This document shows positions 1 through 64,000 of a stretch of DNA of 64,000 nucleotides, piece after piece. Location: contig NZ_JACHWJ010000001.1 of assembly GCF_014191305.1 (NCBI RefSeq), forward strand, positions 992,001 through 1,056,000, read 5' to 3'. Source of the stretch: Pseudoclavibacter helvolus. GTDB lineage: Bacteria > Actinomycetota > Actinomycetes > Actinomycetales > Microbacteriaceae. The stretch's first letter is position 1. Each line of letters opens with the position of its first letter. Below the pieces are notes generated by a model. It was not told the origin of the DNA. It worked only from the letters and a program-made list of their open reading frames with translations, and did no database searches. Position numbers and translations under genes: made by a program.

Positions 1-1159
1 TGTCAAGGTCGTGCCCGAGGAGCTGCTGGGAGATGACGAACTCGTACATCGGCGTGGGGTGGTCGATGAGGTCGCGCACCGCCGCGTCGCCGCGCGCAAG
101 GCGCAGATCGCAGGGGTCGAGCCCGTCGCGGGCAACTGCAACGAAGGTCTGCGCAACGAAGCGCTGCTCTTCGGCGAACGCGCGCATCGCGGCCTTCTTG
201 CCTGCCTCGTCAGGGTCGAAGGTGAAGATGACCTGCCCGCCAGCCGACTCGTCGTCCATGATGCGGCGCAGCACCTTGATGTGATCGACGCCGAACGAGG
301 TGCCGCACGTCGCGACAGCAGTCTGCACCCCAGCCAAGTGGGCGGCCATGACATCCGTATAGCCCTCAACGACGACGACCTTGCGCTGCTTGGCGATCTC
401 GCGCTTCGCGACGTCCAGCCCGTAGAGCACCTGGGCCTTGTGGTAGATCGGCGACTCGGGTGTGTTCAGGTACTTCGGCCCCTTGTCGTCGTCGTAGAGC
501 TTCCTGGCACCGAACCCGATCGTCTGACCAGAAGTGTCGCGGATGGGCCACATCACGCGACCGCGGAACCGGTCGTAGCTCGACCCGCGCTCGTTCGTCG
601 AGAGGAGACCGGACTCCTTGAGCTCCGGCATAGTGAAGCCCAACCCGGTGAGGTGCTTCGAAAGCGAGTCCCACCCTTGCGGGGCGTAGCCGACGCCGAA
701 CATCGCCGCGGCGTTCGGGTCGAAGCCCCGTCCACCGAGGAACTCCCGAGCTGCCTCCGCTCCTGGAGCCTGCAGCTGTTCGCGATAGTAGGTCTCCGCG
801 GCGGTGTGCGCCTGGAGGAGCCTGAGGCGCTTCGAATGATCAGGGGCGTGCCCGCCGTCCTCGTACGTGAGCGCGAACCCGAGGCGACCGGCCAGCCGCT
901 CGACGGCTTCCGAGAACGTGACGTGGTCGATCTTCTGCAGGAACGTGAACACGTCGCCCGATTCGCCGCAGCCGAAGCAGTGGTAGTAGCCCAGCTGCGG
1001 ACGCACGTGGAAGCTCGGCGTGCGCTCGTCGTGGAACGGGCACAGCCCCTTCTTCGACCCGATCCCCGCGTTCTTGAGCGTGACGTGGTCGCTCACGATC
1101 TCAGAGATATCCGTGCGAGAGCGAACCTCTTCGATATCGCTCTTGCGGATCAGTGCCAT
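1..1159 (-). CDS. dnaG: DNA primase DnaG (N-terminal part, cut by window edge)
   Basis: Synthesises RNA primers for lagging-strand replication. The reading frame starts at ATG 1159 and stays open to the left edge, giving 386 residues of a protein that is normally about 600-650. The CHC2 zinc-binding set is visible at Cys40, His43, Cys61 and Cys64 (CPFH...CFGC), followed by the primase core and a TOPRIM domain with the acidic motif VVVVEGYTDVM and the downstream TFDPDEAGKKAA. The C-terminal helicase-binding domain lies outside the window. The start overlaps the last 10 bases of dgt, so the two are probably translationally coupled, an order (dgt-dnaG) shared with Mycobacterium. Identification is certain; only the missing C-terminus cannot be judged. 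Confidence 0.97.
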   Translation of the reverse strand, partial: MALIRKSDIEEVRSRTDISEIVSDHVTLKNAGIGSKKGLCPFHDERTPSFHVRPQLGYYHCFGCGESGDVFTFLQKIDHVTFSEAVERLAGRLGFALTYEDGGHAPDHSKRLRLLQAHTAAETYYREQLQAPGAEAAREFLGGRGFDPNAAAMFGVGYAPQGWDSLSKHLTGLGFTMPELKESGLLSTNERGSSYDRFRGRVMWPIRDTSGQTIGFGARKLYDDDKGPKYLNTPESPIYHKAQVLYGLDVAKREIAKQRKVVVVEGYTDVMAAHLAGVQTAVATCGTSFGVDHIKVLRRIMDDESAGGQVIFTFDPDEAGKKAAMRAFAEEQRFVAQTFVAVARDGLDPCDLRLARGDAAVRDLIDHPTPMYEFVISQQLLGHDLD

Positions 1160-2448
1160 GAAGCCACCCTAGACGGCACCTCCGACGCTGCAGCGAGCCG
1201 GTCGTGCCAGACGAGCGCCCCCTTGTCGGTGAGGTTGGCAACCTGGTCGACGACAACACGCTTGCGAGCGGTGTCGTCGTCCGCGGCACGGAAGTCTGCC
1301 GCGAATGCGGCGTCGAGGTGCTGGTCGCCTGTCTGCCAGAACATCTCGGAGAGCTCGACCAGGATCTTGCGCTGGTGCTCGTAGATGGGGCGTCTCGCGT
1401 CAAGCGACATAACGAAACCGGCAACGATGCCCTTCAGCAGGGCGATCTCGGCGCGAATCTCGCGCGGCACAACAAGAGAGGCGCGATAGCGGATAAGCGA
1501 CTCACCCGGCTGCGCGGCCCAGGTCGCGGCCGTCGCGGCCTTGGCGAACCGTCCGATGAGCTGCGACGTGAGGTTCTTGAGGCCCGCCTGCGCGACCCGC
1601 GATCCGTCGTACTCCCGCATCCAGTAGGGCTGCAGCTGCAACCTGCTGAATGCCTCGTCGAGCTCGTCCTCCGAGAACTTCGAGCCCGACCAGTCGGCGG
1701 CGGCGTACAGGATAGCCGGCCTGTTTGCGAGGTCGTCGAGTTCAGGGAGCGACACGAAGGACTCCACGATGGCGTCCTCCAGGTCGTGCACGGAGTAGGC
1801 GATGTCGTCGCTCAGGTCCATGACCTGGGCTTCGATGCTCGTCTGTCCCTCTGGCGCCCCCTGCCGTACCCAGTCGAAGACCGGGCGGTCGTCGGCGTAG
1901 ACGCCGAACTTGCCGGTGCCGCGCTCGGCGCCCACCTCGCGGGTCCACGGGTACTTGCAGCTCGCGTCGAGGCTCGCGCGGGTCAGATTGAGGCCGTAGT
2001 GCTGGCCATCAGGGCCGAAGACCTTCGGCTCGAGGCGGGCGACGATACGGAGCGTCTGCGCGTTGCCCTCGAACCCGCCGATGTCCTGCGCCCACTCGTT
2101 GAGCGCCTTCTCGCCGTTGTGCCCGAACGGCGGGTGGCCGAGGTCATGCGCGAGGCACGCCGTGTCCACGATGTCGGGGTCGAGCTCGAGCGTCCCGGCG
2201 ATCTCGCGCCCAACCTGTGCGACCTCGAGTGAGTGCGTCAGGCGGTTTCGCGCAGCGTCAATACCCGCGGTCGGCGAAAGTACCTGCGTCTTGGCGGCTA
2301 GGCGGCGCAGCGCGCTGGAGTGGACAAGACGAGCTCGGTCGCGAGCGAAGGTCGAACGTCGCCGGTTCTCGTGGTGCTCAGGAAGGAACCGCTCCCGATC
2401 GTGGTCGCCGTACGGGCTGCGGTCGATCGGCTCGGGGGGAAGGACCAC
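1150..2448 (-). CDS. dgt: dGTPase-like deoxynucleoside triphosphohydrolase
   Basis: HD-domain hydrolase of 432 residues that by family removes triphosphate from dNTPs (dGTP preferred in the type enzyme). The metal-binding HD signature is intact: His72 in RLTHSLEVAQ, His101-Asp102 in CLAHDLGHPPFGH with His106 and His110, and a later Asp in the VHDLEDA region. The start is GTG 2448 with a GGGAGG ribosome-binding site about seven bases upstream; that site overlaps the dus stop codon. dgt ends inside the start of dnaG. The sequence fits the dGTPase-like subgroup typical of actinobacteria, whose in vivo substrate is often unproven. Confidence 0.93.
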   Translation of the reverse strand: MVLPPEPIDRSPYGDHDRERFLPEHHENRRRSTFARDRARLVHSSALRRLAAKTQVLSPTAGIDAARNRLTHSLEVAQVGREIAGTLELDPDIVDTACLAHDLGHPPFGHNGEKALNEWAQDIGGFEGNAQTLRIVARLEPKVFGPDGQHYGLNLTRASLDASCKYPWTREVGAERGTGKFGVYADDRPVFDWVRQGAPEGQTSIEAQVMDLSDDIAYSVHDLEDAIVESFVSLPELDDLANRPAILYAAADWSGSKFSEDELDEAFSRLQLQPYWMREYDGSRVAQAGLKNLTSQLIGRFAKAATAATWAAQPGESLIRYRASLVVPREIRAEIALLKGIVAGFVMSLDARRPIYEHQRKILVELSEMFWQTGDQHLDAAFAADFRAADDDTARKRVVVDQVANLTDKGALVWHDRLAAASEVPSRVASWH

Positions 2449-2450
2449 CC

Positions 2451-3605
2451 TCAGCCTCCCGAATGAGAAAGCTCAGCAGCGGCGATGTTCGCCTGCTGGT
2501 CCTCGTTGAGCTCACGCGACTCGAGCCAGCGATCTGGCAGCGCAGGCCGCTTGGGCGTGCCGGCGCGTCCTCGCGGGCCCTCCGCGTCGTGCCCGGGGTA
2601 CGGCTGGTCGCGGTCGAGCTGCGCCAACAGCCCGTCGAGTTCTTCTAGGGTCGACATGAGCGCCAGTCCTGAGCGGACGTCGGAGCCTACCGGGTAGCCC
2701 TTCAAGTACCAGGCCATGTGCTTACGCATCTCGCGGCAGGCACGCGCCTCCTCCTCGTGGAACTCTGCGAGCAGCTCCGTGTGCCGACGAATCGCGTCCG
2801 CCACACCCCCGAGCGTGGGCTGGATGCGCGCGGAGTCGCCTCGGAACGCGGCCATGAGGTCGCCGAAGAGCCACGGACGCCCGAGGCAGCCACGACCGAC
2901 CACAACGCCGTCGCATCCCGTCTGCTCCATCATCCGCAGGGCGTCCTCGCCGGCCCAGATGTCGCCGTTGCCCAGGACCGGGATGCTCGTGACCGTCTCC
3001 TTGAGCTTCCCGATTGCGTCCCAGTCTGCCTGCCCCGAGTAGAACTGCGAAGCGGTGCGCCCGTGAAGCGCAACGGCCGCAACGCCTGCACCCTCCGCGA
3101 TCCGCCCGGCCTCGAGGTAGGTGAGGTGCTCATCGTCGATGCCCTTGCGCATCTTGATGGTCAGCGGAATGTCGCCCGCCGCCTCGGCAGCGCCCTCGAC
3201 GATGGACCGGAAGAGCGAGGTCTTCCAGGGAAGAGCTGCCCCTCCCCCTCGCTTCGTGACCTTCGGCACAGGGCAGCCGAAGTTGAGGTCGATGTGATCT
3301 GCTCGGTCTTCCGCCACCAGCATCGTGACGGCTTCCCGCACGGTCTTCGGGTCGACGCCGTAGAGCTGGATGCTCCTGACGTCTTCCGATTCGTGGTGCT
3401 CGATAAGTCGCATCGTCACGGGGGTCCGCTCGACGAGCGCACGCGACGTGATCATCTCCGAGACGTAGAGGCCGGCACCGTACTCGCGGCAGAGACGCCG
3501 GAAGGCGGAGTTCGTGATTCCTGCCATGGGCGCGAGCACCACTGGAACGTCGAGAACCAGGGGGCCGATGCGCAGCGGCTTCGAGTCGAGTTCAGTCAAG
3601 GTCAT
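2451..3605 (-). CDS. dusB: tRNA-dihydrouridine synthase, DusB-like
   Basis: FMN-dependent TIM-barrel enzyme of 384 residues that reduces uridine to dihydrouridine in tRNA. Key features: the PMAGITNSAFRRLCR segment near the N-terminus, the catalytic cysteine Cys111 in LNFGCPVPKV, the KMRKG motif, HGRTASQFYSG, and the FMN-phosphate region GNGDIW...GVVVGRG. Length is slightly above the usual 330-350 because of a hydrophilic C-terminal tail. It lies three bases upstream of dgt, so the two are likely co-transcribed. Dus subfamily assignment (DusB rather than DusA/C) is by general resemblance and is less certain than the family. Confidence 0.92.
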   Translation of the reverse strand: MTLTELDSKPLRIGPLVLDVPVVLAPMAGITNSAFRRLCREYGAGLYVSEMITSRALVERTPVTMRLIEHHESEDVRSIQLYGVDPKTVREAVTMLVAEDRADHIDLNFGCPVPKVTKRGGGAALPWKTSLFRSIVEGAAEAAGDIPLTIKMRKGIDDEHLTYLEAGRIAEGAGVAAVALHGRTASQFYSGQADWDAIGKLKETVTSIPVLGNGDIWAGEDALRMMEQTGCDGVVVGRGCLGRPWLFGDLMAAFRGDSARIQPTLGGVADAIRRHTELLAEFHEEEARACREMRKHMAWYLKGYPVGSDVRSGLALMSTLEELDGLLAQLDRDQPYPGHDAEGPRGRAGTPKRPALPDRWLESRELNEDQQANIAAAELSHSGG

Positions 3606-3684
3606 AACCGACTAATTCTCGCAGGTCGAGGCGACTTTCGCACGCCAACCGCGGCGGGCTGGGGATGAGTCGCGCTAGGCCGGG

Positions 3685-4290
3685 TCAGATGGTGATCTCG
3701 AGCTGAGCCGTTGGCGTGAAGTGCAGCTCCATGGGCCCGGTGGCAGCCGCGGGCACATCGAAGACGAGATGGATGCGCGTGGCCGCATCACCAGCGAGCT
3801 GGGCCTGACTCGGCGGTCCGGCTGGCAGGTCAGTGCCGTAGGCCGTGAGTTGCTCGTGCGCGACCGTGGTCACGCCGTCGCCATCAAGCAGCTCGAAGAC
3901 GCTCGGGGCGATCGCCAGCGGGGACCCGCTGCTGTTGTCGAGCAGGATTTCCATGACGCAGAACTGCCCGGATGCAGGCGCGCTACCCCCCTGCCAGTCG
4001 TGTCTCGGCAGTCCGCACTGCACCTCGCCGGCCGTCAGCTCCACGCCGTCGACCTCGACCGAGCCTCTTGCCCTCAGCTCGGTGTCAGGACCTCGCCATG
4101 ACGGGGTCGCCTCGTCCGCACCGAGCGTGTCACCGCCTCGGTCAGTAGCCCGCGTTGACACCTGGACGTAGCCCAAAACGGCAAGCGCGACGCCTATCGA
4201 GGCGACGACAAGCATGCCGACCCGCCAGGAACGGCCCGCCCGCGAACTCGCGGGCGGGCGCTCAAGGCCGTCGTGCTTGCTCGGGCTCAC
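3685..4290 (-). CDS. Membrane-anchored DUF4352-like protein
   Basis: Hypothetical protein of about 201 residues: a short charged N-terminus, one hydrophobic segment (MLVVASIGVALAVLGYV) acting as a signal anchor, then an extracytoplasmic domain. The stretch FCVMEILLDNSSGSPLAI followed by FELLDGDGVTT resembles the DUF4352 immunoglobulin-like fold, found in secreted actinobacterial proteins of unknown role. The frame is open further upstream into glyS, but I chose GTG 4290, which clears the glyS stop; ATG 4215 is an alternative. No clear ribosome-binding site supports either. It sits between glyS and dus on the same strand. Function is not known. Confidence 0.7.
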   Translation of the reverse strand: MSPSKHDGLERPPASSRAGRSWRVGMLVVASIGVALAVLGYVQVSTRATDRGGDTLGADEATPSWRGPDTELRARGSVEVDGVELTAGEVQCGLPRHDWQGGSAPASGQFCVMEILLDNSSGSPLAIAPSVFELLDGDGVTTVAHEQLTAYGTDLPAGPPSQAQLAGDAATRIHLVFDVPAAATGPMELHFTPTAQLEITI

Positions 4291-4303
4291 GTCCGCGTTG
4301 CGA

Positions 4304-5683
4304 TCAGGCTCCGAGGAGACGACCCGCGAGGTAGCCCTCGAGCTGGTCGAGCGCGACCCGCTCCTGCACCATCGAGTCACGCTCACGCACCGTCACTGCG
4401 TTGTCGTCGAGTGTGTCGAAGTCGACCGTGACGCAGAACGGCGTGCCGATCTCGTCCTGGCGACGGTACCGGCGGCCGATCTGGCCCGCATCGTCCACGT
4501 CGATGTTCCAGTGCTTGCGCAGCTTGTCGCCAAGCTCGCGTGCGACCGGGCTGAGGCGCTCGTCGCGGCTCAGAGGCAGCACGGCGACCTTGATGGGCGC
4601 AAGGCGCGGGTCGAGGCGAAGCACCGTGCGGATATCAACGCCGCCCTTCGCGTTCGGAGCCTCTTCCTCGACGTAGGAGTCGACGAGGAACGCCATCATG
4701 GAGCGCGTCAGGCCGAAGCTCGGCTCGATCACGAACGGCGTGTAGCGCTCGCCAGAGGCCTGGTCGAAGTAGTTGAGACCAGTGCCGGAAGCCGTCGAGT
4801 GCGACGTGAGGTCGTAGTCCGTTCGGTTCGCGACGCCCATCAGCTCGCCCCAACCGGTTCCCTTGAAGCCGAACTGGTACTCGAAGTCGATCGTGCCGGC
4901 CGAGTAGTGCGCGCGCTCCTCTTTGGGGACGTCGAAGCGACGCATGTTGTCCGGGTTGAGACCGAGATCGGTGAACCAGGTCCAGCACGCCTCGACCCAG
5001 TCCTCGAACCACTTCTGGGCCTCGTCTGGATGCACGAAGAACTCGATCTCCATCTGCTCGAACTCGCGAGTGCGGAAGATGAAGTTGCCTGGAGTGATCT
5101 CGTTGCGGAACGCCTTGCCGACCTGCCCGATGCCGAACGGCGGCTTCTTACGCGACGTCGTGAGGACGTTGTTGAAGTTCACGAAAATACCCTGAGCGGT
5201 CTCAGGGCGCATGTAGTGCAGGCCAGCCTCGTTGTCGACCGGACCGAGATAGGTCTTGACCAGGCCGGAGAACAGCTGCGGTTCGGTCCACTGACCCTTG
5301 GTGCCGCAGTCGGGGCACACGATCTCCGACATGCCCTCAGGAGCGCGGTTCTTCTTCGCCTCGAACGCCTCGATGAGGTGGTCCTGACGATGGCGCTTGT
5401 GGCAGCTGAGGCATTCGACCAGTGGGTCGGTAAAGGTCGCGACGTGGCCGGAGGCCTCCCAGACCGCCTTGGGCAGGATGATCGACGAGTCGAGCCCCAC
5501 CATGTCGGCGCGTCCCCGGACGAACGTCTGCCACCACTGCTTCTTGATGTTCTCCTTGAGCTCAACACCGAGGGGGCCGTAGTCCCACGAGGCGCGGGTG
5601 CCTCCGTAGATCTCGCCCGCCTGGAAGACGAAGCCGCGTCGCTTCGCGAGAGCGATGACCTTATCGAGCGTGGATTGCACCAT
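4304..5683 (-). CDS. glyS: Glycyl-tRNA synthetase (alpha2 type)
   Basis: Class II aminoacyl-tRNA synthetase that charges tRNA-Gly; single-chain dimeric type, 459 residues. Visible are the N-terminal [11 protein letters not shown], the motif 2 region [19 protein letters not shown], the glycine-site segment ...[14 protein letters not shown], and a C-terminal anticodon-binding domain (PIKVAVLPL). Two CxxC pairs (CLSCHKRH and CPDCGTKG) suggest a zinc-binding insertion. The frame is open 57 bases further upstream, but ATG 5683 (MVQSTLDK) is preferred: AGGAG lies nine bases before it and family members begin here. The 240-base gap upstream separates it from the divergent 866-residue gene. Confidence 0.96.
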
Positions 5684-5803
5684 TAAGAAAAACTCCTGCT
5701 GAGGGTGTCGAAGGCGAACCCAGGGTCGTGCTCGCCGCAAGTCGCCAGTCTAGTCAGCCGTCGCCCTCGTGGCTGGCTCATGGCCGAAGGCGCGCCTGGC
5801 AAG

Positions 5804-5812
5804 TTATCCACA
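5804..5812 (+). promoter_or_regulatory. Perfect DnaA-box-like nonamer
   Basis: TTATCCACA, the canonical DnaA box, lies in the 241-base divergent gap between glyS and the 866-residue membrane protein. Only one copy is seen here, so this is not an origin; it could be a DnaA titration or regulatory site, or chance. Apart from this box I see nothing distinct in 5684-5924 other than the presumed divergent promoters. Confidence 0.4.
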
Positions 5813-5924
5813 GAATCCGGACCGCGCCGCATCAGCGAGTACTCGATCTGCAACCATGACGCGAATCACCCCAACACTCGAATGACGTAGTCCCCCAGGA
5901 CGTCGGTCATCCGAAGGACACTCA

Positions 5925-8525
5925 GTGACGCACCACTCAAGCCGAGACGCGAATCAGTCGCAGCAGCCAGGGCAACAACCGTCAACGCGTGGTGAGGACT
6001 GCACTCCTCCCGCTCCAGCTTCCGAACAGGCGCCGATGCCTGGCCCTTCGGCCCATCCCGGCGACGCGGCGCAAACACAATCGGTAACTCGTCCTTCCCC
6101 GGTCGACACGAGCTTGATCAGGACAAGCGCCCTTCACGCCGGGATCGCGGCGGGTGCCAGCTTCATGAGTGGGGCAGCCCTGCTCGCGGCGGTCGTGATT
6201 CTCATGAATGCCGGCGCGTCTGACGCGTCATCGCTCTCCACGAGCGGCACCGAAATCTCCGAAGTGCTCTGGCAGTTCTTCCTGGTGCTGACGGCGCTTC
6301 CCTTCAGCGGGCAGCTTCACGCAGGTTTCGAGACGGTCGGAGGGTTCTTCACTACCGGCGACCAGGGTTTCAGGCTTGGTGTGTGGCCGCTCGCCTCTCT
6401 GGCGCTTGTTGCGATCTCGAGTTTTGTGGCCGCGTACATCCTCGAGCGGCGCACCCCACTGCAGACCCGCGCACGCCGTGCCGGTGCCGCCGCGGCGGCA
6501 GCCGGAGCCTTCACGCTTCTCATGGTGGTCGTAGCGATCCCCGGGATGCGCATCGATTCGATGGGGTCCGTCTTCACGGTTTCGGCGCTGACTCCGTCGC
6601 TCGCGCTCGTCGCATTCACGGTGGTCTTCGCAAGTGGCTGGCTGGGGCGCTCCCGAGTTCCCGGTAGGGAGACGCCGAACGGCATGACGCCTTCGCACTC
6701 CTCGCCGACAACAAGGGGCCTCGCCAGCTTGTTCACGGAGTTCGGTATCTACACCGGCTGCCTCGCTGTGGCGGGTTCTCTCCTCGGCGTGATCGCCCTT
6801 GTTGTGCTCTTCGTCCAATCGGGAAGCCAGGGGGCAATGCTCCCCGCGCTGCTGGCATCCGCACCCCATCTCGCTCTAACAGCCCTCGTTCTTGGACATC
6901 TCGGCGCCATCACCATCAACGTCCCATATGTCGCCAGCGAGGCCATCTCCGTCTTCTCGCCTGAGCTCCCCTTCGCCTGGCTCGCACTGCTGCCGATTGT
7001 GCTGAGCTCGCTGGGTGCGTCCCTCATCATCGGAGTCGGCCGGTCGCCGACGCGGTTCCCGCAATGGTCGAGAATCTGGCGACTCCCCGCTCTTGTCCTG
7101 CTCCTGTGGGTCCTGACCTCCTCACTGTTTATGCCCATCACGTTGCACGGATCAGCTTCGGTCCTCGGTCTGTCTGTCGGCGATGTCGGGTTCGGAGTCC
7201 GACCGGCCTTCTGGACCCCCGCGCTCTTTGCGCTCTGGGCCATCGCGGTCGAACTCGGAGCCTGGATCCTGCCAGGACACCTTGCAGTCCTCTCGCCAAG
7301 AGTCCACGCCAGCGCAGTCCGAATCCGCGCTCGCATCGGCTCCGTCGAGAAAGTCGAGCGCCTGACCTGGGGAGTACACAGCACCGCAACGCGCCCGTAT
7401 CTTCAGCCGGCTCAGCCGGCTCAACCGTCTCAGCCGTCCCAGCCGTCTCAGCCCCCAGCGGCCGAGGCTCGACGGCTGAGCTCCCAGGCGAAGAAGCGTC
7501 TCAGGCTTGCGGGCATCATGACCGTGATCGCAGTCCTTGTCGTCACCGGCGCGGCCATCGCCGTCACGACAGTGAACACGCAGCGAGGCGCGGTGGCTCA
7601 GGCACGCGAGTACCTGGACGCCATCGCCGCTGGGCAGGCGAGCCGCGCGAACGAGCTTGTCGATCCGAACATGGAGACCTCACAGCGTGGCTACGTCAGC
7701 GACGAGATGCTTGCCTCCGCCACCGAACGCATCACCGTCCTGGACGTCACCGAGACGGAGCTGAGCCCAGCAGATTCGGATGCCAACTGGTTCGGTGCCG
7801 CCGTCGAGCCGACGGCCGCGACGGGACGCCAGACGCAGAATGTGCAGGTCACCTACCGGCTCGGGGGCCTCACAGAGACGGCCGTGCTGGTTGCGGAGCG
7901 CGTCGAGAACGAACTGCTGGTGCTCGAGAGATGGCAGATCATCACACCGCTCGTCTTCGAGTCAGCCGCAGGCAGCAGCCATGCCTTCGATATGACAATC
8001 GGCTCGGTGCCTGTCACCCCCGGGCGCGTCGAGTCCTCCACTTGGGAGGGCAACCAGCCCGTCAGCTGGGTTCCGTTCACCGCCTACCCTGGCATCTACC
8101 CGGTCGCCGGGTCTGAGTCGGAGTTCTATTCGGTGTCGACCGAGCCGGTGCGGGTCGGCCAGCCGGTCGAGGAGACCGTGCCGGACCGCAACGTCGTCTA
8201 CACGCCGACTGAGGCACTGGAAACAGCCGTCGAAACAGCCGTCACGCAGAAGATCGACGAATGCGCCGCATCGACCGCGGCATCAACTGACGGTTGCCCT
8301 TTCGGCACGTACGTCTCCACCCCGAACACAGCCGTGTCCTGGTCGGTGGCCAGCTACCCGACAGTGTCGATGAGCACGACGTCGAACACCTTCGAAGTCG
8401 AGGACGGGATGGCGAGCTACGAGTACTCGGGGAACCGCGGCCGGGCCATCACCGGTTCAGACACGATCTGGGGCACCGGCTCGTTCACGGTCGACGGAGA
8501 CGTCGTCACCGTCGAGTTCCGCTGA
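5925..8525 (+). CDS. Large polytopic membrane protein of unknown function
   Basis: 866-residue protein I cannot assign to a family. The N-terminal 65 residues are a Gln/Pro/Ser-rich cytoplasmic tail. About nine or ten hydrophobic segments follow between residues 70 and 450 (for example 70-96, 152-173, 185-206, 218-240, 275-298, 350-371, 387-404, 428-448). Residues 494-511 are a PAQ/PSQ tandem repeat, then one more membrane segment (530-550) and a 310-residue presumably extracytoplasmic domain. The start of that domain (AREYLDAIAAGQASRANEL) resembles DUF4878-type folds. Start is GTG 5925 with GAAGGA six bases upstream. It is monocistronic, converging on uppS. It could be a sensor or transporter accessory, but the sequence does not settle this. 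Confidence 0.85.
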   Translation: MTHHSSRDANQSQQPGQQPSTRGEDCTPPAPASEQAPMPGPSAHPGDAAQTQSVTRPSPVDTSLIRTSALHAGIAAGASFMSGAALLAAVVILMNAGASDASSLSTSGTEISEVLWQFFLVLTALPFSGQLHAGFETVGGFFTTGDQGFRLGVWPLASLALVAISSFVAAYILERRTPLQTRARRAGAAAAAAGAFTLLMVVVAIPGMRIDSMGSVFTVSALTPSLALVAFTVVFASGWLGRSRVPGRETPNGMTPSHSSPTTRGLASLFTEFGIYTGCLAVAGSLLGVIALVVLFVQSGSQGAMLPALLASAPHLALTALVLGHLGAITINVPYVASEAISVFSPELPFAWLALLPIVLSSLGASLIIGVGRSPTRFPQWSRIWRLPALVLLLWVLTSSLFMPITLHGSASVLGLSVGDVGFGVRPAFWTPALFALWAIAVELGAWILPGHLAVLSPRVHASAVRIRARIGSVEKVERLTWGVHSTATRPYLQPAQPAQPSQPSQPSQPPAAEARRLSSQAKKRLRLAGIMTVIAVLVVTGAAIAVTTVNTQRGAVAQAREYLDAIAAGQASRANELVDPNMETSQRGYVSDEMLASATERITVLDVTETELSPADSDANWFGAAVEPTAATGRQTQNVQVTYRLGGLTETAVLVAERVENELLVLERWQIITPLVFESAAGSSHAFDMTIGSVPVTPGRVESSTWEGNQPVSWVPFTAYPGIYPVAGSESEFYSVSTEPVRVGQPVEETVPDRNVVYTPTEALETAVETAVTQKIDECAASTAASTDGCPFGTYVSTPNTAVSWSVASYPTVSMSTTSNTFEVEDGMASYEYSGNRGRAITGSDTIWGTGSFTVDGDVVTVEFR

Positions 8526-8556
8526 CGCGAGGGTCGGTAGCGAACCCGGCGACGAG

Positions 8557-9378
8557 CTACTTGACGTCGTCGGGGGCCGCGCCAGCGAGCCCGGTGGGCG
8601 CGTCCACTGCCCCGCCGAATCGGCGGTCACGCCCCGCATAGCGCTCGACCGCCTCCCACAGGTCGGTGCGCGAGAAATCCGGCCAGAGCGTATCGAGGAA
8701 GCACATCTCCGCGTAAGCCGCCTGCCAGAGCAGGAAATTGCTCGTGCGCTGCTCGCCGCTCGACCGCACAAAGAGGTCGACGTCTGGCATCTCCGGGTCG
8801 TAGAGGTGCCTGGCGATCGTCTGCTCGGTGACGCGCTCTGGGCGGAGCCTGCCTGCGCGCACTTCCTCGGCGATGCTCTTCACGGCATCCGCGATCTCGA
8901 GGCGTCCCCCGTAATTCACGCACATCGTGAGCGTCATCCTCGTGTTGTCCTTCGTCAGGCGCTCAGCCAGCTGCAGGTCCTTGATCACTGACTTCCACAG
9001 GCGCGGTTCACGGCCGGCCCAGCGGATGCGCACTCCCCAGTCGTTCAGCTGGTCGCGTTGCCTGTGCAGCACGTCCCGGTTGAAACCCATGAGGAAGCGC
9101 ACCTCCTCAGGCGAGCGCTTCCAGTTCTCCGTCGAGAAGGCGTAGGCGCTGAGGTGCTTTACACCGATCTGAAGTGCACCGGCGACGACGTCGAGCAGCG
9201 CAGCTTCGCCTGCTCTGTGGCCCTCGATCCTCGGGAGTCCTCGCTGGTTCGCCCACCTCCCGTTGCCGTCCATGACGACGGCGACGTGCGACGGGATCTC
9301 CGACGCCTCGAACTCCGGCGGGTAGACGCCCGTCCAGTCGACCGGTTTGAATTCCTGCGCCTGCCTGCTGCGGCTCAT
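8557..9378 (-). CDS. uppS: Isoprenyl (undecaprenyl/decaprenyl) diphosphate synthase
   Basis: Cis-prenyltransferase of 273 residues that makes the long-chain polyprenyl diphosphate carrier for peptidoglycan and arabinan synthesis. Family signatures: [17 protein letters not shown] (catalytic Asp plus diphosphate-binding Arg/Asn), [16 protein letters not shown], and the C-terminal [19 protein letters not shown]. In Mycobacterium the enzyme in this recO-linked position makes decaprenyl diphosphate; product chain length here is an inference from that. Its ATG overlaps the recO stop by four bases (ATGA), so the pair is coupled. Confidence 0.95.
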
Positions 9379-10184
9379 GCCTTCTCCTCACTGCCGGGCT
9401 CCGCGCCCTGTTCACTCACCGATGCACTCGTCCTGGCCGGTTCCAGCCTGCCAAGCAGGCGATCGTGCTCGAGGACCTGCATGGACCGGAGCTTCTTGTC
9501 GAGGTACTGCTGGGAGTACGCCGAGACGATACCGCTCGCCCGTGCCCTTGGTGCCGCTTCGATGGCGTCGAGCGTCTCCCAGTCGCCCGAGAGAAGCGCC
9601 CGCACCGCTTCTAAGGTCTCGGCGTCCACTCTCATCACCCCAGCTGGAGTACACCGCGCACAGACGACTCCCCCGAGCTGCACGCTGAAGCGCTCGTGAG
9701 GGCCTGGTGCCCCGCACCGCGCGCAGTCGTCGAGAGCGGGCGCCCAGCCTGCCAGCGAGAGCGAGCGGAGCAGGTACGAGTCGAGGATGTCCTGAGGCAC
9801 GCGCGTGCCGAGCGTGAGCGCGCGGAGGGCCCCGATGACCAGCGTGTACTGCTTGGGCGAGGGCTCCGCCTCAGCGATCCGCTCGGCCGCTTCGACGATC
9901 ACGGACGCCGTCGAGTACCTCGAGTAATCCTCAACCAGGTCGCGCCCGTACGCTGCCAGCGTGACGGCTTGCGTGACGGTGTCGAGGCTGCGGCCGGCGT
10001 AGCACTGCACGTCGATGACCATGAAGGGCTCAAGCCTGGCACCGAACTTGGACGAGGTGCGTCGCACTCCGCGAGCCACGGCCCGCACCTTGCCACGTTC
10101 CTTGCCAAGCAGCGTCACGATACGGTCGGCTTCGCCAAGGCGTTGAGTGCGAAGGACAACCGCCTCGTCACGATAGGTGGGCAT
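9375..10184 (-). CDS. recO: DNA repair protein RecO
   Basis: Recombination mediator of the RecFOR pathway, 269 residues. The N-terminal OB-fold begins [20 protein letters not shown], followed by the family's KGxRR-like segment ([13 protein letters not shown]), a helical domain, and a zinc finger (CARCG...CARC) as in other RecO proteins. The frame extends seven codons upstream, but ATG 10184 ([10 protein letters not shown]) matches the family start. It overlaps uppS by four bases. In many relatives leuA sits directly upstream; here a TRIC-type gene on the opposite strand intervenes. Confidence 0.95.
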
Positions 10185-10268
10185 CCACCAAGTATGGACC
10201 TCCAAGCATCCGGAGCCGTGAACGACGCGTGACCCGGCAGATCACGGCGCTGTGCGAGCATTGGGATC

Positions 10269-11081
10269 ATGGATTCGCCCGCCACGACGCTCCCCCTCTG
10301 GCTGGACCTGACCGCCATCGCGATCGGCGCGGTCACGGCGGCTATGGTCGCCGAGCAGTTCCGTGACAAGAAGCTCGACTGGCTCGGCGTCGTGATCATC
10401 GGCATCACCGTTGGGCTCGGCGGAGGCATCATCCGCGACCTGCTCCTCGGCATCCGCCCGGTCAGCATGGAGACCGAGTGGTTCCTCTTCACCGCCGGAG
10501 CTTCGGCGCTCGGCGGGATGCTCCTTCAGCGCCTGCTCCGCCGAATGGACGGCCTCGTCTCGGTGCTTGACGCCGCCGCCCTCGGATTCTTCTGCGCGGT
10601 CGGCACCCTCAAAGCCATGAACTTCGAGCTCCCCATCCTGCCGACACTCCTCGTCGGCACGGTGACGGCGGCCGGCGGCGGGGTCGTGCGCGACATGCTC
10701 CTTGGGATGCCCGTCGGGATCCTGTTCGTCGGCTCCCTGTACGCCATAGCCGCGACGGCTGGCAGCGCAGCGTTTGTGCTTGCCGACTACTTCGGGGTCT
10801 CCCAGATCATCGGCATCGTGATCTGCGTTGCGGTGACGTTCGCGGTCCGCATGGCCAGCGTGTGGTTCGGGCTCAGCCTCCCCGAGCAGATAGCCCTGAG
10901 GATGCCCCGCTTCCGACGATCCGCCCGCACGGGCAAGCAGGAGCGTGAGCAGCCCTTCACGGATCAGGAGATCCTTGAGGCGTCCGGCTTCCACGCCCTC
11001 GACACACGTCCCATCGCCGTGCTCGAAGAGAAGCGAGCGAACCTGGAACAGAAGAGGACGGGCGACCCGAGACCGGAGTGA
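10269..11081 (+). CDS. TRIC-type cation channel family (UPF0126) membrane protein
   Basis: 270-residue inner-membrane protein with two repeats of the UPF0126/TRIC fold. Each repeat has three membrane helices and the signature glycine loop: GLGGGIIRDLLLG in the first and AAGGGVVRDMLLGMPVG in the second. Prokaryotic members form trimeric monovalent-cation channels; physiological role here is unknown. A charged C-terminal tail of about 60 residues (RFRRSARTGKQERE) is cytoplasmic. Start ATG 10269 has no strong ribosome-binding site. It is alone on the plus strand between leuA and recO and converges on leuA. Confidence 0.88.
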   Translation: MDSPATTLPLWLDLTAIAIGAVTAAMVAEQFRDKKLDWLGVVIIGITVGLGGGIIRDLLLGIRPVSMETEWFLFTAGASALGGMLLQRLLRRMDGLVSVLDAAALGFFCAVGTLKAMNFELPILPTLLVGTVTAAGGGVVRDMLLGMPVGILFVGSLYAIAATAGSAAFVLADYFGVSQIIGIVICVAVTFAVRMASVWFGLSLPEQIALRMPRFRRSARTGKQEREQPFTDQEILEASGFHALDTRPIAVLEEKRANLEQKRTGDPRPE

Positions 11082-11134
11082 CCGGTCGGGCGCCCGCCCT
11101 CATCCTTCGTACGGACGGTTGACGTCGAACGTGC

Positions 11135-13034
<1,900 letters not shown>

Positions 13035-13062
13035 ACACCGAGGCGCGGGTTCACTTGCTCGG

Positions 13063-13719
13063 TCAGTTCAGCCCGTGTTCATAGGCGAAGACGACGAGCT
13101 GCACGCGGTCTCGCAAGCCGAGTTTCGCGAGCACGCGGGAGATGTGGGTCTTCACCGTCGCCTCGCTCAGAAACTCCTGACGGGCGATCTCGCCGTTCGA
13201 CAGACCACGCGAAGCGAGTGCGAACATCTCCCGCTCGCGTTCCGTGAGGGTCGTGAATCGCTCCGGGACGGCCCGCGTTGCAGGCACAGCGGCCGAGTAC
13301 CTCCTGATGAGGTCCGCCGTGGCCTGGGCGGCGAAGACCTCGGCGCCGGTGGCTACCGTGCGCACTGCCGCCAAGAGGAACTCTGGGTCGGCATCCTTCA
13401 GCAGGAAACCACTGGCCCCCGCACCGACGGCCTTCGCAACAGCCTCGTCAAGATCGAAGGTCGTCAGCACCAGGATTCGCGTAGCGGAGCCGCTCGCGAC
13501 GATCTGCTTCGTGGACTCCAGGCCGTCTTGGCCAGGCATGCGCACATCCATGAGCATCACGTCCGGCTTCAACGCCTTCGCGAGTGAGACCGCGGCGACA
13601 CCGTCGCTGGCTTCCCCGATGAAGCGCATGTCATCCTGGCTGTCGATGAGCATCCGGATTCCGCTGCGGAACAGCGGCTGGTCGTCGACGAGCGCGACGG
13701 TGATCTGACTGCTGGTCAC
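13063..13719 (-). CDS. LuxR/NarL-family response regulator
   Basis: 218-residue two-component output protein. The receiver domain has the acidic pair Asp12-Asp13, phosphoacceptor Asp58 in VMLMDVRMPG, Thr in LVLTTFD and Lys108 in GFLLKD. A linker leads to a C-terminal LuxR-type helix-turn-helix (LTEREREMFALASRGLSNGEIA...TVKTHISRVLAKLGLRDR). It is the cognate partner of the histidine kinase immediately upstream: the start overlaps the kinase stop by four bases. The regulon is unknown; the next gene downstream is leuA with its own leader. Confidence 0.95.
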   Translation of the reverse strand: MTSSQITVALVDDQPLFRSGIRMLIDSQDDMRFIGEASDGVAAVSLAKALKPDVMLMDVRMPGQDGLESTKQIVASGSATRILVLTTFDLDEAVAKAVGAGASGFLLKDADPEFLLAAVRTVATGAEVFAAQATADLIRRYSAAVPATRAVPERFTTLTEREREMFALASRGLSNGEIARQEFLSEATVKTHISRVLAKLGLRDRVQLVVFAYEHGLN

Positions 13720-15101
13720 AGTGCTTGCCTCTCGGTTGTCGTGCGAGCGGGTTCGCCCGTGTGCTCTTCAGTGGTGGTCGGCTGCGCTGAGGCGAGCGGC
13801 AGCCACGCATGGACGCGGAACTGCCCACCGAGTCTCTCAGCCTGCACGTTACCCCCAGCTATCCCGATGCGCTCCGCCATTCCGATCAGGCCGTGTCCGC
13901 TCTCGCCGCGTGCCCGGGGCGGATCGGCGACGGCGTTCACGATCGTGACCTCGAACACCTGCCCCCAGTTCAGCCGAACGACAACCTGCTGCGTCGCGTC
14001 ACCGTGTTTGAGGACGTTCGTGAGGGATTCCTGCACCAACCGGAACACTGCACCCTGGGCCTGCGTCGTCAGCGCTCGAGGCTCGCCTTTCGTCTCGAGC
14101 TGCAGATCGAGCCCGGCAGCGCGCATCCGCGAGTACAGGGCAGGCAGCTCCTCGAGGCCCGGCTCCGGCCCGGCCTCCTGGCTGTGGCGCAGCTGCCCCA
14201 GGAGTCCTCGCACGTCGACAAGCGCGCTCCGAGCCGTCGACGAGATCGTCACGAGTGCGGCCTCCGCTGTCTCCGGGCTGCTCTTCATGGCGTACCTGGC
14301 ACCGTCAGCCTGGGCGACGACGACGGCAAGCGAATGCGCGACCACGTCGTGCATGTCGCGAGCGATCTGAGTTCGCTCCTGCTCCGCCGTCAACTGCTCC
14401 TTCGCGCGGAAGCGCTCGAGCTCGACGATCGCCGCCCGGTTCTTGACCTCCTGCGCGCGCAGATGCATGCGGCGCAGCAGGCCGGCCAACCAGGCCACGA
14501 CACCCGCGCCCACGAACAGGAGCCAGATGAGTGCCGCCACAACGAAGAACTCGTCCCGGCTTCCCTCGACGTTCGAGGCGATCGCGTCCCAGCTGAAGCT
14601 GCTCGGGTTCCAGTGCGGGATGAGGGCGACGGTGACCGTCGGCGCAACAATGCCGTACAGCCCCGAGGTGACAAGCAGGGCCCGGTTTCCATAGGCGACC
14701 GCCGCGTAGATGCTGAGATAGATCGCCACATCCTGCGGATGCGGCCCGAAGGCGAAGATCGACTTCAGCAGGGCCGCGAGGACGACGATGAGGAAGCTCG
14801 GCCACGGCGCGTAGCGACGGATGATGATGGCGACCGTGAAGAGCACCCATGAGGGCAGGAGCAGCCAGGTCAGCGTCGTCGCATCGTCAGCGTTGTAGTC
14901 GAGCGGCAGCCCGAACGTTATCGCGAAGAGCAGGCCGAGGATGATGTCTGTCACCCACTGGAGCCACGTCAGCCGATAGGTGTGGTTTCGCCGGAGGCTG
15001 GCGACGCCCACGAGGAACGTTCCCCGAGGCCCCCGTGCACCCCCGGGGAGGTGAGTCTGGCCCAGCTCAGAAGCCGAGACGTCCGAGCTGCTTCGGGTCA
15101 C
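13716..15101 (-). CDS. Sensor histidine kinase (HPK7/NarX-DesK type)
   Basis: 461-residue membrane kinase. About five or six hydrophobic segments between residues 45 and 210 form the sensor, followed by a HisKA_3 dimerisation domain with the acceptor His251 in ARDMHDVVAHS, and an HATPase_c domain ending GHGLIGMAERIGIAGG. Start GTG 15101 lies 35 bases inside era, but AAGGAG stands seven bases before it, so translational coupling to era is likely; GTG 15011 is the main alternative. The short sensor loops suggest that the stimulus is sensed in or at the membrane. The ligand is not predictable. Confidence 0.93.
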   Translation of the reverse strand: MTRSSSDVSASELGQTHLPGGARGPRGTFLVGVASLRRNHTYRLTWLQWVTDIILGLLFAITFGLPLDYNADDATTLTWLLLPSWVLFTVAIIIRRYAPWPSFLIVVLAALLKSIFAFGPHPQDVAIYLSIYAAVAYGNRALLVTSGLYGIVAPTVTVALIPHWNPSSFSWDAIASNVEGSRDEFFVVAALIWLLFVGAGVVAWLAGLLRRMHLRAQEVKNRAAIVELERFRAKEQLTAEQERTQIARDMHDVVAHSLAVVVAQADGARYAMKSSPETAEAALVTISSTARSALVDVRGLLGQLRHSQEAGPEPGLEELPALYSRMRAAGLDLQLETKGEPRALTTQAQGAVFRLVQESLTNVLKHGDATQQVVVRLNWGQVFEVTIVNAVADPPRARGESGHGLIGMAERIGIAGGNVQAERLGGQFRVHAWLPLASAQPTTTEEHTGEPARTTTERQAL

Positions 15102-15957
15102 GCTGCCACTCCTTCGCCACCTTCACGCGGATCGAGACGATGACTCGTCCCTCCGTGATCTGCGAGATCTCTCGCTGCGCCCGCTCGCGGATGCGCTTCA
15201 GCCGCTCTCCGCCTCGGCCGATGATGATGCCCTTCTGGCTGTCCCGTTCGACGACGATGTTGACGTAGAGCTCGCGTGTCACGCCGTCGTCGCGTGTCAC
15301 GACCTCCTCGACGGTGACGGCAATCGAGTGCGGGAGCTCGTCGTGGACGCCCTCGAGCGCAGCCTCGCGGACAAGCTCTGCCGCGCGCTGCTCGAACGAT
15401 TCCTCGGTCTTCATATCGCTCGGGTAGAGCTGCTCTGACTCGGGGAGGAGCCCGAGGATGATCCCTGTCAGCGTGTCGAGCTGAATGTCCTCAGCGGCGG
15501 AGACGGGGATGATGTCGTCCCACTCGCGGAGCCCCTGCACGTCGACGAGGCGCGATGCGAGCACGTCGCGGCTCACGGTCTCCGCCTTCGTCACGATGGC
15601 GATCTTGCGGGCCTTGGGCGCCTCCTCGAGCTGCTCATTGATGAAGCGGTCTCCAGGGCCGACCGGCTCGTTCGCAGGCACGCAGAACCCGATGACGTCG
15701 ACCTCGGCCAGCGTCGCGTGCACAACGTCGTTGAGGCGCTCGCCGAGCAGCGTACGGGGACGGTGCATTCCAGGTGTGTCGACGATGATGATCTGCCCGT
15801 CTTCGCGGTGCACGATGCCTCGCACCGCACGACGGGTCGTCTGTGGCTTGTCTGAGATGATCGCGATCTTCTCGCCGACAAGCGCGTTTGTCAGGGTCGA
15901 CTTGCCCACGTTGGGGCGACCAACGAAGGTCACGAATCCTGCTCGGTAGTTCGTCAT
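15067..15957 (-). CDS. era: GTPase Era
   Basis: Ribosome-assembly GTPase, 296 residues, binding the 3' end of 16S rRNA. G1 GRPNVGKSTL, G2 region PQTTRRAVRG, G3 DTPGMHRP and the later TKAE-type G4 are visible, then a C-terminal KH domain with the hydrophobic GIIIGRGGERLKRI loop. The ATG overlaps the CNNM gene stop by four bases. The last 35 bases also carry the ribosome-binding site and start of the histidine kinase. Confidence 0.97.
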   Translation of the reverse strand: MTNYRAGFVTFVGRPNVGKSTLTNALVGEKIAIISDKPQTTRRAVRGIVHREDGQIIIVDTPGMHRPRTLLGERLNDVVHATLAEVDVIGFCVPANEPVGPGDRFINEQLEEAPKARKIAIVTKAETVSRDVLASRLVDVQGLREWDDIIPVSAAEDIQLDTLTGIILGLLPESEQLYPSDMKTEESFEQRAAELVREAALEGVHDELPHSIAVTVEEVVTRDDGVTRELYVNIVVERDSQKGIIIGRGGERLKRIRERAQREISQITEGRVIVSIRVKVAKEWQRDPKQLGRLGF

Positions 15958-17228
15958 GCTTCGATTCCTGACTCTTGAAGTGGTTCCAGGCGACGCGCCA
16001 GGACGGTGAGGATGCGCTTGCGAGGGCCGACTCTCTCTGCGACGAGCTCGATGCCGTCAACAACCGCCCTGTCCCCGCGCTCGGGGATCTTGGACAGTGA
16101 TTTCGCGAGCAGGCCGCCCACGGAATCGACGTCGTCGAACTCGAGCTCGATGTCGAACAGATCGCCGAGTTCGCCGGTCGCGAGGCGAGACGACACCCGG
16201 TACCTTCCGTCGAGCAGCTTTCGCGGCTCGTCGTTCGGTCGATCGTACTCGTCGCTGATCTCGCCGACGAGCTCCTCGATGAGGTCCTCGAGGGTTACGA
16301 GGCCCGCGATACCGCCGTACTCGTCGACAACCATAGCTAGGTGGGTTGCTGACGCCTGCATGCGTCGTAGCAGCAGGTCGGCTCTGAGCGACTCCGGCAC
16401 GAAGTCAGCTGGCCGCGCCAGCTCGACGGCTGGCTTGGGCTCCTGCGCGTCGTGCAGCGAGTGGCGGACGAGGTCCTTGAGGTAGAGCACCCCGAGGATG
16501 TCGTCGCTGTCGCGGCCGATGACGGGAGCTCGCGAGATCCCGGTCTCGAGGAACTGCTCGAGCGCATCCCGAACGCCCTCGTCGCCGTCGACCGTGACCA
16601 TATCCGTCCTGGCGACCATGACCTCACGCACGAGCCTGTCGGAGAACTCGAATACGGAGTGGATGAGCTCGCGATCCCCGTGCTCGAGAACCTTGAGCTC
16701 GGCGGCCTCGTCGACCATGTTGAGCAGCTCCTCCTCGCTCGAGACGGAGCCGAGGCGCTGCGGGCGGCCTGGCGTCACGCGGTCACCGAGCACGACCAGC
16801 AGGTCCGCGACCGGACCGATGACAAGCCTGACGGCACGAGCGATGGGCGCCGCGAAGCTCATGACCTGCTGAGGGTGCGCGCGTGCGACGCTTCGGGGGC
16901 TCGTGCCGGCGATGATGAACGAGACCAGGATCATGATGGCCACGGACACCAGGAACGCCTGCCACTTGACGTCGAACAGATCGGTCAGAATGAGCGTGAC
17001 AAGGACCGCCGACATGCTCTCGAAGAGCACACGCGCGAAGGTCAGGGCGTTGCTGTGCGCGCCGGGGTCGGCGGCGATCGCCTCTATCGAGCGCCGCGCG
17101 CGACTCTCGGCCGCGATCTGCTCGAGCTCTGGGCGGGAAAGACGCGCGATGACCGCTTCTGTCGCGGCGAGCAACCCGCTCATCGCCACCATCAAGACGA
17201 TGGCGGCGACAAGCAGAGCTGCCGTCAT
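15954..17228 (-). CDS. CNNM/CorC-type hemolysin-family transporter protein
   Basis: 424 residues: an N-terminal DUF21 (CNNM) membrane domain with about four helices, a pair of CBS domains ([19 protein letters not shown]... and ...[30 protein letters not shown]) and a C-terminal CorC_HlyC domain ([17 protein letters not shown]). Family members are linked to Mg2+/Co2+ efflux or sodium-magnesium exchange; the hemolysin name is historical. It occupies the same ybeY-CNNM-era position as in Mycobacterium and overlaps both neighbours by four bases. Confidence 0.93.
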
Positions 17229-17692
17229 CTGGCGCGCTTCCTCTCCTGAAGGTGGAAGCCGACGAGGATGTCGCGCTGGAGTCCGAACATCTGCTTCTCC
17301 TCTTCTGGCTCAGCGTGGTCGAAGCCGAGGAGGTGCAGGACGCCGTGCGTTGTGAGCAGCAGCAGCTCGTCCATCATGGAGTGGCCAGCGGCCTTCGCCT
17401 GGTCGGTTGCCACCTGCGGGCAGAGCACGATATCGCCGAGCAATCCGGGAGGCGTCTGCCTGTCGACATTGCCCGGCCTGAGCTCGTCCATCGGGAAGCT
17501 CAGCACGTCGGTCGGTCCCGGCTCCCCCATCCACTGCACGTGCAGCTCCTCCATGGGGCCCACCTCGACGAGCACGATCGCGAGCTCCGACTCGGCGTGC
17601 ACGTGCAACTGGTCGAGCGCGTACGCCGCTACGCGCTGCAGGGCTCCCTCGTCGACCTCGTAGCTCGCCTCGTTGTTGACCTCGATGCTCAT
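17225..17692 (-). CDS. ybeY: Endoribonuclease YbeY
   Basis: 155-residue metal-dependent RNase involved in 16S rRNA 3'-end maturation and ribosome quality control. The zinc signature H-x3-H-x5-H is intact in [12 protein letters not shown], preceded by the conserved [10 protein letters not shown] and GDIVLCP motifs. Overlaps phoH upstream and the CNNM gene downstream by four bases each, so it is part of the tightly coupled hrcA-to-era operon. Confidence 0.96.
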
Positions 17693-18738
17693 CGGCTTGC
17701 GTTCCTGTCCTGGCGACGGTGATCGTCCGCCTGCTTCTTCTGGTCGTACTCGGTGTAGGCGTCGACAATGCGCGCCACCAGTGTGTGCCTGACGACGTCG
17801 TCGCTCGTCAGGTGAGAGAAATGCACCTCGTCGATGCCGCCGAGCACGTGCGTGACGAGCTTCAGCCCAGAGGCGCCCATGGGCAGGTCGAGCTGCGTGA
17901 TGTCACCCGTCACGACCATCTTCGAGCCGAAGCCGAGCCTCGTGAGGAACATCTTCATCTGCTCTGGGGTCGTGTTCTGCGCTTCGTCGAGTACAACAAA
18001 CGCATCGTTGAGCGTGCGCCCGCGCATGTACGCAAGCGGCGCGACCTCGATCGTGCCACTCGCCATGAGCTTGACGACCACCTCGGGGTCGAGCATCTCG
18101 TTGAGCGCGTCGAACAGTGGCCGCAGGTACGGGTCAATCTTGTCGTTGAGCGTTCCCGGCAGGTAGCCGAGCCGCTCGCCTGCCTCGACGGCGGGGCGCG
18201 TCAGGATGATCCGCGTGACTTCCCTGCGCTGCAAGGCCTGCACTGCCTTCGCCATCGCGAGGTAGGTCTTACCGGTGCCGGCAGGACCGATGCCGAAGAC
18301 AATGGTGTTGTCGTCGATCGCATCCACGTACTGCTTCTGGCCGAGCGTCTTCGGGCGGATGATCTTCCCGCGGGACTGCACGATCGCCTGGCCGAGCACG
18401 TCGGTCGGGGTCTCCTCACCGCGGTCGATGAGGCGCTGCGAGCGCTCGACCTGAGCCGGTTCGAGGTCGACGCCGCTTCTGGCCATCGCCGTGATCTCGC
18501 GGAGCAGCGCCTCTGCAGCCGCGACGTCGCTCCGCTGCCCGCTGAACGTGATCTCGTTGCCTCGGGCCAGTACCCGGACGCGCGGGTGCTCTCGCTCCAC
18601 TGACTTGAGCAGGCGGTCGCCGGGGCCGAGAAGACGCACCATGGCGACGCCCTCGACCGTCGTGGTCTGCTCTACGAAGTCGCCATCGGCCCCTGCGTGC
18701 TCGGGGGCGCCTGGCGCTGAACTGTCTTGACTAGGCAA
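17689..18738 (-). CDS. phoH: PhoH-family ATPase (PhoL)
   Basis: PhoH/PhoL P-loop protein, about 349 residues, likely an RNA helicase-type partner of YbeY. N-terminal KH-like region, then Walker [13 protein letters not shown], Walker [19 protein letters not shown] and the [11 protein letters not shown] motif. The frame is open far upstream across hinT, but that part is a shadow of hinT. I place the start at TTG 18738: GGAAGG lies five bases upstream and the length matches relatives; it overlaps the hinT stop. ATG 18642 is an alternative. Confidence 0.93.
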
Positions 18739-19081
18739 GGGATCCTTCCGAGAGTCCTCCGCCGAGGACGTGGGCGTGTACGTGGAAGACGGTCTGGCCC
18801 GCAGCCGCTCCCGAGTTGAATATGAGACGGAACTCGCTGTCCGTGTGCTGGTCGGCGAGGCCCTGCGCGACGGCGATGACCTCGGCAAGAAGCTCGGGGT
18901 CCCCGGCAGCCAGCTGCGCGACGTTCGCGTAGGCCTCGGTCTTGGGCACCACGAGGAGATGCACCGGTGCCTTCGGGCTGATGTCCTTGAACGCGATGAC
19001 CCGGTCGGACTCGAACACGATGTCAGCTGGGATCTCGCGGTTGATGATGCGCGTGAAGATGGACGGCTCTGAACTCGACAT
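18731..19081 (-). CDS. hinT: HIT-family purine nucleoside phosphoramidase-like protein
   Basis: 116-residue histidine-triad hydrolase acting on nucleoside monophosphate derivatives. The triad is visible as FHVHAHVLGG near the C-terminus, with the N-terminal SIFTRIINREIPADIVFE and the VHLLVVPKTE strand typical of Hint proteins. Lies nine bases downstream of rsmE and overlaps the phoH start by eight bases. Confidence 0.95.
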   Translation of the reverse strand: MSSSEPSIFTRIINREIPADIVFESDRVIAFKDISPKAPVHLLVVPKTEAYANVAQLAAGDPELLAEVIAVAQGLADQHTDSEFRLIFNSGAAAGQTVFHVHAHVLGGGLSEGSLA

Positions 19082-19090
19082 GCACCCAGC

Positions 19091-19861
19091 CTACGACTCG
19101 GTGCCGTCGCGGAACCGCGAGTCCCACGAGCCGCTGAGCGCGAGGATCGCGGCGATTGCCGCTGGTGCGGCACTCGAAGTCCGGAGGACAGAAGCGCCGA
19201 GATGCACGCGCCTCGCGCCTGCGGCCTCGAACTGTTCGAACTCGCTGTCGTCGATCCCGCCCTCCGGACCGACGACAAGCGTGATCCTGCCAGCGTTTCG
19301 CACCAGACCAGCGTCAAGCGCGTGCCTCAGGGACGTGTCGCCAAGCGGGTCGAGCACCAGCATCTGGCCGTCCGCGGCGAGCTGTGCGACCTGAGCGGTC
19401 GAGTGCAGCGGAGCCACCTCAGGGACCCACGCTGACAGGCTCTGCTTGCTCGCTTCCCTGGCCACTGACGCCCAGCGCTCCCGACCCCTGTCGGCCTTCT
19501 GGTCCCAACGGCTCACGCTCCGCTTCGCCTGCCACGGCACGAAAGCTGCGGCGCCGAGCTCGGTCGCGACTTGCACGGCGAGGTCGTCCCGCCCGCCCTT
19601 GGCAAGAGCCTGGACGACGGTGACCCTGGGTTCCGGCTCCGCCAGACGCCTGGCATCGTGGACGTTCAGGACGGCACGATCGCGCTCGAGGACAACAAGC
19701 TCACCGTCGACGACGAACCCTCGCCCGTTGCCGAGCTGCACCCGCTCGCCGACCCGTATACGGGCGACGCCCATGTGCTTGGCTTCCCCGCCGTGAATCT
19801 CAGCGACGTCGCCAGCGCGAAGCCCCTCATCGAGGTCCTCAGCGAGGTAGAGCCACGCCAC
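19091..19861 (-). CDS. rsmE: 16S rRNA m3U1498 methyltransferase RsmE
   Basis: SPOUT-class (trefoil knot) methyltransferase, 256 residues. N-terminal PUA-like domain (AKHMGVARIRVGERV), then the knot with ITLVVGPEGGIDDSEFE and VHLGASVLRTSSAAPAA, both diagnostic. The open frame begins 17 codons earlier inside dnaJ, but GTG 19861 (VAWLYLAEDL) fits the family N-terminus and lies one base after the dnaJ stop. Confidence 0.95.
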   Translation of the reverse strand: MAWLYLAEDLDEGLRAGDVAEIHGGEAKHMGVARIRVGERVQLGNGRGFVVDGELVVLERDRAVLNVHDARRLAEPEPRVTVVQALAKGGRDDLAVQVATELGAAAFVPWQAKRSVSRWDQKADRGRERWASVAREASKQSLSAWVPEVAPLHSTAQVAQLAADGQMLVLDPLGDTSLRHALDAGLVRNAGRITLVVGPEGGIDDSEFEQFEAAGARRVHLGASVLRTSSAAPAAIAAILALSGSWDSRFRDGTES

Positions 19862-19862
19862 G

Positions 19863-20948
<1,086 letters not shown>

Positions 20949-21037
20949 GAGTGGCGACTCCTTCTTTGCATCTGTGTAATGTCGCGCCTGTAGTCCCAGG
21001 CGCTGGGTGCAACCGCCGGCTAGCCGGACGGTGTCGG

Positions 21038-22069
21038 TCAGTCGTCCAGGTGTCTGTCGTCGAGGACGCGCGACAGGTAACTCGCAACGACCCGGACGGC
21101 CTGGATATTCCTCGGATAGTCCATTCTCGTCGGTCCGACGACGCCGAGGCGCGCATCGCTACCTGAGCTTCTGTAGCCGCTCGTGAGGATCGCGGTCTCT
21201 CCGAGCCCGAGGTCGACGTTTTCCTGGCCGATGCTCACCGAGTACGCCTCCGTGCTCGAGTGGAGTTCGTCGAGCAGTCGAAGCAGCACAACCTGCTCCT
21301 CGATTGCTTCCAGCACGGGGAGAATGCTCGAGGGGAAGTCACGTTCCGTTCGGGCGAGGTTCGCGGTGCCCGCCATGACGAGCCGCTCCTGTCGGTGCGC
21401 GAGGACAAGCTCGAGCAGGTTCGCCACGACCGGGGCGAAGAGTTCCGCATCCTGCTCCCCCATGATGCCGCTCACGTCCCTCAGCTCGACCGATGCCTGC
21501 GCGACGGTCTTGCCGACGAGGCGCCCCGCCAGCCGGTCGCGAAGCACCTGCAGCTGCTCGAAGCTCACCTCTGCGCGAAGGTGGCCGATTCGCTGTTCGA
21601 CGCGGCCGGAATCGGTGATGAGTACTGTGAGGACACGCATGCTGGAGAGCAGCACGAACTCGACGTGCTGGATCGAGGCGTTGGCGAGCGACGGGTACTG
21701 CGCAATCGCCACTGAGTTCGTGAGCTGAGCGAGCAGGCGGACGGACCGCCCGAGCACCTCGTCGACGTCCTCGCTGCCTTCGATGAACGTCTCGATGGCG
21801 CGCCGCTGCGCTCCCGAGAGTGGCCTGAACTCGGCGAGCCGGTCGACGAAGAGCCGGTAGCCCTTGTCCGTCGGGATGCGCCCGGACGACGTGTGCGGGG
21901 CGATGATGAGCTCGGCATCCTCGAGCTGCGCCATGTCGTTGCGGATGGTCGCGGCCGAGACGCCGAAGTCATGACGGTCGGCGATCGACTTCGAGCCGAC
22001 CGGCTCACGACTCGTGACGTAGTCGGTGACTATGACTCGGAGCACCTGCATGCTTCTGTCCGAAACCAC
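21038..22069 (-). CDS. hrcA: Heat-inducible transcription repressor HrcA
   Basis: 343-residue repressor of class I heat-shock genes that binds CIRCE operators. N-terminal winged helix-turn-helix (REPVGSKSIADRHDFGVSAATIRNDM, given here only as landmarks REPVGSK and ATIRNDM), the conserved SSGRIPTDKGYR motif, and a C-terminal GAF-like dimerisation domain (VGPTRMDYP). GTG 22069 has GGAGG upstream. A CIRCE-like site lies 35 bases before the start, so autoregulation of hrcA-dnaJ and possibly the whole operon is likely. Confidence 0.96.
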   Translation of the reverse strand: MVSDRSMQVLRVIVTDYVTSREPVGSKSIADRHDFGVSAATIRNDMAQLEDAELIIAPHTSSGRIPTDKGYRLFVDRLAEFRPLSGAQRRAIETFIEGSEDVDEVLGRSVRLLAQLTNSVAIAQYPSLANASIQHVEFVLLSSMRVLTVLITDSGRVEQRIGHLRAEVSFEQLQVLRDRLAGRLVGKTVAQASVELRDVSGIMGEQDAELFAPVVANLLELVLAHRQERLVMAGTANLARTERDFPSSILPVLEAIEEQVVLLRLLDELHSSTEAYSVSIGQENVDLGLGETAILTSGYRSSGSDARLGVVGPTRMDYPRNIQAVRVVASYLSRVLDDRHLDD

Positions 22070-22103
22070 GGTGCTCCTCCCCTGCCGACCTCCGAGAGCC
22101 CTG

Positions 22104-22130
22104 TTGGCACTCCGAACCTGAGACTGCCAA
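22104..22130 (-). promoter_or_regulatory. CIRCE-like HrcA operator with overlapping promoter
   Basis: Inverted repeat TTGGCACTC - 9 bases - GACTGCCAA on the plus strand, matching the CIRCE consensus (TTAGCACTC-N9-GAGTGCTAA) in 15 of 18 arm positions. A TAGGAT box (22135-22130, minus strand) directly abuts it, so transcription of hrcA would begin inside the operator, the usual arrangement for CIRCE. Confidence 0.75.
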
Positions 22131-22223
22131 TCCTACCGCGTTCGGCCCCTCGCACTAGCGGAACGCCCAGCCCTTCCCCGACGAACCGCATTAGCCTGAC
22201 GCGAAACCATCGAGAGGAACTCC

Positions 22224-22787
22224 GTGTCAGATCCCTTCGCGCCGACCCCGCAGCCAGACCCAGAGGACTCCGCTCGACGGCAGCCGTACAGTCAGCCCGG
22301 ACAGGACGGGCAGCAGGCACCCTTCGGGCAGCAGCCGCCGTTCGGACAGCAAGCGCAGTTCGGGCAGCAGGCGCCATACAGTCAGCAGCAACCTGGGCAA
22401 TACCAGGGCACGCCGCCCCAAGCTTCTGGCGAACCACCGCTGACCGCGGACGGTGACCGTCTCGTCGCGATGTTCGATCACCTCCTTAACATCGTCGCTC
22501 CTGCGGTAGGGCCCCTCGTCCTCTGGCTCATCACGAGGAGGCGCGGACCACTCGCGAACAGCGAGGGACGCGAGGCGCTCAACTTCGGCATCACGGCGGC
22601 GATCGTCTATGTCGGGATCGGCGTCCTCTCGCTGCTCTCGCTGTTCGGCGGACCATTGGCGCTGCTCGTCTCGATGCTGTACCCGCTTCTCTGGGTCGCC
22701 ATCGTGGTCTACGCCATCCTCGGCGCAGTGCAGGCGAATCAGGGCCGCCCCTACCGCTATCCGGTCACGTTCCGCTTCGTCACGTGA
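22224..22787 (+). CDS. DUF4870 membrane protein with Gln-rich N-terminus
   Basis: 187 residues. The first 75 are low-complexity Gln/Pro/Phe sequence with repeated FGQQ units (near 35-52), probably disordered and cytoplasmic. The rest matches DUF4870: DRLVAMFDHLLNIVAPAVGPL, two or three membrane helices, the REALNFGITAAIVY segment and the terminal NQGRPYRYPVTFRFV. Function of DUF4870 is unknown. GTG 22224 is preceded by GAGAGGA. It diverges from hrcA and converges on hemW; the 33 bases between the stops carry repeated GGCTCAGGC-type words only. Confidence 0.88.
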   Translation: MSDPFAPTPQPDPEDSARRQPYSQPGQDGQQAPFGQQPPFGQQAQFGQQAPYSQQQPGQYQGTPPQASGEPPLTADGDRLVAMFDHLLNIVAPAVGPLVLWLITRRRGPLANSEGREALNFGITAAIVYVGIGVLSLLSLFGGPLALLVSMLYPLLWVAIVVYAILGAVQANQGRPYRYPVTFRFVT

Positions 22788-22820
22788 AGCGGCTCAGGCG
22801 GCTCAGACAGTACCGCCGAC

Positions 22821-24032
22821 TCAGGCGGCTATCCGCCTGACGATCGCGTCCGCCATCAGGCGCCCGCGCAGCGTCGGGACCAGCCTCCCCTTGAGCGCCT
22901 CCCGGCCGTCAACCAAGGACTCAGCGATCAGCTCGGCGACGACACTCGAGTCTTCCAGCTCGGAGATGGCGAGTCCCTCCCTGAGCCGTGAGCCGAGCAT
23001 GATGCGCTCGAACCGCTTCGTATCCTCGTCCAGGACCTCACGGCCCATCGCAGGGGTCTCACCTGCCGCGAGCCTCGACGCGTAGGCGCTCGGGTGCTTG
23101 GCGTTCCACCACCGCACGCCACCGACGTGGCTGTGGGCGCCTGGGCCGAAGCCCCACCAGTCGGCGTCGCGCCAGTAGGACAGGTTGTGACGAGAGGGAT
23201 GCTCGCCTCGCAGCGACCAGTTGCTGACCTCGTACCACTCGAACCCCGCGTCGGCGAGACGCTCCTCGGCCAGCTCGTACATGTCAGCCTGCAGGTCGTC
23301 GTCGACAGCTGGCACCTCCCCGCGGCGAATCTGCCTCGCGAGCTTCGTTCCGTCTTCGATGATGAGCGCGTAGGCGCTGACGTGCAGCGGCTCCTGGGCC
23401 AGGGCCATGTCGAGCGAGCGACGCCAGTCGTCGAGCGACTCCCCCGGCGTTCCGTAGATGAGGTCGAGGCTCGGCTCGAGGCCGACCCGCTTCGCGGCTG
23501 CCACGACGATCGGGATGCGCGCCGGGTCGTGCGTTCGCTCGAGAACGGCGAGCACGTGAGGGACTGCTGACTGCATCCCGAAGCTGACTCGCGTCACGCC
23601 GGCCTCGCGGAGCTCAGCGAGCTCGCGTTCGCCGACTGAGTCCGGGTTGGCCTCCACGGTGACCTCAGCGTTCGCCGCGAGCCCCCAACGACTGCGAACG
23701 CCCTCGAGCATGGCAGCGAGGTCGCTGACCGGGAGCAGCGTCGGCGTTCCCCCTCCGAAGAACACCGTCGAAACGCGACGGGGAGACCCGCTCAGGACTC
23801 GCTCGGCGATTTCCATCTCCTTCTCGACCTCGCCGGCATAGCTCGACCGGGAGACCCCGCCAAGCTCCTCGGCGGTGTAGGTGTTGAAGTCGCAGTACCC
23901 GCACCTGACCCGGCAGAACGGAACGTGGATGTACACGCCGAAGTCTCGCGCCTGGGCCCCCACCAGGGCCTGTTCGGGGAGCTCGCCGCTCGGGGGCACG
24001 GGTTCGCCGAGCGGAAGAGCGCTAGGCGCCAC
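22821..24032 (-). CDS. hemW: HemW-like radical SAM protein (heme chaperone)
   Basis: 403-residue radical SAM enzyme. The cluster-binding CxxxCxxC is in PFCRVRCGYCDFN, followed by the FFGGGTPTLLP motif and EANPDSV, and the HemW C-terminal domain. HemW was long annotated as oxygen-independent coproporphyrinogen III oxidase; the CxxxCxxC without an extra CX2C cysteine set and the actinobacterial context favour the heme-trafficking HemW. Start GTG 24032. Alone on the minus strand here; lepA, its usual neighbour, is not in the window. Confidence 0.93.
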   Translation of the reverse strand: MAPSALPLGEPVPPSGELPEQALVGAQARDFGVYIHVPFCRVRCGYCDFNTYTAEELGGVSRSSYAGEVEKEMEIAERVLSGSPRRVSTVFFGGGTPTLLPVSDLAAMLEGVRSRWGLAANAEVTVEANPDSVGERELAELREAGVTRVSFGMQSAVPHVLAVLERTHDPARIPIVVAAAKRVGLEPSLDLIYGTPGESLDDWRRSLDMALAQEPLHVSAYALIIEDGTKLARQIRRGEVPAVDDDLQADMYELAEERLADAGFEWYEVSNWSLRGEHPSRHNLSYWRDADWWGFGPGAHSHVGGVRWWNAKHPSAYASRLAAGETPAMGREVLDEDTKRFERIMLGSRLREGLAISELEDSSVVAELIAESLVDGREALKGRLVPTLRGRLMADAIVRRIAA

Positions 24033-24172
24033 GGTGGCCAGTCTGCTTGGCCCAGTTCGGGGCGCGAGTCACGTGATGCACCCGCACAGCCTAGGCGCAA
24101 TCCAGTGTCGGGTCCGCCTGGCACCGCTTGGCGTTGCGCTCACGCCCAACTGATGGGACTAGCGTCAGAGTC

Positions 24173-25126
24173 ATGAGCACCCAGGCGACCTCCCCAAAGC
24201 ACGTCCTCGTCTCCGGAGCATCCGGCATGATCGGCCGCAGCCTCATCGAGGAACTCCACTCGCATGGCCATCGCGTCACGAGGCTCGTTCGGCGCGAGCC
24301 GAAGGATCGAAGCGAGTTCAGGTGGAACCCCGCGCAGCGCACCCTGGACGCGAAGGTGCTCGACGGAGTCGACGCAGTCGTGAACCTCTCTGGTTCATCC
24401 CTCAGCAAGCTTCCTTGGACCTACAACGTCAAGAAGGAGATCCTTCGGTCGCGAGTAAACGCGACCCTCACGATCACGGGAGCAATGGCCGCCGCAGCGA
24501 ACCCGCCTGCTCTCCTCATCAACGGCTCTGCCTCTGGCGCCTACGGAGATCGTCCCGGTCAGGTCCTTGACGAGAATTCCGAGCTTCCGGAGACCGACGA
24601 GTTCCTGCCCCGCGTCGTCGACCGTTGGGAGCGTGCGGCGCAGACTGCGCCGGAGGGAACCCGAGTTGTGCTCGCCCGCACCGGACTTGTCCTCGGCCGC
24701 GGTGGTGTCCTCACCGTCCTCAAGACGCTCGCGAGCGTCGGGCTGCTTTCTCAGCTCGGCGACGGCACTCAGCACTGGCCGTGGGTCAGCCTTCGAGATG
24801 AGGTCCGTGCGCTGCGATTCCTGCTAGAGTCCGACGACGCGGAGGGCGCATACAACCTGGTTGGTCCAACGCCAGCGACCGCAGACGAGATCCAACAGCA
24901 GCTCGCCACCGAACTCGGGCGACCGTACAAGCTCAAGACGCCGTCGACCCTCATCGACCTCACGTTGCAGAAGGCTGGCCGAGAGCTCTTCCTCGCCGAC
25001 CAGGAGATCCAGCCGAAGCGGCTCCTCGACGCCGGGTTCACCTTCAAGGAGCGCACGGCCGGTCACGCCGTGGAGCTCGCGTTGAAATCACCGGAGTTCG
25101 TGCCGGAGCCAGGCGCGGGTGTCTAA
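24173..25126 (+). CDS. TIGR01777-family NAD-dependent epimerase
   Basis: 317-residue SDR-superfamily protein resembling YfcH/SulA. N-terminal nucleotide-binding loop SGASGMIGRSL, the family's NLSGSSL segment, a YGDRPG-containing active-site region and the C-terminal DUF1731 domain (FLADQEIQPKRLLDAGFTFK). Substrate unknown. ATG 24173 chosen over an upstream in-frame start because TAGCGT lies seven bases before it, the spacing expected for a leaderless transcript, and the homologous region begins here. Confidence 0.9.
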   Translation: MSTQATSPKHVLVSGASGMIGRSLIEELHSHGHRVTRLVRREPKDRSEFRWNPAQRTLDAKVLDGVDAVVNLSGSSLSKLPWTYNVKKEILRSRVNATLTITGAMAAAANPPALLINGSASGAYGDRPGQVLDENSELPETDEFLPRVVDRWERAAQTAPEGTRVVLARTGLVLGRGGVLTVLKTLASVGLLSQLGDGTQHWPWVSLRDEVRALRFLLESDDAEGAYNLVGPTPATADEIQQQLATELGRPYKLKTPSTLIDLTLQKAGRELFLADQEIQPKRLLDAGFTFKERTAGHAVELALKSPEFVPEPGAGV

Positions 25127-25138
25127 GCGGCGAGCGGG

Positions 25139-25603
25139 CTAGCTACGCGCGCCTGGAGAAGTCTTCTCCAGGCGGATCCCCTCCCGGAGTGCCGCTCGCG
25201 CCCTCTTGCGGTCCCCCGAGGCCGAGTAAGCCAGGCCAAGACGCATCCACGTGCGCCAGTCTCCGGGTGCTGCCTCGGCTTCGGCCTTCCACCTGGGGAA
25301 ATCCTCATCGGCCGCTTCGCGGACAACGCGCCCGCTCGGTCGCTTCGGGAGGTCGTCCTCCGGCAGCTCCCCCGCATCTGCGAGTCGCTTCAGCAGCCGC
25401 TCCGTCTGCAGGCCGAACAGCAGTTCTCGCGCGACGAAGACAACAGCGAGGATCGGGAAGACGATGAGCGCGGCCCCCATGATCTTCGCGACGAGGTCGC
25501 CCGCGAAGAGTGAGACGGCCATCCCTGCCACGAAGACGACGTACAGCAGGAGCAGCACGGTGACTGCGGCGACGCCCAGCTTCGTCGCAAGGTTGCTCTT
25601 CAC
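25139..25603 (-). CDS. Small TPR-containing membrane protein
   Basis: 154-residue hypothetical protein. Two membrane helices (about 10-31 and 40-60), a charged linker, and one C-terminal TPR-like pair (GDWRTWMRLGLAYSASGDRKRARAALREGI). GTG 25603 overlaps the dapB stop (GTGA), so it is translationally coupled to dapB. Role unknown; an adaptor function is only a guess from the TPR. Its last codons contain a perfect 10-bp inverted repeat. Confidence 0.8.
   Translation of the reverse strand: MKSNLATKLGVAAVTVLLLLYVVFVAGMAVSLFAGDLVAKIMGAALIVFPILAVVFVARELLFGLQTERLLKRLADAGELPEDDLPKRPSGRVVREAADEDFPRWKAEAEAAPGDWRTWMRLGLAYSASGDRKRARAALREGIRLEKTSPGARS
25151..25173. terminator. 10-bp inverted repeat in the 3' end of the TPR gene
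   Basis: GCCTGGAGAA / TTCTCCAGGC with a three-base loop. It falls within the coding end of the minus-strand gene and 25 bases past the stop of the convergent TIGR01777 gene, so it could terminate the plus-strand transcript. No T-run follows on either strand. Confidence 0.45.
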
Positions 25604-26337
25604 GCGCGACCGACCAGGTCGCCGAGGCCAAGCACGCCGTCGAGGCCAACCGTCGTGCCCTGCGACGACGTCGCGTGCGCGATCGCCAGCTTGATGCCCT
25701 GGACATAGGCTTCCGGGGAGATCGTCTCGTGTCGAATCGTGAGCACCTCGCCGGCTCCCCCGAAGATGACCTGCTGGTCGGCGACGACGCCCCGCAGCCG
25801 CATGCTGTGGATCGGCACGCCGGCGACGAGCTGCCCCCTCGCCTCCTGGTCGGAGTTGGGCGCGGCCAGCGGATGCTCTCGCGCCTCAGCGATCCGCTCG
25901 GCAGTGCGAACGGCAGTGCCAGACGGGGAGTCCACCTTCTTGTCATGGTGGGCCTCGAGGATCTCGATCGAGTCGAAGAACTGACCGGCAACGCTCGCCA
26001 GCGCTGTGCCGAGCACGGAGCCGAGCGAGAAGTTCGGAACGAACACCAGAGCACGCTCGGCGGGTACAAGTCCTGAGACGCGCTCGACGCGCTGCTCGTC
26101 CCACCCGCTTGTTCCGACGACCACATCGAGTCCGTGCTCGAGGGCGAAGGGCACGGCCACCTCAGACGCCTCTATCCGCGACACGTCGACCAGCACGTCG
26201 GCGCCGAGCATCTCTTCGAGCGCCGACGAGCTTGTCAGCCCCGCGTGGAGGACGAGGCCTTCCGTCGAGTCGATGATGCGTGCGAGGAGGGTCCCCATGC
26301 GACCGGATGCGCCGAGCACGGCGACCTGAGTTTCCAT
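25600..26337 (-). CDS. dapB: 4-hydroxy-tetrahydrodipicolinate reductase
   Basis: NAD(P)H-dependent enzyme of diaminopimelate/lysine synthesis, 245 residues. N-terminal Rossmann loop VLGASGRMGTLLA, the VVGTSGWDE loop, FSLGSVLG, and the catalytic EAHHDKKVDSPSGTA segment (His-His and Lys of the active site) are all present. The frame extends 29 codons upstream but ATG 26337 begins directly at the Rossmann strand. Supplies DAP for the cell wall. Confidence 0.97.
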   Translation of the reverse strand: METQVAVLGASGRMGTLLARIIDSTEGLVLHAGLTSSSALEEMLGADVLVDVSRIEASEVAVPFALEHGLDVVVGTSGWDEQRVERVSGLVPAERALVFVPNFSLGSVLGTALASVAGQFFDSIEILEAHHDKKVDSPSGTAVRTAERIAEAREHPLAAPNSDQEARGQLVAGVPIHSMRLRGVVADQQVIFGGAGEVLTIRHETISPEAYVQGIKLAIAHATSSQGTTVGLDGVLGLGDLVGRA

Positions 26338-26413
26338 GCCAACAAGCGTACGGCCAACCGCCGACGCTCCGTGCGCGCTCGCGTCTGCCTCGAACGCCGG
26401 CATTCGGGCGTCG

Positions 26414-27013
26414 TCAGACAGCAACTGCGGTGCTGACCCCCGTGCGAAGGTCGGGGGTCAGGTGAGACTGGTCGTTGAAGAGCAGCAGTTCCGCCGGCTT
26501 CCTCGTGCGTACGCGCACCACCGTGAGGCCCGTGTTCACCGAGTTGAGCCCGAGCCAGCGCCACTCAGGGGCCTCGACGACCCGCCGTACGAACTCGCCG
26601 ATCACGAAGTTGTGGGTCACGAGCAGAGTGTGCCGGTCCTCACGGCTCTTGCTGAAGAACGTGTCGTAGGCGTCGCTCATCTGCGCCATGCCTGCCTCGA
26701 CGACCTCGTCACCGATGCCGCCGAAGAATCCGTCATAGATCGACGGTGCCCCATCCTGGCCCGTGGGAATGCAATCGAACAAGAGCGTGGACTCGAGGGC
26801 CGCCGGCCCGCTCGTGTACTGATCGATGACCGCGCTCGTCTCGACAGCACGGTCTAGCGGGGACGTGTAGCTCTCGCTCAGCGGGACAGCGGCGAGGCGG
26901 CGCCCGATCAGGTGCGACTGCGCACGTCCGCGCTCGGAGAGCGGACCGTCGTTGATACCGTGCTCTGCGTTCTCCTGCTCGCCATGTCTCACGAGGTAGA
27001 GGTAGTGCGACAT
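26414..27013 (-). CDS. Histidine phosphatase family protein (phosphoglycerate-mutase-like)
   Basis: 199 residues with the RHG phosphohistidine motif at Arg9-His10-Gly11 (LVRHGEQENA), LSERGRAQSHLIGRRL, the YTSPLDRAVET segment and the second catalytic His in LLVTHNFVIGEFVRR. Broad-family phosphatase; substrate cannot be inferred. Start codon touches the M16 peptidase stop (one-base overlap), so it is in the same transcript. Confidence 0.9.
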   Translation of the reverse strand: MSHYLYLVRHGEQENAEHGINDGPLSERGRAQSHLIGRRLAAVPLSESYTSPLDRAVETSAVIDQYTSGPAALESTLLFDCIPTGQDGAPSIYDGFFGGIGDEVVEAGMAQMSDAYDTFFSKSREDRHTLLVTHNFVIGEFVRRVVEAPEWRWLGLNSVNTGLTVVRVRTRKPAELLLFNDQSHLTPDLRTGVSTAVAV

Positions 27014-28362
27014 CAGCGGCGCTCCAGTTCGGTCCTTGCTTCAGAAGAGAGCTTACCGACCGCCGAGGCGACTAGCTCGCCGCTGAACATGTCCGCCGCA
27101 ACGGACTGGACTTCGTCAAGGGTCACCGCGTCGACACGAGAGAGAGCGGCCTCCAGGTCGTAGAAGCGCCCCGTGTGGATCTCGGCGCGGCCGAGGCGGG
27201 ACATCCGCGTGTCCGCGTCCTCGATTGCCAGCGCGGATCCCCCGGCGCTTGCGCTCTTCGCGTCGGCGAGCTCGGTCGCGGTCACTCCGTCCTGCACAAG
27301 CTTCTCCGCCTCCTGACGGAGCACTCGAACAGTCTCGAGAACGTTGTCCGGTGCGCAACCGGCGTACATTCCGGTTACCCCGAGGTCGGAGTGACTTCCG
27401 CCGAAGGAGTACACGGAATAGGCGAGGCCCCGCTTCTCGCGAATCTCCTGGAAGAGGCGCGACGACATACCCCCGCCGAAGATCCGGTGCATGAGCCCGA
27501 ACGCCTCCCGGCGCGGGTCGAGTTGCGTGATGCCCTGCCCGCCGATGACCAGAGCCAGCTGCTCAAGGGGCCGATCGATGGCAGAGAGTGGGCCCGTCGG
27601 GACGGCAGATCCAAGCTGGAGCGCCGTCTGTCGACGAGCGACCGGGGCCGCATTCGCGTCGAGGTCCCATCCCCCGGCGCGGAGGTGGCGCTCGAGCTGC
27701 TCACGGACCTCGTCGTGCTTGACGGCACCCGCGATCGTCACGACAAGCTCTTCTGGACGGTAGTGCTGCCTGTAGGAGCTCCAGACGGCGTCCCGCTCCG
27801 CCGCCCTGATCGAGGCAGGAGTCCCGCCGATCGGCCTTGCGAGGGGGTGCGTACCGAGAAGCGTCTCGTAGAAGCGCTCCCACACGACGTCGTTGGGGTC
27901 ATCGTCAGCCATGGCGAGCTCTTCGATGATGACACCGCGCTCGATCTCGAACTCCGCGGCGTCGATCGTGCTCGATGTGATCATGTCGCTGAGCACCTCG
28001 ACCGCCATCGGCAGGTCGGCGTCGCGAACCTTGGCGTGGTAGAGCGTGTGTTCCTTGGCCGTCTGCGCGTTGACCTCGCCGCCGACGCGCTCGAACGCGG
28101 CAGATACCTCGAAGGCCGTACGGGAAGGCGTTCCCTTGAAGAGCAGGTGCTCGAGGAAGTGCGTGGAACCGTACTCGTGTGGAAGCTCGTCGCGTGAACC
28201 CACAGGTACCCACAGCCCGATGCTGGTGCTGGCCGCGCCGACCACTTCCTCGGTCAGCAGGCGCACCCCACTTGGCAGCACGGAACGGCGGAAGAGTCCG
28301 CCGTTCGATACACGTGCTTCGATCTCGGGCAGGTCAAGGGGCAGTTCAATGGCATCGCGCAT
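27013..28362 (-). CDS. M16-family zinc metallopeptidase (PepR-like)
   Basis: 449-residue processing-peptidase-type protein. Inverted zinc motif HxxEH at His68-Glu71-His72 (THFLEHLLFKGT), with the distal acidic zinc ligand in the VIIEELAMADDDP region, and a C-terminal inactive M16 repeat. It has the same position downstream of pnp as pepR in Mycobacterium. No signal peptide, so probably cytoplasmic. Separated from pnp by a strong terminator, so it needs its own promoter. Confidence 0.94.
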   Translation of the reverse strand: MRDAIELPLDLPEIEARVSNGGLFRRSVLPSGVRLLTEEVVGAASTSIGLWVPVGSRDELPHEYGSTHFLEHLLFKGTPSRTAFEVSAAFERVGGEVNAQTAKEHTLYHAKVRDADLPMAVEVLSDMITSSTIDAAEFEIERGVIIEELAMADDDPNDVVWERFYETLLGTHPLARPIGGTPASIRAAERDAVWSSYRQHYRPEELVVTIAGAVKHDEVREQLERHLRAGGWDLDANAAPVARRQTALQLGSAVPTGPLSAIDRPLEQLALVIGGQGITQLDPRREAFGLMHRIFGGGMSSRLFQEIREKRGLAYSVYSFGGSHSDLGVTGMYAGCAPDNVLETVRVLRQEAEKLVQDGVTATELADAKSASAGGSALAIEDADTRMSRLGRAEIHTGRFYDLEAALSRVDAVTLDEVQSVAADMFSGELVASAVGKLSSEARTELERR

Positions 28363-28446
28363 AACTAGTCAAGCCTAGAGCGTGTTGGCGGCACGGGCGT
28401 CAGCGACGTGAGAACTCCCAGCGTCACGGAGACCTCCCGCACAACG

Positions 28447-28485
28447 CAGGCTGGCCCCGCGCGAAGAACGCACGGGGCCAGCCTG
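28447..28485 (-). terminator. Terminator of pnp
   Basis: 17-bp stem with a five-base loop (arms 28447-28463 and 28469-28485), one G-U pair as minus-strand RNA, beginning 17 bases after the pnp stop. No long U-run follows, common in high-GC actinobacteria. Confidence 0.8.
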
Positions 28486-28502
28486 TTGGTGAAGAAGTCG
28501 AA

Positions 28503-30761
28503 TTACTCGGCGCTTGCCTCGAGAGCGACGCCCTCTTCAGCAGCTGCTTCCTCGATCACGGGAGCGAGCGACAGCTTGCCACGGTCGTCGACCTTCGTGA
28601 TCTCAACGAGGATCTTCTGGCCGACTCCGAGCACGTCTTCGACGTTCTCGACACGCTTGCCACCGGCGAGCTTGCGCACCTCGGAGATGTGCAGGAGGCC
28701 GTCCTTGCCCGGGAGCAGGGAGACGAAAGCACCGAACGACGCGATCTTGACGACCGTGCCCAGGTACTGTTCGCCGACCTCTGGGTTCGTCGGGTTGGCG
28801 ATCGCGTTGACGGCCGCGCGGGCAGCCTCAGCGGACGGGCCGTCGACTGCACCGATGTACACGGTGCCGTCGTCCTCGATCGAGATGTCGGCGCCGGTGT
28901 CGTCCTGGATCTGGTTGATGACCTTGCCCTTTGGCCCGATCACCTCGCCGATCTTGTCGATCGGCACTCGGACCGAGATGATGCGCGGAGCCGTGGCGGC
29001 GAGCTCATCCGGCGTGTCGATAACCGCGTTGATCGCCTTGTCGAGGATCTGGATGCGAGCATCGCGAGCCTGGGTCAGTGCGCCATCGAGGACCGACGTC
29101 GGGATGCCGTCGAGCTTCGTGTCGAGCTGGATAGCCGTCACGAACTCAGCGGTACCTGCGACCTTGAAGTCCATGTCGCCGAGCGCGTCTTCTGCACCGA
29201 GGATGTCGGTGAGCGCCGCGTAGCGCGTCTCGCCATCGATCTCGTCGGAGACGAGGCCCATAGCGATACCTGCGACAGGTGCACGCAGGGGCACACCGGC
29301 GTTGAGGAGCGAGAGAGTGGATGCGCAGACGGAGCCCATCGACGTCGAGCCGTTGGAGCTGAGAGCCTCAGACACCTGACGGATCGCGTAGGGGAACTCC
29401 TCGCGGCTCGGGAGAACCGGAACGATTGCGCGCTCGGCGAGGAAGCCGTGCCCGATCTCGCGACGCTTCGGCGAACCGACGCGTCCGGTCTCACCCGTCG
29501 AGTACGGCGGGAAGTTGTAGTGGTGCAGGTAGCGCTTCGACGTGATCGGCGAGAGCGAGTCGATCTGCTGCTCGAGCTTGAGCATGTTCAGCGTGGTGAC
29601 GCCGAGGATCTGCGTCTCGCCGCGCTGGAAGATCGCCGAGCCGTGCACGCGTGGCACGACGTCGACCTCTGCATCGAGCTGGCGGATGTCGGCGACGCCG
29701 CGTCCGTCCATGCGCTTGCCCTCACGGAGGATGCGCCCGCGGACGACGTCCTTCGTGACGGACTTGTACGCGGCCGAGACCTGACCGGCAACGGAAGCGT
29801 CGAGCTCGCCGCTCTCGATCTTGGCAGCGATCTGCTCCTTGACGGTCGCTTTGAGGGCGTCGTCGGCGTCCTGCCGCTCGATCTTGCCAGCGATCTGGTA
29901 GACGTCGACGAGTCCGTCGTGCGCGAGCGCGGTGACGGCGTCGAGCGCCTCCTGCGTGTACGGGAGGAAGACCGGGTACTCGACGACAGGCTTCGCGGCC
30001 TGGTCTGCGAGCTCCTGCTGTGCCTTCACGAGCTGCGTGAGGAACGGCTTCGCGGCCTCGAGGCCCTGCGCGACAACCGCTTCGTCCGGCTTCTGGGCGC
30101 CGGCCTGGATGAGGCCCCACGCGTGCTCGGTGGCCTCGGCCTCGACCATCATGATGGCGATGTCTTCGGTGCCGTCAGCCTTCGTCACGATACGGCCTGC
30201 GACGGTGAGGTCGAAGACCGCGTCAGCGAGCTGCTCGAACTTCGGGAATGCAACCCACTGGCCGTCGATGAGCGCGAGGCGCACACCGGCGATCGGGCCG
30301 GAGAACGGCACACCGCTGAGCTGCGAAGAGAGCGATGCTGCGTTGATCGCGAGAGCGTCGTAGAACTCGCCGGGAGCGATGGAGAGCACCGTGACGACGA
30401 CCTGGACCTCGTTGCGCAGGCCCTTGACGAAGGACGGGCGCAGGGGGCGGTCGATGAGGCGGCAGACGAGGATGGCCTCGGTCGAGGGGCGACCCTCGCG
30501 ACGGAAGAAGGATCCGGGGATCTTTCCGGCGGCGTAGCTGCGCTCTTCAACGTCGATCGTCAGCGGGAAGAAGTCGAAGTTTTCCTTCGGGTTCTTCGAG
30601 ATGCTCGTGGCGGAGAGCAGCATGGTCTCGTCGTCGAGGTAGGCGACGGCAGAGCCCTGCGCCTGCTGGGCGAGACGCCCGGCCTCGAAGCGGATCTTGC
30701 GTTGTCCGTGCTTGCCGTTGTCGAGAACGACTTCAGAGAACTTGATTTCGGGACCTTCCAA
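28503..30761 (-). CDS. pnp: Polynucleotide phosphorylase / guanosine pentaphosphate synthetase
   Basis: 3'-5' phosphorolytic exoribonuclease, 752 residues. Two RNase PH domains (first with [25 protein letters not shown], cited here by [11 protein letters not shown]; second with [14 protein letters not shown]), an intervening helical domain, a KH domain ([17 protein letters not shown]) and an S1 domain ([19 protein letters not shown]). In actinobacteria the enzyme is also called GpsI. Start is TTG 30761 with AGGAGG seven bases upstream; that region may be occluded by a long-range hairpin. Usually rpsO is directly upstream; here PPK2 intervenes. Confidence 0.97.
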
Positions 30762-30842
30762 GAGGTCTCCTCCTTTTGCGTGTGCACGCGAAGGGAAAGC
30801 GCGACCGGGTCATCCCGGGCTGATCGTCAGTAGAAGACCTCT
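30759..30842 (-). promoter_or_regulatory. Possible structured leader occluding the pnp start
   Basis: An eight-base segment AGAGGTCT (30842-30835) is exactly complementary to AGACCTCT (30768-30761), which fills the gap between the Shine-Dalgarno AGGAGG and the TTG start codon. Pairing would form a hairpin of about 66-base loop covering the start. PNPase autoregulates through its leader in enterobacteria, so a similar control is conceivable. The rest of 30843-30969 shows only short hairpins. Confidence 0.35.
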
Positions 30843-30969
30843 GTCTTGTTCGCGCTTCACCGCGAAGCCACGACAGGAACCCACCACCGAGGACCAGCTA
30901 CTCGCCGCCCCGCGTATCTTGAGTGATTGCGACATCGACTCTACCAGCGGAGGACGACGAGCAGCTGGA

Positions 30970-30997
30970 ACCCGTTCGGCGTTTGCCGAACGGGTTG
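30970..30997 (-). terminator. Terminator of the PPK2 gene
   Basis: Perfect 12-bp inverted repeat AACCCGTTCGGC / GCCGAACGGGTT with a four-base loop, three bases after the ppk2 stop. Separates ppk2 from pnp. Confidence 0.8.
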
Positions 30998-31000
30998 CTC

Positions 31001-32083
31001 CTACTTCTTGCGTGACGCGCGTGGGAGCTCCTTCACGAGCGGGAACTCGCCGGTCGGCTTCTCCCCCTCGTCGTAGAGCTTGCTCGGTGAGCCGACGATC
31101 TTCCTGTCAGCTTCGTGGGCGACGCTCTCGTCCTTCGACGGGTAATCGAACTGCGAGAGCACGTAACGCATGGCCTCGAGCCTGGCTCGCTTCTTGTCGT
31201 TGGACTTGACAACGGTCCACGGGGACTCCGCCGTGTCCGTGTAGAAGAACATGGCCTCTTTGGCTTCGCTGTACTCGTCCCACTTGTCCAGCGAGGCGAG
31301 GTCGGTCGGACTGAGCTTCCACTGGCGAACCGGGTCATCGCGGCGAGCAGCGAAGCGCGCGAGCTGCTCGGCCCGCCCGACGGAGAACCAGAACTTGATG
31401 ATCGTGGTGCCCGAGTTGACGAGCATCCGCTCGAACTCCGGCGCCGAGCGCGTGAACTCGAGGTATTCCGTTGGAGTGCAGTAGCCCATGACTCGCTCGA
31501 CGCCCGCGCGGTTGTACCAGGAGCGGTCGAGCAGCACGATCTCACCGCCGGACGGCAAGTGTTCGACGTAGCGCTGGAAGTACCACTGCGTCTGCTCCTT
31601 CTCCGTCGGCTTCTCGAGCGCCACAGTGCGTGCGCCACGGGGATTGAGGTGCTCCATGAACCGCTTGATGGCGCCGCCCTTGCCCGCCGCGTCACGTCCC
31701 TCGAAGATGATGACGACCTTCTGGCCCGTCTCCTTGACCCAGGTCTGGAGCTTCAGCAGCTCGATCTGCAACGCACGTTTCTGCTTCTCGTAGTCCTTGC
31801 GAGGGAGCTTCGTGTCGTAGGGGTAGCCGTGGCGCCAAGCTTCCCCGAGCGGATCTTCGTCTCGCAGCTCGGCGAGCTCGTCGACCTCTGGGGTCATGTC
31901 GGGGATGCCGGCGCGGTTGAGCCGGTACGCCGTCTGTGTTGCCGCGGCCGGCTTTCGAGTGCGACCCGAAGCGCCTGAGACCGACTTGCCCGCATCGACG
32001 AGAGCATCGTCGCCCTCGGTCGCGGCCTTCGCCTGGCCCTTGGTTTCGGTCTGCTGCTTCGCTGGAGTTCTAGGGGCTGCCAT
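31001..32083 (-). CDS. ppk2: Polyphosphate kinase 2 family protein
   Basis: 360-residue P-loop kinase interconverting polyphosphate and nucleoside di/triphosphates. Walker A EGRDAAGKGGAIK (Lys135), Walker B VLLDRSWYNRAGVERVMGY, and the lid Arg-rich segment ARRDDPVRQWKLSPTDL are typical of one-domain PPK2. The first 55 residues are a low-complexity Ala/Thr/Lys extension. ATG 32083. It lies between rpsO and pnp, isolated by terminators on both sides, so it is likely an independent unit inserted in a usually adjacent pair. Confidence 0.95.
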   Translation of the reverse strand: MAAPRTPAKQQTETKGQAKAATEGDDALVDAGKSVSGASGRTRKPAAATQTAYRLNRAGIPDMTPEVDELAELRDEDPLGEAWRHGYPYDTKLPRKDYEKQKRALQIELLKLQTWVKETGQKVVIIFEGRDAAGKGGAIKRFMEHLNPRGARTVALEKPTEKEQTQWYFQRYVEHLPSGGEIVLLDRSWYNRAGVERVMGYCTPTEYLEFTRSAPEFERMLVNSGTTIIKFWFSVGRAEQLARFAARRDDPVRQWKLSPTDLASLDKWDEYSEAKEAMFFYTDTAESPWTVVKSNDKKRARLEAMRYVLSQFDYPSKDESVAHEADRKIVGSPSKLYDEGEKPTGEFPLVKELPRASRKK

Positions 32084-32156
32084 GCCAACAGCCTAGCGGC
32101 GGCCAAGCACCGCGAGAGGGAGTTCTCGGAGCAGTTCGTGCCGTTTCGCGCACGAA

Positions 32157-32185
32157 AAGAGCCCCTGCCGATGGCAGGGGCTCTT
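32157..32185 (-). terminator. Terminator of rpsO
   Basis: Perfect 13-bp stem AAGAGCCCCTGCC / GGCAGGGGCTCTT with a three-base loop, followed on the minus strand by two further T residues (four T in total), 13 bases after the rpsO stop. A textbook intrinsic terminator. Confidence 0.9.
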
Positions 32186-32197
32186 CGCAGAAAGTGC

Positions 32198-32467
32198 TTA
32201 GCGGCGAAGGCCGAGTCGCTCGATGAGCGAACGGTAACGCGCGATGTCGACGTCGGCGAGGTAGCCGAGCAGACGACGACGCTGACCCACAAGCAGGAGG
32301 AGACCACGACGCGAGTGGTGGTCGTGCTTGTGCTCCTTGAGGTGCTCGGTGAGCTCCTTGATTCGCGTGGTGAGGATGGCAACCTGAACTTCAGGGGAGC
32401 CAGTGTCACCCGGGTGCGTTGCGTACTCTTCGATGATGGCCTTCTTGCCCTCAGCGCTTAGTGCCAT
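32198..32467 (-). CDS. rpsO: 30S ribosomal protein S15
   Basis: 89-residue primary 16S rRNA-binding protein. The whole family is recognisable: [51 protein letters not shown] (landmarks [12 protein letters not shown]) and [24 protein letters not shown]. The frame is open 14 codons upstream, but ATG 32467 is the family start. Flanked by its own leader structure and a strong terminator, so it is probably monocistronic or the end of the PrsW-FKBP transcript. Confidence 0.98.
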
Positions 32468-32481
32468 TGACAGACCCCCTT

Positions 32482-32565
32482 CTCTTTCGTTGCGCGGCGC
32501 TCGGCACACAGCGTGCGAGCTCTCTTCATCCGCGGCCGTTTCACGGCAACCGAAAGAGCATAGCA
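32482..32565 (-). promoter_or_regulatory. Candidate S15 autoregulatory leader and extended -10 promoter
   Basis: Three helices nest between the FKBP and rpsO genes. P1: CTCTTTCGGTTG (32558-32547) with CAACGAAAGAG (32492-32482), one bulged base. P2: GCCGT-GAA-ACGGC (32547-32535). P3: GCTCG+CAC paired with GTG+CGAGC, one bulge (32520-32499). Together they form a three-way junction 14 bases upstream of the rpsO ATG, the type of fold S15 binds. An extended -10 (TGCTATGCT, 32565-32557) overlaps the 5' arm of P1, so either the promoter call or the full P1 helix must be wrong, unless the leader is read from upstream. Confidence 0.5.
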
Positions 32566-32576
32566 GGTTTCGGGGC

Positions 32577-32951
32577 TCAGCTCACGCCAAGCAGGTCGAT
32601 GATGAAGACCAGGGTCTTGCCGGAGAGCGGGTGTCCCCCGCCTGCGGCACCGTACGCGAGGTGAGGAGGCAGGACGAGCTTGCGGCGTCCGCCTACCTGC
32701 ATGCCGGGGATGCCCTCCTGCCAGCCGCGCACGAGAGCCTTCAGGGGGAAGTTGACCGACTCGCCGCGGTTCCAAGAGGAGTCGAACTCCTCGCCCGACT
32801 CGAACTCGACGCCGAGGTAGTGCACGTCGACCGTCGAGGACGGCTCCGCCACTGCCCCGTCGCCCACGATGATGTCTTCGATGACCAGCTCTGCTGGTGC
32901 TTCCCCGCCCGGGAAGTCGACTTCTGGCTTTGTGCGATCAGTATTCGTCAT
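32577..32951 (-). CDS. FKBP-type peptidyl-prolyl cis-trans isomerase
   Basis: 124 residues, one FKBP domain: [46 protein letters not shown] (landmarks GMQVGGRR and LAYG) and [12 protein letters not shown]. No signal peptide, so cytoplasmic. Starts three bases after the stop of the downstream-most PrsW gene, so it is part of the prsW-prsW-fkbp unit. Confidence 0.95.
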
Positions 32952-32954
32952 GTC

Positions 32955-34199
32955 CTACATCCAAGCGCCGGACCCTGGACGAGTCCCGGATGACGCGCCG
33001 TGCGGCTGCGCCTGAGCCTGGATCAGCTCTCCGCGAAGCTCGCCGAGGTGCCGCAGCAGGAGCCTCTCGTCGAGCAGCTTGCTCGTGCGATTCGGGTCGA
33101 GCACAACCTGGTGGCGGACGCTCGCGAGTCGCGTCGACTCCGTGATGAAGTCGCGCATCGCCTTGTCCGCACGCTTGCCGGATCTGCGTGCCCAGGCGCG
33201 GGCACTCGAGCGGCCCCTCATAGTCGAGAGCATGCGGATCTCGGCCTGCGAGTACCAGCCGACTGCCGCGTACTCTGAGAGTCGCTCGACGATGATCTTG
33301 GCGTCCTGCCTTCGCAGCAGGAAGATCGCCACAACCCAGGCGATGAAGATCGGCACCATCACGAGCGCGAAGAAGCCGATGAGCCCGAGGATGCCCGCCG
33401 ACTCCTGTACAAGACTCGAGCCGACGTTCCACAGCGCGTGGAGCCCCATGGCGGGAATGAGGCCGATGGCGAAGCCGCCGAGCGCCGACCCCCAGCCTCC
33501 CCTTCGAGCCCCGATGCCCATACCGATCCCCGTGAGCGAGACGCACATAGGGTGCAGGAGCGGCAGGGCGATGCCACGGATGAAGTACTGCGCGACGAAA
33601 CCGCCGACGCCCGCCTCCTGCCACATCGAGGAGAAGTACAGGATGTTCTCGGTGAAGGCGAAGCCAGCGCCGAGCAAGGCCCCGTAGACGAGGCCGTCCG
33701 TCGGGCCGTTGAAGTGCCTGCGCGCGACCGCGTAGATGACGACGAGGCCGAGGCCCTTCCAGATCTCCTCACCAACCGGCGCCTCGACGAATGGCCCCCA
33801 CCAGGCGGGCAAGGCGCCTGGCAGGAGGAACTCTCGGAGGAAGCCAGTGAGGAGCGCCCCGCCGACGGCGATGCCACCGCCCCAGAACACCGCGCCGATG
33901 AGCAGGGTGCGCGGCTCTGGCTCCCAGCGGTCGATGAGCCAGACGACCATCCAGACGACGAACAGCGGAACGAGGGCCGCGAGTACGCTGCCGAGCAACA
34001 CGACGTCGCTGCTACCGAGGTAGGCGAGGAAAAGCACAACGGCGATGATGAGGGCCGCGAGGCACATGACCACGATGGTGGTGATGCGCATCGCGAGCTC
34101 GCCACGCGTCGGCGGCTGCGGAATGACGAACTGAGGGTCGATCTGGCGCTGCGCGCCGGGCGAGCCCCACTGCTGCTGGGGGTGTTGCGGGGTGCTCAA
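32955..34199 (-). CDS. PrsW-family intramembrane metalloprotease (copy 1)
   Basis: 414 residues with about eight membrane helices. PrsW (peptidase family M82) signature: Glu144-Glu145-x-x-Lys148 (GEEIWKG), His162 and Asp168 (RHFNGPTDGLVYGA) and Glu184 (AGFAFTENILYF). The C-terminal 100 residues are a soluble charged domain (ISKR-rich helices ending DPNRTSKLLDERLLLR). In Bacillus PrsW cleaves an anti-sigma factor; the substrate here is unknown. Overlaps its upstream paralogue by four bases. Confidence 0.9.
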   Translation of the reverse strand: MSTPQHPQQQWGSPGAQRQIDPQFVIPQPPTRGELAMRITTIVVMCLAALIIAVVLFLAYLGSSDVVLLGSVLAALVPLFVVWMVVWLIDRWEPEPRTLLIGAVFWGGGIAVGGALLTGFLREFLLPGALPAWWGPFVEAPVGEEIWKGLGLVVIYAVARRHFNGPTDGLVYGALLGAGFAFTENILYFSSMWQEAGVGGFVAQYFIRGIALPLLHPMCVSLTGIGMGIGARRGGWGSALGGFAIGLIPAMGLHALWNVGSSLVQESAGILGLIGFFALVMVPIFIAWVVAIFLLRRQDAKIIVERLSEYAAVGWYSQAEIRMLSTMRGRSSARAWARRSGKRADKAMRDFITESTRLASVRHQVVLDPNRTSKLLDERLLLRHLGELRGELIQAQAQPHGASSGTRPGSGAWM

Positions 34200-35374
34200 G
34201 AGGCCGCCTTTGCGCCGGCCACGCCGAAGGCCGCGAGCTGCGAGCGGTGCTCCTTGACTCGGTCGAGCATCCGCTTCTCCACGACCCGACGGTTCGGGTC
34301 TCGCTTGTTGACCCTGGCGTGCTCGCGCGCGAAGGCGAGGCGGGACGCGTCCTGGACGAACCCTCGCATGGCGCGATCGGCCTCAGGGCTCACCGACTTC
34401 GCCCACGCGAAGGCCTGCTCGCGCGCGCTCCAGTCGCCGATCATGGCGACCTCGGAGGTGGTGAACCACCCAGCATCCGCGTACTCCCCGAGGCGGTCGA
34501 CGATGATCAGCCGATCGCGATCGTGGAGCTTGACGAGGAACCATGCGAGCAGCAGGAAGATCGGCAGCTGCACGACGAGGTAGAAAATGAGCCAGCCGAA
34601 CTGGTTGCTCGGGTCGACGCCGAGCAGGGGCAGGATGAGGAGGCTTCCGCCGTTCCAGAAGGCGTGCGCAAGGATAGCGATGACGAGCCCGCCGAGCCCC
34701 ATCACGATGGGCCGGAGCCAGCCGCCTCTACGCGCTCCCCAACCGATGGCCATTCCGGTGATTCCGGTGAAGAGCGCGTGGGCGAACGGCGAGAGGATGC
34801 CGCGCACGATGAACGTGGAGGCGAAGCCCGCTGCCGACTCAGCGGCCTGCGAGAAGTAGATGATGTTCTCCGTGAAGGCGAACCCCGCGCCGATGACGGC
34901 CGCGTAGCTGAAGCCGTCGAGCGGGCTGTCGAAGTGTCGCCTCGCGAAGATGAGGATGAGGAAGAGGCCGACCGCCTTGATGGACTCCTCGGAGATCGGC
35001 GCCTGGATCAGCACGGAGAACTTGCTGACGTCTCCCTCTGTCGAGAGGTAGGAGCGCGCCACGTCGAGCATCATGCCGCCCGTCACGAGAGTGCCGACCA
35101 CCGAGGCGCCCGCGCCCCAGAACAGCCCGAAGGCGAGCACGATCCGCGGCTCTGGCTCCCAGCGGTCGAGCCACCACACGGCCGCGAGCACCAGCCCAAG
35201 AGGGACAAGCGCGGGAATCGCCATCGTGAGAGCCGCGAAGCGGAGCTCGCTGAACAGCCAGGCGACCACGCCGACCGAGAGCAGGACGGCGAAGCCGAGC
35301 AGGAGAAGCCACGTGAGCCTGCCCCGCGTCAGCCTTCGACGCCTCTTCGGCGCGACTGACGTGGCACTGCTCAT
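34196..35374 (-). CDS. PrsW-family intramembrane metalloprotease (copy 2)
   Basis: 392-residue paralogue of the gene below it with the same motifs in the same order: RWEPEPR after helix 2, Glu129-Glu130-x-x-Lys133 (SEESIKA), His147, Asp153 (RHFDSPLDGFSYAA), Glu169 (AGFAFTENIIYFS), and a similar soluble C-terminal tail (DPNRRVVEKRML). It is the first gene of the unit. A TATGCT -10-like box (35478-35473) with a TGG extension lies about 100 bases upstream. Confidence 0.9.
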   Translation of the reverse strand: MSSATSVAPKRRRRLTRGRLTWLLLLGFAVLLSVGVVAWLFSELRFAALTMAIPALVPLGLVLAAVWWLDRWEPEPRIVLAFGLFWGAGASVVGTLVTGGMMLDVARSYLSTEGDVSKFSVLIQAPISEESIKAVGLFLILIFARRHFDSPLDGFSYAAVIGAGFAFTENIIYFSQAAESAAGFASTFIVRGILSPFAHALFTGITGMAIGWGARRGGWLRPIVMGLGGLVIAILAHAFWNGGSLLILPLLGVDPSNQFGWLIFYLVVQLPIFLLLAWFLVKLHDRDRLIIVDRLGEYADAGWFTTSEVAMIGDWSAREQAFAWAKSVSPEADRAMRGFVQDASRLAFAREHARVNKRDPNRRVVEKRMLDRVKEHRSQLAAFGVAGAKAAS

Positions 35375-35472
35375 GGATGTTCCTCCGTGCGTTGGGGGTT
35401 GTGGTGTCCGGATCAGGAGCTACCGGCCGAGGGCGCGCGCGGGTCACCCCGCCTCGTCGGCACGCTGCGGTC

Positions 35473-35478
35473 AGCATA
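35473..35478 (-). promoter_or_regulatory. -10 box upstream of the PrsW operon
   Basis: TATGCT preceded by TTGGC on the minus strand, in the 170-base divergent gap. The -35 partner is weak (TTCGCC at a 19-base spacing). Suggests a leader of roughly 90 bases. On the plus strand the same gap has TAGATT (35532-35537) seven bases before the coiled-coil gene ATG. Confidence 0.4.
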
Positions 35479-35544
35479 GCCAAGCGAACGCGCGTGAGGC
35501 GAACGACCAGTCGCCCGTGCCAAGCGCACGGTAGATTGGGGGGC

Positions 35545-36021
35545 ATGATGCGTCTCGGATTCCTTCTCGGTGCCACTGTCGGCTTTATTGCTGGAATCAG
35601 CACGAGTCGAGTGCATGCGGAAGAGGTCGCGAAGGACATAGGTGGTAAGTCGAAGGCCTTCGCCGAGCGGATGACCGTCTCTGCCGAAGACCTGCGTCGA
35701 CGAAGCGACATCCAGCTCGAGGACATGCGACGTCGCGTCGACGAGCAGCTTGATGACATGCGCAAGCGTGTTGACGACGGCTTCGACGACGTCAAGCGGC
35801 GCGTCGAGGAAGAGGTCGAGAAGAGCATCGAGTCCCAGGTGCAGACGCTCGTTCGAGCCGGGCAGGCGCGTGAGGACGTGCTCGAGACCTTCGAGGACGA
35901 CGACGCGGACGCCATGGTCTCCCCCAACGAGACCGCCGCGCCACGCCACGCAGCTCAGCTCGACGGCGAGACGCTGGACGACGGCCAGGCTTCGGAGCCA
36001 GGCGACAAGCACTCCAGCTAG
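35545..36021 (+). CDS. Membrane-anchored coiled-coil protein with 11-residue repeats
   Basis: 158 residues, no family recognised. An N-terminal hydrophobic helix (LGFLLGATVGFIAGIS) resembles a YtxH-type anchor. Residues 49-92 are four consecutive 11-residue units of pattern D-[LMV]-R/K-R/K-R-x-[DE]-x-x-[LFV]-[DE] (for example DMRRRVDEQLD, DMRKRVDDGFD), then a further helix and an acidic tail. Eleven-residue periodicity predicts a long amphipathic or right-handed coiled-coil helix. ATG 35545 (35548 equally possible) follows TAGATT at leaderless spacing, with a G-run that could also act as a ribosome-binding site. Confidence 0.82.
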   Translation: MMRLGFLLGATVGFIAGISTSRVHAEEVAKDIGGKSKAFAERMTVSAEDLRRRSDIQLEDMRRRVDEQLDDMRKRVDDGFDDVKRRVEEEVEKSIESQVQTLVRAGQAREDVLETFEDDDADAMVSPNETAAPRHAAQLDGETLDDGQASEPGDKHSS

Positions 36022-36042
36022 CTCGCTTCAGCTCACAGACGG

Positions 36043-36082
36043 GATCGGCCCGGTTGGTGCACTTGCACCAACCGGGCCGATC
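36043..36082. terminator. Bidirectional terminator
   Basis: Perfect 19-bp arms (36043-36061 and 36064-36082) around a two-base spacer, midway between the convergent coiled-coil gene and aspA. The stem would serve both transcripts. Confidence 0.88.
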
Positions 36083-36114
36083 TGCTGTGGAGTCGCTCGC
36101 GGCTCCTGCCGACG

Positions 36115-37611
<1,497 letters not shown>

Positions 37612-37662
37612 GACCTGATGGTCCTCCAACTTCGTCGTCTGAGTTCCCGCGCTGACCTCAGC

Positions 37663-39819
37663 CTACTGCCGGCGCACACCCCGGATCGCCGCTTCAAGGA
37701 GACTCGCCAGGGCATCCACCTGGATGCTGTCAGCGGACTGCTCGCCCGTGTCGATTCCTTCGAGAGCCCGCAGCGCGAGCCCCTGCTTGTCATCGATGAG
37801 CTCGGCGATGCGCGCGTCGATCGTCTGCGCGGCGACGATGCGCCACGCCGTGACAGGCTCCACCTGCCCGATGCGGTGCACTCGGTCGATAGCTTGCGTC
37901 TGCTCCGCCGCAGTCCAGCTGAGCTCAGCGAGTACGACGTCTGATGCCGCCTGCAGGTTCAGGCCAACACCCGCCGCGAGGAGCGAGCAGACGACAACCT
38001 GCACACTCGGGTCGTTTTGGAACGCGTCGATGGCGGCCTGGCGTGCGGCCGGCGTCTGGTCGCCCCGGATGGAGACCGAGGAGATCTCGTTCTCAGCGAA
38101 GGTTCGCTCCGCCGCGTCCATGACCTCGATGTGCTTGGCGAAGAACACGACCTTGCCGGCCGAGCGTGCGATCTGCCCGGCGTATTCCGCCGCAAGGCGC
38201 GCCTTCGCCGCGCCGATCGTGCGCAGCATCGTGAAGATGCTTGCCCCCGTCGACGAAGCCTTCGACTCTTCGACTTCCTGTCGTGCGATCATCCTGACCC
38301 GCTCGAGGTCGACGATGCCTGGCTCGAGGCCCGCGGCAGAAGCCATGCGCCGGTAACGTTCGAGCAGACGCGAGACGAGCGCCGCTTCGGCTGCGCGGAT
38401 GCTCCTGCCCTCGTCGGAGTCGAGCTCGACGGGCATGTCGACAACTCGCTTGGCTGGCAGGTCGGCGGCGACATCGATCTTGCGCCTGCGGACGATTCCG
38501 AGATCGATGACGGCCTGCCGAGCAGCTGCGAGGAACCCTGGGTCGCTCGGCACGAGCCCCGTCTCATCGAGGCGGTCGAGCAGCAGCTGCGATGGCCGGT
38601 CACCCTCGAGCCAGCCGAGGAACTGCCAGATCGCCTTGAAGTCATCGACGTCGTTGATGAGCGGCGTTCCGGTCAGCGCCATGAGCAGCGGGTCGGCGCC
38701 GGGAACCCGAGCGCGGATGCTGTTCGCGAGCTGCATGACGAGCCGCGACCGCTGCGACTGCAGGTTTTTGATGAAGTGAGCCTCGTCGAGGACCATGCCC
38801 TCGAAGCCGAGCGACGTGAGCCAGCCGAGGTGGCGGTCGAGGATCTCGTAGTTCACGATGAAGACGTCGGCGAAGGCGTCGATACCCTGCCCGTCACCGG
38901 AGATGACTGTGACGCGGCGGTTCGGTGTCCAGCGCTGGACCTCACGGGCCCAGTTCGTCTTCACGACGTTCGGGACGACGCAGAGCAGCGGGTACGCGTC
39001 GGCAACCGAGGCGGCGAGCAGCGCCTGCGCGGTCTTACCGAGCCCGGGCTCGTCGGCCAGCAGATAAGTCCTGTGTCCATCCGCGACGCTCGCGAGGAGC
39101 CTCGCCTGGTGGTCCATGAGTTCTTGTCCTGGCGGGGAGATTCGGTCCCAGCGAGGCGCCGGGGGCAGCTCCATCGAGGCGGCGTTGCCGCCCGCGCCGG
39201 TCTCGAACGCGCGAAGGAGTGGCCCGAGCAGCTCCCAGTTCGAGAGCCGCGAGTAGTGGGGAGTCGTGGTGTTGACGTTCGTAAGCACTGGCGCGAGGAA
39301 CGGGTTCGAGCGCGTGCGCGCTTTCACCGATCCCGGCAGCACCTGCCGCTGGGCGATCTCAGGCGGGAGCTTCTCTGCCTGAGCCTCTGGCTCGGGCTGG
39401 TCATCGACGACCATCTCGATTCCACCGGCGAAGAGCATCTGCTTGCGCAGTGCCTTGGCGGCCTCGCTGACCGGCGCCCCCGGCTCGAGCAGACTGATGA
39501 GCGAGGTGTCGCGAGCCGCGGTCTTGGCGAGAATCGAGGCGAGACCATCGAGTCGCTTGAGCGCCTCGGCCCTGTCGTGCTCACTGAGTTCCGTCGATTC
39601 CTTGGTCTTCGCGCGTTCCTCACGCATGAGGAGCGCGATCACCTGGAACTTCGTGCGGTTCGACGGCGAGACCTTGCCTCGCTGCGCCGAGGCCTCGACC
39701 TCTCTCGCCGCTTTCGCGAGCTGAGGGATGACACCGGTGTTGTCGACCGGTTTGCGGTGGCGTGGCGCCGTGTGAACGCCGGCGCGACCGCCAGCTTGGG
39801 CGCGTGTCCTACGAGACAT
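37663..39819 (-). CDS. SNF2-family DEAD/DEAH helicase
   Basis: 718-residue superfamily 2 ATPase. The first 220 residues are charged helical sequence without a recognised domain. Helicase motifs: I ADEPGLGKTAQALL (259-263), II LDEAHFIKN (DEAH 345-348), III ALTGTPLIND, and the C-terminal lobe with VVFFAKHIEVMDAAE, VCSLLAAGVGLNLQAA and VI QTQAIDRVHRIGQ. SNF2 proteins translocate on double-stranded DNA and remodel protein-DNA complexes. ATG 39819 has AGGAGG four bases upstream; the frame's earlier part is non-coding. No restriction or phage-defence partner is adjacent, so its role is open. Confidence 0.93.
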   Translation of the reverse strand: MSRRTRAQAGGRAGVHTAPRHRKPVDNTGVIPQLAKAAREVEASAQRGKVSPSNRTKFQVIALLMREERAKTKESTELSEHDRAEALKRLDGLASILAKTAARDTSLISLLEPGAPVSEAAKALRKQMLFAGGIEMVVDDQPEPEAQAEKLPPEIAQRQVLPGSVKARTRSNPFLAPVLTNVNTTTPHYSRLSNWELLGPLLRAFETGAGGNAASMELPPAPRWDRISPPGQELMDHQARLLASVADGHRTYLLADEPGLGKTAQALLAASVADAYPLLCVVPNVVKTNWAREVQRWTPNRRVTVISGDGQGIDAFADVFIVNYEILDRHLGWLTSLGFEGMVLDEAHFIKNLQSQRSRLVMQLANSIRARVPGADPLLMALTGTPLINDVDDFKAIWQFLGWLEGDRPSQLLLDRLDETGLVPSDPGFLAAARQAVIDLGIVRRRKIDVAADLPAKRVVDMPVELDSDEGRSIRAAEAALVSRLLERYRRMASAAGLEPGIVDLERVRMIARQEVEESKASSTGASIFTMLRTIGAAKARLAAEYAGQIARSAGKVVFFAKHIEVMDAAERTFAENEISSVSIRGDQTPAARQAAIDAFQNDPSVQVVVCSLLAAGVGLNLQAASDVVLAELSWTAAEQTQAIDRVHRIGQVEPVTAWRIVAAQTIDARIAELIDDKQGLALRALEGIDTGEQSADSIQVDALASLLEAAIRGVRRQ

Positions 39820-40084
39820 GCCCCTCCTTATGCAACGTGGCAGGGATCGGGAAGTTGAGCCGGGCGGAGGTCGCAGCTTCGGCGCCGAACGCGGCGACCG
39901 GCAGTGAGGCGGGCGTCGGCCCACTCGAGTGACGAGCTCCCGGATGTCATGCAGGCCTCGAGGAGAGTTCAGATTCCCTCAGACACCAGCGCTCACAGTG
40001 TACGCCAGGCGACCCGAAGGTTTCGACTCGGGAACGACGTGTCGTTGACCGGCACATGCGCCGCGCGGGTGCGATAATCGTCGA

Positions 40085-40741
40085 GTGCCACAACGCCCCT
40101 TCCCAGATCCCGACCGGCCGTACTTCACGCCGTCGAAGCGGGTCGCAGGCGACTGGAGCGCTCACATCGCCACGACCCTCGACCGCACCGCCACGCTCCT
40201 CGCGGGCTTGACCCCGGAGCAATGGGAGACGCCGAGCAAGTGTGAGGGCTGGAGCGTTCGTGACGTTGCGGGGCACCTCGCCTGGCGCCTCGGCTCCCCC
40301 ACTTCATCGCTTGTCCGCGAGGCGTCTCGAGGGGTGCTCCGCAAGGGGCTGCGCGTCGACTCCTACCTCGACGAGGTCGCGAAGCGCGAGGGCGCTGCGC
40401 CTACGGACGAGCTCGTCGATCGCATCCGCAAGATCGCCGCGGCCAAGGTGGTCTCGCCCACCCGCGCTGGTATTTCCGAGCTTACGGAAGCAGTGGTCCA
40501 CACCTACGACATGACGGAGGCACTCGGCCTTCGCATCCGGCTGAGCCCTCGCTCCACGAGCGCTGTCGCGATCGTGCGTACGCGCGTTCCGCTGAGCTCC
40601 GCTGCCTCGCTCGCGAAGCGAAACCGTCTCCGTGCGACGGATGCGCGCTGGCAGATCGGCGACTCCGGCCCCATTCTCGAGGGCACAGCCGCACGTATCG
40701 TGCTCAGGCTCTTCGGGCGCAGCCTCGAACTCGACGGCTAG
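40085..40741 (+). CDS. Maleylpyruvate isomerase/mycothiol-dependent (MDMPI, DinB-like) enzyme
   Basis: 218 residues with an N-terminal MDMPI/DinB-like four-helix bundle. Putative metal ligands are in CEGWSVRDVAGHLAWRLG (His) and ELTEAVVHTYDM (Glu and His), the usual H-E-H set. TIGR03083/MDMPI proteins use mycothiol as cofactor in isomerase or S-transferase reactions; the specific reaction is unknown. Start GTG 40085. A GATAAT box lies six bases before it and TTGACC further upstream, but the 22-base spacing is too long for a clean promoter. The upstream gap (39820-40084) otherwise shows only a small palindrome at 40033-40046. Confidence 0.85.
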   Translation: MPQRPFPDPDRPYFTPSKRVAGDWSAHIATTLDRTATLLAGLTPEQWETPSKCEGWSVRDVAGHLAWRLGSPTSSLVREASRGVLRKGLRVDSYLDEVAKREGAAPTDELVDRIRKIAAAKVVSPTRAGISELTEAVVHTYDMTEALGLRIRLSPRSTSAVAIVRTRVPLSSAASLAKRNRLRATDARWQIGDSGPILEGTAARIVLRLFGRSLELDG

Positions 40742-40814
40742 TCCCCGACGCGCGCGGCCGCGCCTCGTCGGTTCACACGCGTGACGCTCGGTCATGCGAG
40801 TGACGCAGGGGCGT

Positions 40815-40864
40815 GCGAGTGTGGCTCGGTCGAGCAGGCGCGAGTGCAGCTCGGTCGAGAAGAC
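40815..40864. repeat. Two-copy 25-base imperfect tandem repeat
   Basis: Two adjacent 25-base units share GCGAGTGNNGCTCGGTCGAG, between the MDMPI gene and the end of ribF. A partial third copy of GCGAGTG lies at 40796. The second unit runs up to the ribF stop. Function unknown; may simply be replication slippage. Confidence 0.7.
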
Positions 40865-40868
40865 AGCG

Positions 40869-41828
40869 TCAAACGACGTAGCTGCCGCCCAGCGTTTCCG
40901 CTGCCTCGTCGACGTCGAGCGCCATACGTTCCTTGAGAGCCGCGATGCTGTCGAACTTCTCCATGCCGCGGATGCGCTCCACGAACTCGACCTCGGCGAC
41001 GAGGCCGTAGAGGTCGACCGTCTCGCCGATGAGGTGCGCCTCGACCTGCTTGCGCGGCACACCGTCGAAAGTCGGGTTGTTTCCGATGGAGATCGCCGCA
41101 GGAGCGCTCGTCTCGCCACCCCGGAACCAGCCGGCGTAGACGCCGTCGGCAGGGATAAGCCCCTCGAGCTCCGGAGAGAGGTTCGCCGTCGGGAAGCCGA
41201 GCTCGCGCCCTCGCTTCGCGCCATGGACCACCTCGCCCGTCACGCTGTGGTTGTGCCCGAGAACCTCGGCGGCGGCTCGAACGTCGCCAGCCGCCAGCAG
41301 CTCACGAACCCACGTCGACGAGGCACGGCGCTCGGCGTGCGAGCGCTCGTCCTCCGCCATCTCATCGTCGGCGATGACGATCTCGAACCCGTAAGGTGCC
41401 GCCAGCTCGCGTAGGAGAACAACGTCGCCCTCACCCTTGGCCCCGAACCGGAAGTCCTGGCCGACGACGATGAGCTTCATCTGGAGCGCGCCGACGAGGA
41501 GGTCGCGCACGAAGGATTCGGCGCTCATGCTCGCGAGCTGGTCGTCGAACGGCAGGACGATCGTCGATCTGAGTCCTGTCTTGCCGAGCAGATCGATCTT
41601 CTGCGCGAGCGACGTGATCGGCTCAGGCTCGATGCCTGGCGTGATGAGCGAGAGCGGGTGCCGGTCGAAGGTAACCGCGACCGGCTCGAGGCCGCGAGAG
41701 GAGGCCTCGTCAACGAGGCGAGAGAGCAGCCAGCGATGGCCGCGGTGCACGCCGTCGAACTTGCCGACGGTGACGGCACTTGGCGCCAGCTCCGCTGGTA
41801 GCTCTGCCAGGTCAGTGAACAGCCGCAC
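40869..41828 (-). CDS. ribF: Bifunctional riboflavin kinase / FAD synthetase
   Basis: About 319 residues making FMN then FAD. N-terminal adenylyltransferase domain with VGKFDGVHRGHRWLLSRL and VVGQDFRFG, C-terminal riboflavin kinase domain with VVHGAKRGRELGFPTANL, GVYAGWF and NNPTF. The frame is open upstream, but GTG 41828 begins at VRLFTDLAEL with GAGGGA upstream; it overlaps the preceding membrane gene by 17 bases. Placed at the end of the truB transcript. Confidence 0.95.
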   Translation of the reverse strand: MRLFTDLAELPAELAPSAVTVGKFDGVHRGHRWLLSRLVDEASSRGLEPVAVTFDRHPLSLITPGIEPEPITSLAQKIDLLGKTGLRSTIVLPFDDQLASMSAESFVRDLLVGALQMKLIVVGQDFRFGAKGEGDVVLLRELAAPYGFEIVIADDEMAEDERSHAERRASSTWVRELLAAGDVRAAAEVLGHNHSVTGEVVHGAKRGRELGFPTANLSPELEGLIPADGVYAGWFRGGETSAPAAISIGNNPTFDGVPRKQVEAHLIGETVDLYGLVAEVEFVERIRGMEKFDSIAALKERMALDVDEAAETLGGSYVV

Positions 41829-42264
41829 GTTCCCTCTTTCGTCTCGATCTTCCCGTCTCCAGCCACGCGATGCCGAGGATCGGGAGCACAAGAGGAATAT
41901 ACGCGTAGCCCACCCCGAAGTCCGACCACACGGTGTCCGAGGGGAAGAGTTCCGGGTGGAACTCGGTCAGCGAACCGACAACAAGGACGCCGACGAGTTC
42001 GAACACGATCGTGAACCAGGCGATCCGGTTCCAGATCCTCCCCCGCCGAACAAGCGCAACCGTCGCGAGCAGGTACACGAATGCCGCAGCTGCGGAGAGC
42101 GAGTACGCGAGGGGCGCTTCACCGAACTTGGAGAGCAGCTGGTACGAGCTGCGCCCGATCGACGCCAGCGCCAGGACGGCGTAGACGACGACGAGCGCTC
42201 GCCCCGCACCGCGCGCTCCCTGGTAGCCGCCTTCGACAGCCGGGCTCTGCCCAGCGCCGCTCAA
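41812..42264 (-). CDS. Small integral membrane protein
   Basis: About 150 residues, hypothetical. Four probable membrane helices (ALVVVYAVLALASI, AAAAFVYLLATVALV, FTIVFELVGVLVVGS, GYAYIPLVLPILGIAWL) and a basic C-terminus (GRSRRKRERAAVH). Start TTG 42264 overlaps the upstream gene's stop (TTGA) and has GGAG seven bases before it; the longer open frame in that gene is a shadow. Function unknown. Sits in the truB-ribF transcript as in other Microbacteriaceae-type clusters. Confidence 0.8.
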   Translation of the reverse strand: MSGAGQSPAVEGGYQGARGAGRALVVVYAVLALASIGRSSYQLLSKFGEAPLAYSLSAAAAFVYLLATVALVRRGRIWNRIAWFTIVFELVGVLVVGSLTEFHPELFPSDTVWSDFGVGYAYIPLVLPILGIAWLETGRSRRKRERAAVH

Positions 42265-42647
42265 GCCGGAACTCCGATGAACGAGCTGGCGCCTATCCAG
42301 ATCTGGTGCATCCGGAAGACCATGACGCCGATCGTGAGTGACGCGACTCCGAGGATGATCGTGGACCACTTCGTCCGCTCGACCAGGCCCCAGAAGACGG
42401 CGGCAGGCGGGATGATGATGGCCACGACCCAGTACATCCAGAACTCGAGGGCATCCCCGACGGGCTCGTTGCCCGTCGCGGGTGCGATCAGCGCCATCAC
42501 GAACTGTACGACAAGCAACAGCTCGACGAGTGCGACGGCACCCACAGTGACGTCACCGGGCTTTCGGCCGGTGGCCCCGACGATGATGCAGAAGACACCA
42601 GCTGCGGCGCTCACGAGGCAGAGCACCCACGTGAACCAGTCGATCAC
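42261..42647 (-). CDS. Small integral membrane protein
   Basis: 128 residues, hypothetical, with four predicted helices starting from residue 5 (FTWVLCLVSAAAGVFCIIVG, ALVELLLVVQFVMALIA, MYWVVAIIIPPAAVFWGLV, TIILGVASLTIGVMVF). GTG 42647 overlaps the truB stop (GTGA). Paired with the next small membrane gene by another 4-base overlap; the two may form a complex, but nothing in the sequence shows a function. Confidence 0.83.
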   Translation of the reverse strand: MIDWFTWVLCLVSAAAGVFCIIVGATGRKPGDVTVGAVALVELLLVVQFVMALIAPATGNEPVGDALEFWMYWVVAIIIPPAAVFWGLVERTKWSTIILGVASLTIGVMVFRMHQIWIGASSFIGVPA

Positions 42648-43567
42648 GTGTTGGCCCCCGTCGGCATGTTGAACTCGGACTTCACGACGCCGCCGGCAGC
42701 CCTTGCGATGCCGATGAGGTCGCCTTCCGGGTCGATGGCGGCGAGCAGGCCGTCGTCGACCGGTTCGCTGAGACGGAGCTTCTTCCCGTTGCGGATATCC
42801 GCGGCTTGCTGAGCCGTCGCCTCGAACGCGCGGAACCGACGCAGCGCAGCCTGAGACGGAGTCGTGAGGCGCTTCTCGAGCTCGTCGGCGTCGGGCGCAA
42901 CTGCGTCAGCGATGCTGAAGTCGCCGACGCGGGTGCGCCTGAGGGCCGTCAGGTGCGCGCCCGTGCCGAGCGCTGCGCCGAGGTCTCTTGCCAGCGCCCT
43001 GATGTAGGTGCCGGACGAGCACGAAACGCGGATCTCGAGGTCGACCACGGGCTCACCACCGGCGAGCGCATCGTGCGAGGCGAGCAGCTCGAGCTCGGCG
43101 ATCGTCACGGCGCGGGCTGCGAGCTGCACGTCCTCGCCGTCGCGGACGCGCTTGTAGGCACGCACTCCATCCACCTTGATGGCGCTCACTGAGGATGGGA
43201 TCTGCTTGATCGGTCCGCGCAGCGCGGCCATGGCCGCCTCAATGCGCTCAGGGGTCACCTCGGCGACGGACCCTGCCGGTGCTGTCGCCGTGACCTCACC
43301 CTCGGCGTCCTCAGTGTTCGTCGATACGCCAAGGCGAACCGTGGCGTAGTACTCCTTGTCGTCGCCGACGAAGTAGGTGAGCAGCCTGGTGGCTCCGCCG
43401 ACACCGAGGATCATGAGCCCGGATGCCATCGGGTCGAGCGTGCCGGCGTGGCCGACCTTCCGCGTGCCGAGGGCCCGCCTGGTCATCGCGACGAGCGTGT
43501 GGCTCGTCGGGCCCTGCGGCTTGTCGAGGAGCAGGACACCGTTTGGGCCAGGAGATGCAGTCGTCAT
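42644..43567 (-). CDS. truB: tRNA pseudouridine(55) synthase TruB
   Basis: 307-residue enzyme making pseudouridine 55 in the T-loop of tRNA. N-terminal GVLLLDKPQGPTSH, the catalytic Asp45 in GHAGTLDPMASGLM, DKEYYATVRLG and SCSSGTYIRALARDLG are diagnostic. Normally follows rbfA directly; here the divergent PanE-MutY gene separates them, so truB has its own promoter in the 101-base gap 43568-43668. Confidence 0.97.
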   Translation of the reverse strand: MTTASPGPNGVLLLDKPQGPTSHTLVAMTRRALGTRKVGHAGTLDPMASGLMILGVGGATRLLTYFVGDDKEYYATVRLGVSTNTEDAEGEVTATAPAGSVAEVTPERIEAAMAALRGPIKQIPSSVSAIKVDGVRAYKRVRDGEDVQLAARAVTIAELELLASHDALAGGEPVVDLEIRVSCSSGTYIRALARDLGAALGTGAHLTALRRTRVGDFSIADAVAPDADELEKRLTTPSQAALRRFRAFEATAQQAADIRNGKKLRLSEPVDDGLLAAIDPEGDLIGIARAAGGVVKSEFNMPTGANT

Positions 43568-43668
43568 GTCCCCAATATCTTACGGTGCCCGTAGGCTCGT
43601 TCCCGGCCGTCTGGCGGAGTGCTGACTCCGAGACGGAGTGGATTTGTGTGTGCGAAGGGGAGATCAGG

Positions 43669-45570
43669 ATGCGGGTTGCTGTCATCGGCGCCGGTGCGGT
43701 CGGCGGCGCCCTCGCGCTCCTGCTCGACCGAGCGGGACACGAGGTTGTGCTCGCCTCGCGGAGCGGTGCCGAGCCTGCACGCGGCCGGCGCACGCTGAAC
43801 CTCGCTGGTGCCTTCGGAGAGCACCGCGCGGAGTTCGCTCAGGATTCGCGCCTCTCTGGCACCTTCGATCTCGCGCTTGTCGCGGTGAAGGCACAGGACA
43901 CCCAGCGCGCGGTTGAGCCCCATCTCGCGGTGCTTGCAGCGACGCCCACGATTGTCGTGCAGAACGGCCTCGAGGGGGCAGCGACGGTGGAGCGTCTGAT
44001 CGCCGGTCTGGCCGATCGAAACGCTCGCGGGTTCGTCGCAGGCGGCCTCGCCACCTTCGCCGTGAACAGGCCAGCACCCGACGAGATACGTGCAACCGCC
44101 AACGGTTCGCTGACTCTGGGAACTGCGTCCACTGCGCACACGTCTCGGCTGGAGGAGCTCGCGGTCGCACTCTCCCCCGCCCTCGAGTGTGTGGTCGCAG
44201 ACGACCTGGCTTCTGCGCTCTGGAGCAAGCTCCTCATCAACCAGGTGAACGCGCTTCCGGCCGTAACCGGGCTCAGTGTGCAGGAGGTCGGCCTCGACGC
44301 CGATCTGCTCAGCGTGCTCGCCTCGAGCATCGGCGAGCTGCTCGCAGTGGCCGCAGCGAGCGGTGCCTCGCTTGTCGAGCTTGGCCCACTGGACAGAGCC
44401 CTCGCGGATCTCGCGAACGCCACGCCACTCGACACGGACGAGGAGCTTGCCCGGAACCGGCGGCTCGCGCGGGAGCTGTCCGCGGCCTTCGGGACGACGC
44501 CGAACTACGCATCGACCCAGCAGAGCATCAGCCGCGGCGAGGCAACGGAGATCGACGCGCTCAACGGCGCCGTCGTCTCGCACGGACTCACGCGTGGCCT
44601 TGATGCGCCCGTGAACGAGCTCCTCACCTCGCTTGTGCACGAGAGGGAAGGTGGAGCACCGCAGCTGTCCCCCGCCGAAGTTCGTGGCGCTGTCATCACG
44701 GCGACGGTCAACACTTGGTTCACCAGGGGGAACCGCCAGCTCTCGTGGCGGCTACCCACGACAACTGCTTGGGGTGTCCTCGTGAGCGAGACGATGCTGC
44801 AGCAAACTCAAGCCGCGCGCGTTGAACCGAAGTGGTTGGACTTCATGGAACGCTGGCCGACGCCAGCCACCATGGCAGAAGCCACCGAGGCCGAGGTGCT
44901 CCGGTTCTGGGATCGGCTGGGCTACCCGAGGCGCGCGCTCTGGCTCCTTGCCTGCGCCAGGGAGATCGCTGAAAAGCACGACGGGCGCGTGCCGGATACG
45001 CGGGAAGCCCTGCTCGCGCTGCCTGGCGTCGGGCCGTACACGGCATCGGCGGTCATGTCCTTCGCCCACGGTGTACCCGAACCCGTCGTCGACACGAACG
45101 TCCGCCGCGTCCTCTCCCGCGCCTTCCTCGGCGCAGAGACGCCCTGGGGGCCATCGGCCGTGCGCGACGCGGCAGAGATGCGTGCCGTCGCCCCCGCAGA
45201 CCCAACCGCAGCGAACCTCTGGAACGCAGCGTCCATGGAACTCGGCGCCGTCATCTGCACGGCGAAGCGGCCGAAGTGCGACGATTGCCCCGTCGTTGGG
45301 CTCTGCGCGTGGGTCAGTGCCGGACGGCCCGCCTCGACGACGGTCAAGAGGCGACAGGCGAAGTTCGCCGGATCGGACCGCGAGATGCGCGGCCTGGTGT
45401 TGAGGGAGCTCCGTGCGATCCCAGGGGGCGTTGAGATCGAGTTCCTCCGTGGCCACCTCGACCCGGACGGAGCGGACTCGCTCCGCTTCGACCGAGCGCT
45501 GTCCTCGCTGAAGGATGACGGACTCATCTTCGAGCGAAACCAGGCGGAGATAGCACTGACCGGCGACTGA
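43669..45570 (+). CDS. Fusion: ketopantoate reductase (PanE/ApbA) - A/G-specific adenine glycosylase (MutY)
   Basis: One uninterrupted frame of 633 residues with two enzyme domains. Residues 1-330: 2-dehydropantoate 2-reductase, with the NADPH loop VIGAGAVGGALALLL, catalytic Lys in LWSKLLINQVNALPAV and the substrate Glu in GEATEIDALNGAVV. Residues about 345-630: MutY, with catalytic Glu in VSETMLQQTQ, helix-hairpin-helix LPGVGPYTASAV, catalytic Asp in VVDTNVRRVL and the iron-sulfur ligands C-x6-C-x2-C-x5-C (CTAKRPKCDDC...C). It has no C-terminal NUDIX-like domain, as in short actinobacterial MutYs. I find no in-frame ATG, GTG or TTG with a ribosome-binding site at the junction. ATG 43669 follows GAAGGGGAG. 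Confidence 0.9.
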   Translation: MRVAVIGAGAVGGALALLLDRAGHEVVLASRSGAEPARGRRTLNLAGAFGEHRAEFAQDSRLSGTFDLALVAVKAQDTQRAVEPHLAVLAATPTIVVQNGLEGAATVERLIAGLADRNARGFVAGGLATFAVNRPAPDEIRATANGSLTLGTASTAHTSRLEELAVALSPALECVVADDLASALWSKLLINQVNALPAVTGLSVQEVGLDADLLSVLASSIGELLAVAAASGASLVELGPLDRALADLANATPLDTDEELARNRRLARELSAAFGTTPNYASTQQSISRGEATEIDALNGAVVSHGLTRGLDAPVNELLTSLVHEREGGAPQLSPAEVRGAVITATVNTWFTRGNRQLSWRLPTTTAWGVLVSETMLQQTQAARVEPKWLDFMERWPTPATMAEATEAEVLRFWDRLGYPRRALWLLACAREIAEKHDGRVPDTREALLALPGVGPYTASAVMSFAHGVPEPVVDTNVRRVLSRAFLGAETPWGPSAVRDAAEMRAVAPADPTAANLWNAASMELGAVICTAKRPKCDDCPVVGLCAWVSAGRPASTTVKRRQAKFAGSDREMRGLVLRELRAIPGGVEIEFLRGHLDPDGADSLRFDRALSSLKDDGLIFERNQAEIALTGD

Positions 45571-45587
45571 TCAGTCGCCGGCCAGTG
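45554..45587. terminator. Bidirectional terminator overlapping the fusion gene stop
   Basis: 17-base arms with one mismatch (a G-U pair in the minus-strand RNA) around the TGATCA centre. The stop codon (45568-45570) lies in the left arm. Serves the convergent panE-mutY and rbfA transcripts. Confidence 0.75.
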
Positions 45588-45628
45588 TCGCAGTCGGCCG
45601 CAGCCGAGCAGCTATTCAGCAGGAAGAC

Positions 45629-46063
45629 TCAGGCGCCCTCCGGCTCGTCCTTCTTCTCGTAGGGGTCGGCGTCGCCGGCGTAGCTCGCTGTCTTCGCCTG
45701 CTGGGCTGAGGCCACGTCGCGATCGTGCGCTTCGCGGAGCAGCGCGGCGATTGCATCCGCGTTCTCCGGGATTGCGTCTGGCACGAATTCGAGGCTCGGG
45801 GTGAGGCGCGAGGTGATGTTCTTGCCCACCTCGGTCCGGAGCATGCCGGTCGCGCTCCTGAGCGCGGCCGCTGTGTCCCGTCGCTCCTTCTGATCGCCGT
45901 AGACGGTGTAGAAGATGGTGGCATGTTGCAGGTCACCCGTGACGCGCACGTCCGTGATGGTGACGAACCCGAGCCGCGGGTCCTTGACGCCGCGCTCGAG
46001 CGTCTTCGCGACGATGACCTTGATTCGGTCTGCGAGTCGCAGAGCCCGTGAATGATCAACCAT
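45629..46063 (-). CDS. rbfA: Ribosome-binding factor A
   Basis: 144-residue 30S maturation factor with a KH-like fold: ADRIKVIVAKTLERGVKDPRLGFVTITDVRVT, cited by the landmarks VKDPRLGFVTITDV and LQHATIFYTVYG, and LRTEVGKNITSRLTPSLEF (landmark RLTPSLEFVPD). The C-terminal acidic and Lys tail is typical. Downstream of infB by 154 bases containing a terminator-like hairpin. Confidence 0.95.
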   Translation of the reverse strand: MVDHSRALRLADRIKVIVAKTLERGVKDPRLGFVTITDVRVTGDLQHATIFYTVYGDQKERRDTAAALRSATGMLRTEVGKNITSRLTPSLEFVPDAIPENADAIAALLREAHDRDVASAQQAKTASYAGDADPYEKKDEPEGA

Positions 46064-46138
46064 GTTGGCTACTTTCTCGTGTGCTGGTGCAGACAGTCAA
46101 ATGAATCTGCAGTGTCTCAAACTGCGCGGAACCTGAAG

Positions 46139-46170
46139 GCGGGGCCCCGGCCGGTTAGCCAGGACCCCGC
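46139..46170 (-). terminator. Hairpin between infB and rbfA
   Basis: Arms GCGGGGTCC / GGGCCCCGC on the minus strand (one G-U pair) extended inward by GGC/GCC, about 48 bases after the infB stop. No U-run. May terminate or attenuate transcription into rbfA. Confidence 0.6.
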
Positions 46171-46217
46171 CCCGAGTGTTCGCCGCGCTTTGCTCAGCGC
46201 AGCAGCTCGGTCAACAG

Positions 46218-49067
46218 CTAGACGCGCGGCTTCTCGACGAGCTCAGTCGTCTCGATCTCGTCGCCGATCTGGATGTCGTTGTACTTGCCGAGGCCGATAC
46301 CACATTCGAAGTCCGTGCGGACCTCGGTGACGTCGTCCTTGAACCGACGGAGCGAGTCGATCGCGAGGTTGTCCGCGATGACGATGCCGTCGCGGATGAC
46401 GCGAGCAGTCGCGTTCCTCGTGATAGTTCCGCTGCGGACGATACATCCGGCGATGTTTCCGAACTTGGAGGAACGGAACACCTCGCGGATCTCCGCGACA
46501 CCCGACTGGACCTCTTCGAACTCGGGCTTGAGCATGCCCTTGAGCGAGTTCTCGATGTCCTCGAGCGCTCCGTAGATGACCGAGTAGAAGCGGACATCCA
46601 CGCCTTCACGAGCAGCGCGCTCGCGCGCCTTCGTGTCGGGGCGCACGTTGAAGCCGATGATGATGGCGTTGTCGACCGTGGCGAGGTTGACGTCGGACTC
46701 CGTGATGGCGCCGACACCGCGGTGGATGATGCGCAGCTGCACCGAGTCATCCACATCGATCTTGAGCAGCGACTCTTCGAGTGCCTCGACGGCACCGGAG
46801 ACGTCACCCTTGATGATGAGGTTGAGCGACTCGACCTTGCCCTCTTCGAGTGCACGGGTGAAGTCCTCGAGGCTGATGCGCTTGCGGGACTTGGCGAGGC
46901 TCGCGTTGCGCTCGACGGCTTCACGCTTCTCGGCGATCTGACGCGCAGTGCGGTCCTCTTCCGTGACGATGAAGGTGTCGCCTGCACGAGGAACGCTCGA
47001 CAGGCCCTGCACCTGGACCGGGCGCGAAGGCTCAGCCTCGGTGACGACCTGACCGTTCTCGTCGAGCATTGCCCGGACGCGGCCGTAGGCCGTTCCAGCA
47101 ACGATCGGGTCTCCGACACGGAGCGTTCCCGACTGGATGAGGACGGTTGCGACCGCACCGCGTCCCTTGTCGAGCTTCGCTTCGATCGCGATACCGCGCG
47201 CTTCCTTGTTCGGGTTGGCGCGAAGGTCGAGACCGGCGTCTGCCGTCAGAAGGACCGCCTCGATGAGGCTGTCAATGTTGACGTTGTTGCGAGCAGACAC
47301 GTCGACGAACATCGTGTCGCCACCGAACTCCTCGGCAACGAGCCCGTACTCGGTCAGCTGCGCACGGACCTTGGCCGGGTTCGCGTCTTCCTTGTCGACC
47401 TTGTTGACGGCAACGACGATCGGCACGTTGGCGGCCTGGGCGTGGTTGAGCGCCTCGACCGTCTGCGGCATGATGCCGTCGTCCGCCGCGACCACGAGGA
47501 TCGCGATGTCGGTGACCTGGGCGCCACGGGCACGCATGGCCGTGAAGGCCTCGTGACCCGGCGTATCGATGAACGTGATGGCGCGTTCGATGCCCTCGTG
47601 CTCGTGCCAGACCTGGTACGCACCAATGTGCTGCGTGATGCCACCAGCTTCGCCATCGACGACGTTCGCGTTGCGAATCGCGTCGAGGAGTCGCGTCTTA
47701 CCGTGGTCGACGTGACCCATGACGGTGACGACAGGCGGGCGGATCTCGAGAACGTCGTCGCCTTCGTCCTCTGCTTCCTGGTCGAGGTCGATCGAGAAGC
47801 CCTCGAGGAGCTCGCGGTCTTCGTCCTCCGGGCTGACGATCTGAATGCGGTAGCCCAGCTCTTCGCCAAGCACCTCGAAGGTCGCCTCGTCGAGCGACTC
47901 CGTCGCCGTCGCCATCTCACCGAGGTGGAACAGCACGGTCACGAGGTCACCGGGGCTCGCATCGATCTTCTCTGCGAAGTCCGAGATCGAGGCGCCACGA
48001 CGCAGACGGATCGGCGTCGTGCCGTCTCCGCGACGTACCTTGACGCCACCTACGCTCGGGGCCTCCCGCATTTCGAATTCTGCCCGCTTCGTCCGCTTGG
48101 ACTTGCGAGCCTTCGACTTTCCGCCGCCGCGACCGAATGCACCGGCCGTCGAGCCGCGACCGCGACCGCCGCCACCTGGACGACCGCCGCCACCTGGACG
48201 CGGAGCAAAGCCGCCACCGGCACCTGGAGCGCCGCCTGGACGTCCGCCACCGGCACCGCCGGCACCCGGGCGACCGCCCGGACGACCAGCACCTGCTGGG
48301 CGGGCGCCTGGAAGCACGCGGGGCTGACCCGGACGCGGAGCCGCCGGGCGGGGGCCGCCTGGGCTCTGCGGGCGAGGACCGCCTGCGCCACCTGGACGGG
48401 GGCCGCCACCGGCTCCGCCACCAGGGCGCATGCCCTGGTTCGAGGAGAACGGGTTGTTGCCTGGACGCGAACGGCCCATGCCCTGGCTGGACGCGAACGG
48501 GTTGTTCCCTGGACGCGGGCCTGGACGGGGTCCACGAGGACGCGGGATGGCTGGGCTTGCGCCACCATCAGCCTGCGCGGGCTTTGCGTCGCCGGGAGCA
48601 GCGGGACGCTGCGTGTTCGGCTTCGGCGCGCCCGCGTCCGCTGCGGGTGCAGCAGGAGCGGCTGGCGCGGGAGTCGAGGGCTGAGCCTCAGCAACCGGAG
48701 CCGGCTCAGGCTTGCGCTTGGGTCCAGGGGTCGGAGCCGATGGACCTGCGGCCGCAGCCTTCGGTGCCGGAGCAGCGGGCGCCGCTGGTGCCGACGGGCC
48801 CGGCTTCGTGCCTGGACGGACGCTCGAGGGCTTTGCGCCGCCTGGACGCGGGGCGCCCGGCTTCGACGCCGATGGAGCGGCGGCCTGAGGCTGCGCGCTA
48901 CCGGCGGCGTTGGTTTTCAGCGCCTCGCGGAGGCGACGGGCCACGGGGGGCTCGACGCTCGACGATGCGCTCTTAACGAACTCGCCCATGTCCTGAAGAG
49001 TCTTGAGGGCGGTCTTGGAATCGACGCCCATCTCGCTGGCGATTTCGTGTACGCGTGGTTTTGCCAC
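46218..49067 (-). CDS. infB: Translation initiation factor IF-2
   Basis: 949-residue GTPase that places initiator tRNA on the ribosome. N-terminal IF2_N domain ([16 protein letters not shown]), then residues 55-320 of Ala/Pro/Gly/Arg-rich linker typical of actinobacteria, containing an internal repeat ([13 protein letters not shown] then [13 protein letters not shown]). A second IF2_N-like subdomain precedes the G domain with G1 GHVDHGKT (451-458), G3 DTPGHEAF and G4 NKVD, then domains II-IV. Start GTG 49067, four bases after AGGAG, which lies in the 3' arm of a perfect hairpin. This is by far the largest protein of the block. Confidence 0.98.
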
Positions 49068-49071
49068 TTTT

Positions 49072-49100
49072 CTCCTGTCTGGGGCCCGCCCAGACAGGAG
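49072..49100 (-). promoter_or_regulatory. Perfect hairpin sequestering the infB ribosome-binding site
   Basis: Twelve-base arms CTCCTGTCTGGG (49100-49089) and CCCAGACAGGAG (49083-49072) with a five-base loop. The AGGAG Shine-Dalgarno of infB forms the end of the 3' arm, four bases before GTG 49067. The hairpin could limit infB translation, or act as an attenuator between ylxR and infB, though there is no U-run. Confidence 0.75.
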
Positions 49101-49144
49101 CGGACCATTAAAGTCGGATGTGCCTCATCGTGAGTCACTCATGA

Positions 49145-49444
49145 TTAGTCCATGGTCCGATCAGCCTTTTCTCGTAGTAGAGCAGGGCGCTCGCCCTGTT
49201 CCAGTGTGCTCGCGTGCCTGCTGAGCGCCTCGGTGTCCACCTTGCCGGTCTTGAACGCCCGCAAGAATGCGCGCCGCTCAATCGCGAGCCTGGTGCACTC
49301 CGTGGTCGGATGGATCCAGGCTCCACGCCCTGGAAGACTCGCCGAGATATCGACTTCGAGGCTTCCCTGACGGAGAACAACTCTGAGGAGCTGACTCCGT
49401 GCGGAGCGCGAACGGCATCCAACGCACGTTCGTACAGACGACAT
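49145..49444 (-). CDS. ylxR: YlxR (DUF448) RNA-binding protein
   Basis: 99 residues. Characteristic start RTCVGCRSRSARSQLLRVV and the GRGAWIHPTTEC segment define the YlxR fold; family members bind nucleic acid and in some bacteria modulate RNase P. ATG 49444 lies directly after the nusA stop, preceded by a G-rich ribosome-binding site; the longer open frame is a shadow of nusA. Always sits between nusA and infB. Confidence 0.93.
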   Translation of the reverse strand: MSSVRTCVGCRSRSARSQLLRVVLRQGSLEVDISASLPGRGAWIHPTTECTRLAIERRAFLRAFKTGKVDTEALSRHASTLEQGERPALLREKADRTMD

Positions 49445-49445
49445 A

Positions 49446-50465
49446 CTACCCCCCTGCGCGCGCTTCGTCTCCGTCTTCGAGGATCGAGTCTGGCTGAATG
49501 TCGATTCTTGCACCAGTGAGCTTGGCCGCGAGGCGCGCATTCTGGCCTTCCTTGCCGATCGCGAGCGACAGCTGGAAGTCGGGAACCAGCGCCCGGACGG
49601 CCTTCGTGGCACGGTCGATGACAAACGCGCTCGAGACTTTCGCCGGGCTCAATGCACTAGCCACGAAGGTCGGCAGGTCGTCGGAGTAGTCGACGATGTC
49701 GATCTTCTCATCGCCCAATTCGTTGGTGACGGCGCGAACTCGCGCCCCGAGCTCGCCGATGCACGCGCCCTTCGGGTTGATGCCTTCCTGAGTCGCGCGG
49801 ACGGCGATCTTCGAGCGGTGGCCCGCCTCGCGCGCGAGCGACACGATCTCGACGACGCCACTTGCGATCTCAGGAACCTCGAGGGCGAAGAGCTTGCGAA
49901 CAAGCGACGGGTGCGTGCGGGAGACCGTGATCTGCGGCCCCTTGGTGCCCCGCTCGACCTTCGTCACGAAGACGCGGAGGCGCCGGCCGTGCGAGTAGTC
50001 CTCGCCAGGAACCTGCTCCTCGGGAGGCAGGATGGCCTCGACGGTTCCGAGGTCGACGTGGATCATGCGGGGGTTCGGTCCCTGCTGGATCACGCCGGCG
50101 ACGATGTCACCCTCGCGTCCACGGAACTCGCCAAGCACTTTGTCGTCCCCGATGTCTCGGATGCGCTGGTTGATGACCTGCTTGGCAGCAAACGCCGCGA
50201 CACGACCGAAGTCGTCGGCGGGAAGCTGAGCCTCGCCGATGATCTCGCCGTCTTCGTCCATCTCTGGCACGAACACGTTGACTTCACCGCTCTTGCGGTC
50301 GAGGTGTACACGCGTTGATGCCGGCGGCACGTCCTGGCCGAGCTCCTGCGATACGTGCTTCTCGTACGCGGTCAGGATCGCCTGCTCGAGAATGCTGGCA
50401 AGTTCCTCAAACGGGATCTCACGCTCTCGCTCGAGAATCCTCAGGACAGCAAGGTCGATCTTCAT
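49446..50465 (-). CDS. nusA: Transcription termination/antitermination factor NusA
   Basis: 339 residues: N-terminal RNA polymerase-binding domain (MKIDLAVLRILEREREI), S1 domain (GDIVAGVIQQGPNPRMIHVDLG, landmark IVAGVIQQGPNP), and two KH domains (VRATQEGINPKGACIGELGARV, landmark GACIGELGARV; LAIGKEGQNARLAAKLTG). No C-terminal acidic repeats, as in other actinobacteria. ATG 50465 with GAGGGAG upstream and a TAAAGT -10-like box about 35 bases before it. rimP, which usually precedes nusA, is missing. Confidence 0.97.
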   Translation of the reverse strand: MKIDLAVLRILEREREIPFEELASILEQAILTAYEKHVSQELGQDVPPASTRVHLDRKSGEVNVFVPEMDEDGEIIGEAQLPADDFGRVAAFAAKQVINQRIRDIGDDKVLGEFRGREGDIVAGVIQQGPNPRMIHVDLGTVEAILPPEEQVPGEDYSHGRRLRVFVTKVERGTKGPQITVSRTHPSLVRKLFALEVPEIASGVVEIVSLAREAGHRSKIAVRATQEGINPKGACIGELGARVRAVTNELGDEKIDIVDYSDDLPTFVASALSPAKVSSAFVIDRATKAVRALVPDFQLSLAIGKEGQNARLAAKLTGARIDIQPDSILEDGDEARAGG

Positions 50466-50513
50466 GGCGCTCCCTCTATTCAGATGAAAGAACGACTTTA
50501 CCCCATAACGAGC

Positions 50514-50564
50514 GCACGGGATGAGGCGTCGGGGACTTTCATCCCCTCGGACCTCATCCCGTGC
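50514..50564 (-). terminator. Terminator of proS
   Basis: 13-bp perfect outer stem (50514-50526 with 50552-50564) containing an inner GGGGA/TCCCC stem; 35 bases after the proS stop. Separates proS from nusA. Confidence 0.85.
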
Positions 50565-50598
50565 GAAGCGATCGCTCGCAACTGCCTCGAGAGTGGCG

Positions 50599-52377
50599 CT
50601 AGACGCTGCGCTTCGACTGCAGCAGCTCGAGGACCTCGTCCTTGGAGACCGCGTCGCGTTCGTTGGTGCGGCGGTTCCACAGCTCGACCTGACCGTCGAC
50701 GGCCCCCTTGCCTGCGATGACGATCCACGGAACACCGAGGAGCTCCGCGTCGCCGAACTTCACGCCGGGCGAGACCTTCTTGCGGTCGTCGTAGAGCACG
50801 TCGAGCCCAGCAGCATCGAACGCCGCAGAGAGTTCCTCCGCTACGGCGAACGGCTCCTCGTTGCGCCCTGTCGCGACGATCTGCACGTCGAACGGCGCCA
50901 CCTGCTCTGGCCAGATGAGGCCGCGGTCGTCGTGGTTGGCCTCGGCGATGAGCGCGAGGTTCCGGGTGACGCCGATGCCGTAGGAGCCCATCGTCACGGT
51001 CGTGAGCTTGCCCTGCTCGTTGAGCACCTTGAGCCCGAGCGCTTCCGCGTACTTGCGTCCCAGCTGGAAGACGTGCCCGATCTCTGTTCCGCGAGCGGTG
51101 GTGATGGCCCCACTGCCGTCTGGAGCAGGGTCGCCGTCGCGGACCTCTGCGGCGCCGATGCGCGCATCCGCCGCGAAGTCGCGCCCCGCAACCAGGGAGT
51201 GCACGTGCTTGCCTTCGACGTTCGCGCCGGTGATCCAGCTCGAACCTTCTGCCACCGTCTCGTCGAGGAAATAGGCGATCTCAGTGGTCGACTCCTCCCC
51301 CAGAACCTGGCCGTCGGCCGACCACGGGCCGATGTAGCCACGGACGAGTCCGGGGTGCTTGGCGAAGTCCTCCGCGGTCGCAGCTTCCACCTCTGCAGGT
51401 TGCAGCGCCGTCTCGAGGCGCTTCATGTCGACCTCACGGTCACCGGGGATGCCGACGACGACAAGGTCGCGGGTGCCATCCGTGTGGATGCGCGCGACGA
51501 CGACGTTCTTGAGCGTGTCAGCGGCTGTCCAGTCTCGACCGTCCACCTTCGCGACGACGGCGTTTGCGTGCGCGACAAGCGTTGCGATCGTGGGCGTGTC
51601 TGGCGAGTCGAAGACCGTGACCGGGCCCGTCGAGCTCGAGTCGACGGCAGCGGGTGCCGGAGCGGCGTACGCCTCAACGTTCGCCGCGTATCCGCCCGGG
51701 GAGCGCACGAAGGTGTCCTCGCCGACGGGAGTCGGGTGCAGGAACTCCTCGCTCCGCGAGCCGCCCATAGCCCCCGCGTTGGCCGCGACGATGACGTACT
51801 CGAGGCCGAGGCGGTCGAAGATGCGCTCGTAGGCGTCACGCTGCGCCTGGTAGCTGGTGTCGAGCCCTGCGTCGTCGATGTCGAACGAGTAGGCGTCCTT
51901 CATCGTGAACTCGCGTCCGCGCAGCAGTCCCGCGCGGGGGCGCGCCTCGTCTCGGTACTTGTCCTGGATCTGATAGATCGCGAGCGGCAGGTCCTTGTAC
52001 GACGAGTAGAGGTCCTTGACGGCGAGAGTGAAGGCCTCCTCGTGCGTCGGAGCCAGCACGAGCGGTGCGCCCTTGCGGTCCTCCAACCGGAAGATGCCAT
52101 CGCCGAAGTCGTTGAGGCGGCCCGTGGCCTCGTAGAAGTCAGCGGGGAGGATCCCGGGGAAATGAACCTCCTGAGCGCCGGCCGCTTCCATCTCCTCGCG
52201 CACGATCTGCTCGATGCGGCGCTTCACCTTGAGGCCGAGCGGCAACCAGGCGAAGACGCCAGGCGCCTGACGGCGGATGTAGCCGGCGCGCACGAGGAGC
52301 CTGTGGCTTGCCACCTCGGCGTCGACGGGATCTTCGCGGAGGGTGCGGACAAAGAGCTTGGAAAGGCGAGTAGTCAC
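50599..52377 (-). CDS. proS: Prolyl-tRNA synthetase (bacterial type)
   Basis: 592-residue class II synthetase charging tRNA-Pro. Motif 1 region [20 protein letters not shown], motif 2 [23 protein letters not shown] (landmark [12 protein letters not shown]), an insertion (editing, YbaK-like) domain of about 180 residues between motifs 2 and 3, motif 3 [16 protein letters not shown] and a C-terminal anticodon-binding domain. The insertion marks it as the bacterial-type enzyme that edits mischarged alanine. Upstream gap 52378-52455 shows nothing notable. Confidence 0.97.
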
Positions 52378-52455
52378 CCCGCAATGCTAGTCGTGCGCGG
52401 GACGCCACGCGGTCGGGTCAGCGGGCGGCCGTACCTTCGCAGGCGCGGCCGCGAG

Positions 52456-53178
52456 TCACCACGGCTTGTCGTGGGAGGCGTCTCCCTCAGTCTCGCCGCG
52501 CTCCTGGTCGAGCTCGTCCTGCCGATCCTGCTGATTCTGCTGCAACTGCTCCTCGAGCTCGGTCATCTCGGGCGACTGGGTCGACTCAGGGGGGTCCTCC
52601 CCCTCGTTCGGTTCCTGCGCTTCGGATTGCTGCTGCAGCTTCTGCTGGATGCGCTCGGTCGATTCGACCGTAGGCGGCTCGAACTCGGTGGATGCGCAGC
52701 TCGGGTCGCGCGCATCCAACACGGCGAGGGCCTCCTGCCAGAGCGCAACCGCGCCCGCGGTATCGTCCGCCGCCAGCCTTGCGTCCCCCTGGCGCTCGAT
52801 CGTGATGGCGAGATTGGCACGGATAGGACACTGCTGCGGGGGTTCTGCCAACGGCAGGGCCGTCTCGAGCTCAGTGCGAGCCTCATCGAGCAGGCCCAGC
52901 TGGAGCATGGACGTGCCCGTGTTGTACGGAGCTTTCCAGCTCTCGAGAATGTTCACGAACTTCTGCTGCTGCGCCGAGTTCATGCTGCCCTCGTAGTCGG
53001 GCTCTGAGTAGAGCGCGACCGTTCGGTCGGCGATGACGGACATGCTGATGAGCTTGGCCGCGAACGCGGCCGCGATGAGCGCAAACGGGATGCTGAAGAG
53101 GATGAATCTCCGTCTGCGCCTCGCGGCGGCCGCAGCGGATGGGAGTGCGGCCCTCGGCTTCTTCTCGCGACGACTCAT
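52456..53178 (-). CDS. BatC-like TPR membrane protein
   Basis: 240 residues. Basic N-terminus, one membrane helix (about 43-63 in FILFSIPFALIAAAFAAKLI), then TPR-like helices (NTGTSMLQLGLLDEARTELETA, landmark LGLLDEARTELETAL; DTAGAVALWQEALAVL) and a Glu/Gln-rich C-terminal tail. Matches BatC position and design at the end of a MoxR-Bat operon; overlaps the VWA gene by four bases. The start ATG 53178 is preferred to an in-frame upstream codon inside the previous gene. Confidence 0.85.
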   Translation of the reverse strand: MSRREKKPRAALPSAAAAARRRRRFILFSIPFALIAAAFAAKLISMSVIADRTVALYSEPDYEGSMNSAQQQKFVNILESWKAPYNTGTSMLQLGLLDEARTELETALPLAEPPQQCPIRANLAITIERQGDARLAADDTAGAVALWQEALAVLDARDPSCASTEFEPPTVESTERIQQKLQQQSEAQEPNEGEDPPESTQSPEMTELEEQLQQNQQDRQDELDQERGETEGDASHDKPW

Positions 53179-54176
53179 GCTGCCCCTCCCCTGGCTCTGC
53201 TGAGCTCGATGAAGTGCTTCACCGATTCCCATACGTCTCGAAGCAGCAGCAGGAACGCTGCCGACGCGAGGATCCAGTACACCTCGAAGGCAGTCTCTGC
53301 GCTGCCCTTGGTCTGTGTCACTCTCGTGCTGTCGACCTCTGCGGCGACGACCTCGGTGCCAGGAGCCCTGGTCTCGAGGGGCACACCCAGCTCGTCCGCG
53401 ATCTGCTGCAAGGCTGCCGTGTCGATGACGGACAGCGCCTGCTGGCCCTGCGCATCCACGATGTAGGTCGGCTCGCCGGTCTCCAGCGTCCCCGCCGTCT
53501 CCTTCATGGGGCCGCCCGCCTCAGTGCCGTAGCCGAGCACGGCGCCACCGGCGAGGTAGCCAGCGAGGTCGCTGAAGGAGTCGGGCTCCGTGTCTGCCGT
53601 CTGCTCGCCGTCGCCCAGGTAGTAGACGACGCGTGCCCGCTCGGGCTCAGCCTCCGAGGCGGCATCGAGGACGTCCTTGACGAGGGGTTCGGCGATCGAG
53701 ATCGAACTCCCGCGCGAGTACTGCGTGACCTCCGGACGCAACGTCTGCAGGAGGGCGTCGAGTGCCGTCGTGTCTGCCGTGAAGGGAAGCCGCTGCACTG
53801 CCGCCGCGTCGAACGTGACCAGGCCGAAGCGCGCTCCCTCGTGCGCGGATGCGAGCGCCGAGATGTCGGCCTTGACTCCTTCGAGTCGCGGCGCCCCGTC
53901 CCAGTCCTCCGCGACCATGCTCGCCGTCGTGTCTACGACGAAGAGCACGTCAACCTCGCTCTGCAGGTTCGGCGCTGGGGCGCTGCCGATGCCGGGGCGG
54001 AACGCCGCGAGCACGATGAGCCCGCAGGCCGCGAGACGCAGCGCCCAGTTGATGCGGCGACGCCTGTCGGTCGCCCGGACGAGCGCGAAGATGCCGAAGC
54101 CGAGGAGCGCGATACCGAAGATCACGAGCACAAACGCGGGGAGGATCGGATTCCAGGTCACAGGCGGAGCCTCCAT
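53175..54176 (-). CDS. BatB-like von Willebrand factor A membrane protein
   Basis: 333 residues: two N-terminal membrane helices (12-34, 45-62), a VWA domain with a MIDAS motif in the form D-x-T-x-S (Asp82, Thr84, Ser86 in VVDTTASM rather than DxSxS), and a C-terminal membrane helix (near 300-318). BatB proteins are thought to act with MoxR in assembly or activation of envelope complexes. Overlaps the neighbouring VWA gene by 19 bases. Confidence 0.9.
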   Translation of the reverse strand: MEAPPVTWNPILPAFVLVIFGIALLGFGIFALVRATDRRRRINWALRLAACGLIVLAAFRPGIGSAPAPNLQSEVDVLFVVDTTASMVAEDWDGAPRLEGVKADISALASAHEGARFGLVTFDAAAVQRLPFTADTTALDALLQTLRPEVTQYSRGSSISIAEPLVKDVLDAASEAEPERARVVYYLGDGEQTADTEPDSFSDLAGYLAGGAVLGYGTEAGGPMKETAGTLETGEPTYIVDAQGQQALSVIDTAALQQIADELGVPLETRAPGTEVVAAEVDSTRVTQTKGSAETAFEVYWILASAAFLLLLRDVWESVKHFIELSRARGGAA

Positions 54177-55153
54177 GCCAGCACGACGTAGATCGAGACG
54201 AACGCGAGCATCAGCATGAGCCAGACGTTCGGGCGATCGGTGATGAGGAGCTGCGGTTGGCCGACCATGAGTGAGGTCTGCTCGCTCGTGATCTGGTCGA
54301 CGATGCCAGAGACGCTGGCCGGATCGGTGAGCTTGAAGTAGCTGCCGTCTGACTGCAGGATCGTCGTCCTGAACTGGTCGGCGAACGCATCCTCGAACTG
54401 GTTGGCGTCGAGCGCGTAGATCTTAATCCCCCGTTGCTCGGTGTACTCGGCCGCCTCGGGGAACGAGACAAGCGGGTCGCCGTTCACGGCGTTGTCCGTC
54501 GCAAAGATGATCGAGCGCGACCTACCGTCGTCCGCGGCAGGGTCGTAGTCGCCGAAGGTCATCGCGCACGAGGCAAGGCCGTCGCCGACGAGAGACGCCC
54601 CGGCGGCACCCTGCGTGCCCTGCGCAAACGAGTACTCGATGTTCGAGCCGCCGGATGCTGACTCCATCTCATCACGCACCTGCTGCAGCTGGGTCTCGAC
54701 GAACGCGTAGTCGTCCGTGAGCGGAAAGAGCTGCACGGCAGTCGCGTCCCACAGCATGAGCGACATGCGCTCTCCGTCGAAGCCAGGGAGCATCTCGAGG
54801 TACCTGTCGAGCACCTCTACGTCGTAGTCGACCATGGAACCAGAGATGTCGAGACACAGCACGATGTCGCGATTGAACTTCTCGGGCGACTCGACCCGCT
54901 GGTAAACCCACCGCCCGGCAGCGACGCTGGTCACCGCGAGCAGGATCGCGAGCACGACCCCGACGGCGGTCATGAGGCTCGAGTAGCGCACGAGCGCCCG
55001 ACGGTAGGCGGGGAGCTTCGTCAGGCGCCTCGAGTTCGCGACGGGAATGGCGCCAGACTGCCCGCGCTTGCGCGAGCGCCACCAGGCGACGCCAGCCACG
55101 GCCGCCGCGACCACGATCAGCGAAAGGCTGATCCACCACATCGCTATCGCCAC
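54158..55153 (-). CDS. BatA-like von Willebrand factor A membrane protein
   Basis: 331 residues with a membrane helix at 5-25, another at 58-80, the MIDAS DISGS at Asp102-Ser106 (LCLDISGSMVDYD), a conserved T/D pair in the VWA fold, and a C-terminal membrane helix. Pairs with the BatB-like protein downstream. Overlaps the DUF4381-like gene by ten bases. Confidence 0.9.
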   Translation of the reverse strand: MAIAMWWISLSLIVVAAAVAGVAWWRSRKRGQSGAIPVANSRRLTKLPAYRRALVRYSSLMTAVGVVLAILLAVTSVAAGRWVYQRVESPEKFNRDIVLCLDISGSMVDYDVEVLDRYLEMLPGFDGERMSLMLWDATAVQLFPLTDDYAFVETQLQQVRDEMESASGGSNIEYSFAQGTQGAAGASLVGDGLASCAMTFGDYDPAADDGRSRSIIFATDNAVNGDPLVSFPEAAEYTEQRGIKIYALDANQFEDAFADQFRTTILQSDGSYFKLTDPASVSGIVDQITSEQTSLMVGQPQLLITDRPNVWLMLMLAFVSIYVVLAWRLRL

Positions 55154-55632
55154 GTCGAGATCACCTCTCTAGCCGCCGCGACGCCGGCCTCGGCACCGCT
55201 GGGGTCGTGCGCGCCGAAGACCATCGGGTAGTACTGGCCAACCGTGTGCGAGACGCCACGAAGCTCGGTGCGACGGAGGTCGGTGAGCGTCATCTTGTCA
55301 GCGGGCACCGTCGAGACGGCAGCCACGAAGCCGCGGACAAGCACGCTCAACTCCGCGTGTGCTCTCCGCGGCGTGAGTTCGCCAGCAGCAGCTCGGCGAG
55401 CTACGTCATCGACGCGCTCCAAGTACTCCTGCTGCAAGGCGTAGACGGGCGGCCGAGCGGGTGGGAGCACCGGCGCCGCCTTCGGCGGGCGAGGACGCGT
55501 CAGGAACACTACGAGGAAGTAGTAGGCGACGATGGCAGCCAAGATCAAGAAACCGAGCACAAGCCAGAACTGCGCGTAGTCGATGACGGGGATGACGGTG
55601 CCCTCTGGCGGCTGGACGTCAGCGACGAACAT
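55144..55632 (-). CDS. DUF4381-like membrane protein
   Basis: 162 residues with one membrane helix (about 23-46) followed by a cytoplasmic helical domain (YLERVDDVARRAAAGELTPR...). Resembles the DUF4381 partner found between DUF58 and VWA genes in such operons. The first bases overlap the DUF58 gene by 14. No catalytic motif. Confidence 0.78.
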   Translation of the reverse strand: MFVADVQPPEGTVIPVIDYAQFWLVLGFLILAAIVAYYFLVVFLTRPRPPKAAPVLPPARPPVYALQQEYLERVDDVARRAAAGELTPRRAHAELSVLVRGFVAAVSTVPADKMTLTDLRRTELRGVSHTVGQYYPMVFGAHDPSGAEAGVAAAREVISTWR

Positions 55633-56521
55633 TTGCCCTCGCTTTCAAGAGCGCGAGGAGCACGGGGGCGACTTCCGCCTCGCTCGCGACCTCGGCGTAG
55701 GAGACGGCGTTTGCCTCGAAGGTCTGCTCCATGTCGATAGTGCGTTTCCGCTCGGCGTACTCGAACTCGCGCTCGAGAAGACGGTCGCCACCGAAGAGAC
55801 TCGGCATCGCCCAGTTTCCCTCAACGTCGAACGCCAGCTCGCCACGCCGGCCACGCTGGTGCGGCTCCGCGTCGGTGATCTGCAGCCACACGATCTCGTG
55901 CTGAGCCGCCAGCCGCCGCACGAGCGCCGCGCGCTCGTCGTCCCAGTCGAACTCGTCCGCGATGACGACGAGGAGCGCGCGGTGCCGCACCGTGAGGCGG
56001 ACGCGCTCCAGGATCGCGTTCATGTCGCTTGTGGCGGTCTCGAGACCAACCGTGTCGTACACGGCATGGAGCATCCGCTCGAGAGCGGAAGTCGTGCTGC
56101 GGAACGGGAGCTGTCTGATGCCCTCCGAGCTGCCGGTCACGAGGCCAACCTCGTCGCCGTGCCGGATGGCGAGGTAGCCGAGTATCCCGAGCGCGGTGAC
56201 CAGTACCTCTCGTTTCGGCTCTCCGCTCGCAGACAGCGCCGCCATGTTGCGGCCGCCGTCAACAGCGAACAGCACGCGATGCCGCCGCTCAGCGACGTAG
56301 CGCTTCACGAGCGGCTGGCCCACGCGTGCGCTGGCCTTCCAGTCGATGTCCTTGATCTCGTCTCCGGCGACGTACTCACGGAGGTCGTCGAAGTCCATAC
56401 TGCGCCCGCGGAGGTGCGAGGCGTACTGGCCGTCGAGCAGATGCAGCACGCGCCTTCGCGCGTGCAGGAACATCTTCGACTTGACCTTCGAGAGGAGAGG
56501 TCGTTCGCTTGACATCGTCAC
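55619..56521 (-). CDS. DUF58 protein
   Basis: 300 residues, soluble. The DUF58 core is visible in RSMDFDDLREYVAGDEIKDIDWKASARVG (landmark GDEIKDIDWKASARVG) and the RHRVLFAVDGGRNM segment, which resembles a degenerate VWA MIDAS. DUF58 proteins accompany MoxR ATPases and are the probable adaptor in the complex. ATG 56521 overlaps the moxR stop by four bases. Confidence 0.93.
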   Translation of the reverse strand: MTMSSERPLLSKVKSKMFLHARRRVLHLLDGQYASHLRGRSMDFDDLREYVAGDEIKDIDWKASARVGQPLVKRYVAERRHRVLFAVDGGRNMAALSASGEPKREVLVTALGILGYLAIRHGDEVGLVTGSSEGIRQLPFRSTTSALERMLHAVYDTVGLETATSDMNAILERVRLTVRHRALLVVIADEFDWDDERAALVRRLAAQHEIVWLQITDAEPHQRGRRGELAFDVEGNWAMPSLFGGDRLLEREFEYAERKRTIDMEQTFEANAVSYAEVASEAEVAPVLLALLKARANVRR

Positions 56522-57522
56522 GGAGTGCGGACTGCCCCGAGCACGGCGTCGATGATCTGTTCGACACGAACTCCCGTGGCGTCCGCTTCGAAGCCGAGGA
56601 TGATGCGGTGGCGGAGGATGCGGTGCGCGAGCCTGCGGACGTCCTCTGGCACGACGTGGTCGCGTCCCTGCAGGAGGGCAACAGCCCTCGCGCCCTTGGC
56701 GAAGTTGATCGAGGCGCGCGGCGAGGCGCCGACCTCAACGAGCCTCGCGAGCTCGGGGGCGATGTACTCACCCGCATGCCGAGTGACGTAGACGAGCCCG
56801 ACGATGTACTCGGTGATCGCCTTGTCGACGTACACGCGAGAAGTCAGATCCTGGAGCCGCGTGACATCCTGCAGACCAACGGCCGCCGGCTCCCCGTGCT
56901 CGAAGACGCCCTCGTCGATGCGCCGCAGGATCTCGGCCTCCTCGGCGGGGTTCGGGTACTCGAGCACGTCCTTGAGCATGAAGCGGTCGAGCTGCGCCTC
57001 AGGCAGCACGTACGTGCCCTCCTGCTCGATCGGGTTCTGCGTCGCGATCACGAGGAACGGGTCAGGCAGTGGGTAGAGCGTGCCGCCGATCGTGGTCTGC
57101 CGCTCCTGCATCGCCTCGAGCATGGCCGACTGCGTCTTCGCGCTCGAGCGGTTGATCTCATCGAGCAGCACGAAGTTCGCGTGCACTGGCCCAAGCTGTG
57201 TTGAGAAGCGGTGCTCTGCGGCGTCGTAGATCTGCGTGCCGACGATGTCGGATGGCAGGAGGTCAGGTGTGCACTGGATGCGGCTGAACGAGCCGCGCAC
57301 GGACTGCGCGAGGGTCTGGGCTGCTGTGGTCTTCGCCAGCCCGGGCACCGACTCCAGGAGGACGTGGCCACCGGCCATGAGCCCGACGAGCAGCGTCTCG
57401 CGGAGCTGCGTCTGTCCGACGACCTTGTGCGCGAAGGCCTGCGAAACAGCCCCAATGGAACGCCCCGCTTCCTGGAGCTCCTGCTGGCTGAGCTTGAGCT
57501 GCTGACCGCCGACAATCGTCAC
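56518..57522 (-). CDS. MoxR-family AAA+ ATPase
   Basis: 334 residues. Walker A in VPGLAKTTAAQTLAQ (Lys64), sensor and Walker B LLDEINRSSAKTQSAMLEAM (landmark LLDEINRSSAKTQ), arginine-finger region, and the MoxR ATPIDPEQEGTY-like segment NPIEQEGTYVLPEAQLDRF (landmark NPIEQEGTY). MoxR proteins act as chaperones with VWA partners. First gene of the moxR-DUF58-DUF4381-VWA-VWA-TPR operon. A 136-base gap separates it from the site-2 protease upstream, with no clear terminator. Confidence 0.95.
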   Translation of the reverse strand: MTIVGGQQLKLSQQELQEAGRSIGAVSQAFAHKVVGQTQLRETLLVGLMAGGHVLLESVPGLAKTTAAQTLAQSVRGSFSRIQCTPDLLPSDIVGTQIYDAAEHRFSTQLGPVHANFVLLDEINRSSAKTQSAMLEAMQERQTTIGGTLYPLPDPFLVIATQNPIEQEGTYVLPEAQLDRFMLKDVLEYPNPAEEAEILRRIDEGVFEHGEPAAVGLQDVTRLQDLTSRVYVDKAITEYIVGLVYVTRHAGEYIAPELARLVEVGASPRASINFAKGARAVALLQGRDHVVPEDVRRLAHRILRHRIILGFEADATGVRVEQIIDAVLGAVRTP

Positions 57523-57658
57523 GGATCCCTCTTCCTGCGGCTGGACTCGCCTGCCGACTCTTCTGGTCTCGTCTCGTGCACTTAGGTCAATGCCATAGGA
57601 AAGCGTAGTGATCCTTCCGCGTGCTCGCTGTCAGGCTCCAGGAAGGCCCCTCGCGGAG

Positions 57659-58996
57659 CTACTCGAACAGACGAATCGGGTTCACGATGTCGACGTAGAT
57701 GAACAGCGCACTCATCGCCATGAGGCACCCGGCGATGACCAGCGTCACCGGCAGGAGCTTCGCCGTATCGAAGGGTCCGGGGTCTGGCCGCCCGAAGAGC
57801 TTCGCGAGTCTGCGGCGGATGCCGTCGATGAGCGCGGCGAGAATGTGCCCTCCGTCGAGCGGCGGAAGGGGCACGAGGTTGATGACCCCGAGTGCGATGT
57901 TCACCGACGCCACCAGCTGGACGATGGTTGCGACCCGATCGACGACCGGGATGCTGGTCTCGGCCGCCACCTCGCCCGTGATCCGCCCGACTCCCACGAC
58001 GCTCATAGGTCCGTTCGGGTCTCGTTCTGCACCCCCGAAGCCTGCGTTCCACATCTCCACGATGCGTTCCGGGATCGTGATGAGGAAGTTGCCGACCGCC
58101 CGTACGTTGGCTTCTGCCATCGTGAAGGCGTAGAGAGGCGACTGCCTCGTGCGCTCCTGGGTGGGGGTGATGCCGACGAAGCCGACTTCCTCGGTCACGT
58201 ACGAACCGTCGGCAGACTCGACACGAGCTCCCGTGAGGTCGTCGAGCTGGTACACCGTGTTCACGCGCGGTGTGAGCTCGAGCTGCAGCTGCTCTCCAGC
58301 GCGGTCGACGCCGAGCAAGATCGGCGCTCCAGGGCTCACTCGAATGGCGTCCTGGAGAACGTCCCAGTTCTCTGCCGCGACCCCATCGACGCTCGTGATC
58401 GTGTCGCCTGGCATGAGCCCGGCTTCGAAGGCGGGCGCCGGCGTCTCACACGGCTCCCCCTCGGCAGGGGCGGCCGTCCCGGCGGGGACGACGCATTCGT
58501 AGACCGTGCCGACCGTCGTGCTCGGCTGGTAGAGACCAAATCCCGAGCAGACGATCATGAAGCCCAGGATGGCGATGACGAAGTTCATAGCGGGACCGCC
58601 CACCATGATGACGATCCGCTTCCAGACGGGGAGGGACGAGTACGTGCGGGATTCCTCGCCAGGGGCGACGCCCTCGGCTGAGGCGAGCCTGGCGTCGTCG
58701 ATCATGCTCGACATGAACCCTGTGCCGCCCGTGCGGGCGGCCTCCCCGGGCTTGGCCGGTGGGTACATGCCGATCATCGCCACGTAGCCACCAAGAGGGA
58801 TTGCCTTCACGCCGTACTCCGTCTCCCCTCGCTTACGCGAGAAGAGCGTCGGTCCGAAGCCGATCATGTACTGCGTGACGCGCACCCCGAATCGCTTGGC
58901 GGGGACGAGGTGGCCCACTTCGTGCAACGCGATCGACGCCGCGAGGCCGATGACTGCGGCCAGCACGCCGACGATGAAGAGCAAGACAGATTCCAC
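57659..58996 (-). CDS. Site-2 protease, RseP/Rip family
   Basis: 445-residue intramembrane zinc metalloprotease that cleaves membrane-embedded regulators. HEVGH zinc motif at His25-His29 in the first helix, LDGGH in the last-but-one helix, a PDZ domain (around GLMPGDTITSVDG), and four membrane helices. The GTG 58996 start is preferred over an in-frame upstream start: a TACGCT box sits eight bases before it. In Mycobacterium the homologue lies between dxr and ispG; neither is next to it here. Confidence 0.94.
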   Translation of the reverse strand: MESVLLFIVGVLAAVIGLAASIALHEVGHLVPAKRFGVRVTQYMIGFGPTLFSRKRGETEYGVKAIPLGGYVAMIGMYPPAKPGEAARTGGTGFMSSMIDDARLASAEGVAPGEESRTYSSLPVWKRIVIMVGGPAMNFVIAILGFMIVCSGFGLYQPSTTVGTVYECVVPAGTAAPAEGEPCETPAPAFEAGLMPGDTITSVDGVAAENWDVLQDAIRVSPGAPILLGVDRAGEQLQLELTPRVNTVYQLDDLTGARVESADGSYVTEEVGFVGITPTQERTRQSPLYAFTMAEANVRAVGNFLITIPERIVEMWNAGFGGAERDPNGPMSVVGVGRITGEVAAETSIPVVDRVATIVQLVASVNIALGVINLVPLPPLDGGHILAALIDGIRRRLAKLFGRPDPGPFDTAKLLPVTLVIAGCLMAMSALFIYVDIVNPIRLFE

Positions 58997-59107
58997 GGGG
59001 GTCAAGCGTAGACCCGCCGAGCCAGGCACTTGCTGTCGATCCGCCTTGCCGCCGGGCCGAGCGCCTGCCAGAGCTGCGCGGTTGCTACCCCGTAGGCTTG
59101 CCCGATC

Positions 59108-60121
59108 ATGAGCGAAGCATCAACGCTGCAGGCCGCAGCCGCCGTCGAACTCGCAGTTGTCGTCCGCTCGGGATTCATCGAATCCAGACACGTCGGAGCT
59201 GCTGTGCTCACCAGCACGGACGCCACCATCCGCGCGGAGCTCGGAGATGGGCACCAGCCAGTGTTCCCTCGATCGACGCTCAAGCTGTTCCAGGCGCAGA
59301 CCGCGCTTGCCCTCGGCGCGCGGCTCAACGACGAGCAGACCGCGATCGCCTGCGGCAGCCACTCTGGCTCCCCTGCGCACGTCGCGCACGTGCGCGAGAT
59401 CCTGCATGCGAGCGGACTCGACGACCGCGCGCTCGCGTGCCCAGCGTCCTGGCCTCGAGACCGTGCATCCCGCGATGCGCTGGTTCGCGCTGGCGAGGCC
59501 TCCTCAGCCGTGTACATGGAGTGCAGCGGCAAGCACGCTGCGATGCTGGCGGCGTGCGTCGCGCAGGGCTGGCCAACCGACGGGTACCTGGCCGTCGAGC
59601 ATCCCCTCCAGGTTGCCATCAGGGACACGATCGAGCGTATGACCAGGGAACGCCCGAGTGCCGTCGGGATCGACGGCTGCGGCGCGCCCGTCTTCGCCGT
59701 GAGCCTCGTCGGGCTGGCGGCCGCGGCCAGTCGGCTCGCTACGGCAAGTGCGTCCTCGCCCTTCCCGCTGTTCAAGGCAGCCGCCGCCGTCTGGCGGTCA
59801 GTGCTCTCGAACGGGTGGCTCATCGAGGGGCACGGCCGGCCGAACTCGCTGGTCATCTCGGAGCTCGGCGTCCTGGCGAAATCGGGAGCTGAGGGCGTGC
59901 TTCTGCTCGCGGCGCCTGACGGCACAGCCGTGGCTCTGAAGATGCTCGACGGCTCCAACCGAGGCACGACCCTCGTCGGCTTGCAGCTGCTCGTCGCTGC
60001 GGGCGCAGTCGATGTGAGCCGAGTGCAGCAACTCCTGCCGCGCCTCGGGCTCGAGGTGCTCGGCGGTGGGGTGCTTGTCGGCGAGATCATGGTCGGCGCC
60101 GGAGTGCCCACGAGCCTGTAG
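59108..60121 (+). CDS. Type III-like (thermolabile) asparaginase
   Basis: 337 residues of the PF06089-type asparaginase family, unrelated to the E. coli enzymes. Motifs: FPRSTLKLFQ (Arg-Ser-Thr-x-Lys, 54-60), ACGSHSG, and CSGKHAAML in the middle with the nucleophilic Ser/Lys pair, then GIDGCGAPVF. Predicted to hydrolyse asparagine to aspartate; substrate specificity is family-based. Starts 112 bases divergent from the site-2 protease, with TAGGCT nine bases before ATG. No ribosome-binding site. Confidence 0.85.
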   Translation: MSEASTLQAAAAVELAVVVRSGFIESRHVGAAVLTSTDATIRAELGDGHQPVFPRSTLKLFQAQTALALGARLNDEQTAIACGSHSGSPAHVAHVREILHASGLDDRALACPASWPRDRASRDALVRAGEASSAVYMECSGKHAAMLAACVAQGWPTDGYLAVEHPLQVAIRDTIERMTRERPSAVGIDGCGAPVFAVSLVGLAAAASRLATASASSPFPLFKAAAAVWRSVLSNGWLIEGHGRPNSLVISELGVLAKSGAEGVLLLAAPDGTAVALKMLDGSNRGTTLVGLQLLVAAGAVDVSRVQQLLPRLGLEVLGGGVLVGEIMVGAGVPTSL

Positions 60122-60139
60122 CGCCGCCGCGAGCCCGCC

Positions 60140-63112
60140 TCAGACGGTCCCGGATTCAGGCGTTCCCGGCTCAGGCGTTCCCGGTTCAGGATCAGACCAA
60201 CGGATGCGGACCATCCTGCCCTCGGTGTCGCGCAGGACCGCGCTGCGGGACGAGTCGGTCGTGAGCGGCGGCAAGGGGTCGCCCCTGAAGAACGCGCGAT
60301 GCTCGCCCGGAGTCACGCCAGACAGCAGGACGTGATGTTCCGTGGAGAGCCTCGAAAGGGCCCCGAACTGCGACTGCCACCCCTCCGGATCACCGATGAC
60401 AGCTCTCGGGCGGGCCGAATGCGGCTTCTCGCCGGCTCGCACGCCGGACAGGCTCGAGCCCTCGGCACGCCAGTCCGCGAGTTCGATGCACTCGAAGCCC
60501 CGCCCCTCCAGGACACGCCGGAGGGCAGCCCGCTGCCGCGCGACGACCAACAGCTCGTTCCCGAGCTCGTTCCGGTCATCGGCAGGGGAAGGCGCGGGCA
60601 GGTCCGGGAAAGCGACAAGCCCCGAGCCCATCCGGCGGAGCTCCTCGGTCGCTCGAGCCACCTGACACTCGAGTCCACGCCAGACTGCCCGCCCTGGCGG
60701 AGCGTCGGCACGGTGATCACGTGCCTCGCCTCCGGCCATGACAAAGCCGGCTCGGTCTCCCCCGACAAGACGCAGCGTCTGGGCAGTGGCGGAGACAAGA
60801 GGCGCGGTCCCTCCCGTCACCCGACTCAGGGAGAAGACCAGCGCAGGTGAAGCCGAGGCAGAGTGCCTGACGAGTCGCTCGAGCTTCTCGACCACCGCAG
60901 TTCGATGTGGCTCCTCGATGCCGGCGAGGAGCACATCGATGTCGTCGATGACCAGAAGCCCCGGCTGTGCTGTGAGGTCGTCCGCGAACAGCTGGTCCCA
61001 GGCCGACTCGACGTCTGAGTCGAGAACAACAACACGGCGGGCCACGAGGCTGACCGCTGCTCGTGCAGCCTCGACAAGCACCGCGAGGCAGGCGGACTTG
61101 CCCGTGCGTGGGCCGCCGATCACCACCAACGCGCCCAACGCTGTGTCCAGCCGCGCGGGCGACTGCCGCCTGGCAAGCGTGTCGTCGAGTACACCGAACG
61201 CGACCCCGGTCCCGTCCGAGGCAAGCTCAGCCAGCTTGATCTGCGGGGGAAGTGCCGGGAGCCAGGGGCGACCTGGGGAGGCGTAACCGAGGTGCGCTTC
61301 CCGCTCCACCGCCGCCTCAGTGAGTCGGGCGATCGTTCGGCGCTCGCGCTGTTCGACCTGAACCTCCGTGATCCGATCACCGGCAGCGACAAGGGCGCGC
61401 CCCGGTGAAGCGGCGGGCAGGCGGGCGGCGGATGCGCTGCCGAGCAACGCGGTGCTATCGGCGTCCGAGATCACTCGAAGGCACACGCGGACGCCGCAGT
61501 TCGCGAGCGTCGCGCCTCGAACGGCGACCGCGGGTTGCTGGGCGCAGAGGACAAGGTGCATCCCAAGGCTTCTCCCCCTCGCCGAGATATCCGCGAAGAG
61601 TTCCTGCAAGTCCGCTCCGGCGTCGACGAGCGCCTGGTACTCGTCCACGAGGATGACAAGTCGCGGGAGGCCGGGCAGTTGGCCGATGTCCGCCACGCCA
61701 GCAGCACGAAGGGCGAGCTCGCGCTCGCGCACTTCTGCGCCGAGGCTGATCGCTGCCCGGCGCGCTTCGCTCGCGTCCAGGTCCGTGACGATCCCCACAC
61801 AGTGTGGAAGCGAGGCTATCGGGTCGAACGTGGCCCCGCCCTTGAAATCGAAGCAGAGAATCTGGACCTCACGAGTAGACCTTGCTTCCGTCATCGCGAG
61901 CACCCAGGTCATGAGCAGCTCGCTCTTGCCGGATCCTGTCGTGCCACCGATGACTGCGTGCGGACCGGCGCGAACGAGATCGATACCGAACGGTGCTCCG
62001 CCGCTGGTGCCGAGCACCGCATGCAGCGACGATGGTCCTCGGGCCGCTTGCCCCACGGCGGCCTCCGCTTGCACGGTTGCCCCATCGAACAAAGACTGCC
62101 CGTGCGTCGTGTCACTGGGAGGGCTCGTGCCAGCGGCGTCGAGCCAGGCAAGACTGCAGGCGCGCATCTCCTCTGCCGTGACGAAAGCAGGACGCAGCGT
62201 CAGCCGCTGCCCGCCGCTGAGCTCGACTCGCGCGCTCGAGGTGTCCTCGAGTTGTAGGCGCACCACGGGAGCGGGCAGCGCCGAGCTCTCCGCCCGGCTC
62301 ACCGGGGCGCCGGCTCCCCTGAGGTCGAGGAGGAGCTCCCGCGGTCCAGTCTCGGACCCGGACGCGGCATCGATCCAGCTCCACGGCATGCCAAGAACGG
62401 CAAGCTCGCGAGCTAGGAGCGACGCTAGCTCTCCTCGGGCTATGCCGGGCACCGGAGCTGATCCATGGCCCTGCAGGAGCAACGCACGCCCCGCCGCCAG
62501 GACGAGCTGATGTGGGCCACTGACGGCGACTCTTGCGGCGTCCGGCAGGACGGGGGCTTCTCGGTGCGTGAAGTGGTTTTCGAGTTCTCGTCGGGCAGAC
62601 GGGGGCAGATCTCTCAGCTCTCCCCTGACCTGGATGCGCGCCCTCACCGAGCCGAACCCAAGGCTGACCGAGACGGCGGACAGTTCACGCTCGCCAGCCA
62701 CGAGCGCCCGCGCGCCCGGCGCGGAGCGGTGGAGGGCGACCAGGTCCTCCCTGGCGAGCTGAGCTGCCTGACGCACGCAGGTGTGCAGCTCCCGGTCGAA
62801 CGATGCCAGCGCCCTCGCCTGCTCTGCACGCACTTGACGGCGCGCCTCAACGTAATTGGCAACAGCCAGAGCCGGACCGAGTACCGCAAAGGCGAGCATC
62901 GCGGGAGACCCGAGCAGCAGCCACAGCGCGATGGATACGACAACCGGGGCCACGGCCATGACAACCGGGAACGGCACAGCTCGAGGTTCGGCGAGTGGCG
63001 CGGGGAGGTGCAGCTCCCCATCGTTCAGCTCGAAACGGAGTGATGCAGACCCCGGCCCGGCGGATGACTCAGCTGTCACGCCTGAGAGCGGACGCGGATT
63101 CGGTTTCCTCAT
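60140..63112 (-). CDS. FtsK/SpoIIIE (EccC-like) membrane ATPase
   Basis: 990 residues. Two membrane helices near 45-88, an EccC-type N-terminal region, then a first P-loop ATPase domain (Walker A GGTTGSGKS, Lys396; Walker B LVILVDEYQAL at 486-496) and a second, divergent ATPase domain (Walker A GGPRTGKS, Lys672; LLVIDDIDVLL at 719-729). The order of a membrane pair followed by tandem ATPases resembles EccC of type VII secretion more than FtsK, which has four helices and one motor. The C-terminus ends in a PEPGTPEPGT repeat. ATG 63112 has AGGAG; it overlaps the DUF4192 gene by 44 bases. Confidence 0.85.
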   Translation of the reverse strand: MRKPNPRPLSGVTAESSAGPGSASLRFELNDGELHLPAPLAEPRAVPFPVVMAVAPVVVSIALWLLLGSPAMLAFAVLGPALAVANYVEARRQVRAEQARALASFDRELHTCVRQAAQLAREDLVALHRSAPGARALVAGERELSAVSVSLGFGSVRARIQVRGELRDLPPSARRELENHFTHREAPVLPDAARVAVSGPHQLVLAAGRALLLQGHGSAPVPGIARGELASLLARELAVLGMPWSWIDAASGSETGPRELLLDLRGAGAPVSRAESSALPAPVVRLQLEDTSSARVELSGGQRLTLRPAFVTAEEMRACSLAWLDAAGTSPPSDTTHGQSLFDGATVQAEAAVGQAARGPSSLHAVLGTSGGAPFGIDLVRAGPHAVIGGTTGSGKSELLMTWVLAMTEARSTREVQILCFDFKGGATFDPIASLPHCVGIVTDLDASEARRAAISLGAEVRERELALRAAGVADIGQLPGLPRLVILVDEYQALVDAGADLQELFADISARGRSLGMHLVLCAQQPAVAVRGATLANCGVRVCLRVISDADSTALLGSASAARLPAASPGRALVAAGDRITEVQVEQRERRTIARLTEAAVEREAHLGYASPGRPWLPALPPQIKLAELASDGTGVAFGVLDDTLARRQSPARLDTALGALVVIGGPRTGKSACLAVLVEAARAAVSLVARRVVVLDSDVESAWDQLFADDLTAQPGLLVIDDIDVLLAGIEEPHRTAVVEKLERLVRHSASASPALVFSLSRVTGGTAPLVSATAQTLRLVGGDRAGFVMAGGEARDHRADAPPGRAVWRGLECQVARATEELRRMGSGLVAFPDLPAPSPADDRNELGNELLVVARQRAALRRVLEGRGFECIELADWRAEGSSLSGVRAGEKPHSARPRAVIGDPEGWQSQFGALSRLSTEHHVLLSGVTPGEHRAFFRGDPLPPLTTDSSRSAVLRDTEGRMVRIRWSDPEPGTPEPGTPESGTV

Positions 63113-64000
63113 TCCACTCCTCGACGACCGAGAGCCACGGAGCCACGACGTTCCGCTCGACAAGCCAGGCGACGCTCGACGCCAGGGAGTCATCCGGTCT
63201 GACCGACAGCGCGCTCTGCGCGAAGGACGCGGCGGCGCTCGAGCGCCCGGAGGCCCACTCGAGCCAGCTGAGGCCCGCGAGGAGCCCAGACTCGTCGTCG
63301 AGATCGACAAGCGCGGCCAGCTCTCGCAGCACCCTGACCGCACCGCGGACGCGCTTGCGCGAGAACGCCGGCAGTCGGGGCTGTTCGCTCTCGCCGATGA
63401 CGGTGCCCCAGACCTGGGCCAGCGAGAGCAGTCCATCACTCGCGCCGAAAGCGATGGTCACGAGCAGGAGCTCAGACGTGTGACGGCCCCGGAGCATGCA
63501 GAGGAGCTGCGCGAGCCTCGCGTCATCTGGGCCAGCAGAGAGGCTCGCGGGGGCGAATGACGTCAGCCAGCCTCGACGCATCGACGTCAGGTCTTCCTCT
63601 CCGTCGTGCAGCTGCCAGTGGCGCTCGTCGGCCTCGGCGAAGGCAAGCCTTCTGCTTCTCGAGGCAGGAGCGACGGCAGAGTCGTCGACGGGCTTCGGGG
63701 CGGCATCCAGCCAGCTCTGCTGAGTTCCGAGTCCCCGTGGGCCGATGTCGCAGCAGTCAGGATCGTCGCAACCGTAGACGCCCCAGGCATCCGAGGCCCG
63801 GCAGATGCAGAGCACAACCTCGATTCCTGCCCTGTCCGACGCAGCCACGAGCTCTTCCGCAAGCCAGGAGAACGGTGGCCTCGGCCCAACGCCGAATGGC
63901 AGGTCGGGGCTCAGCACGAAAACAACACGCTCGATGCTGTTCAGATGCGCCAGGTGTCCGACTACAGCGTTGGCGTACGCGCCTCGGACCGGAGGCCGCC
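63069..64000 (-). CDS. DUF4192 domain protein (N-terminus beyond window)
   Basis: Frame open to the right edge; 310 residues visible. The hydrophobic segment VVFVLSPDLPFGVG, the WGVYGCDDPDCCDIGPRG cysteine-containing segment and the GRHTSELLLVTIAFG stretch match DUF4192, an actinobacterial family of unknown function. C-terminal TPR-like helices follow. Downstream FtsK-like gene overlaps its end, so the two may be coupled. Confidence 0.85.
   Translation of the reverse strand, partial: RPPVRGAYANAVVGHLAHLNSIERVVFVLSPDLPFGVGPRPPFSWLAEELVAASDRAGIEVVLCICRASDAWGVYGCDDPDCCDIGPRGLGTQQSWLDAAPKPVDDSAVAPASRSRRLAFAEADERHWQLHDGEEDLTSMRRGWLTSFAPASLSAGPDDARLAQLLCMLRGRHTSELLLVTIAFGASDGLLSLAQVWGTVIGESEQPRLPAFSRKRVRGAVRVLRELAALVDLDDESGLLAGLSWLEWASGRSSAAASFAQSALSVRPDDSLASSVAWLVERNVVAPWLSVVEEWNEETESASALRRDS

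Follow-up and report, generated by a model that had tools for sequence, protein, structure and literature searches.

A PanE/ApbA ketopantoate reductase and a MutY-like DNA glycosylase are encoded by a single gene in Pseudoclavibacter helvolus. This gene is very probably a genuine, derived panE-mutY fusion restricted to one clade and giving rise to one bifunctional protein, the domains of which most likely have separate jobs. The window, meaning the whole 64,000-nucleotide stretch of DNA that was analysed, contains an open reading frame that runs on the forward strand from an ATG at position 43,669 to a TGA at 45,568-45,570 (43669..45570, +), with 633 codons and no internal stop. This confirmed an earlier proposal, made from the DNA letters alone and referred to here as the sequence-only reading, that one open frame joins the two domains. 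The open stretch extends upstream of 43,669 and includes an ATG at 43,423, but position 43,669 was taken as the start because it has a strong Shine-Dalgarno sequence, AAGGGGAG (43655..43662, +; duplex energy -8.8 kcal/mol), and because this start is common to all five fused genes described below, in which the pairing energy ranges from -8.8 to -10.0 kcal/mol.

The fused gene is flanked by two genes on the opposite strand: a divergent gene (42644..43567, -) which we take from its sequence to be truB-like, and a convergent gene (45629..46063, -) which is presumably rbfA-like. Of 19 loci scanned, 17 had a match to the truB-like gene adjoining PanE, and 17 had a match to the rbfA-like gene on the MutY side; the two loci with no truB-like match are short stretches that may stop before this gene. 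Such truB-like and rbfA-like genes often form one operon, which panE-mutY splits, and relatives share the layout of the window (42644-46063), in which panE-mutY lies on the opposite strand between the two. No promoter-like site was found for the fused gene, and the single terminator-like hairpin found upstream is at chance level (0.8 expected). Beyond these genes, a 985-amino acid open frame at 46176-49133 (+) lies antisense to an infB-like gene and is most likely a side effect of the GC-rich sequence.

The first half of the protein (residues 1-327; 43669..44649, +) is a predicted ketopantoate reductase. Pfam families ApbA and ApbA_C cover residues 3-327, and both scored above their cut-offs (75.4 bits versus 22.2, and 69 bits versus 22.7), as did TIGR00745 (147.4 bits versus 141.35). 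The GAGAVG, lysine and TEID motifs listed in the sequence-only reading are all present. Lys187 (ALWSKLLIN; 44227..44229, +), which we presume to be catalytic, aligned with the conserved lysine of ketopantoate reductase 3hwr (ALWAKLILN), and Glu294 aligned with a conserved residue of the solved enzyme. Both the lysine and the glutamate of TEID, which we take to be active-site residues, aligned with 3hwr and are invariant in all five fused proteins. A Foldseek search with the structural model returned ketopantoate reductases (best match 3hwr, TMt 0.81) and also D-mandelate dehydrogenases, the fold being common to both. In its fold, GxGxxG motif, Lys/Glu motifs and size, the domain resembles the solved ketopantoate reductases 3hwr, 5ayv and 1ks9; however, where the C-terminus of those enzymes ends, the chain continues here into MutY. 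The pathway context also fits a ketopantoate reductase, and the panB and panC families were present in 12 of 12 genomes tested.

The second half carries the MutY catalytic and [4Fe-4S] domain (residues 345-550; 44701..45318, +). Pfam models HhH-GPD, HHH and EndIII_4Fe-2S matched residues 372-546 of the fused protein, the PDB sequence match was to 6q0c (E 2e-43), and the Foldseek matches included MutY 5kn9 (TMt 0.87). Glu374 (44788..44790, +) and Asp475 (45091..45093, +) aligned with Glu43 and Asp144 of the solved MutY (SEVMLQQT and VDGN in 6q0c), and Tyr457 and Asn477 also aligned with active-site residues of that protein. PDB titles name E43, D144 (D144N) and N146 variants of MutY; the residue numbering and the active-site roles, including that of Tyr126, are otherwise partly presumed here. 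By the 6q0c alignment and the EndIII_4Fe-2S match (residues 530-546), the half has an active site of the Glu43/Asp144/Tyr126 type and four putative cluster ligands, Cys530, Cys537, Cys540 and Cys546 (45256..45306, +), which are invariant in all five fused proteins.

The sequence-only reading had called this half a complete MutY. The motifs on which it relied (SETMLQQTQ, VVDTNV and the four cysteines) are present, but the mutY model TIGR01084 gave 192 bits over residues 345-565, below its cut-off of 286.5, and no counterpart of the C-terminal 8-oxoG-recognition domain was found, the best matches to solved MutY proteins stopping near residue 563. Its place is occupied by a short C-terminal extension (residues 570-633; 45376..45567, +), predicted to form three helices and a strand pair and present in all five fused proteins. 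The TIGR01084 cut-off was reached by none of 12 genomes, compared with 7 of 14 control genomes. The low score was not caused by the fusion, since the unfused MutY proteins of 7 comparison genomes scored equally low (190.6-214.3 bits). On the basis of its best PDB matches we describe the half as a short MutY-like glycosylase outside the TIGR01084 equivalog. It has the HhH-GPD domain, the Glu/Tyr/Asp active site and the four cluster cysteines of the solved MutY proteins 6q0c, 1rrq and 5kn8, but differs from them in that its N-terminus is joined to PanE and in that the short helical extension replaces the 8-oxoG-reading domain.

Matches to HhH-GPD other than MutY were also recorded. Among 17 Microbacteriaceae genomes (G000-G009, G011, G012, G017, G025, G029, G223 and G351) the best of these reached no more than 44.3 bits (G017), and three fused genomes (G000, G006 and G007) had other, weaker matches of 22.6-27.9 bits. 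Outside Microbacteriaceae, the top HhH-GPD matches scored 79-90 bits in G037, G058 and G806. Microbacteriaceae may therefore lack endonuclease III, in which case MutY would be their main cluster-bearing glycosylase.

A search for other proteins with the same two-domain order, suggested by the sequence-only reading, found the fusion in 5 of 10 Pseudoclavibacter genomes: the window genome, Pseudoclavibacter sp. AY1F1, AY1H1 and RFBB5, and P. terrae THG-MD12 (the last four being G001, G004, G006 and G007). Their alignments span residues 1-633 and contain no stop, and identity to the window protein is 72-91%. In the remaining five genomes of the genus panE and mutY are both present and adjacent, but separate. 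No further one-frame fusion was seen among the matches listed from 398 family genomes (the five fused ones included), 396 order genomes (E limit 1e-82) or 396 phylum genomes (E limit 1e-75), in overlapping samples with up to three candidates scored per genome, where a strongly diverged fusion would be missed. On plasmids, 108 records matched parts of the protein, and none covered 80% of the query in one place. One scan used two PanE peptides only, so that a fusion lacking those peptides would escape it; its weak matches L048-L051 were left out of the analysis.

Three apparent fusions were rejected. In G271 (locus L073) residues 1-620 fell within one alignment, but a TAG lies between the genes; panE and mutY are in the same frame here, with a GTG of mutY 6 nt away from where the TAG begins, and this locus is close to a fusion by another route. 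In G360 residues 216-621 aligned without a stop, but panE and mutY occupy different open reading frames in different frames, and the metagenome-assembled L042 (55%) is an overlapping gene pair, also in different frames. No fusion was found in L043-L047 or in 17 fetched regions (L072-L088), of which L081 and L085 had no PanE match and L082 and L086 had mutY first. Locus L045 (JABBOB010000001.1) is labelled Acidobacteria, has the Microbacteriaceae order ribF-truB-panE-mutY-rbfA, and shows identities to the window genes resembling those of the Amnibacterium loci L044, L046 and L047; the label is probably a binning error.

The unfused gene pair is widespread in the family. In a sample of 60 genomes of relatives, 20 unfused Microbacteriaceae had a PanE match of about 325 residues or more listed, and in 14 of these panE preceded mutY on the same strand by no more than about 1 kb, the two matches being separated by at most 84 nt in seven and by 429-1004 nt in the other seven. 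In the remaining six the genes were on different contigs (G020, G031 and G035) or about 6 kb apart (G015), mutY came first (G016), or no MutY was listed (G036). Nine unfused relatives were examined at the boundary, and in seven an ATG or GTG of the mutY frame overlaps the panE stop (ATGA or GTGA); these codons are the likely mutY starts. In the other two, counting from the first base of the panE stop, a GTG follows at 16 nt in L076 and at 6 nt in L073. Adjacent panE and mutY genes in Microbacteriaceae thus share the locus, order, orientation and truB-like/rbfA-like flanks of the fused gene, but remain separate genes; in 7 of the 9 examined the stop and start overlap by 4 nt.

The fused junction is shorter than that of the unfused congeners measured. 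The distance from TEID in PanE to WR in MutY is 201 nt in all five fused genes, with no indel, whereas the three unfused congeners that could be measured have distances of 218, 238 and 275 nt (one or both motifs went unmatched in six other rows), so that the fused junction is at least 17 nt shorter. The difference between 218 and 201 is 17, or 2 modulo 3, which is the shift required to bring mutY into the panE frame if the genes overlapped by ATGA. Because the junction is at least 17 nt shorter and the frame arithmetic fits, we infer that a small deletion took the stop and the start together, a model that rests on these three congeners; the fusion is most simply explained by loss of the overlapping stop/start. 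The fused rows form one group with support of 100/100 in both a MutY tree (26 rows chosen from the loci) and a PanE tree (18 rows, 8 of the 26 having no qualifying PanE match), and all rows outside the group are unfused in both, indicating one change of state. In the MutY tree the neighbours of the fused group are, with weak support (80/76), the five unfused congeners; in the PanE tree, which includes one long branch (L079), they are instead G029, G351, G283 and L042 (82/95). The two trees disagree on which unfused lineage is nearest.

Substitution patterns indicate that the whole fused frame is conserved by selection. Between the window gene and that of AY1F1, dN/dS was 0.30 for PanE, 0.11 for the junction (residues 326-350) and 0.09 for MutY (351-560); the corresponding values between P. 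terrae and RFBB5 were 0.27, 0.23 and 0.08. Pooled over all ten pairs, pN/pS was 0.56 for the junction (0.59 for residues 318-345), 0.40 for PanE, 0.21 for MutY and 0.35 for the C-terminal extension. The junction is therefore the least constrained part of the protein, yet its pN/pS is below 1. Over 28 linker codons, changes at codon positions 1, 2 and 3 numbered 3, 2 and 12 in the first of these comparisons (window gene and AY1F1) and 2, 1 and 7 in the second, the excess at position 3 that translation of the linker in the fused frame would produce. Purifying selection acts across both domains and the junction, and the fusion is kept by selection. ApbA_C and the mutY model each have a single match in every one of the five fused genomes, namely the fused reading frame. 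Ketol-acid reductoisomerase, which can replace PanE in some bacteria and might also reduce ketopantoate, was present in 12 of 12 genomes tested, so the sole match does not imply that the fused PanE is essential.

An internal start in the PanE tail or in MutY, giving MutY alone beside the fusion, appears unlikely. In-frame GTG codons occur in all five fused genes at the PVN motif and at VSETML, and in the window genome a CTG at codon 333 follows GGGAAGGTGG, but this CTG is replaced by CTC or TTC in the four other fused genes. The sequence-only reading had found neither a stop nor a start with a ribosome-binding site at the junction. There is indeed no stop, and Shine-Dalgarno pairing is weak at the GTG codons 315 and 323 (-2.8 and -2.2 kcal/mol, compared with -8.8 at the panE start), all ATG, GTG and TTG codons from the PVN motif to the first MutY helix scoring only -1.7 to -4.0 kcal/mol; however, GTG372 (VSETML), inside MutY and after its first helix, has a Shine-Dalgarno-like score of -8.6 (-5.8 to -8.7 in the five fused genes). 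A comparable score recurs at this codon in two of the three unfused mutY genes in which the motif was matched among nine rows scanned (-7.9 in G003 and G005, against -4.3 in G002), and across the fused genes a value of -8.6 or better is reached at 3.6-6.5% of codon positions. Since the junction starts are weak and the VSETML score is both shared with unfused MutY and common by codon position, a single product is favoured, perhaps with a minor second one. It is also possible that the fused chain is cleaved after translation.

That the fusion is an artefact can be largely dismissed. Loss of a stop through a sequencing or assembly error is extremely improbable, since five separate genomes, four of them from different named strains, have the same 201-nt junction with no indel, and five identical errors would be needed. 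Its one point of support is that same-genus relatives have unfused genes. The sequence-only reading would have taken such relatives, together with a frameshift or sequencing error at this junction, as refuting the fusion; the relatives do exist, but the fused state is clade-wide and hence no error. The same reading had also allowed for a read-through artefact of tight gene packing, against which stand the occurrence in five genomes, the fixed junction length and the purifying selection. It is very unlikely that one half is decaying while only the other works: PanE does evolve faster than MutY by the pooled values, but in the two closest pairs its dN/dS stays around 0.3, its catalytic motifs are invariant, and no second ApbA_C match is present in the fused genomes.

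A functional coupling, in which the NADPH or ketopantoate state of PanE regulates MutY, or joint localisation of the two is beneficial, and the fusion was selected for that reason, is improbable. The junction consists of a short loop (residues 328-334) and a predicted helix (335-354; together 44650..44730, +), through which the PanE tail runs into the first helix of MutY in the AlphaFold2 model (mean pLDDT 88.7, pTM 0.82). Block pLDDT is 93-97 over residues 321-350 and falls to 74 at 351-360. A pTM this high may point to defined packing of the domains, and such a predicted ordered junction would fit coupling, as would the persistence of the fusion through divergence to about 72% identity; however, the model was built from a shallow alignment of 17 sequences and came with no inter-domain error estimate. 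An independent fusion elsewhere would have hinted at selection for the pairing, but the origin is single and none recurs among the matches listed in the samples of 398, 396 and 396 genomes. Gene overlap also makes an accidental fusion easy, and among the 14 unfused Microbacteriaceae in which panE closely precedes mutY, seven have the two matches 429-1004 nt apart. The sequence-only reading had suggested that, through the fusion, repair of 8-oxoG mismatches depends on NADPH or pantothenate status. This gained no support, as the neighbouring genes often overlap and a small deletion suffices. Slightly less probable still is a more specific version, in which the shared ordered helix would pack the NADPH enzyme rigidly on the glycosylase, so that nucleotide binding or ketopantoate reductase turnover would alter the grip of MutY on DNA. 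Beyond the predicted ordered junction nothing speaks positively for such metabolic gating, which is possible; if true, it would place oxidative-damage repair behind a direct metabolic gate that became fixed in a single bacterial clade.

We therefore prefer a genuine fusion of two enzymes with separate jobs. In the ancestor of one Pseudoclavibacter clade, a small deletion would have removed both the panE stop and the mutY start of an ancestral gene pair, in which these two signals probably overlapped over four bases. A single ribosome-binding site would now drive synthesis of one 633-residue polypeptide, the N-terminal half of which would reduce ketopantoate with NADPH in the pantothenate pathway, while the C-terminal half would excise adenine mispaired with 8-oxoG or G. 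Most likely the active sites, joined by the short loop and the shared helix, are independent of each other.

No report of a ketopantoate reductase/ApbA-MutY fusion, nor of Pseudoclavibacter with MutY, was found in the open-licence literature. Prokaryotic fusions of metabolic genes are described in the main text of PMC4921024 as two genes joined in one frame, and a word-start search of that main text gave no occurrence of "pantothenate", "pantoate" or "glycosylase". The panE-mutY gene likewise consists of two genes in one frame, but its partners share no pathway; they come from unrelated pathways, and within the genome each is alone in matching its family model. The fusion provides a clean natural example of two unrelated enzymes becoming one protein, apparently through loss of an overlapping stop and start, with unfused congeners at hand for comparison with the fused clade. 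It warns against taking every fusion as a functional link, and offers a ready test of the consequences of forced co-translation of a repair enzyme and a metabolic enzyme.
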